Source of the DNA: Haladaptatus cibarius D43
GTDB taxonomy: Archaea; Halobacteriota; Halobacteria; Halobacteriales; Haladaptataceae
Reading direction: 5' to 3'
Assembly: GCF_000710615.1 (NCBI RefSeq)
Contig: NZ_JDTH01000008.1
Location: 20,183-84,182, forward strand
Length of the DNA: 64,000 nt
The translations under genes and the position numbers were made by a program. The notes under the pieces are model-generated. The model was not told the DNA's origin. It made no database searches and saw only the letters and a program-made list of their open reading frames with translations. Positions 1-64,000 of this stretch are shown piece by piece (within the stretch, counting starts at the first letter, position 1; each line of letters starts with the position of its first letter).

Positions 1-2
1 CC

Positions 3-1253
3 GAGTTCACGAACGAGCTCTCGTCCGCTCGAAACCTCACAGAGGATGTCTACAGTCTAATTCAGGCAGGTGCTGAAGAAGATGTGCCGGCAATAGATGT
101 ACTCCGGATGGGGTTGGGGGCCGGGAGTCTCTATTTTGACAGTGAGGACACCCTCATGGCTACCCGGCGCGTCGTCGCAATATGCCCAACAGTCATCGCA
201 GCCTACTGGCGGTATCGGCGAGGGTTAGAGCCCATACATCCGCGTGACGACCTAACTCACACAGCGAATTTTTTATATATGCTTTCCGGGGTAGAGCCGG
301 CCGAATCGACTGTAAAGAGGCTAGAAACGTATCTGATAAGTATTATCGAACACGGCCTTAATGCCTCAACATTCACCGCTCGGATTATCGGGTCAACCGG
401 GTCCGATCCACTTTCGGCGGCTACCGGTGCCGTAGGAGCACTCAAGGGACCACGACACGGTGGAGCACTCGAACGAATTTTTGAGATGTTCACTGACCTT
501 GATGACGGGACAAATCCAACAACGTATGTTCAAGAGCGACTGGAGAACGACGGATCGTTACCTGGATTTGGTCATGTCGTCTATAACACTCGAGATCCGC
601 GAGCGAAAATCATCGAAAGATCGGCAGAACGCGTTGTCAAGGGGCAAGAGTCAACATCGTTCCTTAGGAACGCACAAGAGCTTGAGGCCGCCGCTGAGGA
701 CTATTTTTCTGAACACTACCCCAAGCGACAAATGCACGTGACTGTCGATTACTACGCGGCAGTTCTCCTTTCCGAACTCGACATTCCATCGGAATTGTTC
801 ACCGCGATCTTTGCTATCGGACGTTCCGCCGGCTGGATGGCTCACTACCTCGAACAGCTCGAAAGCGAGACACTACTTCGACCTCGAACACGATATATCG
901 GCCCAGAGGAACGGTCGTGGATTTCGCGCTCGGACAGATATGTCGCGGGCGATTCGAGTCCGCCTTCATCCAACGATTTGAAGGGGATATCCTCAATTCT
1001 TGGCACTCTTTCAGAACCCGATCGGTTGGAGTTGTTGTTAATTCTGTATGAGTCAGCGAAGCCACTTTCGTACTCGTCGATTCGAGCGCAGAGTTCAATC
1101 GACGATAAGGGGCGGTTCAACTATCATCTCCGAAAACTTCGTAGCATATATATCACGAATACAGATGCGGGTTATTCATTGTCTGATACGGGCCGGAAGG
1201 TCATTGAAGTGCTCGTTGATGACGAGCAATTGCTCGCACAAATAATCGAATAA
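3..1253 (+). CDS. Citrate synthase-like protein fused to a C-terminal winged-helix domain (5' end outside window)
   Basis: The reading frame is open from the left edge, so the N-terminus is missing; the GTG at 84 is internal. Up to about 930 the protein follows the citrate synthase fold. HGLNASTF, LKGPRHGGA, GFGHVVY followed by TRDPRAK, and VDYY place both catalytic histidines and the catalytic aspartate where the family has them. The family condenses acetyl-CoA or propionyl-CoA with oxaloacetate in the cytosol. After about 960 there is an unrelated segment of about 95 residues, including RFNYHLRKL and GYSLSDTGRKVIEVL, typical of haloarchaeal ArsR-like winged helices. It is a paralogue of the next gene, which lacks this domain. 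A regulatory or DNA-binding role for the fusion is inferred. An ordinary tail is unlikely because the winged-helix pattern is clear. Confidence 0.8.
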   Translation, partial: EFTNELSSARNLTEDVYSLIQAGAEEDVPAIDVLRMGLGAGSLYFDSEDTLMATRRVVAICPTVIAAYWRYRRGLEPIHPRDDLTHTANFLYMLSGVEPAESTVKRLETYLISIIEHGLNASTFTARIIGSTGSDPLSAATGAVGALKGPRHGGALERIFEMFTDLDDGTNPTTYVQERLENDGSLPGFGHVVYNTRDPRAKIIERSAERVVKGQESTSFLRNAQELEAAAEDYFSEHYPKRQMHVTVDYYAAVLLSELDIPSELFTAIFAIGRSAGWMAHYLEQLESETLLRPRTRYIGPEERSWISRSDRYVAGDSSPPSSNDLKGISSILGTLSEPDRLELLLILYESAKPLSYSSIRAQSSIDDKGRFNYHLRKLRSIYITNTDAGYSLSDTGRKVIEVLVDDEQLLAQIIE

Positions 1254-1495
1254 TGAGTCACCGATAGGGGAAGTAGATTTACCCTGTAATATTGAGACTA
1301 TTTCATAGCCCGATGATTGTTGGAAACCTCCGATAGAGTTGTCTCCCACTATCTTCTGAGACAATAGGTAAACACGAGAACAATCGGTACACTGCTTGAT
1401 CATGTTCCTGCGTTGGATGATGATTAGCATTAGAAGAGAAATGGTCTTCTCCAAAGCCCTATCTTCAATTCTCTCTTTTCTCTATACGGATTAGC

Positions 1496-2629
1496 ATGGT
1501 TGACCAAAAGCTCCACCGAGGATTAGAAGACATCGCCGTCGCGGAAACACGACTCAGTACTATCGACGGCGAGGCTGGTGAACTCATCATTGGAGGATAC
1601 TCTGTTGAGGAACTTGCCAAGAATGCGATCTACGAGGAAAGTGTTTTCCTGTTGTTTAACGACCGACGTCCGACGAAATCGGAACTCGAATCGTTCTGCA
1701 CGGAACTCGCTGGCTATCGCAAAATCTCCAAGGAAGCCAAACAGGTACTTCGACAAGCCGCACAAGAAAACGCGGACGCGATGGACGCTCTGCGAATGGG
1801 TGTGGCCGCAGCCAATCTTGGCTCTGACTTGACAAAATCGACGGACTACGCCAAGCGACTGGTGAGTGTGATCCCAACTATCGTCGCGACCTATTGGCGA
1901 TATCACTCAGGTAAAGAGCCGGTGGATCCACACGACGACCTCGGCCATACCGCGAACTACCTCTATATGCTGTCTGGCGAAGAGCCCGACCCCGCAGCTG
2001 TGAGAGGGCTCGAAACCTACCTCAATACGGTTGTTGACCACGGACTGAATGCATCCACCTTTGTCGCTCGGTCTATCGCATCGTCCGATTCAGACCTCGT
2101 TTCAGCAGTAACGGGTGCAGTAGGGTCACTAAAGGGACCGCTTCACGGTGGAGCACCTGGACCGGTTTTGGAGATGCTCCTCGCAGCACACGAATCTGGA
2201 GACCCGGAGGGTTATGTGCAGGAGAAACTCGATTCTGGTGAGCGGCTTATGGGCTTTGGACACCGAGTGTATCGCACGCGCGATCCACGTGCAGAGGTCC
2301 TCTCCGGTGCCGCTGAACGGTTTTATTCTGGATCGGGTGACAGAGCATTCTTCGGATTTGTCGAAGGATTCGAAGAGACTGCGGTTAGTCGACTGGCCGA
2401 CCACAAGCCTGACCGAAAACTCGAAACAAACGTTGAGTTCTACACAGCCGTACTTCTGCATGGAGTTGGCATCCCACAGGAGTTGTTTACGACCACCTTC
2501 GCTGTGTCACGAGTCGGTGGTTGGGTGGCTCATTGTCTTGAGCAGTTAGCAGATAACAAGATAATTCGCCCTGTGTCCATTTACGTCGGTGACCGTGGCC
2601 GATCGTGGACTCCAACAAATACCCGCTAG
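1496..2629 (+). CDS. Citrate synthase / 2-methylcitrate synthase-like protein
   Basis: This is a full-length 377-residue citrate synthase homologue, the usual length for archaeal type II enzymes. It has HGLNASTF, LKGPLHGGAPG with the first catalytic His, GFGHRVYRTRDPRA with the second His and the oxaloacetate-binding Arg, and RVGGWVAHCLEQL near the C-terminus. Where citrate synthases have Asp in NVDFY, this protein has NVEFY, a conservative D to E change at the third catalytic position. It could lower activity or shift substrate. It lies 242 bp after its fused paralogue and probably arose by tandem duplication. A housekeeping role is less likely for an extra copy on an accessory replicon; methylcitrate or another acyl-CoA condensation is possible. 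Confidence 0.85.
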   Translation: MVDQKLHRGLEDIAVAETRLSTIDGEAGELIIGGYSVEELAKNAIYEESVFLLFNDRRPTKSELESFCTELAGYRKISKEAKQVLRQAAQENADAMDALRMGVAAANLGSDLTKSTDYAKRLVSVIPTIVATYWRYHSGKEPVDPHDDLGHTANYLYMLSGEEPDPAAVRGLETYLNTVVDHGLNASTFVARSIASSDSDLVSAVTGAVGSLKGPLHGGAPGPVLEMLLAAHESGDPEGYVQEKLDSGERLMGFGHRVYRTRDPRAEVLSGAAERFYSGSGDRAFFGFVEGFEETAVSRLADHKPDRKLETNVEFYTAVLLHGVGIPQELFTTTFAVSRVGGWVAHCLEQLADNKIIRPVSIYVGDRGRSWTPTNTR

Positions 2630-2964
2630 AAAAATCACGCTATTTAATATAAAATAATTGTCCAATTCATCTGACTCATACATAGTTTCCACTATGGAAT
2701 AAAAGAACCGACAGCCACACGCCTCTGTAGACCTATTTTTAGGAGCCGAGTCAGCGGCGACTGCGTTGAAAGAAAGTCACGCATCAAACCTATCCTCCGA
2801 GGTTGTGAAAGATGAGAATTTGGATAAGCAAGACGGACGTTTCGGGCCAATTTGACCGAGGAATCGAGGGGTGAGCCATACAGAGGTACCATTTTATATA
2901 TACGGAGTACCATTTATAAAATCATTGACCAAAGTGGTAATACTTTTCCGACGAACAATCTCTT
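2630..2964. promoter_or_regulatory. Intergenic region with promoter of the KAP gene
   Basis: There is no credible gene in these 335 bases. An AT-rich stretch with TTTTATATATA at about 2891-2901 is a good archaeal TATA box, but it lies about 65 bp before the ATG at 2965, so a 5' leader of roughly 35-40 nt is expected. I see no other clear signal. Confidence 0.45.
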
Positions 2965-5160
2965 ATGCCTGAAGACGAGGAACTTTCTCTTGTACCAGAC
3001 ACCGCGAAAACAAACCCAGAAGACGATGAGCTAGGATATGCAGAATTCGCCGAGCATCTATCAGATACGATTGACGCGAAGGTTCCGACGACCGAGTTCA
3101 TCATCGGAATCTATGGTCAGTGGGGGCTGGGAAAGAGTACAATTCTCAACTTCGTCAAGTACTATCTTGAGCAAGAGTACGAGACAGAAGGTGAAGATGA
3201 AAATGGAGACTGCTCCCCGCAGATTATCCGGTTCAACCCGTGGTGGTTCTCGGGACAACACGACCTTATCGAGAAATTCTTCTTTCAGTTACAGGCGGGA
3301 TTGCAAAATGGTGACGATGAATCTCGATTTAAAGAAGTGCGGGGAAAGATTGCGTCGTTAGGGACTAAAGTCTCATCGCTCCCTATCGGAGCGATGACTG
3401 GAGTTCCTAAGGCCGAAAAAACCATCGGCGTTTTAGCAGAGTTGGCAGATGAAGAATCTGCCAACACTTCCGTTGAAATCCTCAAAGACGAAATCTCGGC
3501 TGGGCTTAGAGAGGAAGATCGGAACATCGTCATTATGATTGACGATATCGATCGTCTTACCGAGATGGAGATAAAGCAGATGTTCCGTCTCGTAAAGAGT
3601 GTTGCTGATTTTCCAAACGTCACCTACATTCTAGCGTTCGACCAGAATGTGGTGGTTGACGCTTTAGAAGGTGAGGGAGGGTTCCGAAATGGTGAGGAGT
3701 ACTTAGATAAAATAATACAACTTCCTGTTCATATTCCCACACCACAAAGCCAGTCTATAGATCTGCAATTCCGCAGCCAACTTGATGAGCAGGTCAGGGA
3801 AGCGAAATTTGATAAGCAACGTTGGCAACAAATGTACCATAACGGGGTGAAGGAACTTCTAGAGACTCCACGAGATGCAATTCGACTTTCAAATGCGATC
3901 GAGATCTCGTATGGTGCTTTGGAGGAGGAAATTAATATTGTCGATTTGGTCGGGATCGAAGCGCTTCGTATATTCAGGCGAGAAATGTATGAGGAAATCC
4001 GTGATGGAAAAGAAGAGCTTACTAAAAAAATAGATAGTCAACGGAGACAAATAGACTTCCGTGAAAATGATGAAGGAAACTCTGGGCAGGGGTTCTGGGT
4101 TACAGAAGAGGAATTAGACGAAATAGATGGTTCAGTGTCTAATATTCTAACAACACTATTTCCAACCTTCCGCGATCTAAGTGATGCATTTTTCTTGTAT
4201 AGAGAAAATTCAGAGACGCACCTCAAACGCAGGAGAATTTGCCATCCACATATGTTCGATTTTTATTTCAGGCTGACTATCCCTCGGGAGGGAGTCTCAA
4301 TCAGCAAGATAAACACCGTTCTCGAAGCAACCAATGATACACAAACATTTTGTGACGTTCTATCTGACATTGTCAAGAGAGACGAAGATGGAGAGAGATC
4401 TCAAGGAGCTATTCTTTTGGAGCAGTTTACAGAGTATTTAGACGAGATCCCAGAAAAGAACATTGAGCGGGTTGTTGAGGCAATTTTCATTGCTGGGGAA
4501 GATCTCCTCGCGATTGAATCATCTGACGACCTTGGATTAGATATTGAATTGTCTATTAAAAATATAGTTTGGTCGCTGTTAAACAGGCTCGATAAAGAGG
4601 ATCGTCTCCCAGTACTCCAAGAAGCAATGAATCGTAGTGATTCGGCTTTTATGCCAGTATGGTTGGTTACAAATGCAGCCAACGAGCATGGAGAATACAG
4701 CAAACGTGAACTAGCGGAGGAGAATCGGCTTGTAAATGAGAATCAACTAATGGAGTTGAAGCAGATAGCTATCCAACTAATCCAGAAAGCAGCAGATGAG
4801 GAAGAGCTTCTCGATACGCTAAGAACAACACATATCTTGAAATCGTGGGCAGAATGGTCTGATTCCGAGCAACAAGCAGAGTGGGCGAGTAAAGTTGTAC
4901 AAGATACAGAGGATCTGCTCTCCTTTATTGAAACTTTCTTTCATGAACACCATGGGTCTACAGCAGAAGGTGAAGTGATTCGCCATCGAGTAGATCCTCA
5001 AGAACTGGAGCCCTATCTAAACATTTCAGTAGTGGAAGAAAAAATTCGCGAACTGGATTACAAAGAGGTGACTGAAGAGCAACAACATATCATGGATGTA
5101 TTCAAACAGGGACAAAAGGATTTAGAGGAAGGTAAGGATCCAACCCGACTGGGATTCTGA
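2965..5160 (+). CDS. KAP family P-loop NTPase
   Basis: The 731-residue protein starts with a KAP-type NTPase domain. Walker A is GQWGLGKST at residues 51-59, followed by RFNPWWFSGQ (about 89-98), a KAP hallmark. Walker B is IVIMIDDIDRL near 188-198, and LAFDQNVVVDAL follows. KAP NTPases are named after Kidins220, ARMS and PifA; PifA excludes phage T7, and prokaryotic members are frequent in defence islands and on plasmids. Many KAP proteins have membrane segments inserted in the domain. Here I see none, only a small hydrophobic patch around 135-160, so it is probably cytosolic. The C-terminal 400 residues are acidic and helical with no recognised enzyme motif. It is monocistronic. An antiviral or abortive role is inferred from family only. 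Confidence 0.8.
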   Translation: MPEDEELSLVPDTAKTNPEDDELGYAEFAEHLSDTIDAKVPTTEFIIGIYGQWGLGKSTILNFVKYYLEQEYETEGEDENGDCSPQIIRFNPWWFSGQHDLIEKFFFQLQAGLQNGDDESRFKEVRGKIASLGTKVSSLPIGAMTGVPKAEKTIGVLAELADEESANTSVEILKDEISAGLREEDRNIVIMIDDIDRLTEMEIKQMFRLVKSVADFPNVTYILAFDQNVVVDALEGEGGFRNGEEYLDKIIQLPVHIPTPQSQSIDLQFRSQLDEQVREAKFDKQRWQQMYHNGVKELLETPRDAIRLSNAIEISYGALEEEINIVDLVGIEALRIFRREMYEEIRDGKEELTKKIDSQRRQIDFRENDEGNSGQGFWVTEEELDEIDGSVSNILTTLFPTFRDLSDAFFLYRENSETHLKRRRICHPHMFDFYFRLTIPREGVSISKINTVLEATNDTQTFCDVLSDIVKRDEDGERSQGAILLEQFTEYLDEIPEKNIERVVEAIFIAGEDLLAIESSDDLGLDIELSIKNIVWSLLNRLDKEDRLPVLQEAMNRSDSAFMPVWLVTNAANEHGEYSKRELAEENRLVNENQLMELKQIAIQLIQKAADEEELLDTLRTTHILKSWAEWSDSEQQAEWASKVVQDTEDLLSFIETFFHEHHGSTAEGEVIRHRVDPQELEPYLNISVVEEKIRELDYKEVTEEQQHIMDVFKQGQKDLEEGKDPTRLGF

Positions 5161-5185
5161 GGTTAAGAGTAGGATTACGGTGACG

Positions 5186-5410
5186 TCAGTTACTGCGCCA
5201 GTAGCGAATCTTATCAATCAGTTCTTCAAGTGCTTCTGGCATCTCGTCGGTTATATTTCCGAGCATGAACTTCGAGGACGCTAGCTTTGTTCGGTCGTTT
5301 GCTATCCTAAAGTGGAGTGGGTAGGCGTTGCAATGCTGAATGAGCCAAGCAGAATCCTGCCCCCCAACACAGCCATTTTTACTCCAACTCAGCGTTCGTC
5401 TCTTCAGCAA
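5186..5410 (-). CDS. Small hypothetical ORF overlapping the DUF2971-like gene
   Basis: This 74-codon reading frame overlaps the 3' end of the DUF2971-like gene by 32 nt in another frame. Its C-terminal part (MLGNITDEMPEALEELIDKI) has acidic haloarchaeal composition and plausible codon use. The first ten residues are basic and look like antisense or shadow sequence. It may be a real small downstream gene, or a C-terminal piece separated from its neighbour by an old frameshift. I recognise no family. Confidence 0.3.
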   Translation of the reverse strand: MLKRRTLSWSKNGCVGGQDSAWLIQHCNAYPLHFRIANDRTKLASSKFMLGNITDEMPEALEELIDKIRYWRSN

Positions 5411-6494
5411 TCTCGTTCAGGAAGGTATCTTGGTATTCACCATTGACAACCCGGTGCACTCTAATCTCGTAGTTCAGGTGTTCTTGGCCATACTCCAAAC
5501 GTTCGGGTGGGTCGTCAACATAGCGAAAACATTCCACGAACGTCGTACGAGGATGTAACTCTCCTTGTTGATTTAACTGAACCACATCCACAGTGTTCCA
5601 GATGTCCCAGTCTGTTTTCTGAAAAAAGCCTTCGATTACTCTATTTAGATACTCTTCACTGGCTTCGTAGTTGGCTGCTCCGCCGAGTTCTGCGTCGTAG
5701 GTATCGTGATGAACCGATGAGTCTGTCAACTGAGACGAGACTACCGGCGCAGTCACATCGTATTCATCTAACGTCTCTTCAACCTGAATTCGAACCTCAT
5801 CATCAGCACGTGGCGAAAGAATAACTCGATTGATCAGCGCGTCCAGATCTGCACGCAGATTGATGTACTCCGGGTTGTCAGGAATCGTCTCGGACGGTGT
5901 TTCACGGCCGTCTATCTGTATCGTCGGATTACCGCCACGGTTCGCGAGTATCCGGAACTCTTGTTCACAGTCGAACTGCCGATGCTTGAAGAAGTACATC
6001 GCGTATGGGATTCCTGTCGGGGTGGTATCCACCTCGTAATCTAGGTATCGGACGATCCCCATGTACAGTCCTTCTTCCTCGACGTGTCGCTCAACCTGCT
6101 CGTATGTGGTCTCAATCGCCACACCTAGCCCATCAGCGTATTGATCCCAAATCTCTGGATCTTCATTTGTCCCAAGTCGCCAGCAGTTCGCATAGTAGTG
6201 CGAACGGGCATCTCCACGCATCTGTTCATACCCAGTAGCGAGATCCATTTCCTCGCCGTTATCCAATATCTGCTCGGTCTGTGCTGAACGTTGACGTTCA
6301 CGATCACGAGCTGGGTTAGAAGCTTGTCCCTCGCGTTCCTCATATTCGGCGGCTTGGCCAGCCCGGAACCCGTTCTCAAGCGTTGATGCGAAATAACGCA
6401 AAGGCTTGTACCGCCGAATGATCATCTGGTTTGAAGGAATCATCCAATCGGTGTTCTTTCCGGTGACTGGGCAACGAGAGGAATCACCCGACAT
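5379..6494 (-). CDS. DUF2971-like protein
   Basis: The start chosen is MSGDSSRC at 6494; an in-frame codon 21 residues upstream would extend it, but the added residues are basic and unlike the rest. The pattern YANCWRLGTNEDPEIWDQYADGLGVAIETT, then GIVRYLDY, then FFKHRQFDCEQEFRIL matches the DUF2971 layout: an early Cys-Trp motif, W..Y....GVAI, a short beta hairpin ending in Y.DY, and K...F..E.EFR. The biochemical function of DUF2971 is not established, although such genes are often found near mobile and defence genes. The C-terminal 150 residues (LGGAANYEASEEYLNRVIEGF onward) are unassigned. It points toward the KAP gene, so the two are convergent and independent. Confidence 0.65.
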   Translation of the reverse strand: MSGDSSRCPVTGKNTDWMIPSNQMIIRRYKPLRYFASTLENGFRAGQAAEYEEREGQASNPARDRERQRSAQTEQILDNGEEMDLATGYEQMRGDARSHYYANCWRLGTNEDPEIWDQYADGLGVAIETTYEQVERHVEEEGLYMGIVRYLDYEVDTTPTGIPYAMYFFKHRQFDCEQEFRILANRGGNPTIQIDGRETPSETIPDNPEYINLRADLDALINRVILSPRADDEVRIQVEETLDEYDVTAPVVSSQLTDSSVHHDTYDAELGGAANYEASEEYLNRVIEGFFQKTDWDIWNTVDVVQLNQQGELHPRTTFVECFRYVDDPPERLEYGQEHLNYEIRVHRVVNGEYQDTFLNEIAEETNAELE

Positions 6495-6678
6495 TATTGA
6501 CTCTAAATTGTGTTTTTTCGCTACTTGTAAATCACGGTAAAGATTTGATGGAAGCACCCAGAGTTCAAATTACTCACTAATAGATTCCGGCGAACCGCCT
6601 GCTTCTTCCGAAACGTCACAAGGTCGGAGTAAACAGTTCGCAAAGATTTTCCTACCGGGTACGCATCAGCGAACTAAG

Positions 6679-8775
6679 ATGGCACGCGCGAACCATACTG
6701 AACTAGTAGACCGATTCGAGCAGTTCTACCGTCGATATTACGCCGACCAAGTCGGAGAACTCGCCCAAAACTATCCGAATGAAAAGCGCTCGCTGTACAT
6801 CGATTGGAACGACCTGTATCGGTACGACACAGATATTGCAGATGATTACCTTGCGCAACCGAAACAGTTGCAAGAGTACGCCGAAGAAGCGCTTCGTTTG
6901 TACGACCTCCCTGTGGACGTGGGCCTCGGACAAGCACATGTCCGTGTCCAAAACCTCCCCGAAATAACCGAAATCGGAGAGATCCGTTCACGGCATGTCC
7001 GCACGCTCGTCTCACTACGGGGAACCGTCGAACGTGCATCGGCTGTTCGCAGTAAGATACAGGAAGCCGCCTTCGAATGCCAGCGGTGCGGGACGCTAAC
7101 GCTCATTCCACAGAGCAGTCTCGGTGAGACGCAGGAACCTCATGAGTGCCAAGGATGCGAGCGACAGGGGCCATTCCGCATCAACGTTGACCACTCAGAG
7201 TACATCGACAGGCAGACGCTTCTCCTAAAACGTCGTCCGGGGAATGCGACGAAAGATGGAGAAGCAAGCATTGTCGTGACGGTCGAAGACGACATCGCAG
7301 GAGATGTCGCACCCGGTGAAACCGTGACTGTAACTGGTATCGTGCGTATCCTCAATGATGATCACACAGATGCTTCTATCGCAGACAAGATCATCGACGG
7401 TCTCTCGGTCGTCATCGAGGACGAAGAGTTCGAGGATATGGACATCACGGACGAAGACAAGGAAAGCATCGTTGAACAGTCCAATCAATCAGACATTTAC
7501 GACCAGATGGTTAGCTCCGTGGCCCCCTCGATTTATGGATACGAGGAGGAGAAATTGGCGATGATTCTCCAACTGTTCGGGGGAGTCACAAAACATCTTC
7601 CGGACGGGACTCGTATTCGTGGCGACATTCACATAGCACTCTTCGGCGACCCTGGCCCCTATGAAAGTCGTCTGCTCGACTACGCAGGTGTTCTCTCCCC
7701 ACGCACGATCAGCGCCTCCGGATCTGGCAGTTCGTCGGTTGGCCTCACCGCGTCGATGAAGCGCACCAAAAAGACGAGTCGCGGTGATAAGACGTGGGCT
7801 GTGGAAGCTGGTGCGCTTCCACTCGCCGACCGTGGTCTCGCATGTCTTGAGAGTCTGGACAAATTCAACGACGAACAGGGAGCGGCTCTCATCGACGTGC
7901 TTGAAGACCAGACGGTGAAGGTGAACAAAGCCACCGTCTCGGAGCAACTGAAAGCGCGGGCATCGGTTCTCGCCTCGGCACATCCGAAGTACGGACGGTT
8001 CGATCAGTACGAGCCGATCGGAGAGCAGCTAGACCTCGAACCCGAGCTCATCTCGCAGTTCGACCTCATCTTCACGGTGACAGACCAGCCCGACCCAGAC
8101 CACGACGCACGACTCGCGGAACATATCCTACAAACCAACTTTGCGGGAGAGTTGAACACTCAGCGAACCGAAATCGACGCCCCGAACATCAGCGAAGAAC
8201 AGGTGCGAAGCCAGACAGAAGAAATCACTCCGGCCATCGACGCAGAACTCCTTCGCAAGTACATCGCCTACGCGAAATCGAACATCTATCCAACGATGAA
8301 ACCGGAGGCCCGTCAGGCGATTCGGGACTTCTACGTCGATTTGCGTTCGAAAGCTGCGGACGAGGATGCGCCGGTTCCGGTGTCAGCCCGAAAGCTGGAA
8401 GCACTCGTTCGGCTGGCGGAAGCAAGCGCACGAGTTCGACTCTCGGATACAGTCGAACAGGAAGACGCAGATCGCGTCATCGATATCGTTCAGTCATGTT
8501 TGAAGGACATTGGGGTTGACCCGGAAACGGGGCAGTTCGACGCCGACGTGGTCGAAACCGGGACGAGTCGAGAATATGACGACAAAGAGGATGCGATAAA
8601 ACACCTCATCGAAGAGGTCGACGAAAACTACGATAAGGGTGCCCCAGTAGACGTTGTACTCGACAAAGCTTCTGAAATGGGTATGGAGCCTTCGAAAGTT
8701 GAGTACGTAATTGAGCAACTGAAACAGAAGGGAGAAGCCTACGAACCCTCGACCGACTACCTTCGATCTACGTAA
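6679..8775 (+). CDS. MCM helicase homologue with all key ATPase residues altered
   Basis: The 698-residue protein has the full archaeal MCM layout: N-terminal helical domain, zinc-binding Cys134, Cys137, Cys157 and Cys160, OB fold, AAA+ domain and C-terminal winged helix. The ATP site is degenerate. Walker A reads GDPGPYES (323-330) instead of GDPGTGKS, so the lysine is Glu329. Walker B reads CLESLDK, so the Asp-Glu pair is Glu391-Ser392. Sensor 1 is SAHPKYGRFD with His435 for Asn. The arginine finger is LISQFD with Gln460 for Arg. The flanking motifs LADRGLAC and ARKLEALVRLAEASARVRLSD are intact and the frame is uninterrupted, so this is not a decaying pseudogene. I infer a DNA-binding or scaffold subunit, or an inhibitor of the host MCM hexamer, rather than an active helicase. 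Two downstream AAA/DUF6414 genes follow closely. Confidence 0.9.
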   Translation: MARANHTELVDRFEQFYRRYYADQVGELAQNYPNEKRSLYIDWNDLYRYDTDIADDYLAQPKQLQEYAEEALRLYDLPVDVGLGQAHVRVQNLPEITEIGEIRSRHVRTLVSLRGTVERASAVRSKIQEAAFECQRCGTLTLIPQSSLGETQEPHECQGCERQGPFRINVDHSEYIDRQTLLLKRRPGNATKDGEASIVVTVEDDIAGDVAPGETVTVTGIVRILNDDHTDASIADKIIDGLSVVIEDEEFEDMDITDEDKESIVEQSNQSDIYDQMVSSVAPSIYGYEEEKLAMILQLFGGVTKHLPDGTRIRGDIHIALFGDPGPYESRLLDYAGVLSPRTISASGSGSSSVGLTASMKRTKKTSRGDKTWAVEAGALPLADRGLACLESLDKFNDEQGAALIDVLEDQTVKVNKATVSEQLKARASVLASAHPKYGRFDQYEPIGEQLDLEPELISQFDLIFTVTDQPDPDHDARLAEHILQTNFAGELNTQRTEIDAPNISEEQVRSQTEEITPAIDAELLRKYIAYAKSNIYPTMKPEARQAIRDFYVDLRSKAADEDAPVPVSARKLEALVRLAEASARVRLSDTVEQEDADRVIDIVQSCLKDIGVDPETGQFDADVVETGTSREYDDKEDAIKHLIEEVDENYDKGAPVDVVLDKASEMGMEPSKVEYVIEQLKQKGEAYEPSTDYLRST

Positions 8776-8847
8776 ACGGCTCAGAGCAATCGATGTATCG
8801 GTATCATATTGCAAAGATATCATAAGTAGACGCGACAACGAAGGAAT

Positions 8848-10092
8848 ATGGATAATGACCGGGTGTTAAAAGTACTTGCTGTAGATGATCGGCACCTGCT
8901 GGTTGATCAAAACGGTGAGATAATCACAGTTCGAAATGAGGTTTCGCAACAAGTAACCTGTGGTGACTTCGTCGAAGTTGAAGACTGCTACGGGAGAGAT
9001 AAGGCGATTGGGTTAGCACAAAAGAACCATCCAGTGGGACAACAAGCGCTTGTCAAGAAATGTACTAATGAATACATTTTAGTGCAGACTGATACCGAGA
9101 AACGGATCCTTCCCAAGCCAGATGACGACATTTCACCCGGTGATGGAGTATTACTCACAGACCTAGGTGAATTTTACACCGTATTTAAAGAAGATATCGT
9201 CGAACTGGATAATCGGGAGAGTCAGTGGCGAGAATTAAATGAGACGAATTCATCTGATTTGGAACAAGAGAATGTGCCAGATAAGCAGTACTCTGATTTT
9301 GGAGGGATGGACGATGTCGTCGAGGAAGTGAGATACAAAGTAGAAGTACCTCTAAAGGAGCCAGAGCGATTCGAAACCGTAGGAATGGATGCCCCGAAAG
9401 GCGTACTCTTCTACGGGCCGCCCGGGACTGGAAAAACATATCTGGCAAAAATAGTAGCCAACCAGGTTGAAGAAGCATCCTTCTTTAGCATCAGGGGGCC
9501 GGAGTTATCTCACGAATTGGTTGGGGGTACTGCACGGAGACTTCGGGATTTATTTGAGAAGGCACAACAGAATCAACCAGCGATTATCTTTTTTGACGAG
9601 ATTGATTCAATGGCTCCGAGACGGGACAAGACAATGGATGCTGGGCGTCGGACAGTCGGTCAATTGCTGTCACTAATGGATGGTATTGAAGATCGCGGGC
9701 GGGTGGTGGTAATTGGAACGACCAATCTAATCGATGCGATTGATCCGGCACTCCGACGCCCAGGTCGGTTTGGGCGGGAAGTCGAATTTTCTCGACCATC
9801 GCGCGAAGGCCGACGAGAAATTCTGAATATCCATAAACCAGGTATTAATTTCGATGATAGCATATCTCTTGATGATCTCGTTGAGAAGACGAGCGGCTGG
9901 ACAGGTGCTCATATTGAGTCGCTATTTGAGGAGATTGGGGAGATTTTACTAAAAGAAGAGCGGGACAAAGGGGCGAGTCCAACAATACATCGGATGGATA
10001 TTGAGCGTGCCTATGAAAGGGTACAGACTCAAATCAACAATAAGGAGGCGCAACGACGTCGAGAGCAAGAAGCTGAGGAGGATGTACATTAA
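8848..10092 (+). CDS. AAA ATPase, PAN/Cdc48-like
   Basis: The 414-residue protein has an N-terminal OB-like region (ISPGDGVLL, FYTVF) as in proteasome-activating nucleotidases. One classical AAA module follows: YSDFGGMDD, Walker A GPPGTGKT, Walker B IIFFDEIDSMAPRR, sensor 1 VIGTTN, and the second region of homology DPALRRPGRFGREVEF with both arginine fingers. ATPase chemistry therefore looks intact, unlike the MCM upstream. Two unfoldase features are changed: the pore loop reads SHELVGG where PAN and Cdc48 have an aromatic residue before V/I-G, and the C-terminus ends EEDVH with no HbYX proteasome-docking motif. It also lacks the N-terminal coiled coil of PAN. It may remodel a partner, perhaps the DUF6414 protein whose start codon overlaps its stop, rather than feed the proteasome. 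Confidence 0.85.
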   Translation: MDNDRVLKVLAVDDRHLLVDQNGEIITVRNEVSQQVTCGDFVEVEDCYGRDKAIGLAQKNHPVGQQALVKKCTNEYILVQTDTEKRILPKPDDDISPGDGVLLTDLGEFYTVFKEDIVELDNRESQWRELNETNSSDLEQENVPDKQYSDFGGMDDVVEEVRYKVEVPLKEPERFETVGMDAPKGVLFYGPPGTGKTYLAKIVANQVEEASFFSIRGPELSHELVGGTARRLRDLFEKAQQNQPAIIFFDEIDSMAPRRDKTMDAGRRTVGQLLSLMDGIEDRGRVVVIGTTNLIDAIDPALRRPGRFGREVEFSRPSREGRREILNIHKPGINFDDSISLDDLVEKTSGWTGAHIESLFEEIGEILLKEERDKGASPTIHRMDIERAYERVQTQINNKEAQRRREQEAEEDVH

Positions 10093-11399
10093 TGGGAATT
10101 AAAACGTGGCTTTCAAAATTGTGGAATGGGCAAGAGAAGGAAAACCAGTCGCTAGATGATGAACCGTCTGATCAGGATTTGGTAGAGGACTCAGTTGACG
10201 AAAATTCAGGATTGGATACAGACGAACATGAGTACGAGAGAGAGCTTCGAGAATTTGTTTATCTTGACCGGGATAGTGTTGTAAGCCTTCTCGCATCTAT
10301 TGAAGGAGCCATCAAACAGGAACGGATTGAACAGATTGGGAGTCGCTCGGAGGATCGAGTTTCTGGTGGTATAAACGCGAGTATCTCTGGAGTGGGTGCA
10401 AAGGTAGAGGGAGAACGGGTAGAGATGGGAGAGAACTCGTCTGAGGTGGTGCATAATTACGCGATTCAGTCACTCTTTGATCAGTTAGATCAACATCGAC
10501 GGAACGATGTAGACCTAGGCGTTCTTGATACTAATAAAAAAGATGAGATAGACATTTCTGAGATAGAACGAAGTGATGTTCTTCGCGTCGATGTTGAGCT
10601 CAAAACACACTACCTATATCGGTTTTATACAGTGATGATGTATATTCAGGAGAATATTCCCGAGTCGGTAGGTCTGGAGGAGGAAGATACGTTGGAACTG
10701 ATCGAGTCAATGTTTGGGTCGGAGGTTCCGGTGAGTGGGCGCGTTCTTGATTATCAGGTTAAGAATGGGAGAATTCAACCTGTTGAATCAGATAACCCCG
10801 ACGGAGAGCCGCTTCATATCGTTGGGCAATTAAACACTATGAAGCTCTGGCAGGACATTCCTGATGCCTTGTTCGATGGAGGAGAGTACACAGTGTTTTG
10901 TCGCGTAAAGGAACTTTATGAAGACGAACCATGGCGTCCCTTGAGCCTCGCGCAAAAAATTGAAACAGTCTCTCCACCACTTGCCCAGGCGTTAACTCAA
11001 TTTATGGAACGTGCCTCGGCACTCGCAGAAGAGGAAGCAAGCGAACAGTACAGTGGTGATGCCGATCTAGATCAGTGGATGGATGCTCTCACTGAATTTG
11101 ATGACCGAGCGGGAATTGATAATAGGACTGACACTCTTCATCGGGAGTTTATGACCGAGTATGTGCTCGAAAACGGGATTCCAGCACTTACACCATCCGG
11201 AAGTACAGAATTGGTCAATTTTTATAAGGAATATGCAATTTATCTCAGGGAACACAATATCGACTTATCGAAAGGGGATGAAGCAGAGGCTACTGATAGA
11301 ATGATATTCAGTGAACATCAATCAATGGGTGATAGGGAAACGAGAACAAGTGTTGACGGCCTTCAAATCGAGAGTCAAATTGTAGCTATCTATTGGTAA
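10092..11399 (+). CDS. DUF6414-like protein
   Basis: The start codon overlaps the stop of the AAA gene (TAATG), so the two are translationally coupled. After an acidic 50-residue N-terminus, REFVYLDRDSVVSLLASIEG begins the core. A Ser/Gly-rich stretch (GGINASISGVGAKVEG) and NYAIQSLFDQL follow. This matches the pattern I know for DUF6414 proteins, whose function is unknown. Later DYQVKNGRIQP and VFCRVKELYEDEPWRPLSL are beta-rich. I see no membrane segments and no enzyme motif. Its coupling to an AAA ATPase suggests the ATPase acts on, or with, this protein. The family label is from memory of motif style and should be checked by profile search. Confidence 0.65.
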   Translation: MGIKTWLSKLWNGQEKENQSLDDEPSDQDLVEDSVDENSGLDTDEHEYERELREFVYLDRDSVVSLLASIEGAIKQERIEQIGSRSEDRVSGGINASISGVGAKVEGERVEMGENSSEVVHNYAIQSLFDQLDQHRRNDVDLGVLDTNKKDEIDISEIERSDVLRVDVELKTHYLYRFYTVMMYIQENIPESVGLEEEDTLELIESMFGSEVPVSGRVLDYQVKNGRIQPVESDNPDGEPLHIVGQLNTMKLWQDIPDALFDGGEYTVFCRVKELYEDEPWRPLSLAQKIETVSPPLAQALTQFMERASALAEEEASEQYSGDADLDQWMDALTEFDDRAGIDNRTDTLHREFMTEYVLENGIPALTPSGSTELVNFYKEYAIYLREHNIDLSKGDEAEATDRMIFSEHQSMGDRETRTSVDGLQIESQIVAIYW

Positions 11400-11505
11400 C
11401 GAGGATTAGAACAGGTCTTGAACTCGACAGTGATTATCTAGAATGATAGTGGATGACAATAAAGATAATTTTATTTGAATTACTATAAAAGTACTGAATA
11501 AGTCA

Positions 11506-12126
11506 ATGGCTACACTGAAAGGAGTTCTAACGGGTATTTATGCACGGTTACTTCTTGGCGGGATTAAAAAGACAGAGAAATATCAGACCAAGGGAATTGA
11601 ACGGATAGTCTACTGGGTCGATACCGATGGGTGGATGGCAGGGCAATATACACCGTGGGGAACGATCATCCTGAACAAAAACAAACTTCGAGAGCGTCCT
11701 GATGATCTTGAAGAGTTCACGTTTCTTCACGAGGTCGGCCACTCTCAAATGCATCTGTTACCTCGTATCCTACTCATTCCCTTGCTCTTGAGTTCCGCTC
11801 TTGGTCTATTCAGCCTCCCATTTCTGCTTATTTCCATGTTATCGTCCGCCCTCTCTGCGCCAACGAGTCAACAGCCGTATTATGCGATGGCATTTCTAAT
11901 CGTGAGTGCTCTCGTTGTTCTCTACTACGTCATCGTAACGTGGATTGATGAAGGATATGCAGAGCTGTTCGTCCTCTCGAAAATTGGGGCAGTTAACTAC
12001 CAGGAGTGTCATCGAAAAGCGCACGAGAGTTCTCACAGTGGATTACTCAAGCGAATCCGGATTTGTCTGACCTATCCACATCCGAAATTAGTGGTATGGG
12101 CCGGTGAGAAATTAGGAAAAACATAG
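11506..12126 (+). CDS. Membrane-associated zinc metallopeptidase-like protein
   Basis: The 206-residue protein contains FLHEVGHSQ at about residues 80-88, an HExxH zinc site of gluzincin or M48-like type. Two hydrophobic segments follow (ILLIPLLLSSALGLFSLPFLLI and MAFLIVSALVVLYYVIV), and then WIDEGYAELFVLSK, where the glutamates could supply the third zinc ligand. The active site should face the cytosol beside the membrane. A TATA-like CTATAAAAG lies about 25 bp before the ATG, consistent with its own, almost leaderless, transcript. It follows the MCM-AAA-DUF6414 genes on the same strand. Substrate unknown. Confidence 0.65.
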   Translation: MATLKGVLTGIYARLLLGGIKKTEKYQTKGIERIVYWVDTDGWMAGQYTPWGTIILNKNKLRERPDDLEEFTFLHEVGHSQMHLLPRILLIPLLLSSALGLFSLPFLLISMLSSALSAPTSQQPYYAMAFLIVSALVVLYYVIVTWIDEGYAELFVLSKIGAVNYQECHRKAHESSHSGLLKRIRICLTYPHPKLVVWAGEKLGKT

Positions 12127-12178
12127 CAGATAGAACAGTTAATAGTCATTTCTCTGCGGGAATGACTAATCTGAACAA

Positions 12179-12349
12179 CTATAGTTTGGAAGCGAACAGT
12201 ATCAGTACAATTCCGATCAGTGCTACAATTGTTCCGAATGTTCCACTACCGAATGCCGCTTGTTGAGCACCACCAAAAAGAAGTGCAAAACCCAGCAATC
12301 CGGAGATTACTTGAATAATACTACTTATCATCGCATCCATAATTCCCAT
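12179..12349 (-). CDS. Small membrane protein, 56 residues
   Basis: This short minus-strand frame starts MGIMDAMISSIIQVISGLLG and continues with FALLFGGAQQAAFGSGTFG and IVALIGIVLILFASKL before TAG. Two hydrophobic segments joined by a small Gly/Gln turn make a credible two-helix membrane hairpin. The AT-rich region just upstream (about 12355-12400) can hold a promoter. It is convergent with the metallopeptidase gene, which is also membrane-bound, but no functional link can be shown. Confidence 0.55.
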   Translation of the reverse strand: MGIMDAMISSIIQVISGLLGFALLFGGAQQAAFGSGTFGTIVALIGIVLILFASKL

Positions 12350-12419
12350 AGATGGATTTTGATATTTTCACCTATTTAAATTTTCTTATATCTCACACTT
12401 GGTGCCACGACTAAACTAG

Positions 12420-14258
12420 TTATTCCCGGTACTCACCAGAAGTATTCTGTAGTTCATCACGGATAAGACGCCGAACTTCTTCCTCACTTCGTCTACTGTC
12501 GTCGCCGTGTCGGAGTGCGGCTAGCTCCTCGTTCAACGACGCAATCTCCTTATGAAGTGTTTCGACGTGATTTCGAAGGCGGTCAGGGCCGCTCTCGAAG
12601 TGCTCTGGCGTGAGCGTTGCCGTATCGAGTTCAATATCTCGGGAGACTGGTATCGGTGTGAGTAGCCGCGAGCGAGTTACCTTCTCGGCACTGTCGAGAT
12701 TCTTCCCGAAGTGGCGTGAAAGGTGATCTTGTGCGTAGTCCGGGCCGTGAACCATCGCAACGGTTGATGGCTCGATATCACGAGCATACTTCAGCAAACC
12801 ATGCTGGGCCGCGTGGCCACTCAAGCCGCTCACCTGTTCTATCCACTCTGTTGGGATGGTTGCTCGGGTCAGTTGCTCGAATCCGTTGTCAGTCTCAACA
12901 CTCGTCCACGTCACGGACTCAGACGTCGGCCAGTCAGTGTCGAAGGGAGTCGCATCAGTCGTAATCGTTACTTCGTCCTCACCAGCGTCGAGGTAGTTCT
13001 GGAGTGTCCGTCCAGTCGTCTCCTTCGCCTGATAGCCAGTGAGGAATATCTTCGCGTCCTCGAACCGAGCGGCGAACTCAACGAGATAGCGTGGCGAATT
13101 ACCGCCAGTCAGCATTCCAGACGGAGAGATGACCACGGGAACCGTCCCACCAGAGAGCGGATCAGTGTCGGTAAGCAGGTTGTGGCGCTCTTCATCGTTC
13201 TGCGGAAATCCAGCCCCATCCGGGAGGAAAGGTCGGTCTTGTCCGCTGTTTTTCGCACGGTTGACTATCGTCTCGTCCATATAGGTGTCGTCCAACACGT
13301 AATCATGGTAAATTCCGGTCGCATCTTGCGCCATTCCGTCAACAGCAAGCTGAACCCGAGACTGAATATCGCTCGGGTGAGATATGAATCGCTCTTTGAA
13401 TAATAATTGGAGGAGTTGAGCTCGGCCAACTGCGAACGTTGGAATCAGAACGGGTTGACGGTTCTCGACAGCCTGCTCGACAGCAGAGAAAAGGTCAGAC
13501 CGTGCATCATGCATCGATGTGTGGCTATGCTGGCTCCCATACGTTGATTCCATCAGCAGAAGATCGGCACCGGGAGGTGCCTGTATATCTGGGAGGTGGG
13601 TTGCTCGACCGCCGATGTCGCCCGAGAAGACGACTCGATACCCACCTGTCTGAAGCATGAGCCACGCCGAACCGAGGAGGTGACCTGCATTTCCGTACTG
13701 GAAGATAAGTGGTTCTTCATCAGGTGTCGGAGCAAGCGCCTCAACGCGACCGCCTCCGAAGTCTACGGGTTCAAATCGTTCAAAGGTCGCCTCGAGATGT
13801 TGCCGGTCGAACTGTTGTTCGCGACCGGGACGTTGCGCCTCGCGTTTGTGTATTTTGAGCGAATCTTCGAGGAGGAGTTGTGCAAGGTCAATCGTCGGAG
13901 GGGTCGCCAGAATTGGCGCGTCATCGTCGAGGAGTCCTTTTGCTTCGAGGACGGGAAGCCCACCGCAGTGATCGACGTGCGCGTGTGTGAGGAAAACAGC
14001 ATCGACCTGCTCTGGAGAGAGTCCTCTAAAGTCAGGGAACTTGTCGCCACCTCCTTGGTTCAGCCCGCAATCGACGAGATACGTTGTCTGCTCGGTATCG
14101 ACTTGATAACAACTCCGTCCAACTTCGCGTGCCCCACCGCGAGGCGTGACAACCAATGGTGAATTTTCATTCGGCGTCACACCAAAGTGATCCAGCGGAT
14201 CAAACTCCATTCCTGCATCGGTAGGGAGCCATGGTGTATCTGTATCAAATCCTGTCAT
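12420..14258 (-). CDS. Beta-CASP metallo-beta-lactamase ribonuclease-like protein
   Basis: The 612-residue protein begins with a metallo-beta-lactamase domain: GGAREVGRSCYQV, LVDCGLNQGG, THAHVDHCGGLP (the HxHxDH zinc motif), NAGHLLGSAWL and FSGDIGG. A beta-CASP insertion follows, with PVLIPTFAVGRAQLL, VVISPSGMLTGG and later SGHAAQHGLL and VHGP. This is the CPSF73/RNase J class, which cuts or trims RNA using two zinc ions. About 75 C-terminal residues form a charged coiled coil (LRNHVETLHKEIASLNEELA). It lacks the N-terminal KH domains of the chromosomal archaeal aCPSF1. An RNA-processing role is well supported by family; the specific substrate is not. The next gene upstream on this strand is a RadA-like gene 49 bp away, so they may share a transcript. 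Confidence 0.85.
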   Translation of the reverse strand: MTGFDTDTPWLPTDAGMEFDPLDHFGVTPNENSPLVVTPRGGAREVGRSCYQVDTEQTTYLVDCGLNQGGGDKFPDFRGLSPEQVDAVFLTHAHVDHCGGLPVLEAKGLLDDDAPILATPPTIDLAQLLLEDSLKIHKREAQRPGREQQFDRQHLEATFERFEPVDFGGGRVEALAPTPDEEPLIFQYGNAGHLLGSAWLMLQTGGYRVVFSGDIGGRATHLPDIQAPPGADLLLMESTYGSQHSHTSMHDARSDLFSAVEQAVENRQPVLIPTFAVGRAQLLQLLFKERFISHPSDIQSRVQLAVDGMAQDATGIYHDYVLDDTYMDETIVNRAKNSGQDRPFLPDGAGFPQNDEERHNLLTDTDPLSGGTVPVVISPSGMLTGGNSPRYLVEFAARFEDAKIFLTGYQAKETTGRTLQNYLDAGEDEVTITTDATPFDTDWPTSESVTWTSVETDNGFEQLTRATIPTEWIEQVSGLSGHAAQHGLLKYARDIEPSTVAMVHGPDYAQDHLSRHFGKNLDSAEKVTRSRLLTPIPVSRDIELDTATLTPEHFESGPDRLRNHVETLHKEIASLNEELAALRHGDDSRRSEEEVRRLIRDELQNTSGEYRE

Positions 14259-14307
14259 ACTCTTTCTTGCATATATTCAAGGAACTCGTTTTAGTACCAT
14301 TGATTAG

Positions 14308-15297
14308 TCACTCTCCTACGAATCCTTGCTCCTCGATGTACGCACCGACTTCTCCAAGCGCAAGGTTCGGAGCATCGACTAGCGCAATCCGTCGCTTCTC
14401 TCCAGATGTCTTCTTCAGTTGCAGTCGAAACGAGGATTTATGGCCTAAGATAGCACCGCCATATGATTTACTTGCGGATGTCATCGCATTCGTAAATACA
14501 ATTCCTGCGTTGTTGGCTCTCCCAATCACGTCGAGCTCATGCAGGTGTTTATTGAGCTTCTGCTGGCGTTCGGGAAGTTTCGACCGTCCTTGGTACTCGG
14601 CTCGAAAGTGATAGGTGAGCGAATCAACCACGATTAATCGGAGTGGAGAGTCTGTTTTCTTCAACTCTTGTGCTTTTTCATCGAGTTTTTCCACAGTTGC
14701 CATCTGTTCAGATGTATCGACAGGTGATGAAACAAGTGTCTGCTCAAGGATAGCCTCTGCAATAGAATCTACGTCAGCCCCAGTATCCAATCGCTCTGCA
14801 AGAGATTTCTGTAATCGTGTATCAAGCGATTCAGTCATCTGTACGATTCTCTCGGGATCAAATTTCCCCCGAGTATCGACGTAGACGGCACGTCCACCGA
14901 GTCCACCTTGTTTAGGGGGAAGATGAACCCGAATCGCAAGCTGGTGAGCCAGTGTTGACCGACCACTTTTCTCATTACCAAAAATTTCAGTGAGAGATTG
15001 GGTTTCAATCCCGCCGAAGAGGAGATCGTCGAGGTCAGGAATTCCAGTAGTAAGCTTTCCTGATTTCTTCCGACGACCGAGTACCTCGGTCCCCGATTCA
15101 AATCCACCGAAATTCGTCGCATCGTTCGCGGTCCGAATAATCTGTTCGGCGGTTTTCGTTGTGATGTTCACGGCGTTCGCTAACTCAGTTGGCGACGCGA
15201 CTGCAATCGACTGAGGATTCTCGTAGCCAGCATCAGTTAGTTGAGTCTCGATAGTAGAATCGACATTCGGTAAATCGGTTAACTCTACTGTGGTCAT
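14308..15297 (-). CDS. RadA/RecA-like recombinase paralogue with altered Walker A
   Basis: The 329-residue protein has an N-terminal helix-hairpin-helix region (LPNVDSTIETQLTDAGYENP) as in RadA, then TGIPDLDDLLFGGIETQSLTEIFG. The P-loop reads GNEKSGRST (107-115), with Arg113 in place of the invariant lysine. Walker B is intact (LRLIVVDSLTYHFR), followed by GRSKLPERQQKLNKHLHELD as in RadA. In loop L2 the usual TNQ is TNA (VFTNAMTS), so the Gln that couples ATP to DNA is lost. Both changes suggest weak or no ATP hydrolysis. It is probably a RadA mediator or modulator, like RadA paralogues in other archaea. It may be cotranscribed with the beta-CASP gene. Confidence 0.8.
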   Translation of the reverse strand: MTTVELTDLPNVDSTIETQLTDAGYENPQSIAVASPTELANAVNITTKTAEQIIRTANDATNFGGFESGTEVLGRRKKSGKLTTGIPDLDDLLFGGIETQSLTEIFGNEKSGRSTLAHQLAIRVHLPPKQGGLGGRAVYVDTRGKFDPERIVQMTESLDTRLQKSLAERLDTGADVDSIAEAILEQTLVSSPVDTSEQMATVEKLDEKAQELKKTDSPLRLIVVDSLTYHFRAEYQGRSKLPERQQKLNKHLHELDVIGRANNAGIVFTNAMTSASKSYGGAILGHKSSFRLQLKKTSGEKRRIALVDAPNLALGEVGAYIEEQGFVGE

Positions 15298-15472
15298 TCC
15301 TGTATATTTTGAATCAAGTGATAAAAGAATATAGGGTCAAATCGTATGTATCGAGTGGAATTTTCATCGTCCATAAAGTCTCGATAGTCGCAACATCTAG
15401 AGGTACTACATTAATGTGGATACAGAATCGTTTTTGCGCGGTACAGCGGCTCTCTCTTTCGATTAAGAGGTG

Positions 15473-15577
15473 CTACAGTGACGTGGATATAGAATACTCC
15501 TGCAGGAATGGAACACCGAAACGCTCTGCGACTTCGCCATCATCGACGAGGAGTGGATCAGCAATGGCAGGGCAAAA
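15473..15577 (-). pseudogene. Possible gene fragment
   Basis: A stretch of 34 codons ending at a TAG reads CPAIADPLLVDDGEVAERFG and then VPFLQEYSISTSL. It is acidic and protein-like, but it is bounded by stops and has no start. I read it as a remnant of a lost gene between the RadA paralogue and the next hypothetical gene. No family recognised. Apart from the likely RadA-paralogue promoter near 15310-15340, I see nothing else in 15298-15632. Confidence 0.25.
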
Positions 15578-15632
15578 TCACGATACGTTCGCGTTCACTT
15601 TCATCAGCGAGTTTCAATCGCGTATCAGTAGT

Positions 15633-16067
15633 CTATTCAATACGTTGAATATGACTGTCTTTACCGTCTGCATTCTTGACGCCAGGGCCAAGTTCAACAC
15701 CACCCATCTGCTTCTCCATCGTCTGGAGAATTTGTCTTGGATTAGCTTCGGTTTCGAGACCCTTTTCTATAACCCGTAGTCCATCAAGCATTGTCCCAAA
15801 ATTTTCAACGTCCCAACGACCGAGACAGCTATGTGCGTTTTCTGGACACTGCTCGTCTCGGTGTGGAAGTGCATGAAGGTGAATTTCGTCCCCTTCGGTT
15901 ACGAATGCCGTGTGCGAGCTAATACGAAAAGCGGCCCTACCATCGCCATGGAAATAATCGACCGCATCAGGGAGCGTGTATTGGTCTTTTTCTCCGAACG
16001 GTTGTCCTTCGTTTTCACTGTGGTACTCGTACGTCGTTCCCTTGATTTTTGTTTCTTTTAGCGTCAT
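15633..16067 (-). CDS. Hypothetical protein
   Basis: The 144-residue acidic protein starts MTLKETKIKGTTYEYHSEN. It contains a short His/Cys-containing stretch (IHLHALPHRDEQCPENAHSC) that might bind a metal, and a helical C-terminus (RQILQTMEKQMGGVELGPGV). No family recognised. Codon use and composition fit the replicon. It is the second of a run of minus-strand genes of unknown function after the RadA paralogue. Confidence 0.55.
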   Translation of the reverse strand: MTLKETKIKGTTYEYHSENEGQPFGEKDQYTLPDAVDYFHGDGRAAFRISSHTAFVTEGDEIHLHALPHRDEQCPENAHSCLGRWDVENFGTMLDGLRVIEKGLETEANPRQILQTMEKQMGGVELGPGVKNADGKDSHIQRIE

Positions 16068-16152
16068 TGTTTATCTACTTCATACAAATCTATCTCCTTC
16101 AATATATCCACCGACTTACCCAGGAGCAATAGGCCGAACGGCGTATCCAAAA

Positions 16153-16503
16153 CTACTCTCCGATGTCGTTGGCGGTTTGGAAGCCTGCGTCAGGAATTTC
16201 GGGTTCGTCGAGGTGGGTTGCGGTGGCAGACTCGCGTATCTCCTTGGCACGGTCACGAGTGGTCTCGGTGGCATCCTCAAGGCAATTTTCGACTTGTGCT
16301 TCGAGTTTAGCAATTCGGTCTGAAACGTCGTCTCGGTAATCCTTGAGTGCTTTGTGTTCAGCTTTTATTCGTTCATCCTTGGAGTCAGCTTCCTCACGGA
16401 TAGTCGCAAGCTCTTGTTCTATGTCTTCATCGCGACGATCGAGCGCTTCAATATGATAGGCCAAGTACCCGAGGTGGTCTCCTAGAGCGCGTTCGTTGCT
16501 CAT
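16153..16503 (-). CDS. Coiled-coil hypothetical protein
   Basis: The 116-residue protein is almost entirely heptad-rich helix (DRRDEDIEQELATIREEADS, then KAEHKALKDYRDDVSDRIAK, then LEAQVENCLEDATE), ending in a disordered acidic tail. It has no catalytic motif. It lies 85 bp upstream of the previous hypothetical gene on the same strand and may be cotranscribed. Function unknown; a structural or adaptor role is the most that can be suggested. Confidence 0.6.
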   Translation of the reverse strand: MSNERALGDHLGYLAYHIEALDRRDEDIEQELATIREEADSKDERIKAEHKALKDYRDDVSDRIAKLEAQVENCLEDATETTRDRAKEIRESATATHLDEPEIPDAGFQTANDIGE

Positions 16504-16527
16504 TGGCTCAAAGTACTTCTGGATGAT

Positions 16528-16683
16528 TCAAAAATATATCTTTTTACTGAACTCTACGAGATACCGGTTACCTCTGAATGGGCTGGTAAATTGAGCGCCG
16601 CGACGAAGCAACCAGATTAACATACCCAAGCCAAATGCACCCGCTATCGGAGATACCGACAAATAAATCGTCGATCTATTCAT
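16528..16683 (-). CDS. Small hydrophobic protein, 51 residues
   Basis: The frame starts MNRSTIYLSVSPIAGAFGLG and continues MLIWLLRRGAQFTSPFRGNR before TGA. One membrane helix (about residues 6-26) is followed by Arg-Arg on the cytosolic side, a classic single-pass arrangement. It sits just upstream of the coiled-coil gene on the same strand. Evidence is limited to hydrophobicity, an intact ATG and position. Confidence 0.4.
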   Translation of the reverse strand: MNRSTIYLSVSPIAGAFGLGMLIWLLRRGAQFTSPFRGNRYLVEFSKKIYF

Positions 16684-16719
16684 CCGTCAGTTATTTCGTG
16701 GCTCTTGATCAAATTAATC

Positions 16720-17157
16720 ATGATGTCAGAACAAGATCACGGTCGAGATAATGGAAGAGGAAAAAACGGCGAAGGTGGCACGGAAAACGAGTTCTACGAC
16801 ATTGACGAAACAGTTGTACTGGAAGGGGAAGGCAATTTCAGGCACTATTCTTGGCCGCTTTCCGTCGAAGATGGTGGTTCAGCGAAAGCAGTTATTCGGG
16901 CAATTTCCCGGACTGACCACCCCTTCAACACGTACGTAGTACCAGAAGATGAGCTCGAATATTTAGAAAACGGAGAAGAATTTTGGCGCGAATACTACGA
17001 TTCACGGAGTAAAAAACTGAGTGATACTTTTGAATTCGGTGGTAAGGACGAAAAACCATACCGGCACTCAGACAAGTATCGACTAGTTGTTACAATGAAC
17101 GACTCTAACTGGCGCAAAGAGCCAAAGCTTACGATGAAGTTCCGAATCGAAAAATAG
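16720..17157 (+). CDS. Hypothetical protein
   Basis: Two adjacent ATG codons at 16720 and 16723 are the likely starts; a TTG at 16705 adds only five residues. The N-terminus (DHGRDNGRGKNGEGG) is disordered. The rest is a compact beta-rich domain containing FRHYSWPLSVEDGGSAKAVI and YRLVVTMNDSNWRKEPKLTM. No family recognised. It is transcribed toward the CRISPR array from a different strand than its neighbours. Confidence 0.5.
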   Translation: MMSEQDHGRDNGRGKNGEGGTENEFYDIDETVVLEGEGNFRHYSWPLSVEDGGSAKAVIRAISRTDHPFNTYVVPEDELEYLENGEEFWREYYDSRSKKLSDTFEFGGKDEKPYRHSDKYRLVVTMNDSNWRKEPKLTMKFRIEK

Positions 17158-17177
17158 GGTCTGCGTATCCAGCGTCG

Positions 17178-17396
17178 TCAGTCATCGTCTTGCTCCTGGT
17201 CAAGTTGGTGCCAGCCGGCGAACCACCCCCAGCCGATGTCACAGGCTTCGCATTCGGCGAATTCGACCGTCCGAGTCCCATCTGCGGTTGTACCCCACGC
17301 ACCGCGCTCTATACGACGACCACACTCGATACAGTCCGGTGCGTCTTCTGGTCGGCGCTGACAACAGTACTCCGCGTCCTCCACGCTGTCGTGCAT
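17178..17396 (-). CDS. Small zinc-finger protein, probably 5'-truncated at the CRISPR array
   Basis: From the first ATG the protein has 72 residues with CIECGRRIERGAWG and later CEAC, a four-cysteine zinc ribbon common in small haloarchaeal proteins. Upstream of that ATG the same frame stays open to about 17477 and encodes RFGYDCPQCGI, another C-x2-C knuckle that reads as genuine protein. The open frame runs right to the first repeat, which supplies the stop (TGA), and no ATG or GTG start occurs in it. The original 5' end therefore seems to have been lost where the array now begins. It could still be expressed from the ATG at 17396 or be a relic. Confidence 0.5.
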   Translation of the reverse strand: MHDSVEDAEYCCQRRPEDAPDCIECGRRIERGAWGTTADGTRTVEFAECEACDIGWGWFAGWHQLDQEQDDD

Positions 17397-17477
17397 TATC
17401 CCACACTGGGGACAGTCGTAGCCGAATCGCTTTCGTTGACACGGGCCATCAGCGACACTGGTACCGATTGCGATTGG

Positions 17478-19269
17478 GTTTCAATGCCGTAGTGGCTTTT
17501 CTAGCTTCTGCGACTCGCTCATGGTTTGGGTATCGTCGCTACTGGATTCGTTTCAATGCCGTAGTGGCTTTTCTAGCTTCTGCGACGATGACGTGGACGT
17601 GGGGCGACCAATAGACCTGACTGGTTTCAATGCCGTAGTGGCTTTTCTAGCTTCTGCGACACCGCTTCGTTCGCAACGACCACGTCGTAGAGTGGTTTCA
17701 ATGCCGTAGTGGCTTTTCTAGCTTCTGCGACGCCGCGAACCCCGTCACGGAGGGGAACGATGAGTAAGTTTCAATGCCGTAGTGGCTTTTCTAGCTTCTG
17801 CGACTGCGGGCATTTCAACGTTCACTTGCTTCTTGTCGTGTTTCAATGCCGTAGTGGCTTTTCTAGCTTCTGCGACCCATCGCTTTACCCAAGGCTTCAC
17901 GGTTCTTCAGGAAGTTTCAATGCCGTAGTGGCTTTTCTAGCTTCTGCGACCGGGCGGGAGTCGCTATTCTACCACGTATATCCCAGTTTCAATGCCGTAG
18001 TGGCTTTTCTAGCTTCTGCGACATGATGAGCGACCCGCCGTACTTCCTGATTTTGTAGTTTCAATGCCGTAGTGGCTTTTCTAGCTTCTGCGACCAACGT
18101 TCTCGAGGGCGACCGAAGCGGCTTCCGCGAAGTTTCAATGCCGTAGTGGCTTTTCTAGCTTCTGCGACAACGACTCCGGTAGTTTGCCAATAGAGTGGTA
18201 GGTTTCAATGCCGTAGTGGCTTTTCTAGCTTCTGCGACTGATGGCCGACCATATCTCCGGACAGCGAATGCAGTGTTTCAATGCCGTAGTGGCTTTTCTA
18301 GCTTCTGCGACTATGAAGCAGAAATCGAGCGAGAAATCGAACGAATCGGTTTCAATGCCGTAGTGGCTTTTCTAGCTTCTGCGACGCGGTCAGCATTGGG
18401 TGCGATGGTGTCGGGGTGACCCGTTTCAATGCCGTAGTGGCTTTTCTAGCTTCTGCGACAAGCGCGAGGACGGCTGTGAGCATTTCCATGAATGCTGTTT
18501 CAATGCCGTAGTGGCTTTTCTAGCTTCTGCGACGTTCTGGTACTGCTCTTCCAGCAGTTGACGGCCAAGCTGTTTCAATGCCGTAGTGGCTTTTCTAGCT
18601 TCTGCGACGCGACTGGAAGGACTCAACGCAGTCCTCTTCCCGTTCGGTTTCAATGCCGTAGTGGCTTTTCTAGCTTCTGCGACAGCCATTTACGCTCCCA
18701 GTGGTCACGGTCACTAAAGAGTTTCAATGCCGTAGTGGCTTTTCTAGCTTCTGCGACTTAAGCCACTCTCCAATATCCAGCCCACCATCTCCGCGTTTCA
18801 ATGCCGTAGTGGCTTTTCTAGCTTCTGCGACGCGCGCGACAGCATGGTGGCACGTCGAACGAGTGTTTCAATGCCGTAGTGGCTTTTCTAGCTTCTGCGA
18901 CAGCGGTTGCCGGTGGGAGGTGAGGTCGGAGGGAAATGTTTCAATGCCGTAGTGGCTTTTCTAGCTTCTGCGACTTGGTGCATCGTCGCCGACCGTGCCG
19001 GTTGAGACATTGTTTCAATGCCGTAGTGGCTTTTCTAGCTTCTGCGACAGACCAACACCGGCTACGACCCGACCGGCGACGACCTGTTTCAATGCCGTAG
19101 TGGCTTTTCTAGCTTCTGCGACCTGCGTGTTCTCGCGTCATGCAGACGCACCACCGTCATGTTTCAATGCCGTAGTGGCTTTTCTAGCTTCTGCGACCAG
19201 TTGTTCCACCGGGTTCCGAATCATCCGAACACGTTTCAATGCCGTAGTGGCTTTTCTAGCTTCTGCGAC
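17478..19269 (-). CRISPR. CRISPR array 1, 25 repeats / 24 spacers
   Basis: There are 25 identical 37-bp repeats at 70-75 bp spacing (starts 17478, 17550, 17624 and so on to 19233), with spacers of 33-38 nt. On the plus strand each repeat begins GTTTCAATGCC and ends TTCTGCGAC. The ATTGAAAC crRNA handle is therefore on the minus strand, and transcription runs from 19269 leftward. The leader lies on the right, next to cas2. The central stem is GCC-ACTAC-GGC. All repeats, including the leader-distal ones, are intact, suggesting a fairly young or well-maintained array. The spacer at 18386-18422 also occurs in array 2. Protein-like readings across this region are artefacts of the repeat. Confidence 0.98.
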
Positions 19270-19379
19270 AGGGGGTGAAATTCTACCGAGAGGCCCAATA
19301 AAGCTTTCTCTGCAACCGAAACCAGACCCAAATTTCATCGACCCCTGCCGTACAGAGAGTTTAAAAAGGTCGATGAAGA
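19270..19379 (-). promoter_or_regulatory. Leader of CRISPR array 1
   Basis: The leader is identified by three blocks shared with the leader of array 2 in the same order: ATTTCACCCCCT touching the first repeat (19270-19281), AGAAAGCTTTATTGGG plus CTCTCG (19287-19309), and TCTTCATCGACCTTTTTAAA (19360-19379). All are read on the minus strand. TTTTTAAA in the outermost block is a plausible TATA box about 90 bp before the first repeat. The blocks are candidates for spacer-integration signals and the array promoter. Confidence 0.8.
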
Positions 19380-19408
19380 ACTCACCTTAGCCGCGACTCG
19401 TCACACGC

Positions 19409-19681
19409 TCAGAGAACGTTCGACTGTTCGTCTGGCGGGGTCACTCCGAGGTCGGTGATGTTCCCCAAACATGATTCACAGAGGCGGTATATCCGAATCC
19501 GGTCGCCGTCTTCTGGGTCGATATGCGATTCCAACTCGTCCTGCAGTTCGACGCGCTGAGTCTTCGTTATTTCGAGTTCGAATACGCTGTACTGCTGCCA
19601 CGCCCCGTATCGCTGGAGCGTTTGATAGACGCGGCGGCGGTTCGAGTCATCACTGACGTCATACACGATTGCGAGGCGCAT
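19409..19681 (-). CDS. cas2: CRISPR-associated endonuclease Cas2
   Basis: The 90-residue protein starts MRLAIVYDVSDDSNRRRVYQ and continues TLQRYGAWQQYSVFELEI, the canonical Cas2 ferredoxin fold with the conserved Asp after the first beta strand. With Cas1 it forms the integrase that inserts new spacers next to the leader. It is the last gene of the cas operon, 2 nt after the cas1 stop, and its stop is about 30 bp from the leader of array 1. Confidence 0.97.
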   Translation of the reverse strand: MRLAIVYDVSDDSNRRRVYQTLQRYGAWQQYSVFELEITKTQRVELQDELESHIDPEDGDRIRIYRLCESCLGNITDLGVTPPDEQSNVL

Positions 19682-19683
19682 GG

Positions 19684-20679
19684 TTATCGGGTGAATGTAA
19701 GCGCGTGGTAGTCGTCCAATTCACCGACGATGGCTTTCCGGAGGAGGATGACCTGCTGGCGAATCGCCTTTCTCCGACTCACCGAATAGTCGAAATACGG
19801 ATGCGTGAACTCCTCTTTCATGTAGTTGTCAAACTTCGAGAGATAGGTTTTGAATGCCTCGTCACGAAGGCGATTGTCCCGATTGAAGTCGTCGTGGGTA
19901 ATCGTTCCGCGATTCACGAGGCGAGTGACGAACGCATCGCAGAAACTCGTTCGGAACTCTTCTTGGAGGTCGAGCGCGAGCGACGGTTTTCCATGGCGGT
20001 CTGCATGCAGAACACCGAGGAAGGGGTCGAGGTTGTACTGCCGGAGGCCACTCAGTACTTCGTTTTTCATCATCACGTAAGTCAGCGAGAGGAGTGAGTT
20101 GATGTGGTCTTCCGGAGGCCGTTTCGTCCGCTTCTCGAACGTCCAGCCGTCTGCGAGTGTTTCGTCCAAGCGCGAAAAGTAGCGTTCGGCAGCCTCACCT
20201 TCGGTTCCCCGGAGCTCGTCCTTGTTCGTCGCGTTTTCAGCACGCACACCGAGATCTTTCAGCAAATCGGTTCCGTGAACCCCTTTCCGGCCGAGAAGCG
20301 TTCGTCCGTTGCGAATCTTCGCGGCAATCATCGCGCAAGCAATGGCGAGCTCATCGTCCGACGAGAGGGCGTATTGTGCGCGCCGAACCTCTGCGATGGT
20401 GTTTTTCTCAGGGACGAAACTCCCACGGTACTTGCCATGCTGGGTGAAATAGTTCAGGACAATGCCGTGTTCGTTCGCTCGTGCGACGAATGGTGTGCTG
20501 AAGTTCACCCCACCGAAGACGTTGATCGTGTCGAGTTGTTCCGTGGGATACGAAACGAGTTTGTCTCCGTCACCGTCCACATCCCAGACGACGATTCGGC
20601 CTCCATCGGTTCGAACCTGCGTTCCCTGTTTCGTGATGTAGACGACCGATTCATCGAACATTCCTTCAGTTGCTTTCAT
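19684..20679 (-). CDS. cas1: CRISPR-associated endonuclease Cas1 (type I-D/I-B branch)
   Basis: The start chosen is MKATEGMFDESVVYITKQGT at 20679; an upstream in-frame extension lies inside cas4 and is not protein-like. The 331-residue protein has the Cas1 N-terminal beta domain and the catalytic helical domain: LLSLTYVMMKNEVLSGLRQY (Glu), LDPFLGVLHADRHGKPSLAL (His) and DLQEEFR (Asp/Glu), the three metal ligands. It integrates prespacers with Cas2. It overlaps cas4 by 14 nt. Confidence 0.95.
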   Translation of the reverse strand: MKATEGMFDESVVYITKQGTQVRTDGGRIVVWDVDGDGDKLVSYPTEQLDTINVFGGVNFSTPFVARANEHGIVLNYFTQHGKYRGSFVPEKNTIAEVRRAQYALSSDDELAIACAMIAAKIRNGRTLLGRKGVHGTDLLKDLGVRAENATNKDELRGTEGEAAERYFSRLDETLADGWTFEKRTKRPPEDHINSLLSLTYVMMKNEVLSGLRQYNLDPFLGVLHADRHGKPSLALDLQEEFRTSFCDAFVTRLVNRGTITHDDFNRDNRLRDEAFKTYLSKFDNYMKEEFTHPYFDYSVSRRKAIRQQVILLRKAIVGELDDYHALTFTR

Positions 20680-21274
20680 TGTGTATCTCCTGCTCGAATG
20701 CAGTGCCCGTTGCTTTGTCGGGTTCAAGCATCGCGGTTTCTTCTGGCATACAGTACTCGCGGGCCGAACAGGCCTCGCACTTTTTTCGATTGTCAGTAAG
20801 TGGTGGAACCGATTCGACAGACATCGACCGCATCGCTTCGATTTGTTCCTGAACCGTTTTGCGGTGGTTTTCAGTGATTGGAATATGCATCCGCTGATCG
20901 GTTTCGTAGAGGTAAATCGCCCCTTCACGAACAGATTCACCGAGATGTTCTTCTAGTAGCAGACAGTATCCTGCGAGTTGGAGTTCGTCGCTCCGATAAT
21001 AGTCGCCACTTTCGGCACGTTTCCGTTCGACGGGAACGACTTGGTCATTACCGAGATCCAGCACATCGATCTTGCCCTTGAGTCCCAACTCCTCGGATTC
21101 GAGATAGAGTTCATTCAACCAGTTGCCGCGAGTCGACTGATTTTCGTGTTTCGTTTTGCCTTCAACCCGATAGTAGTTCCGTCCCTGCGTATTGTAGAAG
21201 TGTAAATACCAGTAGCGACGTGGACAGTAGCTGTATTGGTTGAGATCGGAGACGTTGACGAGTTCTGAAGTCAT
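20666..21274 (-). CDS. cas4: CRISPR-associated exonuclease Cas4
   Basis: The 202-residue protein has the Cas4 layout: SDLNQYSYCPRRYWYLHF with the first iron-sulfur Cys, the RecB-like core (GKIDVLDLGNDQVVPVERKR with Asp and ExK, DELQLAGYCLLLEE with the Gln-Tyr motif), and CEACSAREYCMP with the last three cysteines. Cas4 trims prespacers and selects those with a correct PAM. It overlaps cas3 by 4 nt. Confidence 0.95.
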   Translation of the reverse strand: MTSELVNVSDLNQYSYCPRRYWYLHFYNTQGRNYYRVEGKTKHENQSTRGNWLNELYLESEELGLKGKIDVLDLGNDQVVPVERKRAESGDYYRSDELQLAGYCLLLEEHLGESVREGAIYLYETDQRMHIPITENHRKTVQEQIEAMRSMSVESVPPLTDNRKKCEACSAREYCMPEETAMLEPDKATGTAFEQEIHNESN

Positions 21275-23160
21275 ATTTGTCGGCGGTGAACCTCAATGGT
21301 CGGTGGTCCAGACCCCTCGTCACCAACGTCGATTTCGTACGTCGCTGTGGTGAGACGCCGTGGGACGATAGCGTCGGTGATGCGGACAACATCAAAGAAT
21401 CGATGGAGAAGCTCGGTTGAAACGCCGAAATCGTCTTTTCGGCTCATGTGGTCGATTTTCGGGCGAATTTTGTCCTGGAGCGTTTTCTCGATCTTACCCG
21501 TCGGCTCGTCGTATCTCGTTGGTTCCGTCTCGTAAGCGGGGAGTCGGGCTGTTACAAGCGAAAGTGAGTTCTCGTCACTTGGCTTGACTCGGAGAACGGT
21601 TCCCTCTCGAACACAATCAATCTCGTACCCACGTAGTGTCCGACCGAGGTCGTACGTTGTCAGTCCGAGCCGGTCGCCGCGCGGATATTCGATTTGTGCC
21701 GAGAGTGAACGACCTCGAAGCCCCCGAAATACTTCGAAACATTCCTTTGTGAATTTGAGGAGTTTATTTACTTCCGCATCGTAAGGTTTCCCTCCAAGAC
21801 CATCAATTGCGTCCAGTTCGTCGTTCACGTCCTCAATGAAATTTCGCCAGCGGCCGTACTGGTCGTTGTTGGATGCAAGGTCTTCGAATATTTCGGGATT
21901 AAACCAACCATAGCCATCTTCCCGGACTTCAATCCCATATGCACCTCGAAGCCCCATCAGGTCACCGAGGGCTTTTGGAGCCATTCGTTCTTCTTGCAAG
22001 CCATCGTATACTTGCTTGGTGAATGTCTGGAAATCGACATCAGTTCCCCAAGGCCCTTGTCCCAGACCGTAAATGTGGACTGTCGCCTCGGATGCTCGCC
22101 CAGCACGTCCAAATCGCTGGAGGAATGCACTGGGCCGGGTCGGATTTTCCATGATGAGCGTCTCTACGTCGTAGTCAAGCCCAACCTCACCCTTACTGGT
22201 CGTGTTCAGTATATAGAACGTTTCGTCGTCAAGGTCAACCAGATCATCGTTCGTGTCGAATCCATTATCTTTTTCGGTGTGTTTGAAGACGGTTTCATAC
22301 TCGTCCGCCAGATAATCGTGAAAGTCGTTGCTGTCTTTCGCACTGTTGAACGCAAGTACGACACGGGGTTCATCGTGGTCGTCTGTTGTATTGATCTCTT
22401 CGTGGAGTAACTGCGCAACTGCATCGCGTACTTCCACGATTCGGCGTTCCTCGTGCCGAACAACTTCGACGCGCTGTCGAAACCGGTCTCCGTTTTCGAC
22501 ATACTCTGCTTCGATATTCTGTACGTCGAGTTGCAACTGCGTCCGAACGAACTCGACGAAATCTTCGTTCGGCGTTGCGGATGCGAGTATAATCTTCGGA
22601 TCGACTTGTCGTTCCGAAATTATTTTGATTTGCAGGAGAAGTCCGCTTGCCGCCAGTGGATCGTAGAAGTGGAATTCGTCGTAGACGATGGCGTTGAAGT
22701 TGTCAAAAAATCGCATCGCATGATCACCGCTGTACATATCCTGAATCGTCGCTTGCAAAATATCAGGGTTCGTTAGGATGACATCGTAATCGTTCTCATA
22801 CGTATCGAGGAAGCCAAGTAGGTTTTCAGTCCGTCTGTGAGCGTAGCCTTCCAGCGTTTCACCGTTCAATACGGCGGCATCGACTTCGGCATTCACGAAC
22901 CGCTCGTGCTGTTGACGAAGCAATGCGTTCGTCGGATAGACGAGGAGTGTAGGTTGATGAACGCTTATAAGTTCGTGGAACGTCGCTGTCTTCCCCGCAC
23001 CAGTGGGTGCGCGAACCACAGAAACAGGCGTATTTCCGTCGTGAACCCACTCGACAACGCGGTTTTGAAATGACCGTGCCTGATCGAAACCAAGATCTCT
23101 CAGTCCGTACTTCGCAGGTTCAGTCGCTAAGGATGCATCCCCGACGGTGAACTGATTCAT
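21271..23160 (-). CDS. cas3: CRISPR-associated helicase Cas3' without HD domain (type I-D)
   Basis: The 629-residue superfamily 2 helicase has APTGAGKT (51-58), DEFH (161-164), ILASATP, TSKGEVGLDYDVETLI and QRFGRAGRA. There is no N-terminal HD nuclease, as expected for type I-D, where the HD nuclease is on Cas10d. It unwinds and translocates along target DNA after recognition. It overlaps csc1 by 1 nt and cas4 by 4 nt, so these are one translation-coupled operon. Confidence 0.93.
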   Translation of the reverse strand: MNQFTVGDASLATEPAKYGLRDLGFDQARSFQNRVVEWVHDGNTPVSVVRAPTGAGKTATFHELISVHQPTLLVYPTNALLRQQHERFVNAEVDAAVLNGETLEGYAHRRTENLLGFLDTYENDYDVILTNPDILQATIQDMYSGDHAMRFFDNFNAIVYDEFHFYDPLAASGLLLQIKIISERQVDPKIILASATPNEDFVEFVRTQLQLDVQNIEAEYVENGDRFRQRVEVVRHEERRIVEVRDAVAQLLHEEINTTDDHDEPRVVLAFNSAKDSNDFHDYLADEYETVFKHTEKDNGFDTNDDLVDLDDETFYILNTTSKGEVGLDYDVETLIMENPTRPSAFLQRFGRAGRASEATVHIYGLGQGPWGTDVDFQTFTKQVYDGLQEERMAPKALGDLMGLRGAYGIEVREDGYGWFNPEIFEDLASNNDQYGRWRNFIEDVNDELDAIDGLGGKPYDAEVNKLLKFTKECFEVFRGLRGRSLSAQIEYPRGDRLGLTTYDLGRTLRGYEIDCVREGTVLRVKPSDENSLSLVTARLPAYETEPTRYDEPTGKIEKTLQDKIRPKIDHMSRKDDFGVSTELLHRFFDVVRITDAIVPRRLTTATYEIDVGDEGSGPPTIEVHRRQI

Positions 23161-23861
23161 TACAACACCTCCGGAACAACGTGTTCGCGAACGAACTCGG
23201 GACTCGCCCCGACGAAGTGCTGAAGTCGCGGGTCGTTTCCACGGCGGAACGCCGAACTGTGTTCCATTAATTCGGTGAGTGTACTCTTGTTGAGGTCATA
23301 GACCTCCGACAGTAGATACTTGTTGAGGACGAGGGTATCCTGCTCGCACTCTTGGGCTCGAAACTCACCGGTCTGTTTGACACCCATGCGGAAGAATGGG
23401 CGTGTAGGGATCGGTTTATCGCTCCAGACAGTAAACTCGAACGTCGACCCAGGGGCGAGTCCAATATAGTTTCGAATCGTCTGATAAGCCGCACCGGAGT
23501 CCTCCAAAATCGAGGGAACTGATTTGTCGCCAGTGATCTGTTTTGCGAGGTCTGTGTCGTTCGTCGTGAAGTTTCGCTCGGATCGGTAGTCCGTACTACG
23601 GAAGGTTCGTTCGTCGGCTTCCACCGCAACTGGCCGCATGTCCGAAACGAAAAACGACGCATCCCGTAAGTGCGAGTAATCCGGAGTCGTCGCACGCTCG
23701 CCGAGTTCGACGTATCGTTTCTCCATCTCGAAGTACCGATAGCCGAGTGCATGCATGAGCGCAGTTGCGGATAACGTTGGCTGTGTACGGATTGCACGCC
23801 CCTCCGAGCTGGAGTAGAACAAGGGCGTGTAGAGCGTCGCCTCAAACGTCCGTTCAATCAT
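23160..23861 (-). CDS. csc1: Csc1, Cas5-type subunit of type I-D effector
   Basis: The 233-residue protein starts MIERTFEATLYTPLFYSSSE, with an RRM-like first strand. NYIGLAPGSTFEFTVWSDKP and FFRMGVKQTGEFR match the Csc1 pattern of a glycine-rich segment before a basic strand. Csc1 is the Cas5 family subunit of type I-D; it binds the 5' handle of the crRNA and helps read the PAM. It overlaps csc2 by 8 nt. Confidence 0.88.
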   Translation of the reverse strand: MIERTFEATLYTPLFYSSSEGRAIRTQPTLSATALMHALGYRYFEMEKRYVELGERATTPDYSHLRDASFFVSDMRPVAVEADERTFRSTDYRSERNFTTNDTDLAKQITGDKSVPSILEDSGAAYQTIRNYIGLAPGSTFEFTVWSDKPIPTRPFFRMGVKQTGEFRAQECEQDTLVLNKYLLSEVYDLNKSTLTELMEHSSAFRRGNDPRLQHFVGASPEFVREHVVPEVL

Positions 23862-24804
23862 CGGTTTGGTTGAAGCTCTCCCGTGCGTCTTCCATTAGGT
23901 GGCTAAACTCCGCTTGGAGTATCTCATCGGCATCATCGGCTTCACGGGCGGCGACCGCATGGAGTTCGTGGAACCAGCTTGGGACATCCTCGGCACCCTC
24001 GAACGTACCATAAACATTCCAGTCGTCACGACGCACTGCTTCGATATACTCACCGAGGCTTTCTTCGAGTCGGTCGTCTTCACCGTGATATTCCAGTAGG
24101 AATTCACCCGTAGACAATGACGTGTCGTGGTCACCGAGAATGATGCCGAGAACGGTATTTCGAATGTTTCGCCCTGTCCGTGTCTCCCGTGCGCCGTACT
24201 TACCGGTGTTCAGGATATTGTGGAGTACGTACAGCAACATCGGTCCGGTCGCCGCTTCCAGCGTGATAAAGTGAATGAAGTCACTACCGGGCTGAACTTT
24301 CACGAAGTCGAACAAAGCCTGAGATTGGTTTTGCTCGTCGTCCTGCATTGTCCCAGTTTCGTAGACCGCATTCCGAGTTTCTTTGTTCATCAAGTCGTAC
24401 TCGTTGTTCGTGTACGTGTAGCCCTCAACGACCCGAGACTTGATTGCGAAATCTTGGCTGCCAGTTCCAGCTAACCCGTACGTGAGCGTACCAACGTTTA
24501 GTGACTTATCAAGGTCATCGGGTTCGTTATAGGTGTAATCTTCGTGGATGAGCGAGCCATCCTCGTCCAGTCGCCGGAGTAGGTCAAGACCGGTCAGTCG
24601 TTCCTTGCTAGTGAACTTCTCGCCGTTTACCTGTGCATGAAGTTTGTCGTCGAACTCTTGTGTTTCCGCACGGTCGTGTTCCGAGTTCCGAAACAGAGTC
24701 GGTTCGGTCACATCGCGTCTTACGATGAGCGTGACGGACGGCTTTCGGGTTCGGTAGATGCTGTGCGATTCGACGAGTCCAGTATCGGGGTAATCAAGCG
24801 TCAT
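23854..24804 (-). CDS. csc2: Csc2, Cas7-type backbone subunit of type I-D effector
   Basis: The 316-residue protein contains TLIVRRDVTEPTLFRN early on, KERLTGLDLLRRLDEDGSL, and FIHFITLEAATGPMLLYVLH later. These are hallmarks of Csc2: a Cas7 RRM core with a leading LI.R..TEPT.LR motif. Several copies wrap the crRNA. It overlaps csc3 by 4 nt. Confidence 0.9.
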   Translation of the reverse strand: MTLDYPDTGLVESHSIYRTRKPSVTLIVRRDVTEPTLFRNSEHDRAETQEFDDKLHAQVNGEKFTSKERLTGLDLLRRLDEDGSLIHEDYTYNEPDDLDKSLNVGTLTYGLAGTGSQDFAIKSRVVEGYTYTNNEYDLMNKETRNAVYETGTMQDDEQNQSQALFDFVKVQPGSDFIHFITLEAATGPMLLYVLHNILNTGKYGARETRTGRNIRNTVLGIILGDHDTSLSTGEFLLEYHGEDDRLEESLGEYIEAVRRDDWNVYGTFEGAEDVPSWFHELHAVAAREADDADEILQAEFSHLMEDARESFNQTDD

Positions 24805-27236
24805 TGTTGGTTTTCGAAGTGTTGGTCAACGGTATAGTAGTACGTGTTCACGAGCGCGTCTTCCCAGTCCGAGAGTTTCTTCAGGTCGGTGAGTTTTTCC
24901 TCTTCGAGGTAGGATTGAACGCTCTCAACGAACTGTTGGGCCTCTTCAGGATCTGGGTAGCCTGCATACTTTTCGCGGTGTGCTGCCGCATACACCTGTC
25001 CTTGAACGTATTCTTCCTGCTGGTCACCTTCCAAGCCTTGGCTCTTAGCAGTCAGAATCGCGTCAAGCGTTTCACGGAATATTTTCGTCTTCTTGTACTT
25101 GCTGTCGAGGCTGGATGTGCCGAGAAGGTCGATACCTCGTTCGGCAACGGTTTTCATATTCATAAGTGAATCTGCGTGGTAGTTCTCGAAATACTCCCGA
25201 AGATCCGGAAGTCGAGTAGCGTTGTCATGGTTGACAACAGCGAAGTTGGCGATGCTGTGGAACGTATCGCGGTCGAGATGCAGGTACGAATTCGATAAAT
25301 TCGCGTCCTGCCCAACCATGCTCATGATTTTGAACAACTGGAGCGCACAGCGAAGGTGAGAATCGGTTCGCTCGTCCGTCACAAAGTCGGGAAGCGGGCC
25401 GAATCGTTCCACCTCGTCCAGTCTGAGGAGTTCTTGCGGTCGGGTGGCCTCCTCGTCAGTGAAAACCGTATCCGCGCTCTCGAAGCGCGTAAACGGTCGT
25501 CCTACGACCACCTTCATCCCGGCATCTTGGGCAGTTTGCATCACCTGCCGGATGACTGCCATCCGGTGGTTTTCACCCAACACGTAAATCGGCTGGATGA
25601 AATACTGCGAACTGACGAAGCTCGTAGTAACATCCGTATCATCTAGTTCGTCTGCATCTCCTTGGACGACGTTGCCTACTCGCCGACTACGGACTCGGAC
25701 ATCACCGAGGAAATCATCAAAGTAAAAGTACGCAACTTCAAGTGAATTGTTTGTACTTACGTCGCTTCGTTCACAGATGTCCGCAAGAAGCGCGTATTCC
25801 AGATTGCAGACCTCACAGATTGATTTATACTTCGCGTGCGGGGGAACCCGACGCGAATATTCCTGTGTCCGGTAAATTGCACTCAACCCTTTCTGATACT
25901 TCGTATCGGTCTCAGTTCCACAGAGGAAACACATTTCCTCTTTCACGCCGAGATCGGGCGTTATCAACCCCTCAAAGAATCGGTCAACGACTGACCCGAT
26001 CGCATCGCTCTCTGGTTCAAGATCATCATGGAGTTCAGGACGAACCTCTCGAGCGAATGATTTGAGGAAATCAGCGTGTTCCTCGTAGTGTTGAACGAGA
26101 TACGCCACGAAGTGGAGTTTGACTTTTTGGACACCCTGTTCGTCTTTAATCCGGTCGTAGGCGTCTTGCACGTCGGGGTCATCGAAGTCCGACCGACCAT
26201 CAACGTAGACAGACTTTGCCAAAGTCGGGAAGTACTGGTTAAACTCATCGGGAATATACTCGAAAGGTTCAACGCCAGCAGATCCTCGCTCTAGCAAGTC
26301 ACGGAACGCATCGGCGATAATTTCCTCCTTATCCTCGGGTTTAATTTCGACTTCCGAGAGGATATCGTAGTCAAATGAATTCCAGTTGAGTTTGCACGAG
26401 AACGAGAACTCAGACTTGGTACCAATGTTTTCTGCGGCGGATTTCTCAACAATCTCACGGAGGTCATCCCGCTCGATTGCCTCCCCGAGGTATAGAATCT
26501 CGTTCGGTGAACTCCCGATTACGACGCCGCTTGCTTTGCGGTCGGTCTCGCCAGCGATAACTTCTTTTGCCGTTCCTAGAAGCACATCGTTTAGCACCGG
26601 TTGTTCGAGTTCGGTGAACTCGATACGATGGACGGTTTTATCGCCGAAGTGTGTAGCGAGTTTGTGTTCAACGCCTTCAACACCGTCTCGAAGGGCAACA
26701 GAAGCAGTCTGGTCGCCAATACGGCAATACCGCGCTAAACCGGAAAATTCGGTGTCAGTACCGCGCGTCTCTCGACTATCCTCACGGGTTTCTGTCCGCT
26801 GGACGAGATAATGGAGGTCGTCACGGTAGCCATCGCCGAGAAATTCCTCGATACCGAAGTCGTCGCCCTCTCCTTCTTCGGGATTGAAATAGTAGTCGAA
26901 CGCCTCACTGGAGTTTCCATCCGCATCGAAACCGTACGCCTCGCGCACGTACTTGTTTGTATCGTGGAGTGCGAGTGCCGATGCGAGGACTTTGATGTCT
27001 TCCTCGTAATCTGCGACATCCTCATCAGTGCCAACCGCGTTAAATACGAACGTATTCACGCCGATGGTTACAGCGTTGAGGATGTGCGCTGCAAGCGAGG
27101 AGTTCGCCGATGAATCGACCTTGGCATCGTATGCACCTGCGGCGTTGATGACGTTTTCGTAGAGGTTTTGACCCTCAACAAGCCATTTGTGCGCCTTGTA
27201 GGTGTCACGGTGTTTTGAACTTTTTAATTCCGACAT
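24801..27236 (-). CDS. csc3: Csc3/Cas10d, large subunit of type I-D effector with HD nuclease region
   Basis: The 811-residue protein has an N-terminal HD-like stretch (LASALALHDTNKYVREAYG, His91-Asp92), a zinc-binding region with CFLCGTETDTKY and CEVCNLEYALL, and a helical C-terminus. This is the Cas10d organisation that defines type I-D. Cas10d supplies the DNA nuclease that Cas3' lacks here and takes part in PAM recognition. I find no GGDD motif, so cyclic oligoadenylate synthesis is not expected. It starts 2 nt after the small gene upstream. A type I-B Cas8b is the alternative, rejected because csc1, csc2 and an HD-less cas3 accompany it. Confidence 0.9.
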   Translation of the reverse strand: MSELKSSKHRDTYKAHKWLVEGQNLYENVINAAGAYDAKVDSSANSSLAAHILNAVTIGVNTFVFNAVGTDEDVADYEEDIKVLASALALHDTNKYVREAYGFDADGNSSEAFDYYFNPEEGEGDDFGIEEFLGDGYRDDLHYLVQRTETREDSRETRGTDTEFSGLARYCRIGDQTASVALRDGVEGVEHKLATHFGDKTVHRIEFTELEQPVLNDVLLGTAKEVIAGETDRKASGVVIGSSPNEILYLGEAIERDDLREIVEKSAAENIGTKSEFSFSCKLNWNSFDYDILSEVEIKPEDKEEIIADAFRDLLERGSAGVEPFEYIPDEFNQYFPTLAKSVYVDGRSDFDDPDVQDAYDRIKDEQGVQKVKLHFVAYLVQHYEEHADFLKSFAREVRPELHDDLEPESDAIGSVVDRFFEGLITPDLGVKEEMCFLCGTETDTKYQKGLSAIYRTQEYSRRVPPHAKYKSICEVCNLEYALLADICERSDVSTNNSLEVAYFYFDDFLGDVRVRSRRVGNVVQGDADELDDTDVTTSFVSSQYFIQPIYVLGENHRMAVIRQVMQTAQDAGMKVVVGRPFTRFESADTVFTDEEATRPQELLRLDEVERFGPLPDFVTDERTDSHLRCALQLFKIMSMVGQDANLSNSYLHLDRDTFHSIANFAVVNHDNATRLPDLREYFENYHADSLMNMKTVAERGIDLLGTSSLDSKYKKTKIFRETLDAILTAKSQGLEGDQQEEYVQGQVYAAAHREKYAGYPDPEEAQQFVESVQSYLEEEKLTDLKKLSDWEDALVNTYYYTVDQHFENQQ

Positions 27237-27238
27237 TT

Positions 27239-27481
27239 TTAAACCTTCTTTACAGTGGATAGTGCCACAACACGTCGCCCAGGCTTTTCTTTCTTTGAAT
27301 TACAATTTACAATTTGATATTCGTGTCCAGTCTTAAGTGGTATCCCGTCTCTTACAAACTCAACTTTTTCCCCAGTTTCCAGTTTCATCAGACCGATTTG
27401 ATTATCTTGGCCGGTTTCCTGTTGATAGATCCCTCGCACTTGAAAAGACATTCCGAGTAAGTCTGATGCTTGAATTCCCAT
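27239..27481 (-). CDS. Small beta-rich protein, first gene of the csc3 operon
   Basis: The 80-residue protein starts MGIQASDLLGMSFQVRGIYQ and continues with short alternating strands (IGLMKLETGEKVEFVRDG, HEYQIVNCNSKKEKPGRR), resembling a small OB-fold or SH3-like barrel. The frame is open further upstream but that part crosses the regulatory region, so ATG 27481 is preferred. It is only 2 nt from csc3 and thus coexpressed with the effector. I do not know it as a standard type I-D component. A nucleic-acid-binding accessory subunit, regulator or anti-CRISPR-like modulator are all possible; none can be shown. Confidence 0.65.
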   Translation of the reverse strand: MGIQASDLLGMSFQVRGIYQQETGQDNQIGLMKLETGEKVEFVRDGIPLKTGHEYQIVNCNSKKEKPGRRVVALSTVKKV

Positions 27482-27507
27482 TATATCTGAATAGAATAGA
27501 CCCACGA

Positions 27508-27514
27508 TATTAAA
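27508..27514 (-). promoter_or_regulatory. TATA box of the csc3 operon
   Basis: The minus strand reads GATTTAATATC here, with TTTAATA as a weak TATA box. Transcription would begin near 27484, at the ATG at 27481, giving an essentially leaderless mRNA, common in haloarchaea. The guide target site begins about 10 bp upstream of it, where TFB would bind. Confidence 0.5.
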
Positions 27515-27520
27515 TCTAGG

Positions 27521-27559
27521 GTGAAGGGAGTTAGCCTCATTCTCTCCCTTTCCACGGGA
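27521..27559 (+). promoter_or_regulatory. Predicted target site (PAM plus protospacer) of the CreA/CreR-like RNA
   Basis: GTG at 27521-27523 is followed by AAGGGAGTTAGCCTC (27524-27538). The first 15 bases after the pseudo-repeat at 27614 are AAGGGCGTTAGCCTC. The only mismatch is at position 6, and positions 18, 20 and 21 also match. GTG fits the GTN/GTH PAM class reported for type I-D. A 36-nt protospacer would end at 27559, directly next to the plus-strand TATA box at 27561 and just upstream of the minus-strand TATA box of the csc3 operon. Binding of the effector here could block either promoter. Confidence 0.6.
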
Positions 27560-27560
27560 A

Positions 27561-27568
27561 TTATATAG
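27561..27568 (+). promoter_or_regulatory. TATA box of the CreA/CreR-like RNA
   Basis: TTATATAG on the plus strand is a good archaeal TATA box. A start about 25 bp downstream, near 27590, would fall inside the pseudo-repeat, so the RNA could begin there and still carry the handle and spacer-like sequence. It points against the cas genes, into the 3' end of cas6. Confidence 0.5.
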
Positions 27569-27576
27569 TGTGTTAA

Positions 27577-27650
27577 CAAATGAAGTACTAGGGAGTCTAC
27601 AAGGGATTGAAACAAGGGCGTTAGCCTCGATATCACTGAAAACCCGTGCT
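27577..27650 (+). ncRNA. CreA/CreR-like minimal CRISPR RNA in the cas6-csc3 interval
   Basis: The last 11 bases of the pseudo-repeat (27603-27613, GGGATTGAAAC) equal the 3' end of the array 2 repeat, including the 8-nt handle ATTGAAAC. Its upstream half keeps only traces (GAAG then CTAG at 27582-27591). A spacer-like sequence follows from 27614, and a GAAAACCC match to the repeat core occurs at 27638-27645, possibly a second, more decayed repeat. CreA in Haloarcula is a crRNA-like guide encoded beside cas genes; it pairs partly with a promoter and lets the effector repress it, there a toxin RNA. CreR guides repress the cas promoter. The target found 90 bp away fits this logic. No toxin RNA is evident, so CreR-like autorepression is favoured. 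Confidence 0.6.
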
Positions 27651-27669
27651 TGGACTCCCAAATTCAATA

Positions 27670-28539
27670 TCATAGATTCACCTGCACATTTCCACAGCCT
27701 CGAGCAACTGCACTTCCGACGCCGGAATATTCGCCGAACAGAGCCAGGGCGACGACTGCGTTCTGTACGCTCTCGCTTGCATCCTTCAGCGCATACTCAC
27801 AGCGACCAGTGAATCCCTGCCGGAAAATTGCACGGGATTCGTCGTCCTCGGTTCGAATGCGGTTCACCAGAACGCTGTGGGTATCGTACGCTCGTGCATC
27901 AGGTTTCTCGATTATATGTGCGAGCACGTCCTCGTCATCGATTGCGAGTTCGTGTTCGTCAGGAGCGGTACGATTCCATTTTCCACAGAGCGACTGGAAA
28001 ACGGCGCGGCGGTGTGGAAACATTGTCGTCACGTCGCCCGCTTCCTCGATGCAAGTCGGGGTACGAAACTCCATTTCGATGGACGGATTGTCGTACTCGC
28101 TCGCCTGCGCGAGAAGGGCTTCGTGGCTCGTGTTTTCGCTCTCGAAAATCTCGACGTGGAGCGTTCCGTTCGTCAACTCCAACTCGTTGCCGTCCAACAC
28201 GAGCGCACTCACGAGTGACTGAAAGATGTCGTCGTCGCGTGAATCAACGATACCCAGCGACAGTTCGTACGAGCGGTCGCTTCGAACCGTTTTGTGATAG
28301 TCGCGGTTGCTGTTTCCAAACACACCAAGAAGACCGCTACTATGCAAACTGCCGAGCGGAGAGTCGTGGATGTGTTCGCTCACAGCTGCATCAACGTCAT
28401 TGAGCGCCGCTAACAGCGCGCTGTAGACAGAGTACCCATCAGAGATGGGAACCGGAAACGTCTCCGTTGGGCGCACTGTGAGTGTGATCCGCCGAAGACG
28501 ATGAGTGCCGGTCGTCGGTGTGGGAGTTGTCTGCGACAC
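27670..28539 (-). CDS. cas6: CRISPR pre-crRNA endoribonuclease Cas6
   Basis: The 289-residue protein ends with FGEYSGVGSAVARGCGNVQV, the glycine-rich loop that defines Cas6. The N-terminal half (HRLRRITLTVRPTETFPVPI) is the first RRM-like domain. The catalytic His is likely His33-His57 region (EHIH, GSLHSSG), not certain. It cuts the repeat just before the ATTGAAAC handle. Two repeat variants with swapped stem base pairs must be processed by this single enzyme. It is separated from the csc3 operon by about 190 bp that hold the CreA/CreR-like element, so it has its own promoter, divergent from csa3. Confidence 0.92.
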   Translation of the reverse strand: MSQTTPTPTTGTHRLRRITLTVRPTETFPVPISDGYSVYSALLAALNDVDAAVSEHIHDSPLGSLHSSGLLGVFGNSNRDYHKTVRSDRSYELSLGIVDSRDDDIFQSLVSALVLDGNELELTNGTLHVEIFESENTSHEALLAQASEYDNPSIEMEFRTPTCIEEAGDVTTMFPHRRAVFQSLCGKWNRTAPDEHELAIDDEDVLAHIIEKPDARAYDTHSVLVNRIRTEDDESRAIFRQGFTGRCEYALKDASESVQNAVVALALFGEYSGVGSAVARGCGNVQVNL

Positions 28540-28672
28540 GTTCTCCTTTCGAGGCGGAGATGTGATAAATCTACTTAGTGAATTACACGATTACAACATA
28601 CTGCAACACAGAACAACGATTGCATTCAGATGCGACGATACTATTTTCACGCGATACACCAACCACACCCAT

Positions 28673-29320
28673 ATGCGAACCTACATCTCGCCAATCGGCT
28701 ACGACAGTCGGCGCGTTACCCGACCCATCCTGAGTAACGGTCTCGACGAAGGTGACCAGATTATTCTGTTGCGCCCAAACACCGAGAACGACGACCAGCG
28801 GGCCCGGAGCGCTATCCGAGATGTAACAGACCTGCTTGAAGAAATCGAGCCAGACGTGCAATTCGACAAAGAGGAAATCACATATGACGACCTCTCGAGT
28901 GCAGCATTGGAATGTAGCGATATTTTGCAGGCTGCAGACGGTGACCTCGTTGTAGCGCTTACAGGAGGGGCCCGCGAAATCCTCATCCCATTCGCACTCG
29001 CGTCGTTCATCCACGCTCCACGGATTCACCAGACGTTGACCTTCAGCGATGTTGATCAGCGTGTCCGCGAGTGGTCACTCCCGGTGTTGCAGGCACATGT
29101 GCCACGAAAGGCACACCAAACGCTGGCAGTGATTGCCGAGGCAGACGCCCCGCTTTCGATGTCCGACCTCACCGAGCAGATCGAGCAGTCGAAAAGTACG
29201 GCAACTCGCCACGTCGAGACCTTGGCGGAAAACGAGGTGGTCACCACATTTAGAGACGGGAAAACGAAGTATGCCGAAATAACATTCACAGGGGAGTTGT
29301 TGCTTCGCGCGGGCGCGTGA
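28673..29320 (+). CDS. csa3: Csa3-like CARF winged-helix regulator
   Basis: ATG 28673 (MRTYISPIGYDSRRVTRPIL) is chosen because the CARF domain begins there; the 56 codons upstream cross the divergent promoter region. The CARF domain shows ISPIGYDSRRV and ALTGGAREILIPFALAS. A winged helix follows (LSMSDLTEQIEQSKSTATRH, VETLAENEVVTTF). Csa3 proteins regulate cas operons and spacer acquisition, some responding to cyclic oligoadenylates. No GGDD-bearing Cas10 is in this window, so its ligand is open. It is divergent from cas6 across about 130 bp and its stop abuts the leader of array 2. Confidence 0.9.
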   Translation: MRTYISPIGYDSRRVTRPILSNGLDEGDQIILLRPNTENDDQRARSAIRDVTDLLEEIEPDVQFDKEEITYDDLSSAALECSDILQAADGDLVVALTGGAREILIPFALASFIHAPRIHQTLTFSDVDQRVREWSLPVLQAHVPRKAHQTLAVIAEADAPLSMSDLTEQIEQSKSTATRHVETLAENEVVTTFRDGKTKYAEITFTGELLLRAGA

Positions 29321-29329
29321 GAGCCGGGG

Positions 29330-29439
29330 TCTTCATCGACCTTTTTAAAGGCTCTGGACAGCGGGGGTCCATGAATTCCGCCCGTAAAATGCGACTGTGA
29401 GAAAGCTTTATTGGGGCTCTCGCCGAAATTTCACCCCCT
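29330..29439 (+). promoter_or_regulatory. Leader of CRISPR array 2
   Basis: Three blocks match the leader of array 1: TCTTCATCGACCTTTTTAAA (29330-29349), AGAAAGCTTTATTGGGGCTC and its continuation (29400-29422), and ATTTCACCCCCT (29428-29439) touching the first repeat. Sequence between blocks differs. TTTTTAAA is the likely TATA box. The leader faces the cas genes, as in array 1. Confidence 0.8.
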
Positions 29440-32400
29440 GTCGCAGAAGCTAGAAAACCCAGAACGGGATTGAAACCGGTCTACACGTCACGTCCCGTCC
29501 AACGTGTCACCAGTCGCAGAAGCTAGAAAACCCAGAACGGGATTGAAACAAAACAACCCTTACAATCCCTCAAGAGACCGAACAGAGTCGCAGAAGCTAG
29601 AAAACCCAGAACGGGATTGAAACACTATTTATAATTGTTGGGAAGTCTTCGACTGCATCTGGTCGCAGAAGCTAGAAAACCCAGAACGGGATTGAAACTC
29701 GTCGTAGACGACGCTGACGACGTACTCGCCGAGTCGCAGAAGCTAGAAAACCCAGAACGGGATTGAAACCCGTCGATGCCGACGCTCCGCTTGCGCAAGT
29801 TCGAGCGTCGCAGAAGCTAGAAAACCCAGAACGGGATTGAAACTCGTGGGTCAGAAGAGCATCGCACCCCCGACAACGTCGCAGAAGCTAGAAAACCCAG
29901 AACGGGATTGAAACTATTGACGAAGACGACGACGGTGCCTGTGACCACCGTCGCAGAAGCTAGAAAACCCAGAACGGGATTGAAACTCCGGACCAAGGAT
30001 GCACCCACATCATTTTGCTCCGGTCGCAGAAGCTAGAAAACCCAGAACGGGATTGAAACTCGTCTCTTTGAGTGAAGCGATGTTGCTGGCGACCGTCGCA
30101 GAAGCTAGAAAACCCAGAACGGGATTGAAACAACTCTGTTTGAACAGTTGTGTTTCCGTCTGAATCAAGTCGCAGAAGCTAGAAAACCCAGAACGGGATT
30201 GAAACGGATTCCTTCTTGTCACGGATGTTCTCTCGCTTCTCAACGAGGTCGCAGAAGCTAGAAAACCCAGAACGGGATTGAAACTCGCGTGTCCTGATTG
30301 CATCGAAGAGATTACGGGAACTGTCGCAGAAGCTAGAAAACCCAGAACGGGATTGAAACGGAGTGCCCTTGTTCGAGCCATTGATGTTTGCATAGTCGCA
30401 GAAGCTAGAAAACCCAGAACGGGATTGAAACCGGAACTCGTGCTTGTCGTCTCCGAGTCGTCATTCGTGTCGCAGAAGCTAGAAAACCCAGAACGGGATT
30501 GAAACGCGTAGGTCGTAATACTCGGTACTGTCGTGAATCAGTGTCGCAGAAGCTAGAAAACCCAGAACGGGATTGAAACTCGGCGTCGTCGGAGTCGTCG
30601 GAGTCGTCGGAGGTCGCAGAAGCTAGAAAACCCAGAACGGGATTGAAACGGGTCACCCCGACACCATCGCACCCAATGCTGACCGGTCGCAGAAGCTAGA
30701 AAACCCAGAACGGGATTGAAACTCCAACCGTGTCTGAAGGTGCGCAAGAGTCCCCGCGTAGTCGCAGAAGCTAGAAAACCCAGAACGGGATTGAAACAAT
30801 GCACAAAACGGCTCGCTCCGCGTGCTGGAACCGGTCGCAGAAGCTAGAAAACCCAGAACGGGATTGAAACTATTTTGTCGCCTGCTCCACCCTCCTCGAA
30901 TCGGTGTCGCAGAAGCTAGAAAACCCAGAACGGGATTGAAACAACGGTTATTCCGCTCATCTTTTCCCTCTGTGTTTTTGTCGCAGAAGCTAGAAAACCC
31001 AGAACGGGATTGAAACTTTACACCCATTCTCGGGATTGTTGTACTGCATATCCGTCGCAGAAGCTAGAAAACCCAGAACGGGATTGAAACTTTGAAGGTC
31101 TTGTCATCACCGAAGCGAAACTCGTTGGTCGCAGAAGCTAGAAAACCCAGAACGGGATTGAAACTCGTCATCCACGGCGACACGCTCAAAGTCGAACGGC
31201 GGTCGCAGAAGCTAGAAAACCCAGAACGGGATTGAAACGACAGACAGGGGCGGGGACAAATCCGTCTTGGTCTGGGTCGCAGAAGCTAGAAAACCCAGAA
31301 CGGGATTGAAACGCTGTGGTTGTCGTGCCGCGTTTGTGCATTTGAGTCGCAGAAGCTAGAAAACCCAGAACGGGATTGAAACGGAGCGGAATCACCCTCG
31401 ATTGTTCAAACAAGGAGGGTCGCAGAAGCTAGAAAACCCAGAACGGGATTGAAACAATCTGATGTCGTACTCAGTGACGCTCACTGCGGGTGTCCTCGTC
31501 GCAGAAGCTAGAAAACCCAGAACGGGATTGAAACTTGGGCCAACTGCCCGAGGAGTCGTTCACGTCGGTCTGTCGCAGAAGCTAGAAAACCCAGAACGGG
31601 ATTGAAACGCGAAGGGGCAGAAGGCGCTCTCGCAAGACCGTCGAAGTCGCAGAAGCTAGAAAACCCAGAACGGGATTGAAACGTACACCCCGGTGCGGTC
31701 ACATCGACCAGCGATGCGGTCGCAGAAGCTAGAAAACCCAGAACGGGATTGAAACTCTTCTGGTTCTGTCATGGATTCGTCTGTCTGCGAGGGTCGCAGA
31801 AGCTAGAAAACCCAGAACGGGATTGAAACAGTTCGGGCGTGACAGGCGTCCCGTCCTCCGTTTCGAGTCGCAGAAGCTAGAAAACCCAGAACGGGATTGA
31901 AACAGTTCGGGCGTGACAGGCGTCCCGTCCTCCGTTTCGAGTCGCAGAAGCTAGAAAACCCAGAACGGGATTGAAACGGATCTCCTGAACGGTGGAGTAC
32001 GACCCGCTGGCGGGTCGCAGAAGCTAGAAAACCCAGAACGGGATTGAAACGGTCGACGGACACGACGCCGAGCGGCCCGCGCGGGGTCGCAGAAGCTAGA
32101 AAACCCAGAACGGGATTGAAACGCTGTGCGTCCTGTGGCGGCACGGTCGAAACTGGTTTGTCGCAGAAGCTAGAAAACCCAGAACGGGATTGAAACCGAT
32201 TTCTGCCATTTGAGACCTCTTAGATGATGTTGAGTCGCAGAAGCTAGAAAACCCAGAACGGGATTGAAACTGCTGGCCGTCGGTGACGGTCGCGGTCGCG
32301 GTCGGCGCGTCGCAGAAGCTAGAAAACCCAGAACGGGATTGAAACCGGTCTGCATCGTTCGCGGGACGAAGCGCGTGGGGTCGGTCGCAGAAGCTAGAAA

Positions 32401-34828
32401 ACCCAGAACGGGATTGAAACGAGAACGCGGCGGGGTATGGCACGTCGTTGACTGAGTCGCAGAAGCTAGAAAACCCAGAACGGGATTGAAACTGACATCC
32501 AGCGGGTTACACGCCCGTTGTACGAAAGTCGCAGAAGCTAGAAAACCCAGAACGGGATTGAAACAGGATGGCGAGGAGTCCGGTTTCAGCAGGGGAGACA
32601 GTCGCAGAAGCTAGAAAACCCAGAACGGGATTGAAACTCTGTCATTCGCCATCACCCGACAGTTTCGCCATCGGTCGCAGAAGCTAGAAAACCCAGAACG
32701 GGATTGAAACAGTGTGCTACATCGAAGGCATTCCCACGCTATCTCCTCGTCGCAGAAGCTAGAAAACCCAGAACGGGATTGAAACTCGTCATGACTCAGT
32801 TGTGGGGTTGTGTTGACTGTCGAGTCGCAGAAGCTAGAAAACCCAGAACGGGATTGAAACCTGGAACGACACCGCCGCGTCCAGCATCACCCGCAGTCGC
32901 AGAAGCTAGAAAACCCAGAACGGGATTGAAACAGGAGTGCGCCGGTCTTCTCGTCCATTCCTCGTTCGTCGCAGAAGCTAGAAAACCCAGAACGGGATTG
33001 AAACTGATTCACCCGTGAGTCCATTATTAAATATTCCTGACGTCGCAGAAGCTAGAAAACCCAGAACGGGATTGAAACTGCATGGCGCGCGCACTCGTCT
33101 CAACGGCCTTGCGGGTCGCAGAAGCTAGAAAACCCAGAACGGGATTGAAACATGTGACCGGAAAAGTCGCGCTTCCCTACGGGGTCTTGTCGCAGAAGCT
33201 AGAAAACCCAGAACGGGATTGAAACCGCTATCAACCGGATTCGAGACGCAAACGACCAGGTCGCAGAAGCTAGAAAACCCAGAACGGGATTGAAACTTGC
33301 GTCCGGCAAGGGGGTGTCCTCGCGGTACTCCATGTCGCAGAAGCTAGAAAACCCAGAACGGGATTGAAACTGAGGCAGACGACTACAACCTTCGAGTCCC
33401 CGGATTGGTCGCAGAAGCTAGAAAACCCAGAACGGGATTGAAACAGCAGTTCGCTGTCGCGTCGGACGCCTCCCCACGGTCGCAGAAGCTAGAAAACCCA
33501 GAACGGGATTGAAACTCTTCTGGTTCTGTCATGGATTCGTCTGTCTGCGAGGGTCGCAGAAGCTAGAAAACCCAGAACGGGATTGAAACTCTTCTGGTTC
33601 TGTCATGGATTCGTCTGTCTGCGAGGGTCGCAGAAGCTAGAAAACCCAGAACGGGATTGAAACTGGCAGAGTTCGAACTTACGTTCGAGGTCACCTAGTC
33701 GCAGAAGCTAGAAAACCCAGAACGGGATTGAAACCGGACTGGCCTCCCTGCTCCCCCGACGTGCCTGTCGCAGAAGCTAGAAAACCCAGAACGGGATTGA
33801 AACCATTTGTAAACGGTCATTGTTCTATTTCCAAATGTTCAGGGTCGCAGAAGCTAGAAAACCCAGAACGGGATTGAAACTCATCGCCTGCGTCGGTCGC
33901 ACTCGCCGTCGCCTGGTCGCAGAAGCTAGAAAACCCAGAACGGGATTGAAACATGTGTCGGACTTGCAACATCGTCACGGAGTTCGGTCGCAGAAGCTAG
34001 AAAACCCAGAACGGGATTGAAACCGGATAAACACGATTCCGCTGTCTGTTCGCCCAGACGAGTCGCAGAAGCTAGAAAACCCAGAACGGGATTGAAACTG
34101 ATTAAAGGAATGCGTGATATTGGTGAAATGCCAGTCGCAGAAGCTAGAAAACCCAGAACGGGATTGAAACAGGTCTTCGACTACCGAACGGAGGTTGTTG
34201 TCTCTCGCGTCGCAGAAGCTAGAAAACCCAGAACGGGATTGAAACGCGTTGGTCATCGTCGGATTGCTAGTTGTTATCGACGGTCGCAGAAGCTAGAAAA
34301 CCCAGAACGGGATTGAAACCGGGAGGTATCGCCGGTTGGTGTCAGGGTGGCGGAGTCGCAGAAGCTAGAAAACCCAGAACGGGATTGAAACGACTCTGCG
34401 AAACTCAGAGCGTTTGGCGCGGTCGTGTCGCAGAAGCTAGAAAACCCAGAACGGGATTGAAACACCGCGACATGAAGTTCGGGCGTCACGAGGGCAAGAG
34501 TCGCAGAAGCTAGAAAACCCAGAACGGGATTGAAACAGGTCTTCGACTACCGAACGGAGGTTGTTGTCTCTCGCGTCGCAGAAGCTAGAAAACCCAAACC
34601 GGGATTGAAACGAAGAAGCGAAAGAAATCTCGAAATCGGCAAGCGCAAGTCACAGACGCTAGAAAGCCCAAAAAGGATTGAAACAGTTCCAACTCGCCGT
34701 TCTCAACGCCGCGAATCGGGTTACGGAAGCTAGAAAACCCAGCACGGGATTGAAACCGGATCAAGAAGGCGCTCGACGAGACGCTAATGAAGTTATGGAA
34801 GCTAGAAAACCCAGGACGGCATTGAAAC
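29440..34828 (+). CRISPR. CRISPR array 2, main part, 74 repeats
   Basis: The 37-bp repeat begins GTCGCAGAAGCTAGAAAA and ends GGGATTGAAAC; it recurs every 70-75 bp (starts 29440, 29513, 29587 and so on). The first 70 copies look identical. Copy 71 (34575) has three substitutions around the loop. Copies 72-74 (34649, 34720, 34792) are strongly decayed, one of them 36 bp long. The leader is on the left. The stem is CCC-AGAAC-GGG, a compensated variant of the array 1 stem. Duplicate spacers: 31756, 33516 and 33590; 31830 and 31904; 34171 and 34537. The spacer at 30650-30685 is shared with array 1. Progressive decay marks the leader-distal, oldest end. Confidence 0.98.
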
Positions 34829-34868
34829 CATTGTGATGACCCGGTACCGTGGAGTTCCGGTTCAGTAG

Positions 34869-35122
34869 ATGGTGCAACTCGAATACTGGGCCGCAGGCGA
34901 GTGGCGGGCCGTCGCGCGCTTCGACCACGACGGGGCGGGGCGGGCTACCGGACTGCAGTTCGGAGCGGCCTGCACATGGACATTCACCGACCCGATGGGA
35001 CGCAGGTGGGGAAGCGCCGTGATTTTCCCGAGATTTCGCGTGCCGAAGGGCCGCGCTTTGCGGAAGAGTATTTACGACGCCACCACGAAAGATTAATCAG
35101 GAGGTTCGAAACGTGGCTGTAG
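34869..35122 (+). pseudogene. Frameshifted small haloarchaeal gene inside the array's distal end
   Basis: The frame from 34869 encodes MVQLEYWAAGEWRAVARFDH and then GAGRATG. From about 34970 the coding sense continues in another frame as LHMDIHRPDGTQVGKRRDFP, then EISRAEGPRFAEEYLRRHHE and LIRRFETWL. Both halves look like one small haloarchaeal protein, and the frame offset is what a single-base deletion near 34955-34975 would give. I recognise the style of the family (short proteins beginning EYW..GEW..V.RFDH) but not a function; such genes are often followed by a small acidic partner, as here. It interrupts CRISPR array 2 between decayed repeats. Confidence 0.6.
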
Positions 35123-35325
35123 AAGACCACCCCAACAGTGTACGCGAGTTCATGGAACGCGAATCGGACGAGTACGAGCCAGCCAGTGACGACCAACTGG
35201 ACGACTGGCTTGCCGAGGCTCCTGACCCTGACGAGATTTTCGACGCCATCGAAGCCGACTACGGCTGTCCACCCGACAGTGCCCGTGACGAGTCACAGAG
35301 CGGCTACGACCCAACAGAGCACTAG
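35113..35325 (+). CDS. Small acidic protein, partner of the frameshifted gene
   Basis: A GTG start at 35113 overlaps the end of the preceding gene by 10 nt. The 70 residues (AVEDHPNSVREFMERESDEY, then DDWLAEAPDPDEIFDAIEAD) are strongly acidic and helical with no recognised domain. The overlap suggests the two formed a coupled pair, possibly a two-gene addiction or regulatory unit; this is speculation. With its partner broken it may be under decay. Confidence 0.5.
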   Translation: MAVEDHPNSVREFMERESDEYEPASDDQLDDWLAEAPDPDEIFDAIEADYGCPPDSARDESQSGYDPTEH

Positions 35326-35368
35326 CTGGGTGGTTCCACGGTTCTTACAGCACTAAAAAAGTGAGCTA

Positions 35369-35627
35369 GTTGTAGACACTAGAAAACTCAGCACGGGATT
35401 GAAACTTGAGACAAATCGTTCCCACCTGATAACCCGCGTCACGTCGCAGACACTAGAAAACCCAGAACGGGATTGAAACACCAGTTTGATAAATCCAAGC
35501 GCCTGTCCGAGCCGTGGTCGCAGACGCTAGAAAAGCCACGACGGCATTGAAACTAATCACCCCCCGAAGCGGTTGAACCACGATGTTCCAGTCGCAGAAG
35601 CTAGAAAACTCAGAACGGGTTTGAAAC
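35369..35627 (+). CRISPR. CRISPR array 2, detached degenerate end, 4 repeats
   Basis: Four 37-bp repeats start at 35369, 35443, 35517 and 35591, exactly 74 bp apart. They carry several substitutions each (for example GTTGTAGACACTAG in the first and GGGTTTGAAAC in the last). The third has the stem GCC-ACGAC-GGC, the array 1 pairing. They lie 540 bp after the last repeat of the main block, with the two small genes in between. This is the oldest, no longer homogenised end of the array. Confidence 0.9.
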
Positions 35628-35686
35628 AACCGGCTCTTGGTTCGTCAGCGGCTTTGCCCGTAGAATAGAATAACCATTAAAACTAA

Positions 35687-35800
35687 TTACATTGGATTCA
35701 TCCAGTTACAGAAGAATATTGGCGAAGTGCACTATATCAAACACTACTTGAAACAATCAAAGATAAAATTGGAAACCTCGACGCCGACGATCTTGAGTAA
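35687..35800 (+). pseudogene. C-terminal remnant of a relative of the next gene
   Basis: A 37-codon open segment without start ends TEEYWRSALYQTLLETIKDK and then IGNLDADDLE before TAA. Its end resembles the end of the following gene (SLLELIMIESGEANADDLD). It looks like the surviving tail of a duplicated copy, cut off at the far end of the CRISPR array. Confidence 0.45.
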
Positions 35801-35814
35801 CATGACGGGTAACA

Positions 35815-36183
35815 ATGCCTGATGAAACTCCGATGTCGATTACGTTGACAAGCGCAACGCGCGAAAAGGAATTTCGGCTCTTCAGCGAACCCGTGATCTA
35901 TGAGCGGCTCCGGTCGTTAGACGGAATGCTCTGGCGTGATGTGACCAACAATCGCTACCATCTGCTAACGAACGAAAATCGTCACGACGGACGGACGACA
36001 ACGCGGAAGACGATTGTTCTCACTTTTACGTTTGAGGACGAGGAAGTTATCGTAATTGGACAGCATCACCAACACATAAACTACCAGGAATCGACTCAGT
36101 ACGAACATTACCACAGCGTAGATTCTCTATTAGAATTAATAATGATTGAGAGTGGCGAGGCCAACGCCGACGATCTTGACTAG
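35815..36183 (+). CDS. Hypothetical haloarchaeal protein
   Basis: The 122-residue protein starts MPDETPMSITLTSATREKEF. It has a beta-rich core (MLWRDVTNNRYHLLTNENRH, TIVLTFTFEDEEVIVIGQHH) and ends EANADDLD. No catalytic motif and no family recognised. A remnant of a paralogue lies 14 bp upstream, so local duplication has occurred. The following 36184-36421 hold nothing I can name. Confidence 0.5.
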   Translation: MPDETPMSITLTSATREKEFRLFSEPVIYERLRSLDGMLWRDVTNNRYHLLTNENRHDGRTTTRKTIVLTFTFEDEEVIVIGQHHQHINYQESTQYEHYHSVDSLLELIMIESGEANADDLD

Positions 36184-36421
36184 GACGAGTAGTTCATCTC
36201 TATCGCTAGATCGAATTTTGCGAAGCTTCTTACGTAATCACACGCCTGTATTATTTACCAGGGAAATAATTCGGTGACTCCAACGGCGAACGTCCTCGGA
36301 TAGTGTTAAAATGGTCAGAGATGACTCTGGAAGTTTGGTTCAACCCGCAACTTGAGACAGTCGGAAACAACGATAGAACGGTATCAGAAAGAGAACAATC
36401 GTTTTTGACTACTGCAGACTG

Positions 36422-36619
36422 CTAGTCTGACTTTTGCATTTTCCGGATTCGATAGCTCTGGAATATCAGCGGAAGTCCTAAAGAGACAATAAGAATCGCT
36501 ATTAACAGAGCCTCGAGGTCTGCATTAAAGCTGTCATAGGCACCTGCATAGTATGCTCCAACCCCAGCAAGCGTGATGAGGATGCCAAGTCCAACCAAGT
36601 ATCGTGAGTTGATTTCCAT
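36422..36619 (-). CDS. Small membrane protein, two helices
   Basis: The 65 residues comprise a start MEINSRYL, a first membrane helix (VGLGILITLAGVGAYYAGAY), a short acidic loop (DSFNADLEA), a second helix (LLIAILIVSLGLPLIF) and a basic tail (QSYRIRKMQKSD). The charge pattern puts both ends in the cytosol. Function unknown. An AT-rich stretch beyond 36620 could contain its promoter. Confidence 0.6.
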   Translation of the reverse strand: MEINSRYLVGLGILITLAGVGAYYAGAYDSFNADLEALLIAILIVSLGLPLIFQSYRIRKMQKSD

Positions 36620-37196
36620 GTGTTCTAGTACAGCTTATTCGCTATATTTATTGCTTTTTTCACGAACCATACTCAAGACATTTACCGCAAGTGATGGAGG
36701 AGAACAATTCCACACGTCCCAGTCCAACAGCCAATGCAGAGGATCGCATCGGGAATCGTGGTCGCAACATAACAGAACCACGCACAGGCGGGCCTATCCC
36801 CTCAGTGTTCAGTGGGCCACACGGCATCGCTCGCCCGGCGCGTACTTGCGTTCGTAAACCAACCGTTCGAGACCATATGGAACATGCCCGAAACAGTCGC
36901 TCTCGGACATACTCACCCTTCAATTCCACGAGCAAGACCGCCGTTCGGTCGTCGCTCCGAACAGTGTCTATCCGACTACCGTTGTACATGGTAGGTATCG
37001 AAGCCGCTGTACTCGTCTTTCTCAACACGTCAAAACGCGCCGTCAAATAGAACCGAACCGCCGTGGTCGGCCTTTTCATCCGCTTATTTCATGAATCTTT
37101 CCAGTCTATCAACAACTGAGTGACTGGTCACCCCGGTAGGTAGACCATAGTAATCTTTCAAGTAATCTCGCTAAGAATATCTTAGTATAGGAATAC
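36620..37196. other. Region without a confident gene
   Basis: Open frames exist on both strands (for example 36660-37079 minus and 36691-37050 plus), but none has a recognisable domain or a convincing haloarchaeal acidic composition; both are Arg- and Pro-rich like antisense readings. The last 60 bp are AT-rich and contain TATAGGAATAC just before the start at 37197, probably the promoter of the next gene. Confidence 0.4.
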
Positions 37197-38372
37197 ATGC
37201 CGTTCACCGCTATAATTGACGGCGAGTTAACCGCACCTCATGCGGCCGAGAAGAGCGATTCAGCGGAGTGCCCTGCCTGTGGGAACCAGCTACGAATCCG
37301 GGATTCACATCAGAGAGACGATTCCTTCGTTGCGCGCCACTTCTGGCACCCGACCACACCGCCGGATGGTTGTGCTGGCGTCGGTGGAGAATCAGCAGAG
37401 CATCGGAAGATGAAGTCCATCGCCGCCTCGAAAGCCAGTTCCGTATTCGCGGGCGCAACCGTGTCCATCGAGCAGGACGTGGACGACCGACGGGCGGACG
37501 TACTCGTAGAATTTCCTCGTGAGCATAGCCGCCACGGGAAGGGACTCGCTATCGAAGTTCAGTACAAACACGACTCGAAGGATACCGAAGCTGTCGAGTC
37601 GACGTTCCATTCGAATGGCTACAGCGTACTGTGGCTAAACACGGATCACTTCAGCGACCGTGACGTGAACCTCGGCGATGGAACACTCGCGGCGTGGTGG
37701 CCGACGCAGGTTCCAGACATAGGCGAATGGTCGGGTTTTCACAACATCGTCACGTGGCTTCGGCAGGCACAGAGTCCAGCGGTCGAACGGGAAATTCCGT
37801 TCCCAGACGAGCTATTTTCCGAGGCCCATGCGTTGCTCTGGGCCGAGAATCTGTATAGACTGCATGACAAAGGGGACGGGAGATTTTCGATTTTCAGTAC
37901 GTCGCTCTTCGATAGCGGGCGAACGAAGAGCGACATCGGACTGGCTATGGATGGATCGGGTGGACCGAGTGTGTTCATCCGAAAGACTCGCCGTGGCGAT
38001 GTCGAATACGAAGCGGATCCAAATCTATTCCGACGAACTCGAAAACTACGTCGTCTCTCGAACATTCTCGAATCGTGGGATCCAGAACGACGGCAGAACT
38101 GGGCATCGAGGCAGGTTGGAGTGGAACCTAAAGATTGGGTGGACGTGTGGGAAACTACAACTGCGATGTATCGCTTGGCCCTTCTCTGCCGAGCAGATAC
38201 CGGAGAACCAGTGGTAGTCTTCGAGGACCACTACCAAGGACAGATTACGGCGATGGTGGAGCCGCAGCTAGCGTCTGCAAATATTCGGAGGGTGATTGAA
38301 GCGTGCAAACGGATTCAAGAGGTACAGAAACAACGATACAGAAACGAGAGCACCGATAGAGAGACGACGTAG
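37197..38372 (+). CDS. CoiA-like nuclease-domain protein
   Basis: The 391-residue protein has an N-terminal zinc ribbon (CPACGNQL, then RHFWHPTTPPDGC). GGESAEHRKMKSIAA follows, then RRADVLVEFP and GLAIEVQYKH. A Cys-rich finger, a (E/S)..EH..(K/M)K helix and a PD-(D/E)xK-like core with Asp and ExQ are the arrangement of competence protein CoiA-like nucleases. In bacteria CoiA acts in natural transformation, but the wider family also occurs on plasmids and viruses. The C-terminal half (HDKGDGRFSIFSTSLFDSGR onward) is not assigned. It lies just upstream of the partition locus. Confidence 0.6.
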   Translation: MPFTAIIDGELTAPHAAEKSDSAECPACGNQLRIRDSHQRDDSFVARHFWHPTTPPDGCAGVGGESAEHRKMKSIAASKASSVFAGATVSIEQDVDDRRADVLVEFPREHSRHGKGLAIEVQYKHDSKDTEAVESTFHSNGYSVLWLNTDHFSDRDVNLGDGTLAAWWPTQVPDIGEWSGFHNIVTWLRQAQSPAVEREIPFPDELFSEAHALLWAENLYRLHDKGDGRFSIFSTSLFDSGRTKSDIGLAMDGSGGPSVFIRKTRRGDVEYEADPNLFRRTRKLRRLSNILESWDPERRQNWASRQVGVEPKDWVDVWETTTAMYRLALLCRADTGEPVVVFEDHYQGQITAMVEPQLASANIRRVIEACKRIQEVQKQRYRNESTDRETT

Positions 38373-38484
38373 AACAGCGTACACCCTCTGGAGCTGCTTG
38401 AACCGATTCCGCGAACCTCATAGTATTAATAAACAGGAGGTTGTGTAGGCCAGATTTTCTCGACCTAAATTTTATCTCAATGTG

Positions 38485-38867
38485 TGTAAGTGAATCAGTG
38501 AATCCATGAGTTACTGAAATCAGGATGCTTTGAATTTGTGACAAAAAGGATTCTGTGAATCCAATAACGAAGTGACTAACGAGGTTCATTGAATCCATGA
38601 ATCAATGATTTATAGAACCAATGAATCCAAGAAGCACTGAGCCAGTGACACAGGGAAATCCAGATATTCAGAATCGAGGAATCATAGAATCAATGATTCA
38701 AAGAGCGTGGAAAATACAGAGTTAATGAATCAAAGAATCAGTGATTCCCCATAGGCAAACCAAATTTTTAGACTTCAGTAACCTAAACTGCTTAATTAGA
38801 ACTTTTAAAATCAAAAAGCACAACGAAATGTCTGACGTGGATTTATGAGTCATTGATTCAATGATTG
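38485..38867. repeat. Centromere-like repeats upstream of parA
   Basis: This non-coding AT-rich segment carries about ten copies of TGAATC(A/C) or its complement GATTCA, often as TGAATCAATGATT or GAATCAGTGATTC. Clusters lie near 38492, 38590-38620, 38680-38700, 38725-38745 and 38850-38865. One more palindromic copy (TGAATCATTGATTCA) lies after the parA operon at 40222-40236. Repeats flanking a parA operon are the usual form of a partition site and of operator sites for autoregulation. The wider gap 38373-38871 holds nothing else. Confidence 0.7.
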
Positions 38868-38871
38868 AATT

Positions 38872-39783
38872 ATGACCGAGTCACCTCGTGGATGGGGCGT
38901 CGCACCATCAACCGGCATCCCCACTATCGCCTTCGGCAATCAGAAAGGCGGGACTGGGAAAACGACGGCAACGATTAACAGTGCCGCCGCGCTGGCCACT
39001 CACGGCCACAATGTTCTTGCGATCGATATGGATCCCCAAGCGGACATGACAAAAGGACTTGGGCTAGGTCCGGGCGACGACAACGACCCGTCGAGCCCGA
39101 AGAACGACCTGCCAAACACACTCATCACCGACGACGCAAATCTCCTAGACGTTCTCGTCGACAATCCACGCACGCACGACACGAGCCTTTCGGAGATCGT
39201 AATCGAGGCCGACGAGTACGACCACCTGAACTTCGACCTGGCTCCCAGCCACAAGGACATGGGTCTCGCACGAGATTGGATGGACGATGCGAACGCCCGT
39301 CTTTCGTTGAAACTTGCCCTCGAAGAGTTGGTCGAGGATGGATACGACTATGATTTCATCCTCATCGATTGTCCCCCCGACCTCTCAGTTATGACAGACG
39401 CAGCGTTCATCGCAGCTCAGAACGTCTTTCTGGCAGCACAAACTCAAGCCACATCACGAGACGCTCTGGACGACCTCTGGGACCAGCTGGAGTCCATTGA
39501 AGACAATCAGCAGATCGAGATTGCAATCGTCGGGCTTCTAGCGAATATGTACCGTGACGATGGTCAGTCCCAAAAGTTCCTGAACGCGTTCGACGAGTCG
39601 TTCGCCTCAATGGCACCGATTTTCAAACTCCCAATGCGGGTGGCGATACAGCGCGCGTGGGACAACGGACGAGATATCTTCGAATGGGAGGACGCAAACG
39701 ACCAAGGCGTAGAGCGTGACCTCTTCCTAGAAGTCGCAGAGACGATGGAGCGAGCGTTCGACAAAGCACAGGTGGAGGCATAG
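38872..39783 (+). CDS. parA: ParA/Soj-family partition ATPase
   Basis: The 303-residue protein has the deviant Walker A GNQKGGTGKTT, with the signature lysine, then VLAIDMDPQADMTKGLG, DFILIDCPPDLSVMTD (Walker B) and FLAAQTQATSRDAL. It lacks an N-terminal helix-turn-helix, so it is the short type of ParA, which relies on a separate centromere-binding protein. It moves plasmid DNA along the nucleoid. The gene 1 bp downstream is the likely partner, and the repeats upstream are the likely site. Confidence 0.93.
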   Translation: MTESPRGWGVAPSTGIPTIAFGNQKGGTGKTTATINSAAALATHGHNVLAIDMDPQADMTKGLGLGPGDDNDPSSPKNDLPNTLITDDANLLDVLVDNPRTHDTSLSEIVIEADEYDHLNFDLAPSHKDMGLARDWMDDANARLSLKLALEELVEDGYDYDFILIDCPPDLSVMTDAAFIAAQNVFLAAQTQATSRDALDDLWDQLESIEDNQQIEIAIVGLLANMYRDDGQSQKFLNAFDESFASMAPIFKLPMRVAIQRAWDNGRDIFEWEDANDQGVERDLFLEVAETMERAFDKAQVEA

Positions 39784-39784
39784 T

Positions 39785-40222
39785 ATGCCTCGAGGAATGG
39801 ACGAGCGATTCGAGAACCCCTCCGACGAAGTAGAAGAGGAGGACGCAATCACGGACGAAGAGACCGCAGAATCGCCGTCGGAATCAGAAGAACCCCGCCG
39901 TGAAACTGCAGGAACCGAGCAACACAAGACTACCTCTACGACCGATACTGACTCGTCGACTGCCGAGCCAGAGCAAACAGACGACGAACCGTTGAATATC
40001 CGCGAGGATTGGGATTCAGCTACGATATACGTCGAACCGGAGCAGAGTGAAGACATCGAGATCACATTCACCCGCCTCAAGAAACAGCTGAAACGCGAGA
40101 ACACCACGCTGGAGAAGAACAAACACTTCTATCGCGGTGTTTTCGAAGTGGCGTTTGGTGAACATCAGGAAGAAACGAAGGAAAAGATTCGCGAACTAGC
40201 AAAGGAAGACAACGATCAATGA
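39785..40222 (+). CDS. Putative centromere-binding partner of ParA
   Basis: It starts one base after the parA stop. The first 75 residues are a disordered acidic, Ser/Thr/Glu-rich tail. The C-terminal 70 residues (VEPEQSEDIEITFTRLKKQL, KNKHFYRGVFEVAFGEHQEE) are a compact beta-helix region that could be a ribbon-helix-helix-like DNA-binding domain. I assign it as a ParB analogue from position and size only. The palindromic repeat after its stop supports a role in site recognition. Confidence 0.6.
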   Translation: MPRGMDERFENPSDEVEEEDAITDEETAESPSESEEPRRETAGTEQHKTTSTTDTDSSTAEPEQTDDEPLNIREDWDSATIYVEPEQSEDIEITFTRLKKQLKRENTTLEKNKHFYRGVFEVAFGEHQEETKEKIRELAKEDNDQ

Positions 40223-40397
40223 ATCATTGATTCACAGAACCACAGATATTATGAGCCTGACATCTCCATGAGATTCGCAGTATCGACTCTCCATTACTCC
40301 TTTGGAAGTCAGGATTAATTGTCACCCATATATTATTGAGTTAATAGCGGCTTCGCTGCTTTCTTCTGAATATCGGTGGCTCGAAATCCCAGAGGGT

Positions 40398-40519
40398 CAC
40401 CCCTATCGATTTGTTGTGTGAAAAACCACCAAGACGTATAGAGACACCTCTATCGACTTGTTCATATCAATGAGGGAGCTGGGGTCACCGACAACGCCCA
40501 CACCCCTATCGATTTGTTC
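40398..40519 (+). repeat. Origin iterons, left group
   Basis: Three direct copies of a 19-bp element, consensus CACCYCTATCGAYTTGTTC, lie at 40398-40416, 40445-40463 and 40501-40519. They sit downstream of the orc1 gene, on the side of the parA operon. They match the six copies on the other side of orc1, and together they define the likely replication origin. Confidence 0.8.
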
Positions 40520-40529
40520 GAGAAACACG

Positions 40530-41867
40530 TTACTGTCTGAGCTGTGCGTTCACGATGGTGCGGAGTTCGTCATCGTGGACGTCATCTAGGCGCGAATCTT
40601 CCCGAAGCGTCTCGATGATGGTTTCCGGGTTTTCACCAAACGTGAACTCAAGATAGCTGCCCGAGTGTGGCCCTTGGCTCTTCCGTTCTGTCTCAACCAA
40701 CGAATACGTCGTGAGTTCCTTCATCTTATTCACGTACGTCTCCTGGTGGTACTGATCCGAACTAAGGGTACCTGTTAGGTACTGATATACTCGGTACCCG
40801 GTCGGGCTTTTCGCTGCACCAGTTCCGGTTTCACGTGCCACAGCCGCAGTCGCGAAAAGACAGAGCTTCTTCTGCGTGCTAATCCCACGAGTTACCTCTA
40901 ACACGCGGTTTTTCTCAACCTTATCTTGAGCTTCTCGAACGTGCTCCTCACGGACTTTGTCCGCGCCTGTTCTTTCTGCAATCGATCCCGCTGTTCGCAT
41001 CAGATCGATCGCCTTCCGTGCGTCCCCATTGGTTTGTGCGGCGAATGCTGCTGCGAGCGGGATGACATCATCACTGAGTGCATCCTCGTGGAAAGCATCT
41101 TCTCGGGCCTGGAGAATTTCCCGGAGTTGATTGGCGTCGTAGTCGCTGAAGTGGACATCTTCAGGAGTAAACGAACTGAGAGCACGGCTACCGACGCTCT
41201 CCATCATCTTCGTATCGTTAGTAATGGCGGTTACGGAGACCTGAGCATTGATCTCATCGGTGCTTCCAGCACGAGAGAGCTGATAGAGAAGGCGGGAGAA
41301 AGCTGGCTCATCCTTATCGCGACGACCGACAAGCATATCGAGTTCATCGAGGATGAACACGACGGTATCGTAGTGTTCGTTGATGAGACGATAGAGTTCG
41401 CGCCATTTTTTCTTGTTTGGAATGCCGTGTTCGGGAACGTCGACAGTCGTTCCGATGTCGTTCGCCACCTTTCGGACAAGTTCATAGACGGTTGCACCGA
41501 GGGTACCTACATTCTGGCAGTTCATCTGGATGACGCCAAACCGAATATCGCGACTTTCGCAAAGTTCGACGATGTTTTGACAGACGGCGTTAATGATCAG
41601 AGATTTCCCGGTTCCAGACGGTCCATAGAGGAGGAGATTCGGTGGCCGCTCGTTACTAATCGCGACGCGAAGATGCTGAGTAATATCGGTGAGCTGTGTA
41701 TCACGACCGACGATCCGTTCCTCATCGACGATCTCGTTCGGTTCAAGCAGAGAACGGTTCTTGATGAGACTCGCTGTTTCCTCCTGTTCGAGGATGAGAT
41801 CTTTAATCGAACCCGTGGACTTGGGGGTTCCCTCGGAACCAGGATTCGGTGGCATGCCGGATTCCAC
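40530..41867 (-). CDS. orc1: Orc1/Cdc6 family replication initiator
   Basis: The 445-residue protein has Walker A GPSGTGKS, Walker B VVFILDELDML, sensor 1 TAITND and a C-terminal winged helix (YRVYQYLTGTLSSDQYHQET, VNKMKELTTYSLVETERKSQ). This is the archaeal initiator that binds origin repeats and loads MCM. Plasmid-encoded copies usually serve only the adjacent origin, and here identical 19-bp iterons flank the gene on both sides. The start at 41867 gives a short disordered N-terminus (MESGMPPNPGSEG). Confidence 0.95.
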   Translation of the reverse strand: MESGMPPNPGSEGTPKSTGSIKDLILEQEETASLIKNRSLLEPNEIVDEERIVGRDTQLTDITQHLRVAISNERPPNLLLYGPSGTGKSLIINAVCQNIVELCESRDIRFGVIQMNCQNVGTLGATVYELVRKVANDIGTTVDVPEHGIPNKKKWRELYRLINEHYDTVVFILDELDMLVGRRDKDEPAFSRLLYQLSRAGSTDEINAQVSVTAITNDTKMMESVGSRALSSFTPEDVHFSDYDANQLREILQAREDAFHEDALSDDVIPLAAAFAAQTNGDARKAIDLMRTAGSIAERTGADKVREEHVREAQDKVEKNRVLEVTRGISTQKKLCLFATAAVARETGTGAAKSPTGYRVYQYLTGTLSSDQYHQETYVNKMKELTTYSLVETERKSQGPHSGSYLEFTFGENPETIIETLREDSRLDDVHDDELRTIVNAQLRQ

Positions 41868-41888
41868 TCTATCAGGATACTAAAAGAT

Positions 41889-42552
41889 TCCCCTGTCGAT
41901 TTCTTTTCTATAAGTATGGCGTTCAGAGGTAGGGTTTGAGAGGGTTAGACCGTTATCTACCTTGACCTCCGACGATTTGTTAGGAAGTTCTCGTCTGGAC
42001 AGATTCACGAGAAGTTCAGCACACCCTCTCACCTCTATCGATTTGTTCTAACCACAAAGGAGGGGAGGGTGGCAGAATTTTCGAACGGATTACTATCGCA
42101 TCTACGCCACGATTAACGCAGAGCTGAGAACCGTCGTCTCTATTCTCTTTTTCTTCTTTCTAGTACTAGCTTATAGCTAGCTAGAAGAACGCACCTCTAT
42201 CGATTTGTTCTATACGCCTGTTGTCTGCCGAATTTGGTAGTGTTGCAGTTGATAAATACGGCGACAATCGAAGGCCGATTTCTGGTGTGCTTTCCTCTCG
42301 TGGATTCCCAGTGATCTACTCCCTTCCCACGCCCTTTTTCGCCAGAACAAATCGATAGGGGTGTGGGTGTGGTTTTTGGGCTACCGTCACGATATATCCG
42401 TCTACCATGTCTGGAGAGTTGCTATTCTCGATTTCGGCATTTTCTCTTTATCGGTTCTCTCGTATCCATCCATGGATTCCTCCCCGATGAACAAATCGAT
42501 AGAGGTGACTCTCTGTCTGCAGGTGGTTTCGGTGAACAAGTCGATAGGGGTG
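41889..42552. repeat. Origin iterons, right group, with orientation switch
   Basis: Plus-strand copies of the 19-bp iteron lie at 42030-42048 and 42192-42210, and a weak one near 41889. Inverted copies lie at 42345-42363, 42489-42507 and 42534-42552. The direct and inverted sets face each other across an AT-containing region of about 135 bp (42211-42344), a good candidate for the unwinding site. No gene is credible in 41940-42563. A CTAGCTAGCTAG-like palindrome around 42168-42185 is also present. Confidence 0.8.
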
Positions 42553-42563
42553 CGTCTTTCCAG

Positions 42564-42887
42564 CTACTCGTCCGGATTAACTAGTCCTTTGTATTTTGAT
42601 TTGACACACTCTCCCTCTCGCCACTGCCAGTAGTAGTAGCGATTGTCGTTGATCTCTTTGATCGTGATCGTCGCTTTCGAAGGGACGTCATCGGGAAGGT
42701 CGTCGGGGCGGTCTTCGATCTCATCTTCGTCGTTTTCTTCTGTGAGGCGGGCTTCACGTTCCTGGTACTCGGCGAGTTCCTCAGCATAACGCGCAACATG
42801 CCGGAGCCTATCAGACGAATAGTCGTTGAGTGTGTTGATGAGGTTGGTGGGAAGTTCCGATGGCGACGTCGGTGGTTCGTAAGACAT
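42564..42887 (-). CDS. Small haloarchaeal protein (DUF6788-like)
   Basis: ATG 42887 (MSYEPPTSPSELPTNLINTL) is preferred to a start nine codons upstream, which would overlap an inverted repeat. The 107-residue protein has a helical N-half (SSDRLRHVARYAEELAEYQE), an acidic linker and a C-terminal strand pair (ATITIKEINDNRYYYWQWRE, CVKSKYKGLV). The pattern of a Tyr/Trp-rich strand followed by G..K.KY is what I associate with DUF6788, function unknown. Site A of the TTAACCAACA inverted repeats lies 15 bp upstream, in operator position. Confidence 0.6.
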   Translation of the reverse strand: MSYEPPTSPSELPTNLINTLNDYSSDRLRHVARYAEELAEYQEREARLTEENDEDEIEDRPDDLPDDVPSKATITIKEINDNRYYYWQWREGECVKSKYKGLVNPDE

Positions 42888-42901
42888 GGGCCCAGTCTGT
42901 A

Positions 42902-42942
42902 TTAACCAACACAAACGCTAGATGCATATCCCTGTTGGTTAA
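42902..42942. repeat. TTAACCAACA inverted pair, site A
   Basis: TTAACCAACA at 42902-42911 and its complement TGTTGGTTAA at 42933-42942 are separated by 21 bp. The arms are perfect over 10 bp. The site begins 15 bp upstream of the start of the small gene at 42887, where an operator or core promoter would lie. Confidence 0.75.
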
Positions 42943-43044
42943 ACTCGTAACCCACAATTCTCAATCGTACTTCAGTAGCTGTAACACAAAACGCGGTTGA
43001 CGATCACCCGAGTAACCGGGCGAAGGTGGTGAGCCGAACTGTAG

Positions 43045-43086
43045 TTAACCAACAAAATCTGAGAAACTTGCTTGTCTGTTGGTTAA
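43045..43086. repeat. TTAACCAACA inverted pair, site B
   Basis: Arms at 43045-43054 and 43077-43086, 22 bp apart, are identical to site A over 10 bp each. It lies between the small gene at 42564-42887 and the membrane protein at 43407-43577, with no gene starting immediately beside it. Nothing else is evident in 42943-43406. Confidence 0.75.
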
Positions 43087-43406
43087 ATCCATTTCTGCCT
43101 ACTTTATTCGTGCTGAACTAACCGCGGAGTAGCGCGTACACATCAACATAGGGCAGCGAGGCAGTGAGGGCACAATAGCCGGGCCCTGATGGGCGAAAAC
43201 AAAGAGAAAGACCGGCAACTGCTCGAAGTCTTGGACAGATACCTGTAGCCCCACTTCGGACCCAGTAGTCCGATATCTAACCGCGAGAAGGCCGCGCCCC
43301 CGGCAGAACCCCGGGCGCGGTAGTTCTTTATTGGACCACGTTACCGCCGTTGATGTCGTGGTGATCGATACAGATTCAAGATCGATAGAGCCTTCTTGAA
43401 TTGGGC

Positions 43407-43577
43407 TTATGCCCAGTCTGCCGGAACTGGGACCTTCAGGCCGGAAAGGCCTGCTGCGATTATGCCCAAAATCCAGAAGTTGCCGGTGTATATCGCAACA
43501 GCGAGTATCACCGTCAAGAGCAACCACTTCGGGTTGCGTAAATGCTCCAGAGCGATGTTAGATATATTTTCAGACAT
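43407..43577 (-). CDS. Small membrane protein, 56 residues
   Basis: The frame starts MSENISNIALEHLRNPKWLL, continues LTVILAVAIYTGNFWILGII and ends AAGLSGLKVPVPADWA before TAA. Two membrane helices with a short NFW turn and a soluble N-terminus are clear. ATATATC follows the start within the coding region, so no obvious promoter can be fixed. Larger open frames on both strands here lack protein character. Confidence 0.55.
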   Translation of the reverse strand: MSENISNIALEHLRNPKWLLLTVILAVAIYTGNFWILGIIAAGLSGLKVPVPADWA

Positions 43578-44209
43578 TGTTCTAAGATTCTGTTCTGCGG
43601 GTCTCGGTCAGAGAGAGGAGATATCGTCATTGACCCGTGGGTGAATATTATCGGATGGGTATTTCAGTTTTCTCAAGACAATTCAGCCGAGAAGGACGTT
43701 GATCTGCGTCGACATTCTGCAGTACGGGCCAAGGTTTTGATTAGTTCGAGAACTGGTCGGTCTGTACTTACTGACTCAATTAGCTCACGTTAAGTGTCGA
43801 ACCGACGGCCAATACGCGCTCTCTCTGACGCAACGGATTTTTACGCTGTTTGGTTCACGTTCACCCAACGAACCGGTTCCTGAACTCCTTCACAGTCGAA
43901 CTTTCCGACGCCAGTACCGAATTCCGAGACAGGGTTTCTCATTGATGCTGGTGGCTATCTGACTGCTTGGTTCGTCATGAATTGAGCGGTCAGCTCAACT
44001 ACCACACGAGGAACCACATCGAAAATAACCACGGACAGCCGATTCAAGCGTTCCACGATTGAACGCCAGCTAAGGCTTTAGAACCAGACAGTGCCTAGAC
44101 TTCGCTCCGTTCTAGCAGTATAAATCGCGGTGTTCTATCGTATCGACTCGTATCTGTGAAAAGAGGCTACCACTCCTGACAAAAGAAAGCTAATAATATT
44201 TTAATAACA
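43578..44209. other. Region without a confident gene
   Basis: Only short broken frames occur. One plus-strand segment around 43990-44060 reads as protein-like (QLNYHTRNHIENNHGQPIQA) and could be a transposon or gene remnant, but I cannot name it. The segment 44120-44215 is AT-rich. Confidence 0.35.
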
Positions 44210-44933
44210 TTAGGGGTCGAATGGATACAAAATTAACGCCAACCCTGACCGGGATAGACAATAGTTCTCCCACACGCGGTGGGTCTGTCCAGCTTGGAAG
44301 AATCGATCGATACGGTCGGTGATTGCGGTTCCGTTCGCGGTGAGCCAGCTTCGCTGTTCCACTGTCAACGTCTCCTCTTGGACAGCGAGCAGGCGTCCAA
44401 AGGCGTCTTCGGCGTACTCGTGGTACTTTGCCATGAAATCCGAGGCGGGAACGCACAGGTGGTTGTCCGCGATGTGGGCCTGAATCTCGCCCTGCTGTTT
44501 TCCATACCCATCCGCACGAGCAAGGAACTTTCGTGAGGCGGCGACGAGCGTGTTTCGGTGTGAGTAGTCATGGAACCGCGACTGGATCAAGCCATGTTTG
44601 AAACTGCTGGCTCGCTCTCGATTCACCAATCAACGTGACGAGGTCATCAATCCAGCTTTTGATGGTACTGTGCATCTGGTCGCGTCGGGATTCGAAGTCG
44701 TCGAATGATACCGCTGCAGAATCACTCGTTGCCATGCGTTCGTCCTGGGACTGGTCGATTTGGACTGCCCCGAATCCGTTAGGGGCACAAACAACAGCTG
44801 TACGTCGTCTCCTGTCCGTCTTACCGAGACGGCGACGGCCATAGAGTACGAGCAATTCGGCAGTGTCGCTCTGAAACCGAGACTGCAGCGTGTCGAGTTC
44901 CTGCACCCGGTTGACGAAGCGTGAGCGAGTCAT
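44210..44933 (-). pseudogene. Chimeric pseudogene: ATPase start joined to ArdC-like remnant
   Basis: From 44933 leftward the first 35 residues (FVNRVQELDTLQSRFQSDTA, then ELLVLYGRRRLGKT) are the N-terminus and Walker A of an archaeal-type ATPase. Right after the P-loop the sequence changes to unrelated text, and then to MATSDSAAVSFDDFESRRDQ and ASQQFQTWLDP, the start of an ArdC-like domain. In another frame (44210-44629) SRFHDYSHRNTLVAAS continues the ArdC motif, followed by a helical region. Two genes were joined by deletion and frameshifted. ArdC-type proteins are plasmid anti-restriction or ssDNA-binding proteins. No functional product is expected. Confidence 0.6.
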
Positions 44934-45087
44934 ACAACTACTTCGAGGGAGCGGTAGATAGTGCTGGCGATTATCTAAATCGTAATTTTACTAATTTCGA
45001 TTTTACTACTGTTGGCTCTTACCGACAGCGTTTCAGGCACCAAATTTCACATAGAATTATACGTTTAGGTTGTCGATTCTGCGGTAT

Positions 45088-47631
45088 ATGTATAGCGCAC
45101 TTCGCGTCGATACCTTCGTCTTCGACACGTGGGCGATGCAGACGGCGTACAGTCAGATTGCTCTCGACGGGACTTCAGTCGAGGCAGAGTACGACGAACG
45201 AGCGTTTCGGACGCTTCTCGAACTCTTCTGTGACTGGTCGCCAGTTCGAACAGATTCGTTAAACAGTTCAGCCGTTGATTCGCTTGACGACCTCGACGAG
45301 AGCGAAAAGCGCGACCTCTATCAGCGGTGTTGCTCGAAGCTCGCGAATAATCTTGAAAGCCAGTACAGCTACGACGCGACCGAAGCGGACATCCGTCGGT
45401 TCGCAACAGCACTCTCGACCGAGTCGAATCGAAAAGACGTCGCCGACTTTCTGCTGAACTACCTCTGGAGATTCTCACAGCAACTCCACGAGTTCGACCC
45501 GAGTGCGGACGGAACCGAGGACACGCAAGGACTGCTGAACGTTACGCACAATCTGCCCGCAGACTACCGTGAGGTCAAACAGCACCAGTACGCCGGATCG
45601 CAGAAAGTCAACCACGTTCGGTACCAGATTCTCGATAGCCTCCACGACGATGGTATGATTCCAATCGACCGACTGGAAGGCATCAAAGAGCGGGAGGCCG
45701 AGAAGTTCGAGACGGACGTCTTCCGACAGTGGAGCAATTATAAGATCATCGGACAACTTTACTTCGACTTCTTCAAACCACGAATCGACGGGTATCTCGC
45801 TTATCTCGCGGACTTCCTTGCGACGGAACTCAACGTGGCAGACCACGACGTTCACACAGTTCACTTCACTGCACCGCGAAACTTCCTCTCGAACTTTGCG
45901 TGGCTAGCGATATATCCCGGTGTAGCGGGAGGCCAACAGGACGAACATCAGTTGTATCTCGGCGTCCACTGGAATCGCGTTGAGTACGGACTACACGTTG
46001 GCGGGAATCTCCGCGACGAGGACGACTGGAAAGACGACCGTGACTTGGAGAAAGCACAGGCCGGTGAAACCATCTCTATCGACGCCGTTCTCGGAAAACT
46101 TCGTGAAGTCGAAGCGAGTTATCTCGCGCTGAACGGTCTCGTTGACTCACCAGAGAAGCCATCTCGTGGCGACGAAATCGCCCGCCAGCTACACGCGACG
46201 AATCAGGTCGTCTTCTACGGCCCGCCGGGGACCGGGAAGACGTATGTTGCACAGCGATTCGCCCGATGGTGGATTCACGACCGGACTGGTTCCGAACCCT
46301 CGAAAGAACAGATTCAGACCGTAACGTTCCACCCGTCGTTCTCCTACGAGGACTTCCTCGAAGGGTTGACCGCAAGTGTTCGTGACGGAAACGTCACCTA
46401 CGAAGTCGAGGACGGCATCTTTAAACGAGTCGCTCGAACCGCTCACGACGCGTACCGACAAACGAGGGAGAACGGCGAGACGCCGCCACCATACGTCCTC
46501 GTCGTTGACGAAATTAATCGTGGGAATCTCGCAGGGATTTTCGGCGAGACGATTACCCAGTTAGAATCCGACAAGCGACTCGACCGAGACAACGAGACAG
46601 TCGTCCGTCTCGCCCACTCGGACGAGTCGTTCGTCGTGCCACCGAATCTGTATCTCGTCGGAACCATGAACACTGCCGACCGATCTATCGCGCTGGTCGA
46701 TGCGGCGCTTCGACGCCGGTTCCGTTTCATGGCGTTCCCACCGGCGTTCGACACTGTGGTCGATCATTACGGTCTTCCGGAGAAGCCACTCGACAGTGGT
46801 GACGATTTCGAAACCCTGCTCTGTCTCTCGGTCGCTGCCCTTCGAGAACTCAACGACCGAATCACGAAGTCCGCAGAGTTAGGAAAAGGAAAACAGATCG
46901 GCCACGCTCGGCTGTTCGGACTCGAAGGCACGCGTGACGTGCGAGACGCGTGGCGTTACGACATCCTGCCACTCCTCGAAGAGTACTACTTCGGTCACTT
47001 CGACCGCATCCAGCAGGAACTGTTCGACGGAGGCGGCACGGAACTGTTCGACTGGGAACGCGAGCGCGTTCGTGACTTTACGGCGTCCGACCTCACGGAG
47101 GCACTCGGTCAGTTGGTCGGCTCCGAGGTCGAACTGACGGGGACAGATAGTAACACCGGAGATTCTGGCAGCGAGTTACGCAAGCAGTGGGATAGAGACA
47201 CCTTCTTCGAAAAAGTCGAATCCGACTTCTCGCCAGAAACCGTCGCCGTTTACGAGGATCTCTACGAGTTCGCAACGTCGGAAGCAGACACCGTCAGTTA
47301 CGGGAGTGGCAATCGAACCGGAGCGATGCAAGCGTACTGGAACGAGTATCAGAACGGAAAGTACCTCGTATTCGAATCTCTAACCAATGGGTACGTACAG
47401 TTCCGATTCTGGGGTGCATCCGAGTCAGACATCCCCGTCTTCGAAACGTTCGCTGACCGTATCGCACCACTCGTAGACGAGCGACCGGGTCCTGCGTACC
47501 TCGTCTCGGAGGAATTCGAACAGCTTCGTATTCCCGTCAAACGTTTAGCCGATGTGTCAGCGATGGAACGGTTCCAATCGGCGGTCACTGGGTTTGTCCG
47601 AGAGTACGCGGAGTCCAGTGATGACGACTAA
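45088..47631 (+). CDS. mcrB: McrB-like restriction ATPase/GTPase
   Basis: ATG 45088 (MYSALRVDTFVF) is preferred; a TTG six codons upstream is possible. A TATA-like TTATACG 31 bp upstream would give a near-leaderless mRNA. The AAA+ motor starts after about residue 350: Walker A GPPGTGKT (378-385), VTFHPSFSYEDFLEGL, Walker B YVLVVDEINRGNLAGIFGE, and the McrB signature MNTADRS (527-533) followed by LVDAALRRRFRF. The N-terminal 350 residues would recognise modified DNA but show no domain I can name. With McrC it forms a type IV system that cuts modified, typically cytosine-methylated, foreign DNA. The stop overlaps the mcrC start (ATGACGACTAA). Confidence 0.9.
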   Translation: MYSALRVDTFVFDTWAMQTAYSQIALDGTSVEAEYDERAFRTLLELFCDWSPVRTDSLNSSAVDSLDDLDESEKRDLYQRCCSKLANNLESQYSYDATEADIRRFATALSTESNRKDVADFLLNYLWRFSQQLHEFDPSADGTEDTQGLLNVTHNLPADYREVKQHQYAGSQKVNHVRYQILDSLHDDGMIPIDRLEGIKEREAEKFETDVFRQWSNYKIIGQLYFDFFKPRIDGYLAYLADFLATELNVADHDVHTVHFTAPRNFLSNFAWLAIYPGVAGGQQDEHQLYLGVHWNRVEYGLHVGGNLRDEDDWKDDRDLEKAQAGETISIDAVLGKLREVEASYLALNGLVDSPEKPSRGDEIARQLHATNQVVFYGPPGTGKTYVAQRFARWWIHDRTGSEPSKEQIQTVTFHPSFSYEDFLEGLTASVRDGNVTYEVEDGIFKRVARTAHDAYRQTRENGETPPPYVLVVDEINRGNLAGIFGETITQLESDKRLDRDNETVVRLAHSDESFVVPPNLYLVGTMNTADRSIALVDAALRRRFRFMAFPPAFDTVVDHYGLPEKPLDSGDDFETLLCLSVAALRELNDRITKSAELGKGKQIGHARLFGLEGTRDVRDAWRYDILPLLEEYYFGHFDRIQQELFDGGGTELFDWERERVRDFTASDLTEALGQLVGSEVELTGTDSNTGDSGSELRKQWDRDTFFEKVESDFSPETVAVYEDLYEFATSEADTVSYGSGNRTGAMQAYWNEYQNGKYLVFESLTNGYVQFRFWGASESDIPVFETFADRIAPLVDERPGPAYLVSEEFEQLRIPVKRLADVSAMERFQSAVTGFVREYAESSDDD

Positions 47632-48865
47632 CACTGAAGGCGACGGTCAGACGATAGAACTCGCCGAACACGACGTATCGGAACCGCTTGATCTCTCCGA
47701 GGAGACGCTTCGGGCAATCGATAGTGAGATCAACCGAAATGCAAAGCGGCTGGACTACGAGTACGTGGCCGACGGTTCCGTTCGACTTTCGACCTCCTCG
47801 CACGTCGGACTGGTCTCCCTTCCCGGCGATACGCAGGTTCGTATTCGACCGAAGGCCGCAGGTGACAACTTTCTGCGGTTGTTGCTCTACTCGCACGGCT
47901 CTAAATCGGAGATGTTGGACTCGCCAGTCGGTACTCGAAGTGGTGAGTTGTTCGTCGACACTATTGGCGCACTCTTTTCAGAACACGTAGAGTCGCTGTT
48001 CACGCAGGGACTCGGGAAAAAGTATCGGACGAACGAATCGAGAGAGAAGTACCTCCGTGGTCGTCTAAATGTACAGAAACAACTCGCTCATAGTGCAGTA
48101 ACCACGACTCGGTTCGACGTTCGATACGACGAGCTGACACACGACACACCCGAGAATCAGGCGATCCTTCATGCAACTCGACTACTCCTTCGACTCGTCA
48201 CCGACTCCTCACTTCAACAGTCCCTTCGACGGCACGAGCAACTGCTCAGACGGGACGTGACGCGTCGTCCCGTTCGCCCGCACGAGTTCGACCAAATGCA
48301 CCTCGACCGACTGACGAGCCACTACAGGGATGTTCTCCGATTGGCAGAGTTGGTCGTTCGCGCTTCCTTTCTCGACAACTTCCAGCACGGTACTCGGGGG
48401 ACATATGGCCTGCTCGTGAACATGAACCGCGTCTTCGAAGCCGTCGTTGAACAGGCGGCACAAACTGCACTGTCGAATACGAGTTGGTCGGTCGAACCGC
48501 AATCGCGTATTCGCCGACTGGTCACGGGTGGAACCCCTCGAATCAATATGTATCCGGATTTTGTTCTTCGCGGGCCGGACGGGGGACTTCGACTTGTTGG
48601 AGATGCGAAGTGGAAAACAGGAACCGTCAGTCAATCGGACGTCTATCAGATGACCTCCTACCAGTTGGCGGACGACGTACCCGGCGTTCTCGTGTATCCG
48701 TCCCAGAATGGCGGACTCGAGACCGAATATTCGGTCGACGAACGACTACCACTGAGAGTCGTCGAACTGCCAACATCCCGCTCCACGAACGACTTTCAGG
48801 CATTTTCTCGCGGTCTATCGACCGCTCTGAAAACGGTGTTCGATGAATTAGTCGTGCGTTGGTGA
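47621..48865 (+). CDS. mcrC: McrC-like nuclease subunit
   Basis: ATG 47621 overlaps the mcrB stop by 11 nt; a longer frame from 47552 lies inside mcrB and is not protein-like. The 414-residue protein has a beta-rich N-terminus (VGLVSLPGDTQVRIRPKAAG) that contacts McrB, and GRLNVQKQL and DTPENQAILHATRLLL, both typical of McrC. A PD-(D/E)xK nuclease follows (YPDFVL with Asp313, LVGDAKWK with Asp328 and Lys330). It supplies the DNA cleavage activity. Confidence 0.9.
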   Translation: MTTNTEGDGQTIELAEHDVSEPLDLSEETLRAIDSEINRNAKRLDYEYVADGSVRLSTSSHVGLVSLPGDTQVRIRPKAAGDNFLRLLLYSHGSKSEMLDSPVGTRSGELFVDTIGALFSEHVESLFTQGLGKKYRTNESREKYLRGRLNVQKQLAHSAVTTTRFDVRYDELTHDTPENQAILHATRLLLRLVTDSSLQQSLRRHEQLLRRDVTRRPVRPHEFDQMHLDRLTSHYRDVLRLAELVVRASFLDNFQHGTRGTYGLLVNMNRVFEAVVEQAAQTALSNTSWSVEPQSRIRRLVTGGTPRINMYPDFVLRGPDGGLRLVGDAKWKTGTVSQSDVYQMTSYQLADDVPGVLVYPSQNGGLETEYSVDERLPLRVVELPTSRSTNDFQAFSRGLSTALKTVFDELVVRW

Positions 48866-49163
48866 AAGGAACGATGTCCCCACGACAGTTTGCATCATTC
48901 AACCTACGCATTCCTGACTGCTGATAAGTGACTGTGATGGTCGCCTGTGCGACCTGACTTGTGACTTGAAGACGTGCGTATAGAAACTCAAGGATCGGGC
49001 GGTCGATAGGCACAGGGTATTTCCATTCCCTACAGGTAGTGTCATCGATGGGTCTCCCCGGACACCTGTTCGGACTCGGCATGAGAACGTTGCTGACGAG
49101 CGCGCTCAAGAAATAGTCTCTCGCCTCTCTTCGAGCTGAACGCTCTTCGGCGGCTCATTGAGT
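48866..49163. other. Intergenic region after mcrC
   Basis: There is no credible gene. A 22-codon frame at about 49048-49116 (MGLPGHLFGLGMRTLLTSAL) may be the tail of a lost gene. No terminator hairpin is obvious. Confidence 0.3.
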
Positions 49164-49205
49164 TTAACCAACAGCGGATCCGCTACTTGGTATTCTGTTG
49201 GTTAA
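49164..49205. repeat. TTAACCAACA inverted pair, site C
   Basis: Arms TTAACCAACA (49164-49173) and TGTTGGTTAA (49196-49205) are 22 bp apart and identical to sites A and B. The right arm contains the stop codon of the winged-helix gene, so here the element lies at a 3' end, not a promoter. It could act as a transcription end signal or as a binding site for the adjacent regulator. Confidence 0.75.
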
Positions 49206-49627
49206 CCTCCGTATTTTTCTTCGAACGCGATTTCTTGCTGCACTAGATTTTCGATTCCCTCTCGAACGCCTTCTGTAAGAACTGTCTGACCCATCTCGGT
49301 TAGTTCGTAGTACGAGTACGTTTCTTTCGTCCCTGTATTCGGATCTCGTCGATTTCGAATCAGCGCAGCGTCCTTGAGCGTACGGAGTGGGTAGTGCAGC
49401 GCATTGTCTTGCTCTCCAAGTATCTCTGACAGCTCACTTGTGCTGAGTTCGGAACTCTGAGCGAGTGCGTTGAGGATCCTGAACTGCTTCGGTTTCGACG
49501 CGACTTGATACATTCTCAAATAGTCGTCAAGGTCAAAGAGACTAGTCTCTGGGAGTTCGACGCTGAGTATACCTTCGTCGGGGGCTGTCTCGTCGTCTGG
49601 TCGCCGAGAGTGTTCCGAAGAGTCCAT
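49202..49627 (-). CDS. Winged-helix transcriptional regulator
   Basis: The 141-residue protein has an acidic N-terminus followed by KPKQFRILNALAQSSELSTS, ELSEILGEQDNALHYPLRTL and IRNRRDPNTGTKETYSYYEL. This is an ArsR/MarR-like winged helix with helix-turn-helix and beta wing, ending in a helix that may dimerise. No metal-binding cysteines. It adjoins site C of the TTAACCAACA pairs and is convergent with mcrC. An AT-rich block (TTAAATATTTTTA near 49655) just upstream of its start is a plausible promoter. Confidence 0.75.
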   Translation of the reverse strand: MDSSEHSRRPDDETAPDEGILSVELPETSLFDLDDYLRMYQVASKPKQFRILNALAQSSELSTSELSEILGEQDNALHYPLRTLKDAALIRNRRDPNTGTKETYSYYELTEMGQTVLTEGVREGIENLVQQEIAFEEKYGG

Positions 49628-49755
49628 TGGAGAACTAGACGCTCCAAACTACATTAAATATTTTTACTTCGGTGAAGTTGATGGCTTTCCACCTAAAAAA
49701 CGCTTAGTAGAATCGTCTGACTTGGTGGTGGAAGCACATTCGTCTTCTCAGGTAG

Positions 49756-49842
49756 CTAATAGACGACATCGAGGTTGAGTTCGTCATACATCTTATCAAG
49801 CATCGCCAGAGCAGACTGAAAATGTGCGTAGTGTTTCTGCAT
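49756..49842 (-). CDS. Possible mini-gene, 28 residues
   Basis: MQKHYAHFQSALAMLDKMYD followed by ELNLDVVY forms one amphipathic helix. A TATATAAGA box on the same strand lies about 25 bp before the ATG, ideal for a leaderless transcript. It may be a real small protein or the tail of a decayed gene. Confidence 0.3.
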   Translation of the reverse strand: MQKHYAHFQSALAMLDKMYDELNLDVVY

Positions 49843-49977
49843 GTATACAAATGTCTTATATAGCGAGATTACTGACTGAATATATCGACTGAAAATTATC
49901 CAATCGGGCGATCAACCGGAATATTTGTCTTGTTCAATAGGCGATTGAGTATCTTCCTCTGATTTCCTCTCTTTGCT

Positions 49978-51096
49978 ATGCCATCGGATAGCTCCACACG
50001 TGTGGAAGGCGAGCAGGAATCACTGAGCAAGTCCGGTACACTCGACCAACTGCTATCGAGTATCAGTTCGGATTCTTTCTGGAGTTGGTATCGAGAGCGA
50101 GAGACGACTCGTAACATCGAAAACGGAACACCACAGTTCAATCGTCCCAGTCCACCTCCGTCACCGAATCAGCACACGCCGAGTCGGTTGCTCCAGTGCC
50201 ATCGACGAGTATACTATCAGCTCAACAATGCTCCAGCCGAAACAACTCCACCAGAAGGTCTCTACTGGTTCGGTTCTCGGTTTGAAACTGATATCATCGT
50301 TCCTTTTCTGCGAAAACTCGTATCCCCAGACTTGTACGTCCGAAATTCTATTTGGGTCGATTTTGAAGTAGAATCTTCGAACAAAACACTCCGTTTTAAA
50401 GGGAAGACAGACCCGGTGGTTGTCGATGTTACTGGTGAACCGATTCTGCTTACAGAAATCAAAACGACATCGTCAGTCGAAAGCGTAGACGAGGTACGTC
50501 CACGTCACAGAGCACAGGTTCATGCTTGTATGTACGGTTTATCCCAAGAGTTCAATACTTCTGTTGAGGACACAGTCGTCATTTACGGAGATCGAAAGAC
50601 ATTGGATTTTCGGTCATTCTACGTTCCATTCGATCCGGAATTCTGGCATGACCACGTACTCGGCTGGATCGAGGAGAACAGTAAATATAGACGCACTGAG
50701 AAGTTGCCTCCAGCGAAACCGGAAGCCGAATGGGAGTGTTCTATTTGTCCATTTCAGCGCCGATGTGGGAAATCAGATGATCCATATTTTGACCTAGGGT
50801 TTTTCGGACTTCTTCCGTTGTTCAGTGGGTATTCGAAGGACAGAGTAGAAGCATATCTTCGAGCGCACCCGAATGCAAAACTGACACCAACGCTGGCGTA
50901 TCAGTATTCTACCCTTGCTGATGAGGTTGGAGCATACGACTGGGTGTGTGAAGCGTGTTCATCTTCTTATTCCGTGGATGAAATCGAGTGGGCCGGGAGC
51001 GTAGAGCAACCGCCATTATGTCCGGTCTGCTGCCAAAACGAGATTCCTGCACCACTGTCCGATCCATCGCCAAGAAAACAGAAATTGCTGAATTGA
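49978..51096 (+). CDS. Cas4/RecB-like PD-(D/E)xK nuclease with cysteine cluster
   Basis: The 372-residue protein has TPSRLLQCHRRVYYQ with Cys74, FGSRFETDIIVPFL with Glu103, RFKGKTDPVVVD with Asp145, LLTEIKTTSS with the Glu160-x-Lys162 motif, HRAQVHACMYGL with Gln180, and WECSICPFQRRCGK with three cysteines. This is the Cas4/RecB layout, where four cysteines hold an iron-sulfur cluster around a DNA exonuclease. A further C-terminal zinc ribbon (WVCEACSSSYSVDE, CPVCC) is extra. It is far from the cas operon, so it is a stand-alone nuclease, perhaps in plasmid or defence functions. Confidence 0.8.
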   Translation: MPSDSSTRVEGEQESLSKSGTLDQLLSSISSDSFWSWYRERETTRNIENGTPQFNRPSPPPSPNQHTPSRLLQCHRRVYYQLNNAPAETTPPEGLYWFGSRFETDIIVPFLRKLVSPDLYVRNSIWVDFEVESSNKTLRFKGKTDPVVVDVTGEPILLTEIKTTSSVESVDEVRPRHRAQVHACMYGLSQEFNTSVEDTVVIYGDRKTLDFRSFYVPFDPEFWHDHVLGWIEENSKYRRTEKLPPAKPEAEWECSICPFQRRCGKSDDPYFDLGFFGLLPLFSGYSKDRVEAYLRAHPNAKLTPTLAYQYSTLADEVGAYDWVCEACSSSYSVDEIEWAGSVEQPPLCPVCCQNEIPAPLSDPSPRKQKLLN

Positions 51097-51569
51097 AACT
51101 ATGTAGTAGGAAGGTCAACTCCAGTTTACTCCTTCAGTATATAGCTATCTTATCCGTAGTTGGTTGCTCCTAAGATTGACAGTTTACATTATTATATCTA
51201 TTAGGTGACTTATTTTGAGGTGACTAATTAGACATAGATCATTTGAGTGCCAAAACTACTCGTAACTGTATTTACTTAGGGGGTGTTTCTAAACAATTCG
51301 AAACAAATATCTTCTTTTAGAATGGTTATATGAGCGTTAAAAACAAATCTATGGACAAATCCATGTTGAAGAAGAATCAGAAAATTCTCGATTCTATGAA
51401 ACAACGTAAATCTGTTCAAATCCCATTATGCTTCCTTTCCAGTTTTTAATTTTACAATTTAAATTTAGATATTTTATCAATACTGCGTGTGTGTCCCCAT
51501 CTGAGGTTTTTTCCTCTGAAGAACTAAATTCATTTCCTCAAATAGCAAAATTATATATTCATTGTGGTA
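51097..51569. other. AT-rich intergenic region
   Basis: The region is markedly AT-rich compared with its surroundings, suggesting recently acquired DNA. A 39-codon frame (51330-51449) beginning MSVKNKSMDKSMLKKNQKIL is lysine-rich and could be a small basic protein, but support is weak. No repeats recognised. Confidence 0.35.
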
Positions 51570-51836
51570 TTACACCCAATCGTCACCTAAGGGGACAACT
51601 CTAGGTGATAAAACTCCAACAGTGTTCTCCCTATCAATAGCCATTGCTTTGGCTACATGATGAGGAGTGCCCAGGGCATGATAGTGCCCTGAGCTTGGAG
51701 CAGGCAACCAATCATGATATGCCCAAACTCCAGTAGCAGGTACGAACAGTATCAAGAAAAGTCCTCCGGGGACGACACAGACACACCTACTGCGTATCGC
51801 ACCAGCAGAAGTATACGGCAGTCGAATCGAATACAA
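51570..51836 (-). CDS. Hypothetical single-pass membrane protein
   Basis: The 88 residues run from a TTG start (an uncertain choice) through SRCVCVVPGG, one membrane helix (LFLILFVPATGVWAYHDW) and a soluble tail (PSSGHYHALGTPHHVAKAMA, then IDRENTVGVLSPRVV). The tail is protein-like with a His-rich patch. No family recognised. Confidence 0.4.
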   Translation of the reverse strand: MYSIRLPYTSAGAIRSRCVCVVPGGLFLILFVPATGVWAYHDWLPAPSSGHYHALGTPHHVAKAMAIDRENTVGVLSPRVVPLGDDWV

Positions 51837-52288
51837 AATAAAAGTTATTCGAGATTGTGGATGTTCGCCAGTTCACAACTCGATGAGTACGCATGTGAGG
51901 CTGGTGAGGTTCGTTCGATACTCATGTCAAAACAGCACAGTCAGGGAGGGCCCACTACCTGTGTACGCGCGAGTATTGACCGAGTCTTAGGGAGGGGGGA
52001 GTATAGATGAACTCTCTCTCATCCCCCAGTGTCTCAACTGTGAGTGCGCTCCAAATGTCCGCAGTTGCGGTTGTCATGTTGCTGTTCGCCGCTCATATAA
52101 AAAGTATATATAATACAAAAGACCTTGGCAAAGGTTGCTCAGCTATAGCTGAGCAGTCCAAGCCGTATTTATCAAACCCATATAGCACCCATATGGCTAT
52201 CTTCACCACCTGTCTAATTTGGATAGGTAGCCAGAGCGGTGGAATCGAGACAGGTATCGCAGCACTCGGACTGCTCCCTCCTGCCTCG

Positions 52289-53710
52289 ATGAAAGACAGC
52301 CGGTGGGTGCTGCTTGCCCGGGTAAGTACTGATGGGCAATTGGACAACAAGAGCATCGAATCACAGCTCAACCATTTACGGAAACAGTGTGAGGACGCTG
52401 ACGGAGAGATCACCCTTGAGATAGAACGTGCAGAGTCTGGAGCCGATATGGAGCGTGATTCATTGAAAAAGATTCTAGAGATGGCGAACAAGGATCAGTT
52501 CGATGTCTTGGGAGTCTGGAAACTAGATCGTCTCACCAGATCCAATCCATGGGAGGGCTTCGAGTACCTGCGGAAGCTAAAAGAAAGTGGAGCTGTCCTT
52601 TACGCCGATAACTACGGCTACTTTGACTGGAACGACCGAGGAGATTTCGAGATCATTGTCCGTGAAGTGCTGTTTGCCCGGGAGTGGTACGCCCGCATCA
52701 AAGAAAACGCAGAGCAAGGTCAACTTGAATGCCTGAAACAAGGTCAGTATCCGTTTGGACAACCGCCCTATGGGTACGAAAAGGGAGATCGCGGTGTACT
52801 CAGTCTTACTGAGGACGGTAAGGAAATCATCCCTGACTTGTTCAATACTTATCTGGAAGAGGAAAATCGAGCAGAAACGAGACGACAAATCAATGAAAAA
52901 TACCAACTTGAGGGAGACAACCAGCTTACGGATAGCCAAGTGAAAACTGTTCTCACACAGTCTCTCTGCCTCGGCCAACTCACCTTGAAGGATCAAGTCG
53001 TCGAGACAAAGCCGGAGTTACAGTGTGTTACAAAGGAGACGTTCAACAAAACACAGGAACTCCTCAACGAGAGGAAACAAACGCCAACCGATGCGGAAAC
53101 GTTCCCAGAGCCACTCGAACGAGCGACAAAACGCTTCGGCCCCGAGTTCCTCAGTACCCTCTTCGATACTCTGCATACTGTTTGTCCAGAATGTGGCGAA
53201 TCTGTCGAAGAGACGAAGGGGACGACGACGGTCCGGGACACAATCCTCCGTGAGTACACTTGCGAGAGTTGTGACTTTAGAGGGCCACTGTTCGACCAAC
53301 AACAGATCAACAAGTTAGACTCGACTGTTCCTTTGGGATGTCCCTACTGCATCTCAGTTGATAATTTCAGCAGCGAAAAGTCCTCATCGTCTGTGCTGGA
53401 GTACGTCTACACGTGTAACCTCTGTGCGAACAAGTTTGGGGTCAACCTACCGCCGAACACCTATCAGAGGGCATTCGAATGCCCCGAGGTTGCTTTCCGA
53501 TGGGATCCAAATCAAGACACGGTTCTTGATGATGAGATCCAGCAAAATGGCGAGGAAGAGTTCGAACCCTCTACCTCTGAGTTCATCTGGTGTAAGATCC
53601 ATCTCCCTGATGAGAGCGAGGATGACGATTCAATTAATAACCAATGTGACTACGACACCGATAACGACGACGATGACGACCCAGCAACTGCGCTCAATAC
53701 AGTTAGCTGA
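52289..53710 (+). CDS. Large serine recombinase
   Basis: The frame is open from 52007, but the serine recombinase domain begins MKDSRWVLLARVSTDGQ, so ATG 52289 is preferred; the upstream part contains a TATATATAATAC promoter-like run. Ser13 in ARVSTDGQ is the catalytic nucleophile. ESQLNHLRKQCE, GVWKLDRLTRSNPWEG and a recombinase domain (GQYPFGQPPYGYEK) follow. Two zinc ribbons (CPECGESVEETKG to CESCDFRG, and CPYC to CNLC) and an acidic tail follow. It is related to transposon and phage integrases such as the IS607 or phiC31 classes and probably moved part of this region. Confidence 0.85.
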   Translation: MKDSRWVLLARVSTDGQLDNKSIESQLNHLRKQCEDADGEITLEIERAESGADMERDSLKKILEMANKDQFDVLGVWKLDRLTRSNPWEGFEYLRKLKESGAVLYADNYGYFDWNDRGDFEIIVREVLFAREWYARIKENAEQGQLECLKQGQYPFGQPPYGYEKGDRGVLSLTEDGKEIIPDLFNTYLEEENRAETRRQINEKYQLEGDNQLTDSQVKTVLTQSLCLGQLTLKDQVVETKPELQCVTKETFNKTQELLNERKQTPTDAETFPEPLERATKRFGPEFLSTLFDTLHTVCPECGESVEETKGTTTVRDTILREYTCESCDFRGPLFDQQQINKLDSTVPLGCPYCISVDNFSSEKSSSSVLEYVYTCNLCANKFGVNLPPNTYQRAFECPEVAFRWDPNQDTVLDDEIQQNGEEEFEPSTSEFIWCKIHLPDESEDDDSINNQCDYDTDNDDDDDPATALNTVS

Positions 53711-53776
53711 TTGTATCGTTTTCCCTGCTTGTTAACTACGAGGAACACCCTGTCGGCTACTTCGAATTTTGCTCTG

Positions 53777-54550
53777 TTAGTCCGCAATTTCAGTTGCGTT
53801 CTTAATATCGCGTGTTTTGAGCCAAACCGTCTCCTTCGTGACCCCTGCTGCATCACCTGCCTGTACTAAGGTGAGGGGAATATCGCGTGCTTTCGCAGCG
53901 AGATACAGGGACGCAACAGCAATTCCTGCTGGATTGCCGGAAATATCTGGCACCGACTCCAGAATTTCTCGGGCGTTCTTTTCCTCCTTCTCATCCAAAG
54001 ATAGTTGTGATGCTAAAAACGTAATGTAATCTACTGGAGTGACAACTTTGCCGTTGATATCGAGTTCTGCCCGTAGCGAGCGATATCCCACTCGCAATTC
54101 CTCCGGTGAAGTTCCGCACACTTCCGCAATAACTCCGAATGGCCGAGGCTTTTCATGCTCTCGAAAGGTCACATAAATCGCTGCTGCGATCCCAACCTCG
54201 ACCTTTCGTCCATGGAAATATCGGTGTTCCCAGGCAGACGCGAGAATTTCAACTGACCAGATACAGTCGGTCGTATTTCCACCCAACTGTCGCACGAATG
54301 ATTCGGTTCGGCCAATCATTTCGACGAGCGTACTGTCCGAGGAGTCTTCTACCGAAGCAACATCGAGCCAGTCCTGATTCCCATTACTGGACTCTTCTAA
54401 ACGTTGATCAAGTGAAAAGCTTCCAGTGATCTGGTCAGATTGACTCAAAACGAAATTGCAACTTCGACAGACCTGAACTCCGTTCTGAAGGGTTTCGGTA
54501 TCGTCCAATTCGCACAAAGGGCATTTCGTGTGACTGCCCGAGGATTTCAT
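53777..54550 (-). CDS. TFB-like transcription factor
   Basis: The start MKSSGSHTKCPLCELDD at 54550 overlaps the stop of the recombinase upstream by 4 nt (ATGA). An N-terminal zinc ribbon (CPLC to CRSC) is followed by two cyclin-like repeats (ILASAWEHRYFHGRKVEVGI, IAVASLYLAAKARDIPLTLV) and GVTKETVWLKTRDI. This is the layout of TFIIB, but at 257 residues it is shorter than usual TFBs (about 300-330), and the B-finger region is divergent (SFSLDQRLEES). It could redirect RNA polymerase to the element's promoters or serve as a DNA-binding cofactor of the recombinase. Confidence 0.8.
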   Translation of the reverse strand: MKSSGSHTKCPLCELDDTETLQNGVQVCRSCNFVLSQSDQITGSFSLDQRLEESSNGNQDWLDVASVEDSSDSTLVEMIGRTESFVRQLGGNTTDCIWSVEILASAWEHRYFHGRKVEVGIAAAIYVTFREHEKPRPFGVIAEVCGTSPEELRVGYRSLRAELDINGKVVTPVDYITFLASQLSLDEKEEKNAREILESVPDISGNPAGIAVASLYLAAKARDIPLTLVQAGDAAGVTKETVWLKTRDIKNATEIAD

Positions 54551-55491
54551 TGATGCTCTCCGTTGTGGAATGAACGATATTCTGAGAGAATACGTTCTGC
54601 CTTCGATTGCTTTCGCATCGAATCCATCTGCTTGTTCGCACATTTAAATCGATGACGAGTTGATGTGACTTCCTCGAATAGCTCATCTGGGATGATTTGA
54701 TACTCCTCGACATATTCTTCGAAACCGGCTATTCGGTATCGGCCAACGTACAAATCGTTGCGTAGCACCTTCCCAACCGATTGGCGACACCAGGTTTCGC
54801 CTCGCTTTGTCGTGAGCTTTTGCTCATTAAGCAGAAACGCAACCTGTGGCATTGACTGCTCTTTAGTGTACAACCTGAAAACCAGACGAACAAGCTCTCG
54901 CTCATCTTCATCAACAACAAGCGTACCATCTACTGTCTTCTGATACCCAAGTGGCGGATAGTCGTTGGGCCATTTATGATCCCGTGCTAGACCGTACATT
55001 CCTAATCTGACGCGCTGACTGGTCAGGTCGGATTCCAGTTCGGCAGCAGACGCTAAATTGCGGAAGTTGAACCGACCGACTGGATTCGTCGTATCGAGAA
55101 ACTCAGTCACGCTATGAAGCGCCACGTCCAGTTTATCGAATTCCTCTTCAACTCTGACTAAATCAGTAAGTGAACGACAGAACCGATCCAGTTTCCAAAA
55201 GACGACGACATCGAATAGTCCATCTTGTGCACGGTCAAGCATCGACTGAAACTTCGGTCGCTCCGTATCGCGTCCGGATTCTGCTTCGTCAGTAAATACG
55301 AATATGACGACCCATCCAGCGTCTTCACAGAACGTCCAACACCGCTGAATCTGCTCACCAATTGAGTAGCCGAACCGTTGACTGTTTGAGGAGGTTCGAG
55401 CGTAGATTGCCGCACGTAGCTTTCCTTTCTCTTCGGAATCTGAGCCTGTGCTGGTTGCGGTGTTCGTACGCTCAGGAAATGGATTGTCCAT
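54547..55491 (-). CDS. Serine recombinase (resolvase/invertase type)
   Basis: The 314-residue protein has LRAAIYARTSSNSQRFGYSI with catalytic Ser34, FTDEAESGRDTERPKFQSML, VVVFWKLDRFCRSLTD and a recombinase domain (ARDHKWPNDYPPLGYQKTVD, VLRNDLYVGRYRIAGF). It is shorter than the other recombinase in this window and lacks zinc ribbons. Its stop overlaps the TFB-like start, so both proteins are made together. Confidence 0.88.
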   Translation of the reverse strand: MDNPFPERTNTATSTGSDSEEKGKLRAAIYARTSSNSQRFGYSIGEQIQRCWTFCEDAGWVVIFVFTDEAESGRDTERPKFQSMLDRAQDGLFDVVVFWKLDRFCRSLTDLVRVEEEFDKLDVALHSVTEFLDTTNPVGRFNFRNLASAAELESDLTSQRVRLGMYGLARDHKWPNDYPPLGYQKTVDGTLVVDEDERELVRLVFRLYTKEQSMPQVAFLLNEQKLTTKRGETWCRQSVGKVLRNDLYVGRYRIAGFEEYVEEYQIIPDELFEEVTSTRHRFKCANKQMDSMRKQSKAERILSEYRSFHNGEHQ

Positions 55492-55630
55492 TGTACGACT
55501 TCAGGGGTGGAAGAGACTTACTCAATGGTCGGTTGAGGGTGGCCTCTTCCGACTTAATGGTACTACATTTCCATATGACGTAGAAGAATACGTTTGATTT
55601 TGATCGGAACTGATTCGTCGCCTTCTGCCG

Positions 55631-56008
55631 TTATTCGTCGGAGAGCATGTTGTGAAATGTTGTGACTGTCGGGCGGCTAATTGCGAGTAGCAACTCCGCA
55701 AGTGGTAGATTTGGCCCCGGTCTGACCGTCTGGCGCTGGGCATCATAGATGATGATGTCTGCCTCTGCAAGTGTTGGTAGATGCGTCTGAGAAAGTGCGT
55801 TGTAAACGTTCCGATAGGGTTCGCCTGTTGCGTGTGCTACGCATGTGCCCGTTTCGCGACTGCTGATCATTTTAGCCAACTTTCGAACCGACAAAATCGG
55901 CTCACTTGTGGAGGAAACGATATCAATCATTGCTCGGCGTCGAGGGGCGCGGAGGGTGTGAAATAGACATGAAAGCGAGTCGGAGTCCCTGTCGGAATCG
56001 TTCTGCAT
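55631..56008 (-). CDS. Haloarchaeal winged-helix protein (DUF7344-like)
   Basis: Start MQNDSDRDSDSLSCLFHTLR at 56008 is preferred to one 17 codons upstream. The pattern LFHTLRAPRRRAMIDIV, VRKLAKMISSRE, YNALSQTHLPTLAEADIIIY and DAQRQTVRPG is that of the abundant haloarchaeal regulator family with RRR after helix 1 and QTHLPxL before the wing. A transcription factor; targets unknown. It lies upstream of the recombinase on the same strand. Confidence 0.7.
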   Translation of the reverse strand: MQNDSDRDSDSLSCLFHTLRAPRRRAMIDIVSSTSEPILSVRKLAKMISSRETGTCVAHATGEPYRNVYNALSQTHLPTLAEADIIIYDAQRQTVRPGPNLPLAELLLAISRPTVTTFHNMLSDE

Positions 56009-56183
56009 GGTCAAGGTGGTGTGGTGTTTATTCCTCCTACGCCGGCCTTCTGAGAGCAATACTATCGACGATTTGTTCTACTCCTCGAACAATATTAGAC
56101 ATTCTGTCTCAAATTGAGCCATATTGTATCAATTTATTCACAAATCGATGTCGATAAGTAGGTTCTACAACTCAACCACAGCG

Positions 56184-56471
56184 ATGCCCGTCCGCGACCG
56201 GCGTAGTTGGATGAACAAAGCAACCGACCCCGTACTCGAATTACTCGAGGAAGAGCTGGTCATCAACGGTCGCGGTATCTATTACACTCTCAGCCGACGA
56301 GCGGACAACAGCAGTGACGCGCCTGGTCGCGCTACGATTTACCGTGCACTAGATGAACTTGCCGACCACGGACTTGTTTCCCGCTACGAAGATAATAGTT
56401 CATATTTTCAGATCACTGCGGCTGGTCGTCGCTATCTCGCTGGAGAACCCCTAGAAGATACACAGTCTTAG
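56184..56471 (+). CDS. PadR-like winged-helix regulator
   Basis: ATG 56184 (MPVRDRRSWMNKATDPVLEL) gives 95 residues. LLEEELVINGRGIYYTLSRR, GRATIYRALDELADHGLVSR and SYFQITAAGRRYLAGE form a complete winged helix of the type found in many small haloarchaeal regulators. It is divergent from the DUF7344-like gene. Confidence 0.7.
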   Translation: MPVRDRRSWMNKATDPVLELLEEELVINGRGIYYTLSRRADNSSDAPGRATIYRALDELADHGLVSRYEDNSSYFQITAAGRRYLAGEPLEDTQS

Positions 56472-56593
56472 CGAAATCACGAAGCTCTGACCGGAACTAT
56501 CCTTTGAAGGCATTCCTTCTGCATGGGTCATATTCCGGAATGTATCCGAACGTGTTTCAACGGTTGATCGTTATACTCCACACCCTCATCTGA

Positions 56594-56649
56594 TTGGTTC
56601 ACAACGTACACACGAAAACAGCTAAGTTCGTTGGCTCACAATGTACACA
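56594..56649 (+). promoter_or_regulatory. Tandem operator of the toxin-antitoxin operon
   Basis: TTGGTTCACAACGTACACA (56594-56612) recurs as TTGGCTCACAATGTACACA (56631-56649), 17 of 19 bases identical and 37 bp apart. The second copy ends 2 bp before the antitoxin ATG. The arrangement fits cooperative binding by the antitoxin or its complex with the toxin. Confidence 0.65.
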
Positions 56650-56651
56650 TC

Positions 56652-56954
56652 ATGAGTATCGATAAGAAACGGGTTCAATTCCGAGCCCCGGATCGACTCA
56701 TCAACCGAACCGATGCACTCGCCACGGTTCTTGGTGAAGACCGGACGGACATCCTCGTGACTGCACTCCGCGAGTACCTTCAGGACGCCGCTCACGACGA
56801 TGTTCTCATTCAGGAAATTGCTGCAGCGTATTATGACGACGAGATCTCCTATAACCAACTCAAAGCACTTGTCGGTGCAAAAGAGGCAGCCAATTTCCGT
56901 GTGTTGAAACAGCAACTAGACGAAGACTTCATCGAAGACATCGCCGAGGAATGA
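56652..56954 (+). CDS. Antitoxin-like protein with ribbon-helix-helix start
   Basis: ATG 56652 gives 100 residues: MSIDKKRVQFRAPDRLINRT, DALATVLGEDRTDILVTALR and a helical C-terminus. The first strand and two helices match a ribbon-helix-helix DNA-binding fold. The C-terminal half (YDDEISYNQLKALVGAKEAA) resembles UPF0175-type antitoxins. The stop is directly followed by the toxin ATG. Confidence 0.75.
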   Translation: MSIDKKRVQFRAPDRLINRTDALATVLGEDRTDILVTALREYLQDAAHDDVLIQEIAAAYYDDEISYNQLKALVGAKEAANFRVLKQQLDEDFIEDIAEE

Positions 56955-57467
56955 ATGACGAAACTAGTTGCAGATACTTCCGCGCTGGTAAGTCTCGGCA
57001 TTGTCGCTGACACGAACCCCAATCCGCTATCGCTTTGTCTGGAGGTTCACCATGTGTACGTACCGACGGAAGTGGTTGAGGAACTCCGAGAAATTGCCTC
57101 GTATGACGATGTCCATGGTCGAGCCGCGAACGGAGTTCTTGACCGAATTCCAGAATTGACGACACAGTCTGTCGATCTTGATGCCGAGTTTCCGCTTGAC
57201 GATGGTGAGAACGCCGCAGTGACACTCGCAAACGATATTGATGCCGAACTCTTTCTCTGTGACGAATTCAATAGCCTCGGTTTGATTCATGCCTCCTTGG
57301 TCGATACACGACTCGTGACGACGCCAACGCTGCTCTCGGTGTTTGTGCGAACTGAACAGTTGTCCTCTGACGACGGACGCCTACTTCTCAACGACATCAG
57401 TACCGCTCGAAGTTGGGATGGGAACAGTTACGTTCAGCGGGCGCGCTCGTTGCTCGATACTTCCTAA
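56955..57467 (+). CDS. PIN-domain toxin (DUF3368-like)
   Basis: The 170-residue protein has VADTSALVSLG with the first Asp, VPTEVVEELRE with Glu, FPLDDGENAAVTLAND with Asp/Glu and LFLCDEFNSL with the last Asp: the four acidic residues of a PIN ribonuclease. It starts at the base after the antitoxin stop. Such toxins cut tRNA or rRNA unless bound by the antitoxin, and stabilise plasmids. Confidence 0.8.
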   Translation: MTKLVADTSALVSLGIVADTNPNPLSLCLEVHHVYVPTEVVEELREIASYDDVHGRAANGVLDRIPELTTQSVDLDAEFPLDDGENAAVTLANDIDAELFLCDEFNSLGLIHASLVDTRLVTTPTLLSVFVRTEQLSSDDGRLLLNDISTARSWDGNSYVQRARSLLDTS

Positions 57468-57481
57468 TCTCGAAGTCCGCT

Positions 57482-57552
57482 ATGTGTTGAAAATGATAAT
57501 TATTCATCTCGAAATCTGCTCTGATTGTTTCGAAACTTGATTTTCAACACAT
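57482..57552. repeat. 13-bp perfect inverted repeat
   Basis: ATGTGTTGAAAAT (57482-57494) is exactly complementary to ATTTTCAACACAT (57540-57552), with a 45-bp AT-rich interior. It starts 14 bp after the toxin stop. It could be a terminator-like hairpin for the operon or the ends of a tiny mobile element. Nothing else is recognised in 57468-57826 except site D. Confidence 0.6.
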
Positions 57553-57642
57553 TCAATCGGTGTCGATATCGGCTCTTTTTTGAAGAGAACACGCTGGGCA
57601 CAGTAGGGCGGGAGCACTGTCTATGACTGATTCAGTCTCACG

Positions 57643-57682
57643 CTAACCAACAATGATCCCGAGAAGTGTATGAGTTGGTTAA
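57643..57682. repeat. TTAACCAACA-type inverted pair, site D (imperfect)
   Basis: CTAACCAACA (57643-57652) faces AGTTGGTTAA (57673-57682), 20 bp apart. Each arm differs by one base from the perfect arms of sites A to C. It lies upstream of the helicase gene, about 145 bp before its start. Confidence 0.5.
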
Positions 57683-57826
57683 AGCTACCCATGATAGGCT
57701 CTTTTTGATAAATATTTGTCCATTGATGTCCTCAATTATCTGACTGTCTGAGTCTGGTAGCGAGATAAATGAAATGAATTACGTCAGAGAAAGATTAAGG
57801 CGGGAAGAATATCAATTCGACAGTAG

Positions 57827-60800
57827 ATGCTCCTCTCGCCCGAACCGCTTGTCGACAACACGAAAACTGATCTCGAAACGACTTACAAGAAACTTATCCC
57901 TGAGATGGAGGAGATTCGCATTGCCACAGGGTACTTTTATCTCTCCGGCTTCGACCTCATCAAAGACGATCTCCACAACCTTCGGGATCCCGACGAGTTA
58001 GAACGTGCTCCACTCCGAATCATGATGGGGCGACAAACCAACCGATCGACTGCTGACGAGATTTCTGAGGGTCAAAGTCTCCGCGAACGATTTCTCGATG
58101 ATATCAAAGCAGACATCGAGCAGTTGAACAATGCACAGCTTAGTCGTCTGGAGCGACTTCGTGACTTCATCGCTGAAGGACTCGTCGATATCCGTGTTCG
58201 GAATCCAGAAGAAGGATACTTTCACGCCAAGGGAGCGTCGTTCCGAGCGATCCCCGAGGACGAATCATACCGTGACGAAGCAGAGGACAAGCGAGCAGCC
58301 GTTACTATCGTTGGGTCATCGAACTTTTCGCAGAGCGGGCATCGGAATAACGTTGAACTCAATCTCACAACACAGGATCGACACAAAGCACAGGCGTTCG
58401 AACGGTGGTACGACAACCAGTGGGCGAACGCCGAAGAATTCAGCGAGGACATTGCTCGGATTATCGAGGATAGCGGTCGGTACCAAGAATGGCAAGAACA
58501 ACAGAAACAGGACGAAGTCGATGAGGAGACTGACGAGGAGATCGGGACGTATCTCGAACCGTTCGAACTCTATAAGCTACTCGCGTACGACGAACTCAAC
58601 GGAAACGTTAGTGACCGCGACACTCCTCTCTACTACTTCCAGAAACTCGGGTATGAGAGTGCCAAAGAGAAACTCTCCCAGTATAACGGCTGTATTATTT
58701 CTGACTCAGTTGGGTTAGGGAAGTCGTTCATCGGGAGCGAGTTACTCTACGACTATCGGCAACATGGCGACCGCTGTCTTCTCATCGTTCCTGCGAACCT
58801 CACCAAGCAGTGGGTCGATCTACTCGAACAGCAGACTGACCCAGATGGTAATCTCTACTTTGGTCTCGAAGTCGATGGCACCCACCTCGACGTGATGAGT
58901 ATTAGCAAATTCCAAAATCTCACATACGAGGAAGTGACCGGACTCAGTGACTTGTTCGACGTCGTCCTCATCGACGAAGCCCATCGATTCCGAAACAGCG
59001 GTAATTGGGTTCCGAACCCCGACGGCGATAGCGACTACAAAGGGACACGGCGTCACGCGAATCTTCGTGAGTTGAAAGGAAAGACGATGATTATGCTCAC
59101 GGCGACACCCATCAACAACTCTGCGACCGATCTCCGGAACCTCATTGACCTCTTCACCAGCGAGCAGGAGTTACGAAACATCGCAAATCTCGATTTCAAC
59201 GCTTTCAAACAGTATATCGAACTAGCAGCCGAGCGCAAGAAGATTGCCGCAGAGAAAAAAGAGGTATCCAAAGAATATGAGCGGCAGATCTCGGATCGCC
59301 TGCACAGTCGCGCTGAAGAAATTTCCGACATTCTAGACGAGGTGATGGTACTTCGAACTCGGAAACACGTCAAAGACCAGATTCAGGATTCCGAGGATTT
59401 CGAGATGAATTTCACACCACCGCATATACATAAGGAGCAGTACTCGCTTCCAGGGGCCTACCAGCCAATCTACCGGATGCTTCCTGACGTCATGGACGCA
59501 CTTCACCTCCCGCATCTCACCGTTCGAAACCCGAAAGCAGGGAGTACGCTCAAGGCACTGTACAAACTCAACCTTCTCAAGCGATTGGAGTCTTCGACAT
59601 ATGCGTTCGTTCAGTCCCTCGAAACATTACACACGAGCGAACGAGCCCTCCTTGGCCTTCTCGAAAATCTTCCCGAAGACGAACAAATCGACCTCCTACG
59701 CGAGAGTGCAGATGGAGACAAAAGCCTCGATGATTTCGTGGAAGGAGAAGATGCTGCTGAAGACCTCGCTCAAACCCTCGAAGCATTTGGATTCGATAGC
59801 CAGAACCTTCGAGGTGAGAGCAGTACCGAACAGAGTGAACTGTCCAATGCGACCGTTCGAGAAGTCAAAAGCTACATTCGGGAAGACCTCACATTACTCG
59901 CTTACTTCCTTCAGCACTTCATCGGTGACATCGCTCGAAACGCTGGTAATCTCAACGATCATGCTGTCCGCGTTCGCGGCTGGCTAGAGGAACATGACGC
60001 GATTGGACTACCGACAGTCCCAGAGGACGACCTCAACCCAGTCTTGTATCCACAGAGTGACCTCGATGACGTCGACACTGCGACTGAGGAGTTCTACGAA
60101 TCAGTCTTCGAGCTACAGAAGTTCCGAGACCCGAAAATCGACCGGCTCGCCAACGTTCTCACCCAGTACGACCAGAAAGTGCTTATTTTCACTCAGTACC
60201 GAGCAACGGCAGACTACATCCATCGAATGCTTCGCGACAACCCCGACTCCCCTCTCACCACGGAGAATAGTGCGGTCGTCAAGGGAGGCGACGACGATAA
60301 ACAGGCGGTCATCAAGCGTTTCGCACCCGAGGCGTCCGGTCACCAGCAAACCCTGTCTGAGTCCGGGGAGAGTGAACTACAGTACGTCGTCGCGACGGAC
60401 ACGCTTTCTGAGGGTGTGAATCTACAGGACGTTCACGTCGCCGTGAACTACGATTTACCGTGGAATCCTATGCGAATCGTTCAGCGTGTGGGTCGTATCG
60501 ACCGAATCGGGAGTACAGCAGACAAACACGTCCACAACTTCTTCCCTGACGGTGATATCGAAGCAGCCATCAAACTCCTCAAACGGCTGCAAGCGAAAAT
60601 CAGTGACATCGCACTCATCGTCGGAAAAGAGAACAATATCCTCGATCCAAACGAAGATCGGATTCTGGAGAAGGCGGGTGTGGAGACGGAGAAAACCATC
60701 GGCGAGTTAGAGGTCGACGAAATCAAGCACTCACTCCAAAAGTCGCGTGCCGTAGACGATTATAACGAGTTAGACGACACCTCGATGAACCCACTTCTTC

Positions 60801-61630
60801 GAAATGCCGGGAGCAACGAAACGGAAGCATTCCAACGCTACCGACTGAAACACGAACTGAACGAGGAGTACGGACTGGACGAATCCGATTTCGAGTTTGC
60901 AGAAGAGTACTTCGGTGACGACCCAGACAGCCGGGAGTTCCTCTACACGAACACCGCGACTTTCGAGAGTGGACCACGACCGGGCGTGTTCGCTCTGGCG
61001 CATATGTGGTTCGACGAAGAAGATAGAGACGCTCCACTCGGACGTGTCCAGCGAGCCTTCTACTACAAGCCATTCCATGGTGACGTGTCTGAACGTCCTG
61101 TACGGACGCTCGGTATTCCGCCGACCATGGATGGGAAACCGCTTTCGGGTGACAAAAATATCGACCACATTCTGGCGAATCGCAATCAGGTACAGACGTT
61201 TCTGGAAACCCGTCTCGAGAAACTCCGTGAGGGGCAAGTCGAGGGCGCGTTCCTTCAGGGCGAAGGCTACTCGAAAGAGCAAGAGACACAGACCGGCTTT
61301 CTCGAACAGTACATCATTCCTCGCTACCGCGACGACCGCATACCAATCGAAATCGGTGAATTCGAGACGGTTGGTGAATGGGCAGATGATCGACGGGAAA
61401 CGCTTCGAGGTGTGAAACTGAAAAACACGGACGAAGACCGATTGCTCCGAGACGTAATTCGGAACGCCGAGTACGACCGACTGGACGAGTGGCCGCTGGA
61501 AGAGTACATCCAAACCCTTGAGGACTTCGTCTCTCAAGCTATCGAGTCATCGGCGACGTATCAGGACACGCTCGTCGGTGAGAGCAACGTGAAAGCGAAG
61601 TTGATGTGCTGGGGCGTAATCGACGCGTAA
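57827..61630 (+). CDS. PLD-nuclease domain plus SNF2-type helicase
   Basis: The 1267-residue protein opens with a phospholipase D-like domain (residues about 1-220: IRIATGYFYLSGFDLI, GYFHAKGASF with the HxK motif, VGSSNFSQSGHRNNVELN). A SNF2-family helicase follows: motif I SDSVGLGKSF (near 293), motif II DEAHRFRN (near 382), motif III LTATPINNSATDL, LIFTQYRATADYIH, DTLSEGVNLQDVHVAVNYD and VGRIDRIG (near 888). PLD-SNF2 proteins are found in restriction-like and DISARM-related systems, where they translocate on or cut foreign DNA. It is convergent with an adenine methyltransferase gene, with 34 bp between stops. Confidence 0.85.
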   Translation: MLLSPEPLVDNTKTDLETTYKKLIPEMEEIRIATGYFYLSGFDLIKDDLHNLRDPDELERAPLRIMMGRQTNRSTADEISEGQSLRERFLDDIKADIEQLNNAQLSRLERLRDFIAEGLVDIRVRNPEEGYFHAKGASFRAIPEDESYRDEAEDKRAAVTIVGSSNFSQSGHRNNVELNLTTQDRHKAQAFERWYDNQWANAEEFSEDIARIIEDSGRYQEWQEQQKQDEVDEETDEEIGTYLEPFELYKLLAYDELNGNVSDRDTPLYYFQKLGYESAKEKLSQYNGCIISDSVGLGKSFIGSELLYDYRQHGDRCLLIVPANLTKQWVDLLEQQTDPDGNLYFGLEVDGTHLDVMSISKFQNLTYEEVTGLSDLFDVVLIDEAHRFRNSGNWVPNPDGDSDYKGTRRHANLRELKGKTMIMLTATPINNSATDLRNLIDLFTSEQELRNIANLDFNAFKQYIELAAERKKIAAEKKEVSKEYERQISDRLHSRAEEISDILDEVMVLRTRKHVKDQIQDSEDFEMNFTPPHIHKEQYSLPGAYQPIYRMLPDVMDALHLPHLTVRNPKAGSTLKALYKLNLLKRLESSTYAFVQSLETLHTSERALLGLLENLPEDEQIDLLRESADGDKSLDDFVEGEDAAEDLAQTLEAFGFDSQNLRGESSTEQSELSNATVREVKSYIREDLTLLAYFLQHFIGDIARNAGNLNDHAVRVRGWLEEHDAIGLPTVPEDDLNPVLYPQSDLDDVDTATEEFYESVFELQKFRDPKIDRLANVLTQYDQKVLIFTQYRATADYIHRMLRDNPDSPLTTENSAVVKGGDDDKQAVIKRFAPEASGHQQTLSESGESELQYVVATDTLSEGVNLQDVHVAVNYDLPWNPMRIVQRVGRIDRIGSTADKHVHNFFPDGDIEAAIKLLKRLQAKISDIALIVGKENNILDPNEDRILEKAGVETEKTIGELEVDEIKHSLQKSRAVDDYNELDDTSMNPLLRNAGSNETEAFQRYRLKHELNEEYGLDESDFEFAEEYFGDDPDSREFLYTNTATFESGPRPGVFALAHMWFDEEDRDAPLGRVQRAFYYKPFHGDVSERPVRTLGIPPTMDGKPLSGDKNIDHILANRNQVQTFLETRLEKLREGQVEGAFLQGEGYSKEQETQTGFLEQYIIPRYRDDRIPIEIGEFETVGEWADDRRETLRGVKLKNTDEDRLLRDVIRNAEYDRLDEWPLEEYIQTLEDFVSQAIESSATYQDTLVGESNVKAKLMCWGVIDA

Positions 61631-61664
61631 GAAGAACGTTCGAACTAACTCTTCAATTCAACAA

Positions 61665-64000
61665 TTATCGTTTAGGGGCCTCGCTCGCCAGTATATCGTA
61701 GGTTTCGAATACCAAGTCGAAGTACTCCGCCGTCATGATTCGTGGATTGGACACGCGATGGAAGTCGTTGAGAATGAACTGCACATCGCGGCGAGTAAGA
61801 CCGTACGCATGGAATGCTGCGGCGTCGATCTCTGCTCGTAACTCACGTCGTTCGTCTTTATCTGTTGCTGGTTCGATGTCGCCAAGCCGGTCACGTAGCT
61901 CTGTGAATGCTTCGCCGTAACAGTTGAGGCGAGCGGCACGGGTGGAGATGTATTCGAACCAGTCGTCTCCCGCAGTTAGTCGCGGGAGCTGTGATTCTTC
62001 GAACTTGTATTTGACAATGTGAGAGTCCACTTTGGTTCGCATCAGATAATCGAAGGGGATGCTGTTGAGCAACCCCAGTGCTACGAACAGTTCCCTGTCA
62101 GAAAAGACCCGCTCGTAGGCAGTGTGCATCGGTTGCTCTCCAAGCTGTTCCTTCCTCGGGTTCACCTTGTATGGCCGAACTGTGTGAAGCGTATGGACTG
62201 CCACAGCGCCCTTCGGGATGACGCCAGCAATGAGCGTCCGTTCGTCGGTCGCACGTGCGATTTCACGGAGCACAATCCGATACTCCGTCGAGTCGAGGAG
62301 TACGTCCTCTTCCGAGAGTGCTGGTCGGTCGTACTCTTCAATAACATCGTTGACGAATCCTTTCTGAGACCGTGTGCTAATGTGACTGAACTCGGGGTCG
62401 TCAGAGAACCGCTCGTAAATCGATTTCTTGAGGCTGATACCTGCATCTCGGGATCGGAAGTTCTTCCCTCGAACCCGCGCTTTCGCGCTCTTTGCAGGAT
62501 TCCGCTCTTCGTCTACACTCCAGAGAGCAACATCTGCCAAATCGTCGTGATGCGTACTGTCGTATTCGAATTGGAAGATGTTCTTCCCTTGGCAGATGGG
62601 GTAGTCACCCTTCGATTTGTCTTCGACTAGCCGGTCAGAGTCCCCTGATCGATGTAGTTCTGCATACAATGACGTGAACCAGTCGTTTTCGAGCCTCTCT
62701 GAAATTGAAGGGTAGTCCAGAAGTTTGTCAAGTACATTCATTTCTTGCTGTGATTCAATATTCGGGAAGATGCGTGCTTCTGGCGAATACTCTATTAGGA
62801 CGCTCTTTGGAATGCTAACGCTACTCTCATCGAGACTTAATAGGATATTCGTGTTTGTTTGGTCAAAGATACCACTGACTGTGTCTGTCGTTCCTGAATT
62901 TTTGAATGTTACCACCCCAAACCGATACTGGAAATGGATTTGCTCGAATATCCCCCTATTTTCGAAGCCAATTATTTCACGAACGTCAGAGTTGTTTAGC
63001 AGATGTACTCGAAGATCCTTGCCTGCTGCACCGTTGAGGATGACACCGGGGAGTATCTGTGCGACGTAGCCATCCTTTCGGACGATATCGAACACCCGCT
63101 CGAAAAACAGCATAGATAGATCGTTTTCGTTTCCAACCGATGTCCCAGCAACCTCAGGGTCCTGTAAGTGATACTGCCCGCTTTCGTTAAAGTAGGTAGA
63201 ACGGCGTTCCATCTCACTTTGATACTCCTCCCATCCCTTGGCGATTTCAGCGTCCTCAAGGAGTTGTTCCACCATCTTATCCTTACTCTCCGGCATTCGA
63301 GTTCGAAAGGTCTCGTCGTACTTCGTGAAGTAGTCATCTCGATTTGGTGTCAAGACATCCCACGGTGGGTTCCCTACTATGATGTCGAATCCACCGTCTC
63401 GATAGACCGTCGTGAACTCGATTACCCAGTGGAAGGGATGATAGTCGCCAACCTCATCAAGCGTGATATCTTCTATTCCAGCATCGTGGAACTGCGATAG
63501 AATCTTCTCGTTCAGGCTTCGGCTGTGTTCCCGAATTTTCGAATCCGCTATCTTTCGTGCTTCTGTCGCGTCTTTAGCCGAATCAGTGTTCTTGTGACGC
63601 TCGACGTACTGAATAACGTCGTCGTACAGTTCCTGTACGCTGTCACCGAAGCCCCCACCGAAATTTGCTAAAGAAGCATCGCCTTCCTCTCGGGCGATTT
63701 CTTGAACGCCAGTGAACCCAATTAGGGAATTCCCTTGACGGACGTTGAAGTCGAGATTAGGGAGCGGTTCGACCGCTCGGGGCTCGTCTTCTAGATCCGC
63801 AACCATCGAGAGCCATAACCGAAGTTTGCAGATTTCGACTGCCCCGTCATCGATGTCAACCCCGTATAAGTTGTTGAGAATGATCTCCCGCTTCGCATAC
63901 AACGATTCATTGCCGTTGCCTCCCTCTATCGTCTCCAACTCGTCGCGAGTTCGTCCCGATAATTCCCATCCGTGTCCTCTGTCATGCAGTCGTTGGAAAT
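61665..64000 (-). CDS. Eco57I-like N6-adenine DNA methyltransferase (5' end outside window)
   Basis: The frame stays open through the right edge, so the TTG at 63938 is internal and the N-terminus, with most of the AdoMet-binding loop, is missing. It shows LNNLYGVDIDDGAVEICKLR (binding pocket), FDIIVGNPPWDVL with the NPPW catalytic motif, GYVAQILPGVILNGAAGKDL and a long C-terminal target-recognition region (DYPICQGKNIFQFEYDSTHH, AGVIPKGAVAVHTLHTVRPY). This is the type IIG/Eco57I or PglX-like class. With the neighbouring helicase it suggests a restriction-modification or DISARM-like locus in which methylation marks self DNA. Confidence 0.85.
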   Translation of the reverse strand, partial: FQRLHDRGHGWELSGRTRDELETIEGGNGNESLYAKREIILNNLYGVDIDDGAVEICKLRLWLSMVADLEDEPRAVEPLPNLDFNVRQGNSLIGFTGVQEIAREEGDASLANFGGGFGDSVQELYDDVIQYVERHKNTDSAKDATEARKIADSKIREHSRSLNEKILSQFHDAGIEDITLDEVGDYHPFHWVIEFTTVYRDGGFDIIVGNPPWDVLTPNRDDYFTKYDETFRTRMPESKDKMVEQLLEDAEIAKGWEEYQSEMERRSTYFNESGQYHLQDPEVAGTSVGNENDLSMLFFERVFDIVRKDGYVAQILPGVILNGAAGKDLRVHLLNNSDVREIIGFENRGIFEQIHFQYRFGVVTFKNSGTTDTVSGIFDQTNTNILLSLDESSVSIPKSVLIEYSPEARIFPNIESQQEMNVLDKLLDYPSISERLENDWFTSLYAELHRSGDSDRLVEDKSKGDYPICQGKNIFQFEYDSTHHDDLADVALWSVDEERNPAKSAKARVRGKNFRSRDAGISLKKSIYERFSDDPEFSHISTRSQKGFVNDVIEEYDRPALSEEDVLLDSTEYRIVLREIARATDERTLIAGVIPKGAVAVHTLHTVRPYKVNPRKEQLGEQPMHTAYERVFSDRELFVALGLLNSIPFDYLMRTKVDSHIVKYKFEESQLPRLTAGDDWFEYISTRAARLNCYGEAFTELRDRLGDIEPATDKDERRELRAEIDAAAFHAYGLTRRDVQFILNDFHRVSNPRIMTAEYFDLVFETYDILASEAPKR

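What the first reader, a model, noticed from the sequence alone, without database searches (positions are those of the whole stretch)
27521..27559. Guide-like 15-nt match with its only mismatch at position 6, behind a GTG PAM, between opposed promoters
The 15 bases after the pseudo-repeat (27614-27628) match 27524-27538 at 14 positions. The sole mismatch is position 6, which type I guides do not read because every sixth base is flipped out. GTG directly precedes the site, consistent with the GTN/GTH PAM class described for type I-D. The predicted protospacer ends against the plus TATA box and lies just upstream of the minus TATA box of the csc3 operon. The effector could thus repress its own operon, the guide, or both. 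Partial matching would allow binding without cleavage.
Basis: partly seen in the sequence, partly recalled or inferred. Interest (0 to 1): 0.95.

Follow-up and report, generated by a model that had tools for sequence, protein, structure and literature searches.

The report
CRISPR guide that silences its operon
Among its CRISPR immune genes this archaeon carries a stray guide unit whose guide matches the predicted promoter of those same genes, and four lineages keep such a match with different letters, so the immune complex likely uses it to turn down its own production.

Summary
The guide at 27614-27628 matches 27524-27538 at 14 of 15 positions behind GTG; position 6 is the only mismatch. Three further lineages carry a mini-CRISPR at the same place (cas6/cas10d junction, antisense), each with its own guide paired to its own target: GTG each time, seed 10/10, 10/10, 10/10 and 9/10, position 6 always mismatched, guide-target spacing 90-93 nt; swapped guides reach at most 8/10. 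A fifth lineage pairs poorly and its cas10d looks broken. Best reading: a type I-D counterpart of CreR/CreA, a crRNA-like RNA predicted to guide the I-D effector to the BRE/TATA edge of the cas10d operon promoter and repress it. Reviews I could read report CreR for I-B, I-E and V-A, not I-D; the primary paper was not held. The cassette is optional, comes with a small predicted OB-fold gene in four of five lineages, and lies antisense to cas6-cas10d read-through mRNA. Transcription, processing, loading and repression are untested; spacer hits support the GTN PAM in only 2 of 4 cases.

The parts
27521..27523 (+). GTG, PAM-like triplet
   Evidence: sequence; GTG also precedes the target in lineages B, C and E
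27524..27538 (+). target (protospacer seed and beyond), 14 of 15 identical to the guide
27508..27514 (-). predicted TATA box of the small gene-cas10d operon
   Evidence: by eye; PAM end to ATG is 39 nt here, 34-44 nt in B, C, E
27561..27567 (+). predicted TATA box of the guide unit
   Evidence: by eye
27591..27613 (+). first degenerate repeat, ending in the handle ATTGAAAC
   Evidence: last 11 bases identical to the array repeat end
27614..27636 (+). guide (spacer-like)
   Evidence: 3' limit by eye
27637..27659 (+). second degenerate repeat (TGAAAACCC...)
   Evidence: resembles the array repeat stretch AGAAAACCC (by eye)
27239..27481 (-). small gene, 80 aa, predicted OB fold, first gene behind the targeted promoter
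   Evidence: relatives in B, D, E; model pLDDT 74; OB-fold matches
27239..27673 (-). longer open frame starting at an ATG that overlaps the cas6 stop, in frame with the small gene
24801..27236 (-). csc3/cas10d
   Evidence: PADLOC Cas10_Id 1335.7 bits; no NCBIfam or Pfam hit
23854..24804 (-). csc2/cas7d
23160..23861 (-). csc1/cas5d
   Evidence: (below cut-off)
21271..23160 (-). cas3' helicase, type I-D
20666..21274 (-). cas4
19684..20940 (-). cas1, type I-D like
19409..19681 (-). cas2
27670..28539 (-). cas6
   Evidence: (below cut-off)
29440..34850 (+). main CRISPR array, repeat GTCGCAGAAGCTAGAAAACCCAGAACGGGATTGAAAC
   Evidence: ends approximate

Best explanation
A stray mini-CRISPR between cas6 and the cas10d operon carries a guide that matches, behind a GTG, the predicted promoter of that operon, and it is predicted to load the type I-D effector and so likely represses the operon that encodes the effector. 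Shown by sequence: degenerate I-D-like repeats around a guide; a GTG-flanked target beside the operon's TATA-like box; concerted change of guide and target in four lineages; conserved spacing. Inferred and untested: transcription from the plus TATA-like box; cutting by Cas6 to leave the ATTGAAAC handle; loading on Cas10d-Cas7d-Cas5d; a short seed-only R-loop that binds without destroying; block of transcription start; relief when array crRNAs or inhibitors take up the effector. It would be a type I-D counterpart of the CreR/CreA RNAs. The small OB-fold gene lies behind the same promoter and would be repressed with it.
For: Match and uniqueness. Covariation: own target 10, 10, 10, 10, 9 of 10 (A, B, C1, C2, E), foreign gaps 4-8; the true assignment of four guides to four targets scores 39, the next best of 24 assignments 32. 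Per position over A, B, C1, E: 1-5, 7 and 9-11 match 4 of 4, position 8 3 of 4, position 6 0 of 4, the rule found by mutation for type I-B CreA (PMC8501985, passages). Spacing 90, 93, 91, 91, 93 nt. L007 against L008: 0 of 63 differences over second repeat, guide and GGGATTGAAAT, against 26 of 204 in the rest of the gap and 68 of 840 in cas6; PAM plus 11-nt target 1 of 14, at position 6. GTN flanks in 2 of 4 followed spacer hits and GTN is the I-D PAM in Synechocystis (PMC10212523, passages). The I-B array repeat of this genome differs. Intact I-D gene set.
Against: No expression or promoter data. The window's own two followed spacer hits have GGG and GCC flanks. E has a second seed mismatch (position 8), of a kind that abolished type I-B CreA function. 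D guides reach only 5 and 6 of 10 ungapped, no better than foreign gaps; they pair better only if the target lacks base 6, and their cas10d looks broken. Close kin lack the unit (L002, L077, L009), and one relative keeps the guide but has lost target and promoter (L044), so it is dispensable. Promoters are called by eye.
Confidence: 0.8

Rival explanations
1. CrePA-like addiction: the guide RNA is mainly an antitoxin that keeps the small OB-fold gene silent; cas10d is co-regulated only because it lies downstream.
For: The small gene is first behind the targeted promoter in A, B, D and E; the unit is optional and scattered; CrePA is a known arrangement (PMC12737573, section 3.3 read).
Against: Lineage C keeps guide and target without the small gene. 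No KilA-N or any Pfam family at E below 0.01 in the five members, no PADLOC family in the window member. No toxicity data either way.
Confidence: 0.2
2. The guide represses chiefly its own plus promoter, whose TATA-like box abuts the far end of a 36-nt protospacer in the window.
For: Position of 27561-27567.
Against: The conserved contact is GTG to the operon box; pairing beyond about 15-20 nt is not kept, and the plus box was not shown to lie at a fixed place in relatives.
Confidence: 0.1
3. Relic of a CRISPR array or a self-targeting spacer that is decaying, without function.
For: Degenerate repeats; D and L044 look decayed.
Against: Concerted change in four lineages and 0 of 63 changes in the C unit.
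Confidence: 0.04
4. Chance match.
For: None found.
Against: 0 of 3000 shuffles for the seed in A, B, C1, C2; 9 of 3000 for the E seed; over 15 nt 0 of 3000 in A, B, C2, E and 3 of 3000 in C1; 7e-5 per position empirically.
Confidence: 0.01

Closest known systems
CreR, cas-regulating RNA (Liu et al. 2023, Cell Host Microbe; paper not held; known to me through passages of PMC13131331 and PMC12737573)
   Same: crRNA-like unit with limited match to a cas promoter; predicted self-repression
   Different: reported for I-B, I-E and V-A in those passages; here type I-D, GTG flank, unit antisense inside the cas operon, small OB-fold gene alongside
CreA of CreTA, type I-B haloarchaea (PMC8501985 and PMC9458426, passages)
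   Same: two degenerate repeats; seed 1-5 and 7-11 with 6 free; PAM at the BRE; in Haloarcula hispanica the unit sits in the cas6-cas8 gap, which also holds a strong cas promoter
   Different: there an RNA toxin is repressed; here the promoter leads into a protein gene and cas10d, opposite in direction to the guide unit
CrePA (PMC12737573, section 3.3)
   Same: guide RNA and effector repress a protein gene
   Different: CreP typically has a KilA-N domain; here a predicted OB fold, absent in lineage C, toxicity unknown
Cas9 self-repression (Workman et al.; cited in PMC13131331, passage; details recalled)
   Same: effector represses its own gene
   Different: type II and another kind of guide RNA

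Membership tests
CreR (cas-regulating RNA) | crRNA-like unit with degenerate repeats beside cas genes | tested here: met
CreR (cas-regulating RNA) | partial, PAM-flanked match to a cas promoter | tested here: met
   match and GTG; promoter called by eye
CreR (cas-regulating RNA) | Cas6-processed RNA bound by the effector | not testable with these tools
   needs RNA data
CreR (cas-regulating RNA) | measured autorepression of cas | not testable with these tools
   needs reporter or mRNA data
CreR (cas-regulating RNA) | not coupled to a toxin gene | tested here: inconclusive
   small OB-fold gene of unknown effect in A, B, D, E; none in C
CreA/CreTA | seed pairing at 1-5 and 7-11 with 6 free | tested here: met
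   10/10 in A, B, C; 9/10 in E; not met in D (5 and 6 of 10)
CreA/CreTA | an RNA toxin (creT) behind the targeted promoter | not tested
   a protein gene and cas10d follow; RNA toxicity was not examined
CrePA | protein toxin, typically KilA-N, behind the targeted promoter | tested here: not met
   no Pfam hit at E below 0.01; a toxin of another fold is not excluded
Type I-D effector | Cas10d, Cas7d, Cas5d, Cas3', Cas6 | tested here: met
Type I-D effector | GTN PAM in this clade | tested here: inconclusive
   GTC and GTT for L037 spacers; GGG and GCC for window spacers
Racr (RNA anti-CRISPR) | solitary repeat unit encoded by a virus | tested here: not met
   the units lie inside cas operons; definition from an abstract in a listing

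The most novel reading that the evidence does not exclude
A two-level autoregulator peculiar to type I-D: the same guide represses the cas10d promoter by its seed and, because the unit is antisense to the cas6-to-cas10d read-through mRNA and I-D Cascade binds matching RNA without a PAM, captures that mRNA along the whole guide, so the effector reads its own message as well as its own promoter. The unit travels as an exchangeable cassette at the cas6/cas10d junction.
Probability: 0.2. Interest if true: 0.88.

Novelty: new variant of a known kind. Interest (0 to 1): 0.75.

Why it matters
It would extend RNA-guided self-repression of CRISPR effectors to the type I/III hybrid subtype I-D. It adds comparative evidence, different guides each paired to their own target, that assays in a single strain cannot give. 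Because type I-D Cascade also binds RNA, the same unit may join DNA and RNA sensing. The seed rule and the GTG flank give single-base tests.

Tried and rejected
Chance: rejected. A first all-position control was swamped by array repeats and replaced by a masked one. A wider motif scan (NTTGAANN, 1181 sites, 23 hits) returned the four units again plus array repeats, an inverted repeat near csa3 and scattered hits; none of the others looked to me like a mini-CRISPR. Canonical haloarchaeal I-D loci (L048-L071, 24 loci of 23 genomes, within the 48 scanned) gave no ATTGAAAN hit. Type I-B as user of the guide: the genome has a Csh1, but the array repeat on that contig differs. PAM from spacers: window array against phages and plasmids: I followed H29 and H31 (flanks GGG and GCC) and not H24-H28, H30 or the phage hits, most of which fall on one low-complexity stretch; the array of L037 gave H57 and H58 (GTC and GTT); five further array searches gave no hit that I followed (H64 was left). 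Small protein: window member alone, no candidate, none in plasmids; the five-member alignment found 13 proteins, one the L078 protein in a longer form, the other twelve of lineage-D type, one of them identical to the L046 member. PDB sequence search with cas10d: none. Rfam scan of the window at gathering scores: none. cas10d fragments L027, L028, L030 and L082 were not examined at their junctions. The primary CreR paper is not held, so whether its supplement lists I-D candidates is unknown to me.

Full report
What is there. The window holds a type I-D locus on the minus strand: cas6 (27670-28539), then csc3/cas10d, csc2/cas7d, csc1/cas5d, cas3', cas4, cas1 and cas2 in contiguous or overlapping order, with csa3 divergent and a long array at about 29440-34850. 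Between cas6 and cas10d lie about 430 bases with a minus-strand 80-aa gene and, on the plus strand, a degenerate repeat ending GGGATTGAAAC, a guide, and a second degenerate repeat. The guide matches 27524-27538 at 14 of 15 positions behind GTG.

More than chance. GTN + 10/10 seed occurs once in the own genome, here; the reversed control pattern occurs twice. The strongest control is the relatives. cas10d searches of genomes and plasmids gave loci whose cas6-cas10d junctions I printed. Of 21 loci, 12 have cas6 and cas10d within 14 nt, two have 56-58 nt and no unit, and seven hold a unit (L006, L007 and L021 are alike, as are L008 and L022). One search adds L077, L084 and L085 without a unit, L080 and L086 with 172-173 nt before the aligned part of cas10d and no unit, and L078, L079, L081, L046/L083 and L031 with one. 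In plasmid loci L032-L035 the annotated cas6 and cas10d overlap or lie within 6 nt.

Five lineages. A is the window. B is L003 (Natronoglomus). C is L006/L007 (Salinibaculum, Halostella) and L008 (Natrinema). D is L046 and L081. In A, B, C and E the guides begin AAGGGCGTTAG, CTGAGCGATAT, AGTGGCAGTGC and CTAAGCGGTTA; the targets, all behind GTG, begin AAGGGAGTTAG, CTGAGGGATAT, AGTGGAAGTGC (AGTGGGAGTGC in L008) and CTAAGTGTTTA. Guides differ between lineages at 4-8 of 10 seed positions. In the A-B, A-C, B-C and C-E comparisons all of these are matched on both sides, in A-E 6 of 7 and in B-E 3 of 4. Position 6 never matches; if it were simply free, four mismatches in four would be expected about a third of the time, so this says only that position 6 is free. 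The four lineages are probably not wholly independent: place, spacing and promoter look alike.

Selection. Between L007 and L008 the second repeat, guide and GGGATTGAAAT have 0 of 63 differences, the rest of the gap 26 of 204, cas6 68 of 840 and cas10d 106 of 2376. PAM plus target has one change in 14, at position 6.

Geometry. On the operon strand the complement of the PAM (CAC) is followed by CCTAG (A, B), CTAAA (C) or CTCCCCTAG (E) and an AT-rich box, then an ATG 34-44 nt after the PAM in A, B, C and E (36 and 27 in D). That fits leaderless haloarchaeal messages (recalled); the promoter reading is by eye, and in C the first ATG is not the same in the two members. Guide and target are 90-93 nt apart in A, B, C and E.

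How it likely works. The effector, loaded with this RNA, would bind the BRE/TATA edge with a short R-loop and block transcription of the small gene and of cas10d to cas2, but not of cas6. Array crRNAs would compete for effector and so lift repression. The mutational rule for type I-B CreA (PMC8501985, passages) is the rule that these four lineages show. All steps past the sequence are inferred. The review of type I-D (PMC10212523, passages) gives GTN for Synechocystis and GTH for Microcystis; GTG is the one GTN triplet outside GTH, so it could favour binding without destruction. That is a guess.

Results against. The window's two followed spacer hits have GGG and GCC flanks, against GTC and GTT for two of L037. 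E has a second seed mismatch. D guides reach only 5 and 6 of 10 without gaps; with one target base missing at position 6 they pair better (by eye), the guide-target spacing is not 90-93 but 143 (L081) or more, and cas10d is split over frames in L046 and recognisable only at its start in L081. L044 keeps the guide but has lost target and promoter. Close kin such as L002, L077 and L009 have no unit. The unit needs at least 5 changes on the cas10d tree (28 rows, 7 with the unit) and 6 on the cas6 tree (29 rows, 8 with it; branches of strong support force 4); 64 and 101 of 500 label shuffles need as few, so it is not clearly clustered.

The small protein. In A, B, D and E a 78-85-aa protein precedes cas10d; identity to the window's is 17-22%. 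The model is a five-stranded barrel (mean pLDDT 74); the best PDB matches are OB folds, among them RPA70N (TM about 0.7 to the query; no match with E below 0.001). None of the five members has a Pfam match at E below 0.01, and the window's has none in PADLOC. It may be a toxin, a co-regulator or an effector partner; undecided.

The open frame. From an ATG at the end of cas6, the gap is open in A, B, C, E and D2 (L081) up to the small gene or cas10d, in frame with the small gene in 4 of 4 (A, B, E, D2); 68, 71, 124, 94 and 30 of 5000 shuffles are open (A, B, C1, E, D2). L046 has one stop. In C the ratio dN/dS of this frame is 2.1 against 0.09 and 0.14 for cas6 and cas10d, so the frame, rather than the protein, seems kept. 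This suggests that read-through message is translated across the unit. That message is the full complement of the guide RNA, and I-D Cascade binds matching ssRNA without need of a flanking sequence (PMC9123187, passages); cleavage of RNA is not shown there. This is the basis of the novel case.

Cassette. In B and E the unit is bordered by an 18-nt copy of the cas6 3' end, 461 nt apart in both (exact in B, 16 of 18 in E), so recombination between copies could restore the bare junction seen in relatives such as L009. No such border was seen in A by eye.

Novelty. Reviews that I could read name I-B, I-E and V-A for CreR or type I and V-A in general. Paper searches showed in their listed rows no report of a type I-D case; only listings and the passages named above were seen, and the primary paper was not available.

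Noticed in passing
window 27239-27673 (-); L003 7519-7983; L007 7699-7968: A reading frame that begins at the cas6 stop stays open across the antisense guide unit to the small gene or cas10d in five of six unit loci tested, although dN/dS in lineage C is 2.1; P0001 shows that a gene caller took such a frame for a gene.
   Followed up: partly
L003 7505 and 7966; L078 (reverse strand) 1005 and 1466: 18-nt direct repeats of the cas6 3' end border the cassette, 461 nt apart in both.
   Followed up: partly
L046 9037-9760; L081 846-1330: In lineage D the target lacks exactly the base at position 6, and cas10d looks broken.
   Followed up: partly
L044 around 10747 (same place as L031): The guide unit is kept but the target and operon promoter are deleted.
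   Followed up: no
window about 17540-19260: Second array whose repeat ends GGCATTGAAAC on the minus strand; the GCC...GGC exchange against CCC...GGG in the main array suggests a small stem before the handle.
   Followed up: no
L033 1262-1285, L059 3486-3509, L062 3638-3661: Inverted GGGTCCACGAA repeat at the csa3/cas6 side in three I-D loci, perhaps a Csa3 operator.
   Followed up: no
window 29477-29512; L087: First spacer of the main array matches a Haladaptatus halobius plasmid at 35 of 36 bases, with a GGG flank.
   Followed up: partly
L005: A contig filed under a Spirochaetaceae MAG carries a haloarchaeal-type I-D locus, probably a binning error.
   Followed up: no
G000 contig C10; L091: The genome also has a type I-B Csh1 with an array whose repeat (…GTCGGGTTGAAG) differs from the I-D repeats.
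   Followed up: partly
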